From JAUXIQ01 sp030620925 [NCBI: Nitrospinota bacterium] (lineage in GTDB: Bacteria > JAUXIQ01), in contig JAUXIQ010000097.1 of NCBI GenBank assembly GCA_030620925.1, positions 1 through 7,137 of the forward strand: a DNA stretch of 7,137 nucleotides. Direction: 5' to 3'. Below the pieces are notes generated by a model. That model saw nothing but the letters and a program-made list of their open reading frames with translations, was not told where the DNA came from and did not search any database. Positions 1-7,137 of this stretch are shown here, piece by piece. Numbering within the stretch: the first letter of the stretch is position 1; each line of letters starts with the position of its first letter. The translations under genes were made by a program, and so were the position numbers.

Positions 1-65
1 CCCCCCGTGGTTACCCATTATGGGCGTTTTTATTACGTGGGCAGGCACAGGGGCCTGCCCCTACG
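1..65 (-). repeat. Truncated palindromic intergenic element (inverted copy of 6637-6733)
   Basis: Read on the minus strand, this stretch begins CGTAGGGGCAGGCCCCTGTG and continues almost identically to the element at 6637-6733, including the ACGCCCAT block and the CCACGGGGGG end. It holds a hairpin with 8-bp arms GGGCAGGC (39-46) and GCCTGCCC (53-60) and a small one, CCCAT/ATGGG, around 14-24. It lacks an insertion of about 20 nt found in the other copy. The far terminus probably lies left of the window edge. No protein is encoded, so this is a non-autonomous, MITE-like repeat or a structured RNA repeat; which of the two is unknown. Confidence 0.8.
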
Positions 66-88
66 AACACCCCACCACCAAGTATCAA

Positions 89-142
89 CGTAGGGGCGGG
101 TTTCAAACCCGCCCTGCTGGGGCGTATGCAATACGCCTCTAC
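89..142. repeat. Two-hairpin palindromic element with GTAGGGGC-type ends
   Basis: The left end CGTAGGGGCG and the right end CGCCTCTAC form imperfect terminal inverted repeats (8 of 9 positions in GTAGGGGCG against GTAGAGGCG). Inside are two hairpins: GGGCGGGTTT facing AAACCCGCCC (95-114), and GGCGTAT facing ATACGCC (121-137) around a GCA loop. The end sequence matches those of the elements at 1-65, 5777-5807 and 6637-6733, so all four look like members of one repeat class. Confidence 0.7.
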
Positions 143-177
143 AAAACCATCCACCGGTGTCTACTTGGTCACGCATG

Positions 178-193
178 TCCCGCCATGGCGGGA
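178..193. repeat. Perfect short palindrome TCCCGCC-AT-GGCGGGA
   Basis: Seven-base arms TCCCGCC (178-184) and GGCGGGA (187-193) are perfectly complementary around AT. It sits among other GC-rich palindromes upstream of the first gene and is not followed by a T-run on either side, so it is more likely a repeat unit than a terminator. From memory, similar CCCGCCATGGCGGG motifs recur in intergenic DNA of anaerobe genomes. Confidence 0.5.
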
Positions 194-376
194 TCCCGAA
201 CCCCGTCACTTGCGGCGGGGGTACTCAATTTCTACCAAAAAAATAAAAATTTATGGCCCTTTCAGGGTATAACTCTATTGTTTTAGGGTATATTGACTTA
301 TCCGTTATCGGTAATAACCATTAGTTTAACGAAAGAGCCCTTATCAATTAAGGAAATTCCAAAAGGAGAGCGACCG
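194..376 (+). other. Gene-free AT-rich leader before the VOC gene
   Basis: Together with the repeats at 1-193 this completes a gene-free stretch of more than 300 bases. After about position 235 it becomes AT-rich, as promoter regions often are. A TTGACT hexamer lies at 293-298, but no good -10 box stands 16-18 nt downstream (AACCAT at 316-321). A short inverted repeat GTTAT/ATAAC (304-318) lies between them and could be an operator; this is weak. The frame is open from 293, but nothing there resembles a protein extension and no ribosome binding site precedes it. Confidence 0.35.
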
Positions 377-967
377 ATGATAAAATTCAACGGAGTTAAC
401 CATTTAGCGATGGCAACGGGAAATATGGACGAGACAATCCGCTTCTGGAGAGACCTGCTGGGCATGAGATTGGTTGCCGGAGTGGGGCGGCCCGGATACA
501 GGCACTATTTTTTCGAAATCTCAGAAAACGATCTCATAGCTTTCTTCGAGTGGACGGATGTGGAGCCGGTCGCTAAAAAGGAGCACGGCCGGCCGGTTGA
601 AGGCCCCTTCATCTTCGACCACGTCTCCTTCGGCGTGGAAACTGAAGACGGCCTCTGGGAGTTGAAGGATAAACTTACCGCCGCGGGGTTTTCGGTGTCT
701 GACGTCATAGACCACGGCTTCATCCACTCCATCTACGCCCACGATCCCAACGGCATCCCCATCGAATTCAGCCACAACGTGGAGGGCGTTGATATTCGCA
801 AGGAGCCGGCCATGGTCGATTCAGACCCTTCGGATGTATCCAGAGAAGGCAGTGAGCCGCTGTTTGACAAGTGGCTGCAGGTGGAAAAGCAGACGCCGCA
901 GGAGGAACGAGTCGTCTACCCCGGGGCGGGGAGCGAGCTGTATCAGGGGAAAAAAGAGGCCGGTTAG
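377..967 (+). CDS. VOC-superfamily (glyoxalase/extradiol dioxygenase fold) protein
   Basis: A 196-residue cytoplasmic protein of the vicinal oxygen chelate superfamily. The family uses paired beta-alpha-beta-beta-beta modules to hold a divalent metal, and includes glyoxalase I, epimerases, dioxygenases and fosfomycin-type resistance proteins. The first module starts at residue 1 (V-N-H-L) and the second near residue 78 (F-D-H-V-S-F-G-V-E). Likely metal ligands are His9, Glu58 (F-F-E-W), His82 and Glu130 (P-I-E-F), so the protein should be catalytically competent. Residues about 138-196 form a charged, Pro-rich tail beyond the usual VOC length. The start at 377 is chosen because AAAAGGAGAG lies just upstream; an earlier in-frame ATG at 293 has no such site. 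The substrate cannot be deduced. The next gene follows after 79 nt on the same strand and may be cotranscribed. Confidence 0.85.
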   Translation: MIKFNGVNHLAMATGNMDETIRFWRDLLGMRLVAGVGRPGYRHYFFEISENDLIAFFEWTDVEPVAKKEHGRPVEGPFIFDHVSFGVETEDGLWELKDKLTAAGFSVSDVIDHGFIHSIYAHDPNGIPIEFSHNVEGVDIRKEPAMVDSDPSDVSREGSEPLFDKWLQVEKQTPQEERVVYPGAGSELYQGKKEAG

Positions 968-1002
968 GTTGAGTAAGCTGGGTTTTTCTTAAAGGGAAAT
1001 GT

Positions 1003-1022
1003 GATTATCCAAGATGGTAATC
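1003..1022 (+). other. Hairpin in the leader of the selenoprotein gene
   Basis: GATTATC (1003-1009) pairs with GGTAATC (1016-1022) over 7 bp, one of them a G-U wobble, around loop CAAGAT. It lies between the VOC stop and the ribosome binding site (AAAGGGGGAA, 1031-1040) of the following gene. No T-run follows, so it is not an intrinsic terminator. It may be a weak leader structure or chance. Confidence 0.3.
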
Positions 1023-1046
1023 CAGATTCAAAAGGGGGAAATTGCC

Positions 1047-1616
1047 ATGGGGAACAAGATCGAATGGGAAACGGATTTGTATAGGGCCTTGACTAAGGCA
1101 AGGAGCGAGGAAAAACAGGTATTGCTCGATTTCTTCAACCAGGGTTGAATCGGCTGTCAACAGATGGATGCAGTTACGTATCCAGACACCAAAGTTATCC
1201 AAACCGTTGAAAAGTATGCGGTTCCATTACGTGTGCTATTTGATGCTCAACCCATTTCCACCGATTTTAACATTAAATGGACCCCGACCCTGATAACGCT
1301 CGATTCTGAGGGCAAGGAACATCACAGGACTGTCGGTTTCCTCGCCCCTGAAGAGTTTGTTCCCTCGTTGCTGCTGGGCATCGGAAAGACTCATTTCGAG
1401 AGGGAGCAATTCGGAGAAGCGCTCACAAGTTTTGAGGGGCTTTTAACCGATTATCACGAGAGTGACTCAGCGGCCGAGGGTATCTACCTGTGCGGTGTCA
1501 GTAAGTACAAAAGCACTGGTGACCCCTCACCGTTAAAGGAAACTTACGAAAAGCTCCAGGCAGAATATCCATCGAGTGAGTGGACCAAACGGGCGTATCC
1601 CTATCGGCTCTTATAG
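1047..1616 (+). CDS. Thioredoxin-fold selenoprotein (U-I-G-C active site) with TPR-like tail; internal TGA read as selenocysteine
   Basis: Reading from ATG 1047, which follows a good ribosome binding site (AAAGGGGGAA), one frame runs to TAG at 1614-1616, broken only by TGA at codon 34 (1146-1148). Sequence on both sides is plainly one protein: L-L-D-F-F-N-Q-G before, then I-G-C-Q-Q-M-D after. Asp28 sits six residues before position 34, the spacing of Asp26 to Cys32 in E. coli thioredoxin, so the TGA replaces the nucleophilic first cysteine of CxxC, leaving resolving Cys37. A likely cis-proline loop is at W-T-P-T (Pro80). Residues about 105-189 form helical, TPR-like repeats (L-G-I-G-K-T-H-F, then Y-E-K-L-Q-A-E-Y-P). 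There is no signal peptide, so a cytoplasmic thiol/selenol oxidoreductase of 189 residues is expected. A SECIS-like hairpin follows the TGA. Alternative: a Cys-to-stop nonsense mutation (one base from TGC or TGT). The partner is unknown. Confidence 0.85.
1165..1184 (+). promoter_or_regulatory. Putative bacterial SECIS element (selenocysteine insertion hairpin)
   Basis: TGGATGC (1165-1171) pairs with GTATCCA (1178-1184): seven base pairs including one G-U wobble, closing a six-base loop AGTTAC. The loop has G at its second position followed by U, as in the SelB-binding loops of known bacterial SECIS elements, where a G among the first two loop bases is typical. The loop begins 23 nt after the TGA, inside the usual window of roughly 16-37 nt. 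The hairpin lies within coding sequence, as expected in bacteria. Pairing was done by eye without energy calculation. Confidence 0.7.
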
Positions 1617-1640
1617 CGAATAGATTGATACAGAACTTTG

Positions 1641-1655
1641 CCGGGGACCGGTTTT
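1641..1655 (+). terminator. Weak possible terminator between convergent genes
   Basis: CCGG (1641-1644) and CCGG (1648-1651) can form a four-base stem with loop GGA, followed by TTTT (1652-1655). This lies in the 60-nt gap between the stop of the selenoprotein gene and that of the convergent dehydrogenase gene. The stem is short and the T-run brief, so this is only a candidate. Confidence 0.3.
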
Positions 1656-1676
1656 AAAGATGGTCAGGGGGTAGCG

Positions 1677-2588
1677 CTATTCTTCGGCCAGGACACTGGC
1701 TTCGAAATCAGCCATATCCTCAAGGACGGTTATGAGGGCCGACATGTCCAGGTTGCCTTTGCCCGTAGCCTTCATTGACGTCATCAATTGATACACGGTG
1801 CTGCCGGCGGGGAGAGGCAGGTCTGCCTGAGAAGCCATGTCCAGAATGATGCGCAGCGTCTTGTGAGCGTTGCTGAGCTTTGCCGAGGGGGGTTTGAAGC
1901 GTCGTTGGAGTATGCGTTCCGAAAATCCGTTCATGACGTTGGAGTTGAAGCTTCCGGCGTTGAGCGCTTCTATCATCTTCTCAGGTTCAAGGCCCGATTT
2001 CATACCCAATATCAGCCCTTCACAGAGAGCTTGCAGGTTGATATACGCCATCAGGTTGTTCACCATCTTAAGCGTAAGGCCGCAGCCGGTAGGCCCTATG
2101 TAGAAGAGCTTGTCCCCCAGTATCTTCAGTATGGGGAGGCATTCCTTGAAAAGAGTTTCTTTTCCGCCCACAAAAATGGCCAGCGTGCCTTCCCTGGCCC
2201 CTTTCTCTCCGCCGGTGAGCCCTGCGTCGAGCATTCTCACCCCCTTATTCCTGGCTTTCTCAGCTACCTGTTGGATAACGAGGGGTGAAATATTGGAGGT
2301 AACTATAACCGTGAGACCTTCCCTTGCGCCTTCGATAACGCCGCTCTTTCCCAGCATCACTTCTTCAACGTCGGGCGAATCGGGCACAGCGATAAAAATG
2401 ATGTCCGTTTTCTTGGCTACCTCACAGGGGCTTTCAGACGCAGTAACCCCCAATTTTATCAGTTTTTTCATGGGGGCCGGTCTTATGTCGTAGACTGTTG
2501 GAGAATATCCCGCCGAAAGAAGTTTGCGGGCTATGGCGCTGCCCATAATGCCTACACCGATGACACCGAGCTTTAAGTCATTTTTCAT
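1677..2588 (-). CDS. 3-hydroxyisobutyrate dehydrogenase-like NAD(P)-dependent beta-hydroxyacid dehydrogenase
   Basis: A full-length 303-residue member of the beta-hydroxyacid dehydrogenase family (3-hydroxyisobutyrate, tartronate semialdehyde and related dehydrogenases), which oxidise 3-hydroxy acids or reduce the semialdehydes in the cytoplasm. The N-terminal Rossmann motif is G11-V-G-I-M-G16. Asp34 at the end of the second strand favours NAD over NADP. The substrate loop D-A-G-L-T-G-G (121-127) corresponds to the family's D-A-P-V-S-G-G with two or three changes. The catalytic lysine is Lys174 in G-L-T-L-K-M-V-N-N, with Asn177 and Asn178. The C-terminal helical domain carries A-H-K-T-L (241-245) where many relatives have K-D, so substrate preference may differ. 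Start ATG at 2588 has GGAG seven bases upstream. It is the last of four minus-strand genes; a 130-nt gap with a strong hairpin separates it from the upstream reductase. The exact substrate is not resolvable. Confidence 0.85.
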   Translation of the reverse strand: MKNDLKLGVIGVGIMGSAIARKLLSAGYSPTVYDIRPAPMKKLIKLGVTASESPCEVAKKTDIIFIAVPDSPDVEEVMLGKSGVIEGAREGLTVIVTSNISPLVIQQVAEKARNKGVRMLDAGLTGGEKGAREGTLAIFVGGKETLFKECLPILKILGDKLFYIGPTGCGLTLKMVNNLMAYINLQALCEGLILGMKSGLEPEKMIEALNAGSFNSNVMNGFSERILQRRFKPPSAKLSNAHKTLRIILDMASQADLPLPAGSTVYQLMTSMKATGKGNLDMSALITVLEDMADFEASVLAEE

Positions 2589-2615
2589 GGCTTAGCTCCG
2601 ATAGGTTATTAAGCC

Positions 2616-2657
2616 CGATCCTGCTCGTGGTCCTCAGCAGCGGACCACCTAGCATCG
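2616..2657 (-). other. Long hairpin between the OYE-family gene and the dehydrogenase gene
   Basis: GTGGTCC (2627-2633) and GGACCAC (2642-2648) pair perfectly around eight bases. The stem extends through small internal loops with GCT/AGC (2623-2625 with 2651-2653) and CGAT/ATCG (2616-2619 with 2654-2657), giving about 14 pairs. On the minus strand it follows the reductase stop and precedes the dehydrogenase start by about 28 nt. No T-run follows in the minus direction, so a classical intrinsic terminator is unlikely. A leader structure, mRNA processing signal or protein-binding palindrome are all possible. Confidence 0.5.
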
Positions 2658-2718
2658 TGTTTATTGGCAGGGGGGTACAATTATTCTTACTATTTTTATC
2701 GGAGTTTGCCTGAATTTC

Positions 2719-3879
2719 TTAATCGTTAAAAATGCAGGTCAGCCTGCCCTTTTGTAAATTTTCAAGGCAGCCGTTGCAGGATACGCATTTAGCCGGCTCC
2801 TGATCTCCCTCCCGAAATCGTTCCACAAGGTGTGGCTCTCGTATGAAGGGGCGGCACAGCGCGACGCAGTCGGCGACGCCCTCTTCAACGACGCGCTCCA
2901 TAATGTCGAAACTTCGCAAACCTCCTACCAGGAAAAGGGGTATCTTCACCTCTTTCCTGACTTCCCTGGCCGAATCCAGGTAATATGCCTCTTTTTCGCG
3001 GGTATCCACGCCGGTCCTGATGTGATGGGCAGCTTCCTGCTCCACGCCCTCGGAGACTTCTATTGCGTCCATACCTACCTGGGCAAGTCGCTTCGCCATC
3101 TGAACGCCTTCGGGAAGAGGGAGACCATCCTTTATCTGATCCTCGGCTCCCATCTTTATCATCACCGGGTAATCCTGGCCCACGGAATCTCTCACCGCCT
3201 CGTAGCAGGAAAGGATGAAGCGCATGCGGTTCTCGAGAGGCCCGCCCCATTCATCGGAGCGGCGATTGGCGGCCGGGGATGCGAACTCGGAGATGAGGTA
3301 GCCGTGGCCTCCGTGGAACTGCACCCCGTCGAAACCCGCCGCACGCACTCTGCGCGCCGCCAGGGCATAAGCCTCGATCACCTGCTGGATCTGTTCTTCG
3401 GTCATCTCCAGGGCTTCCATGGGGGTGGTGTGAGCCTTATATTCAGGTGTGCCCTTCTCGGTGTGGATTATTTCCTTGGTGCCCTCGAATGATACCCATT
3501 CCTTCTTCGTACCAGAGGGGGCCAACGTCTGAATGCCCTTTTGTCTTCCCACGGCGGATTGCGAGCCGGAATCGCCTATTTGCAGCACTACTTTGGAATC
3601 GTAGCGGTGCACCGCCTCCGTTACGCGTTTCATGCCGTCTATGAACCGGTCGTCGTAGATGGCGTTCTGGTCGGGAACGGCCTGGCCGGTGGGCGTCACG
3701 TATGCGAAACCGACAATTATGAGGCCCACTTCCCCTTTTGCCAGGTCGGCGAGGAATTCCACCGACTCGTCGGTGATCTGGCCGTCAACGGTGGAAAAAC
3801 CGTCGTGCGTCGCCGAGCGCACGAACCGGTTGGGTATCTCCATTCCGGCGATGTTTATCGGCTCAAAAAGTATAGACAT
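2719..3879 (-). CDS. Old Yellow Enzyme family NADH:flavin oxidoreductase (single-domain, with C-terminal cysteine cluster)
   Basis: A 386-residue FMN-dependent TIM-barrel reductase related to the N-terminal domain of 2,4-dienoyl-CoA reductase; the family reduces activated C=C bonds. Visible motifs: N17-R18 near the start; Gln100; the substrate-binding histidines His189 and His192 in F-H-G-G-H-G-Y-L; the signature E-F-A-S-P-A-A-N-R-R-S-D-E-W-G-G (198-213) with L-E-N-R (215-218); phosphate-binding G319-G320; and Arg343. Near the end Cys365, Cys368, Cys371 and Cys382 (CxxCxxCx10C) resemble the iron-sulfur cysteines of dienoyl-CoA reductases, but the usual C-terminal FAD/NAD domain is absent. Q-I-G-D-S-G-S (100-106) differs from the common Q-L-x-H-x-G-R. 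The start at 3879 is chosen because GGGGGAGGG precedes it; the 24 extra in-frame codons overlap the upstream gene and look non-native. It follows the hydrolase gene by 13 nt, so the two are surely cotranscribed. Substrate unknown. Confidence 0.88.
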   Translation of the reverse strand: MSILFEPINIAGMEIPNRFVRSATHDGFSTVDGQITDESVEFLADLAKGEVGLIIVGFAYVTPTGQAVPDQNAIYDDRFIDGMKRVTEAVHRYDSKVVLQIGDSGSQSAVGRQKGIQTLAPSGTKKEWVSFEGTKEIIHTEKGTPEYKAHTTPMEALEMTEEQIQQVIEAYALAARRVRAAGFDGVQFHGGHGYLISEFASPAANRRSDEWGGPLENRMRFILSCYEAVRDSVGQDYPVMIKMGAEDQIKDGLPLPEGVQMAKRLAQVGMDAIEVSEGVEQEAAHHIRTGVDTREKEAYYLDSAREVRKEVKIPLFLVGGLRSFDIMERVVEEGVADCVALCRPFIREPHLVERFREGDQEPAKCVSCNGCLENLQKGRLTCIFND

Positions 3880-3892
3880 TTTTCCCTCCCCC

Positions 3893-4693
3893 TTATCCGT
3901 CTTCGCTGTCGTTGATGAACTCTTTAATGGCGCCGAAATAGTCTTCCACACCCCGGTGGAGGATGTCGTTATGATCGGCGCCGGGGATTATCAGGAGCCG
4001 CTTATTGGCGGCCGCGCTCTTTTTGTGTAAGGTCCTTCCGTGGTCGACGGGAACCAGGGAGTCCAGCTCGCCGTGAATTATGAGGGTCGGTATCTTTATG
4101 GTCGAAATCTTATTGAGGTTGGAGAACCGCTCGAATAGTTCTACAGGCAGGTCGTCGAAAAAAGCACTGAACATCTGCATCAGCCTGGTGGATTCGGCGA
4201 AGCTGCTTTCCAGTATCAGCCCCTTGATACTTTCCTGGTGGTGATAGGCCAGCTCCACCACGGAAGCGCCTCCCAGCGACCGCCCCATCAGATACAGCTT
4301 CTCTGAATAACCCAGGTGTTTCAGCAGATGGGGCAGGGACTGGTAGATGGTATGCGCGTCCTTATACATGGCGGAGATGGTGGGATCGCCCGTGCTCAAG
4401 CCGTAGCCCCGGTAATCAGCCACGAACAGGTTGGCTCCGATTTTGTTGTAGAGTGGGCCCAGGCCGTCGTGATCGCCCACGGTCTCGCCGTTGCCGTGGA
4501 AATAGAGTATGGTGGGCGAAGCCTTATCGACGGTGTAGAAGCGGCAGCCTATCTCCACGCCGTCTCCTACGGGGATGAAATGGTCGGAAATATTGGGATC
4601 AGAAGGGGCCCCACTGAAATCTCTTCTCGGATAAAAGATGATGGAGAGGATTTCAGGCCGGTCAAGGGCCGAATAGTCCAGTTCATGCGTCAT
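3893..4693 (-). CDS. Alpha/beta hydrolase (BEM46/ABHD13-like serine hydrolase)
   Basis: A 266-residue soluble alpha/beta hydrolase, expected to cleave an ester, thioester or similar bond. The oxyanion region is Y-F-H-G-N-G (64-69), the nucleophile elbow is G-R-S-L-G with Ser139, the acid is Asp211 in H-G-E-L-D, and the catalytic histidine is His241 in G-A-D-H-N-D, so the triad is complete. The D-Y-R-G-Y-G stretch (93-98) is typical of the BEM46/ABHD13 branch. There is no signal peptide or membrane segment. ATG at 4693 is preferred because AAGGGG lies five bases upstream; the GTG two codons earlier (4699) would abut that site. The stop is 13 nt before the OYE-family start, whose ribosome binding site lies in the gap. 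The terminator upstream suggests its own promoter or read-through from the SDR gene. Substrate unknown. Confidence 0.85.
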   Translation of the reverse strand: MTHELDYSALDRPEILSIIFYPRRDFSGAPSDPNISDHFIPVGDGVEIGCRFYTVDKASPTILYFHGNGETVGDHDGLGPLYNKIGANLFVADYRGYGLSTGDPTISAMYKDAHTIYQSLPHLLKHLGYSEKLYLMGRSLGGASVVELAYHHQESIKGLILESSFAESTRLMQMFSAFFDDLPVELFERFSNLNKISTIKIPTLIIHGELDSLVPVDHGRTLHKKSAAANKRLLIIPGADHNDILHRGVEDYFGAIKEFINDSEDG

Positions 4694-4735
4694 GAGCACC
4701 CCTTCTTAGCCGGTTTTGCCTGATTATCTTAAGAG

Positions 4736-4769
4736 AAAAAAACAGGGGGCGGCAGCTTGACCGCCCCCT
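4736..4769 (-). terminator. Strong rho-independent terminator of the SDR gene
   Basis: On the minus strand, GGGGGCGG and CCGCCCCC (plus-strand arms 4761-4768 and 4745-4752), extended by one A-T pair, form a nine-pair GC-rich stem with an eight-base loop. It is followed after two bases by seven consecutive T (4742-4736). The stem begins 13 nt after the SDR stop codon, which confirms that this TGA ends translation. Confidence 0.92.
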
Positions 4770-4782
4770 CTGATATTTTTCA

Positions 4783-5583
4783 TCAACCGACCATGCTGTA
4801 ACCGCCGCTCACGCTCACCACCTGGCCCGTAATATGCCCTGCCACCAATTCGGAGGACAGGAAGACCACGGTGTTCGCAACGTCCTGGGGCTTGCCGATC
4901 TTCCGCAGCGGATAGGCCCTCTTGATCTTCTCAAGCTGGTCGTCATCGAAACCTATCTGCCTGTCCGCCCACATGCTCTGTTCGCCCACGTCCTCTGAGC
5001 TGCCGGGAATGGTCACACCGGGGCAAACGGCGTTGCAGCGAACGCCGAACTTGCCGTTTTCGCGGGCGATGGTCTTCATGAAGCTGTTGATGGCCGCTTT
5101 GCAGCCGCCGTAGACCGCTTCCCGGAACTCGCCCATCCGGCTGGCGTCTGAGCTCATACTGACGATGGAGCCACCATTGTTGTCTATGTAGTGGGTGAGG
5201 ATGGCTTTGGTGCAGTTGAGCGCTCCTTTGTAGTTGATGCTGATGATCTTATCCCAGAAGTCGGGCGTGGTTTCGGTGAAGAGCATGAGTTGGTCCCAGC
5301 CGACGTTATTCACCAGGGCGCTCACTCGACCGAACTCATCGATGGCTTTCTGTATCATGGCCGAGACGCTGTCCAGGTCGGTGACGTCGCACTGCGTAAC
5401 GATGGTCTTACCGCCTGCTTTTAAGGCGTCGGCCTCTTTGGCCACCTTCTCGCCCTGGGAGGGGTCTATCTCAGCGATAACCACGTTGGCCCCTTCGCCG
5501 GCGAAGGTTAGGGAAATCGCCCGCCCGATGTTGGAGCCCCCACCGGTGACTATAACCGCTTTGTCTTTATAACCGAGGTCCAT
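4783..5583 (-). CDS. Short-chain dehydrogenase/reductase (SDR), BadH-like
   Basis: A 266-residue classical SDR, a cytoplasmic NAD(P)-dependent alcohol/ketone oxidoreductase. Cofactor motif T13-G-G-G-S-N-I-G20, an acidic residue at the end of strand two (Glu38 in I-A-E-I-D, favouring NAD), N92-N-V-G95, structural Asn117, and the catalytic set Ser145, Tyr158 and Lys162 (Y-G-G-C-K). The C-terminal motif G-H-I-T-G-Q and V-S-G-G-Y is also present. Overall pattern and length recall 2-hydroxycyclohexanecarboxyl-CoA dehydrogenase (BadH) of anaerobic benzoate degradation and FabG-type reductases; this is a resemblance from memory, not an assignment. ATG at 5583 has an excellent AAAGGAGG seven bases upstream, so the 14 earlier in-frame codons are rejected. 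The gene ends in TGA followed at once by a strong terminator. It is divergent from the metallo-hydrolase gene. Confidence 0.9.
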   Translation of the reverse strand: MDLGYKDKAVIVTGGGSNIGRAISLTFAGEGANVVIAEIDPSQGEKVAKEADALKAGGKTIVTQCDVTDLDSVSAMIQKAIDEFGRVSALVNNVGWDQLMLFTETTPDFWDKIISINYKGALNCTKAILTHYIDNNGGSIVSMSSDASRMGEFREAVYGGCKAAINSFMKTIARENGKFGVRCNAVCPGVTIPGSSEDVGEQSMWADRQIGFDDDQLEKIKRAYPLRKIGKPQDVANTVVFLSSELVAGHITGQVVSVSGGYSMVG

Positions 5584-5683
5584 TTTCTGTCCTCCTTTGC
5601 TGAGAAGTAAAAAAATTACATCCAAAGTTTAAAGGTTTAAAAGCGGTGCGAAATCAAAATGGTAAGTAGCGACAATCGTCCCG

Positions 5684-5712
5684 ATTTTAATTCAGTGGCG
5701 GCTCCATTGCAA
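5684..5712 (-). promoter_or_regulatory. Candidate sigma-70 type promoter for the SDR gene
   Basis: On the minus strand TTGCAA (plus 5707-5712) is followed after 17 nt by TAAAAT (plus 5684-5689), which match the -35 and -10 consensus at 4 of 6 and 5 of 6 positions. Transcription would start near 5677, giving a leader of about 90-95 nt before the ATG at 5583. The match was found by eye in an AT-rich region, so confidence is limited. Confidence 0.4.
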
Positions 5713-5776
5713 GCAGTTTCATTAATCATTGTGGTACCCGGAAGCCTCTACGCGGTTTGGTAAAAGCTGTGGCCAT

Positions 5777-5807
5777 CGTAAGGGCGGGTTTGAAACCCGC
5801 CCCTACC
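5777..5807. repeat. Single-hairpin palindromic element of the GTAGGGGC class
   Basis: GTAAGGGCGGGTTT (5778-5791) faces AAACCCGCCCCTAC (5793-5806) around one G, with 13 of 14 positions complementary. The core GGGCGGGTTT/AAACCCGCCC is shared with the element at 89-142. It stands in the divergent intergenic space, about 20 nt upstream of the TATAAT box of the metallo-hydrolase gene, so it may influence that promoter or insulate the two transcripts. Confidence 0.75.
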
Positions 5808-5825
5808 ACCTTGTGGTTATTCATA

Positions 5826-5831
5826 TATAAT
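5826..5831 (+). promoter_or_regulatory. Candidate -10 box (TATAAT) of the metallo-hydrolase gene
   Basis: A perfect TATAAT lies 20 nt before the chosen ATG. The region 16-18 nt further upstream is the end of the palindromic repeat and holds no clear -35 box; TTGTGG at 5811-5816 is too close. Transcription from here would give a leader of only about 14 nt that still includes the Shine-Dalgarno sequence. Confidence 0.4.
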
Positions 5832-5851
5832 AGATGGAGAAAGGAGGTAAT

Positions 5852-6604
5852 ATGGAACTGATAATCCTGGGGTCGGGGACGGCGGTGCCTTCCGCACGGC
5901 GGGGCGCTTCGGGCCTGGTGATAGTGGTAGGGGATGAACCCGTCCTTTTCGACAGCGGGCCGGGCACGCTGCAGCGCCTCGCCGGAGCGGGCGTAGACTG
6001 CCGCCGTCTGGAGAGGGTCTTCTACACTCACCTGCATCCGGACCACACTGCGGAGCTTGTCCCCCTGCTTTTTCTCTTCAGGAACCCTGATTACCTCCGG
6101 GATAAGGACCTCACTATAACCGGCCCCACCGGGTTTGAAGAATTTTACCGCAAGCTTCATGATACCTACGGCAGATGGGCGGCCGCCGAGGGGTATGAGC
6201 TTCGGATTAAAGAGGTGTTGAACAGCGAGCTGGATGCGGGAGGGTACAGGGTGAAGTCCAGAGAAGTGCTCCACACCGAGTACAGCGTTGGTTATCGCCT
6301 CGAAGATAGCAGCGGCTCTTCCATAGCTTATTCGGGGGATACAGCTTATTGCCGGGGAATAGTGGAATTGGGCGCGGGTGCGGATATACTGGTTCTCGAA
6401 TGTTCATTTCCCGACGGAGTGAAATCGGCGGACCATCTGACCCCTTCCGGCGCGGGGCGTATAGCCACAGAAACCGGCTGCGAACTGCTGGTGCTCACCC
6501 ACTTTTATCCACAGTGCGAGAACACGGATATTCTGGCGCAGGTGCGGGAGACATATAAAGGTGAGGTGGTGATGGCCGAAGACCAGATGCGCCTCAAAGT
6601 TTAA
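5852..6604 (+). CDS. RNase Z-like metallo-beta-lactamase fold hydrolase
   Basis: A 250-residue metallo-beta-lactamase fold protein of the RNase Z/arylsulfatase-like branch, which holds two zinc ions and cleaves phosphodiesters (tRNA 3' ends, cyclic nucleotides) or other esters. Metal motif T-H60-L-H62-P-D64-H65, then His141 (L-H-T-E-Y), Asp163 (Y-S-G-D-T) and His217 (T-H-F-Y-P) complete the expected ligand set; His195 in A-D-H-L-T-P matches the catalytic histidine motif of RNase Z. The N-terminus L-G-S-G-T-A-V-P is typical. It is shorter than many bacterial RNase Z proteins (about 300 residues) and I see no long exosite arm, so tRNA 3' processing is possible but not assured. Start 5852 is chosen because AAAGGAGG precedes it by four bases; the ATG at 5834 would place that site inside the coding region. 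It stands alone, divergent from the SDR gene and convergent with porB. Confidence 0.88.
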   Translation: MELIILGSGTAVPSARRGASGLVIVVGDEPVLFDSGPGTLQRLAGAGVDCRRLERVFYTHLHPDHTAELVPLLFLFRNPDYLRDKDLTITGPTGFEEFYRKLHDTYGRWAAAEGYELRIKEVLNSELDAGGYRVKSREVLHTEYSVGYRLEDSSGSSIAYSGDTAYCRGIVELGAGADILVLECSFPDGVKSADHLTPSGAGRIATETGCELLVLTHFYPQCENTDILAQVRETYKGEVVMAEDQMRLKV

Positions 6605-6636
6605 TGCTGAGTTTAATCGCTATACGGAATTATAAT

Positions 6637-6733
6637 CGTAGGGGCAGGCCCCTGTGCCTGCCCAAATAATAAAAACGCCCATGATGGGCAACCATGTGCC
6701 CATAAAGGGCAACCACGGGGGGTTGCCCCTACG
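6637..6733. repeat. 97-bp MITE-like palindromic element with 10-bp terminal inverted repeats
   Basis: The ends CGTAGGGGCA (6637-6646) and TGCCCCTACG (6724-6733) are perfect inverted repeats of 10 bp. Inside are an 8-bp-arm hairpin, GGGCAGGC/GCCTGCCC (6642-6663), and tandem-like units CCCAT-GATGGGCAACCA and CCCAT-AAAGGGCAACCA (from about 6679 to 6715), one of which is missing from the inverted relative at 1-65. No coding capacity. It fills the gap between the convergent metallo-hydrolase and porB genes, where its hairpins could also help end transcripts. No clear target-site duplication was seen. Confidence 0.75.
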
Positions 6734-6753
6734 GAGTTGTTGTTCATCAATAG

Positions 6754-7137
6754 TTATACCTCATCGGCGCGTTTGAGGAGGCGTTCCCATTTCTTTTTCA
6801 CCCGTTCCTCCACCTGGGTAATCTGCTCATCCGTCAGGTGGCGGAAACGGCCCTGCATCTCGAGGTATTCTTTGATGGGTTTCAGCTCTTCAGGTCGATG
6901 GTTCAGGGTGAAAACGCCTTCTTCTATCTCGAACAGCGGCCAGTAACCTGTCTGCACCGCCAGGCGGGCGACGTTTATCATCTGGTCTTCGGGGTATCCC
7001 CAGCCTGTGGGGCAGGTGTTCAATACCTCTATATATGAAAGCCCCCGCTTTTCCCGGCCCGTAATCTGGTGTGCCTTCTTGATTTTTCGCTTGAAATCTT
7101 TCATGTGGGAAACTGAGGCCTGGGCTATGTATGGGAG
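6754..7137 (-). CDS. porB: Pyruvate:ferredoxin oxidoreductase beta subunit, C-terminal part (5' end outside window)
   Basis: The minus-strand frame is open from the window edge (7137) to TAA at 6756-6754, giving 127 residues without a start. The visible part begins Y-I-A-Q-A-S-V-S-H and includes N-T-C-P-T-G-W-G-Y (41-49 of the visible part), A-R-L-A-V-Q-T-G-Y-W-P-L-F-E-I and E-Y-L-E-M-Q-G-R-F-R-H-L. This pattern is characteristic of the thiamine-diphosphate-binding beta subunit of multi-subunit 2-oxoacid:ferredoxin oxidoreductases, closest to the pyruvate enzyme, which converts pyruvate and CoA to acetyl-CoA, CO2 and reduced ferredoxin in anaerobes. The family is usually near 300 residues, so the thiamine-diphosphate motif and most cluster cysteines lie beyond the edge. 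The in-frame ATG at 7104 is internal and not the start. Other por genes probably lie upstream, outside the window. A different 2-oxoacid substrate remains possible. Confidence 0.9.
   Translation of the reverse strand, partial: LPYIAQASVSHMKDFKRKIKKAHQITGREKRGLSYIEVLNTCPTGWGYPEDQMINVARLAVQTGYWPLFEIEEGVFTLNHRPEELKPIKEYLEMQGRFRHLTDEQITQVEERVKKKWERLLKRADEV

Follow-up and report, generated by a model that had tools for sequence, protein, structure and literature searches.

The described selenoproteins closest to the one reported here are those named 'Thiol:disulfide interchange protein', which excerpts of two reviews list with the domain PF13098 and the motif UxxC (PMC13188914, PMC9312934); a listed representative of the family is WP_011366075.1. 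In the excerpted text of a 2006 survey this family has three members, the rows naming Syntrophus aciditrophicus, Geobacter metallireducens and G. uraniumreducens (PMC1794560); the excerpted text of a 2008 survey treats the same family as cd02953, with a UxxC motif and 22 sequences (PMC2398784). The words TPR and tetratricopeptide are absent from the excerpts of both reviews; the main text of the deep-Sep paper likewise contains none of the terms thioredoxin, disulfide interchange or tetratricopeptide. Among the matches listed from the open-licence literature, we recognized no description of a thioredoxin–TPR selenoprotein.

Here we analyse a gene in a 7,137-nucleotide stretch of DNA, hereafter the window. 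Its product is very probably a cytosolic selenoprotein, a thiol–disulfide oxidoreductase that pairs a hairpin-directed Sec34 with Cys37 and may choose its targets through a predicted TPR domain.

A single TGA divides a thioredoxin-like frame

The gene occupies positions 1047–1616 of the forward strand as one frame of 189 residues including selenocysteine, ending in TAG, with a single inner TGA at codon 34 (1146–1148). A Shine–Dalgarno-like sequence at about 1033–1039 on the same strand ends 7 nt upstream of the ATG at 1047; under a loose pattern, 99 of 100 TGA-bearing family genes have such a string no more than 20 nt from their start (excluding L043, which runs off its contig end). These features agree with a preliminary description of the locus, which had proposed from the sequence an otherwise open frame with one TGA, a ribosome binding site ahead of it and a UxxC motif. 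As that description stated, Asp28 is six positions ahead of residue 34, the spacing of Asp26 to Cys32 in E. coli thioredoxin. Cys37 (TGT, 1155–1157) completes the motif as its resolving cysteine and is invariant in an 18-row alignment.

Translation of this frame with table 11 lists only 1164–1616, a product of 150 amino acids from Met40 that lacks the active site, as had been foreseen for standard gene calling. Such a product is also what would be expected of a pseudogene or a sequencing error, with the TGA a real stop or a misread cysteine codon, and a 150-residue C-terminal remnant or nothing being made.

The TGA is conserved among relatives

Family and phylum searches around the genome that holds the window matched no other genome, and relatives were therefore taken from the groups around two other genomes, G001 and G002. 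Among 389 genomes of the class around G001, a profile search found 22 (23 rows) with an E of at most 1e-20; among 395 genomes of the phylum around G002, 114 had a match with an E of at most 1e-15. Each search scored no more than eight candidates per genome. The window gene, three loci (L007–L009), the loci of the G001 class and the upper rows of the G002-phylum matches listed gave 113 different gene records, all except one (L041) covering the site.

In the resulting 112 records, the window's own included, the site codon is TGA in 101, TGC in 9, ACG in 1 and GAG in 1. Counted from the listed rows, the genes with TGA come from 97 genomes; their identity to the window protein ranges from 70% down to 30%, and every one has a cysteine three codons downstream of the TGA. 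A scan of genome contigs gave three homologues with 65–67% identity, one titled as a Desulfobacterales bacterium and two as Deltaproteobacteria; in each, the only inner stop is a TGA at codon 34. Whether homologues have Cys or TGA at position 34, a check that the preliminary description had proposed, is thus answered by both, with TGA prevailing. We also compared substitution rates in three stretches on both sides of the TGA, and pN was below pS in 9 of 9 comparisons, although pS is high and the ratios are rough.

These data bear directly on the possibility of a pseudogene or a misread codon. The truncated 150-residue frame and a decayed family member are what speak for it: the latter, L042 (1420–1731, reverse strand), keeps the site TGA, has an extra in-frame TAG and has lost the middle of the protein. 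Against it stand the retention of TGA in 101 of 112 records down to 30% identity, the excess of pS over pN on either side of the TGA, the conservation of the N-terminal half with a start of its own, and a hairpin after the TGA that is maintained by selection (see below). Since 100 further records share the TGA, we consider this explanation very unlikely, and favour a TGA that is decoded.

Some matches lie outside the count. Two rows from the G002 phylum (in G692 and G762) cover only positions 1–145 and have one TGA each. The G002-phylum matches listed that are weaker than E 1e-30 are mostly confined to the thioredoxin part, mostly lack an inner stop, and are presumably cysteine proteins. As read from these codons, a predominance of selenocysteine holds for the full-length family and not for all distant kin. 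Three matches in plasmid records, all 30–31% identical, are annotated as DsbD or DUF255. At least two TGA-bearing copies occur in some genomes (G205, G620, G692, G735 and G762); in G692 about 7 kb separates two copies on the same contig, and a different contig holds a third, shorter match.

A hairpin after the TGA is maintained by selection

The sequence after the TGA can form a hairpin, a feature absent from the preliminary account. It starts 17 nt past the TGA and occupies 1166–1183 on the forward strand, with a stem of 1166–1171 paired to 1178–1183 and a loop of 1172–1177 whose second base is G. According to the excerpted text of an earlier study, a small apical loop containing guanosine is a common feature of bacterial SECIS elements (PMC1088965). 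The G is present in 101 of 101 TGA genes, and is largely forced by the Val or Gly codon in which it lies. At gathering thresholds, Rfam gave no match within the window.

We aligned the 101 TGA genes, gap-free downstream of the TGA, such that the stem comprises columns 21–26 and 33–38 counted from the T of the TGA. The full six-pair stem is present in 86 of the 101, and in the other 15 it is broken somewhere. Across the 98 different sequences, 93.9% of 588 cells are paired, compared to at most 63.9% when the stem is slid out of register. Cells changed on both sides number 36, against a mean of 8.9 in shuffles, and the covariation score is 0.250, against 0.150; neither value was reached in any of 500 shuffles, which leave the kinship of the sequences in place. 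Both-side changes occur in four of the six stem pairs. Two further measures are weak: further pair types number 10 where shuffles give 8.5, with 64 of 500 shuffles reaching that value; a slide of +2 gives five pairs with both-side changes against four in register.

Because the stem lies within coding sequence, we also tested synonymous codon choice. Where the third base of a Thr codon closes the loop, the codon is ACG in 73 of 76 cases, compared to 206 of 867 Thr codons elsewhere. The choice of Tyr codon depends on what it pairs with, being TAT in 47 of 55 genes when opposite Asp (GAN) and TAC in 20 of 23 when opposite Gly (GGN) (Fisher p 1.8e-9, a guide only as the sequences are related). In all 101 TGA genes the native hairpin is more stable than its synonymous recodings are on average (200 per gene), with a mean z of -2.84 and -2.85 in two runs; for the window gene, 1% of the 200 recodings were equally stable. 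Folding against plain shuffles was unremarkable for the two loci L008 (z -0.76) and L009 (z 0.52).

The 11 relatives without selenocysteine lack this signal. Their mean z against recodings is -0.09, with 3 of 11 below zero (L100, -0.97; L102, -2.97; L105, -0.63), none has all six pairs, and they average 2.3 pairs compared to 5.6 in the TGA genes. Because of the compensatory changes, the synonymous codon choice and the absence of the stem from these 11 relatives, we conclude from the alignments that 1166–1183 is a bacterial SECIS element.

Exchange of selenocysteine and cysteine

An unrooted FastTree phylogeny of 110 rows (L041, L042 and L043 left out) requires four changes among the states Sec, Cys and other. 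One cysteine protein, L100 (CVGC), is nested in a selenocysteine group and retains four of the six stem pairs, which suggests a Sec-to-Cys change, although the tree is unrooted and L101 sits on a long branch. Four pairs are likewise kept in L101, and two in L102. The nine full-length rows L102–L110 form a separate clade, mostly with CxxS, in which the site residue of L108 and L110 is something other than Sec or Cys. Their sequences suggest a branch with altered chemistry, and some members of the wider family may function differently.

The genome encodes selenocysteine machinery and uses UGA as a stop

The genome containing the window (2.50 Mb in 445 contigs, 89% complete) holds the selA, selB, selC and selD genes to which the preliminary description had tied its reading. 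SelA (509 bits) is encoded on contig C407, where a SelB wing domain lies within a 636-amino-acid frame adjoining selA, and contig C411 carries a tRNA-Sec (78 bits), whose anticodon is tca by ARAGORN. Two selD genes (398 and 383 bits; C134:3689–4615 and C51:87–1013; L160 and L161) have one in-frame TGA each, and both SelD selenophosphate synthetases are probably themselves selenoproteins. We also found selA in the genomes of all three homologues with 65–67% identity.

A second alternative is that UGA has been reassigned throughout the genome, to Trp or Gly for instance, or that a near-cognate tRNA reads through it, with selenocysteine having no part in either case. A lone inner TGA would by itself be compatible with this. 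However, of 100 TGA-bearing family genes (not counting L043, which its contig end truncates), 34 terminate in TGA, as does the gene at 4783–5583 of the window, so UGA is not reassigned. The full selenocysteine machinery in the genome, the RNA-level selection on the hairpin and the state of the records without TGA, which is Cys in 9 of 11 and Trp or Gly in none, likewise oppose it. We regard reassignment or near-cognate read-through as very unlikely, and decoding of the UGA at 1146–1148 as selenocysteine, by tRNA-Sec, SelA, SelB and SelD under the direction of the hairpin at 1166–1183, as strongly supported by these comparisons.

A thioredoxin domain is joined to a predicted TPR tail

The first part of the protein (residues 1–105; 1047–1361, forward strand) is a thioredoxin-like domain of the Thioredoxin_2 or DsbD-gamma type. 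It matches PF13098 (Thioredoxin_2) at 38.1 bits and PF13899 at 28.6 bits, both against a cut-off of 27, and carries the motif U34-I-G-C37. The best solved-structure matches of the first half by sequence are C-terminal domains of DsbD (E 7e-7). The 16 invariant columns of the 18-row alignment include C34, G36, C37 and W78-T79-P80, in which we take P80 to be the cis-Pro of the thioredoxin fold.

We assign the remainder (residues 101–189; 1347–1613, forward strand) as a predicted TPR domain. By sequence the second half matches the TPR domain of YbgF (E 1.3e-4), and Pfam TPR_6 scores 20 bits, under its cut-off of 26.3. An AlphaFold model built from a four-row alignment has a mean pLDDT of 71.9, with high confidence in the tail (77–97 by block) and values below 50 at residues 1–3, 33–39 and 68–95; because of the low pLDDT in the thioredoxin half of the model, the assignment of the thioredoxin fold rests on sequence. 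The best Foldseek match of the model is the YbgF TPR structure 2xev (probability 1.00). In VIA-align, 2xev_C (Z 12.8; r.m.s.d. 3.4 Å over 108 residues) and 5waq (Z 13.2; 1.8 Å over 81) are tied. Helical repeats can reach such Z values without kinship, so our TPR call leans on VIA-align jointly with the match to YbgF by sequence. In the structures listed it was mainly the TPR part that aligned, and the best 50 matches listed of either structure search include no thioredoxin chain. The predicted fold bears out the TPR-like tail of the preliminary description.

A proposed mechanism and electron donor

On the basis of fold and motif, the selenolate of Sec34 would attack a target protein at a disulfide or a sulfenic acid, and Cys37 would then resolve the selenenyl-sulfide. 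The TPR tail may bind a partner or substrate protein and thereby choose the target. The N-terminus has no obvious signal peptide by eye, consistent with a soluble, cytosolic protein. Electrons would most likely come from a thioredoxin-reductase system; the genome has one thioredoxin reductase match over the cut-off (381 bits compared to 343).

Alternatively, the selenoprotein could draw its electrons from ferredoxin-thioredoxin reductase and glutaredoxin, as part of a ferredoxin-driven thiol system. Such a donor is suggested by two loci, L007 (3674–6160) and L009 (5661–6250), in which genes for the ferredoxin-thioredoxin reductase beta-chain (FeThRed_B, PF02943; two copies in L007) and glutaredoxin lie downstream on the same strand. 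However, among 110 context loci, a good number of which are short, a sequence search of frames found FeThRed_B in these two and no others, and PF02943 has no match in the window genome, which is about 89% complete. We consider this donor unlikely, and prefer the thioredoxin-reductase system. L007 also has a rubrerythrin-like gene, and the region in L007 and L009 is a local thiol redox cluster.

Clustering of the neighbours across the 110 context loci, many of which are short, gave a largest cluster present in seven loci, and no partner is named by this context. The other genes of the window (377–6604) are ordinary metabolic ones, encoding glyoxalase/VOC, 3-hydroxyisobutyrate-dehydrogenase-like and Oxidored_FMN proteins, an alpha/beta hydrolase, a short-chain dehydrogenase and a metallo-beta-lactamase fold. 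Long, near-perfect inverted copies (8–66 with 6636–6694, 90–115 with 5781–5806, and 1–25 with 6698–6722) lie near both window ends; they consist of GC-rich, palindromic intergenic sequence and look like a dispersed intergenic repeat.

Comparison with known families

No NCBIfam model reaches its cut-off with the window protein or with four divergent homologues. TsoB (NF045694), VPGUxxT (NF041383 and NF041382) and Trx7/PDZ (NF041199) have a related thioredoxin-like domain and are weakly matched, but all fall far under cut-off and, judged by their names, have other motifs or architectures. Because no cut-off is reached by any of these five members and standard translation drops the active site, a family of about 100 members in the genomes covered here is probably being mis-called as a TPR-only remnant.

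DsbD carries membrane and other domains. Its C-terminal (gamma) domain provides the best solved-structure match of the window protein; in contrast, the window protein has 189 residues with selenocysteine and a TPR tail, and scores 42 bits with the NCBIfam DsbD model, for which the cut-off is 330. The label cd02953 of the catalogued selenoprotein family, which we take to be DsbD-gamma, denotes the same type of domain as that matched here.

A TPR-equipped thioredoxin with a selenocysteine nucleophile offers a system in which targeted thiol redox chemistry based on selenium can be tested. The presence of Sec and Cys forms in one family allows the two chemistries to be compared directly, and the forms without selenocysteine, having lost the hairpin, provide a clean internal control for SECIS evolution.

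By listed domain and motif, the window protein falls in the broad catalogued kind of PF13098 selenoproteins with UxxC. It shares both with the Thiol:disulfide interchange family, whose hosts in the excerpted 2006 list include deltaproteobacteria. Within that kind, we see roughly even chances that it represents a distinct, uncatalogued family, the nearest one being compared here by its description only. Such a family would be defined by a UxxC thioredoxin fused to a TPR domain, with Sec usual and Cys exceptional in full-length members, and by an active site hidden from standard calling, which gives a TPR-only product from about Met40.
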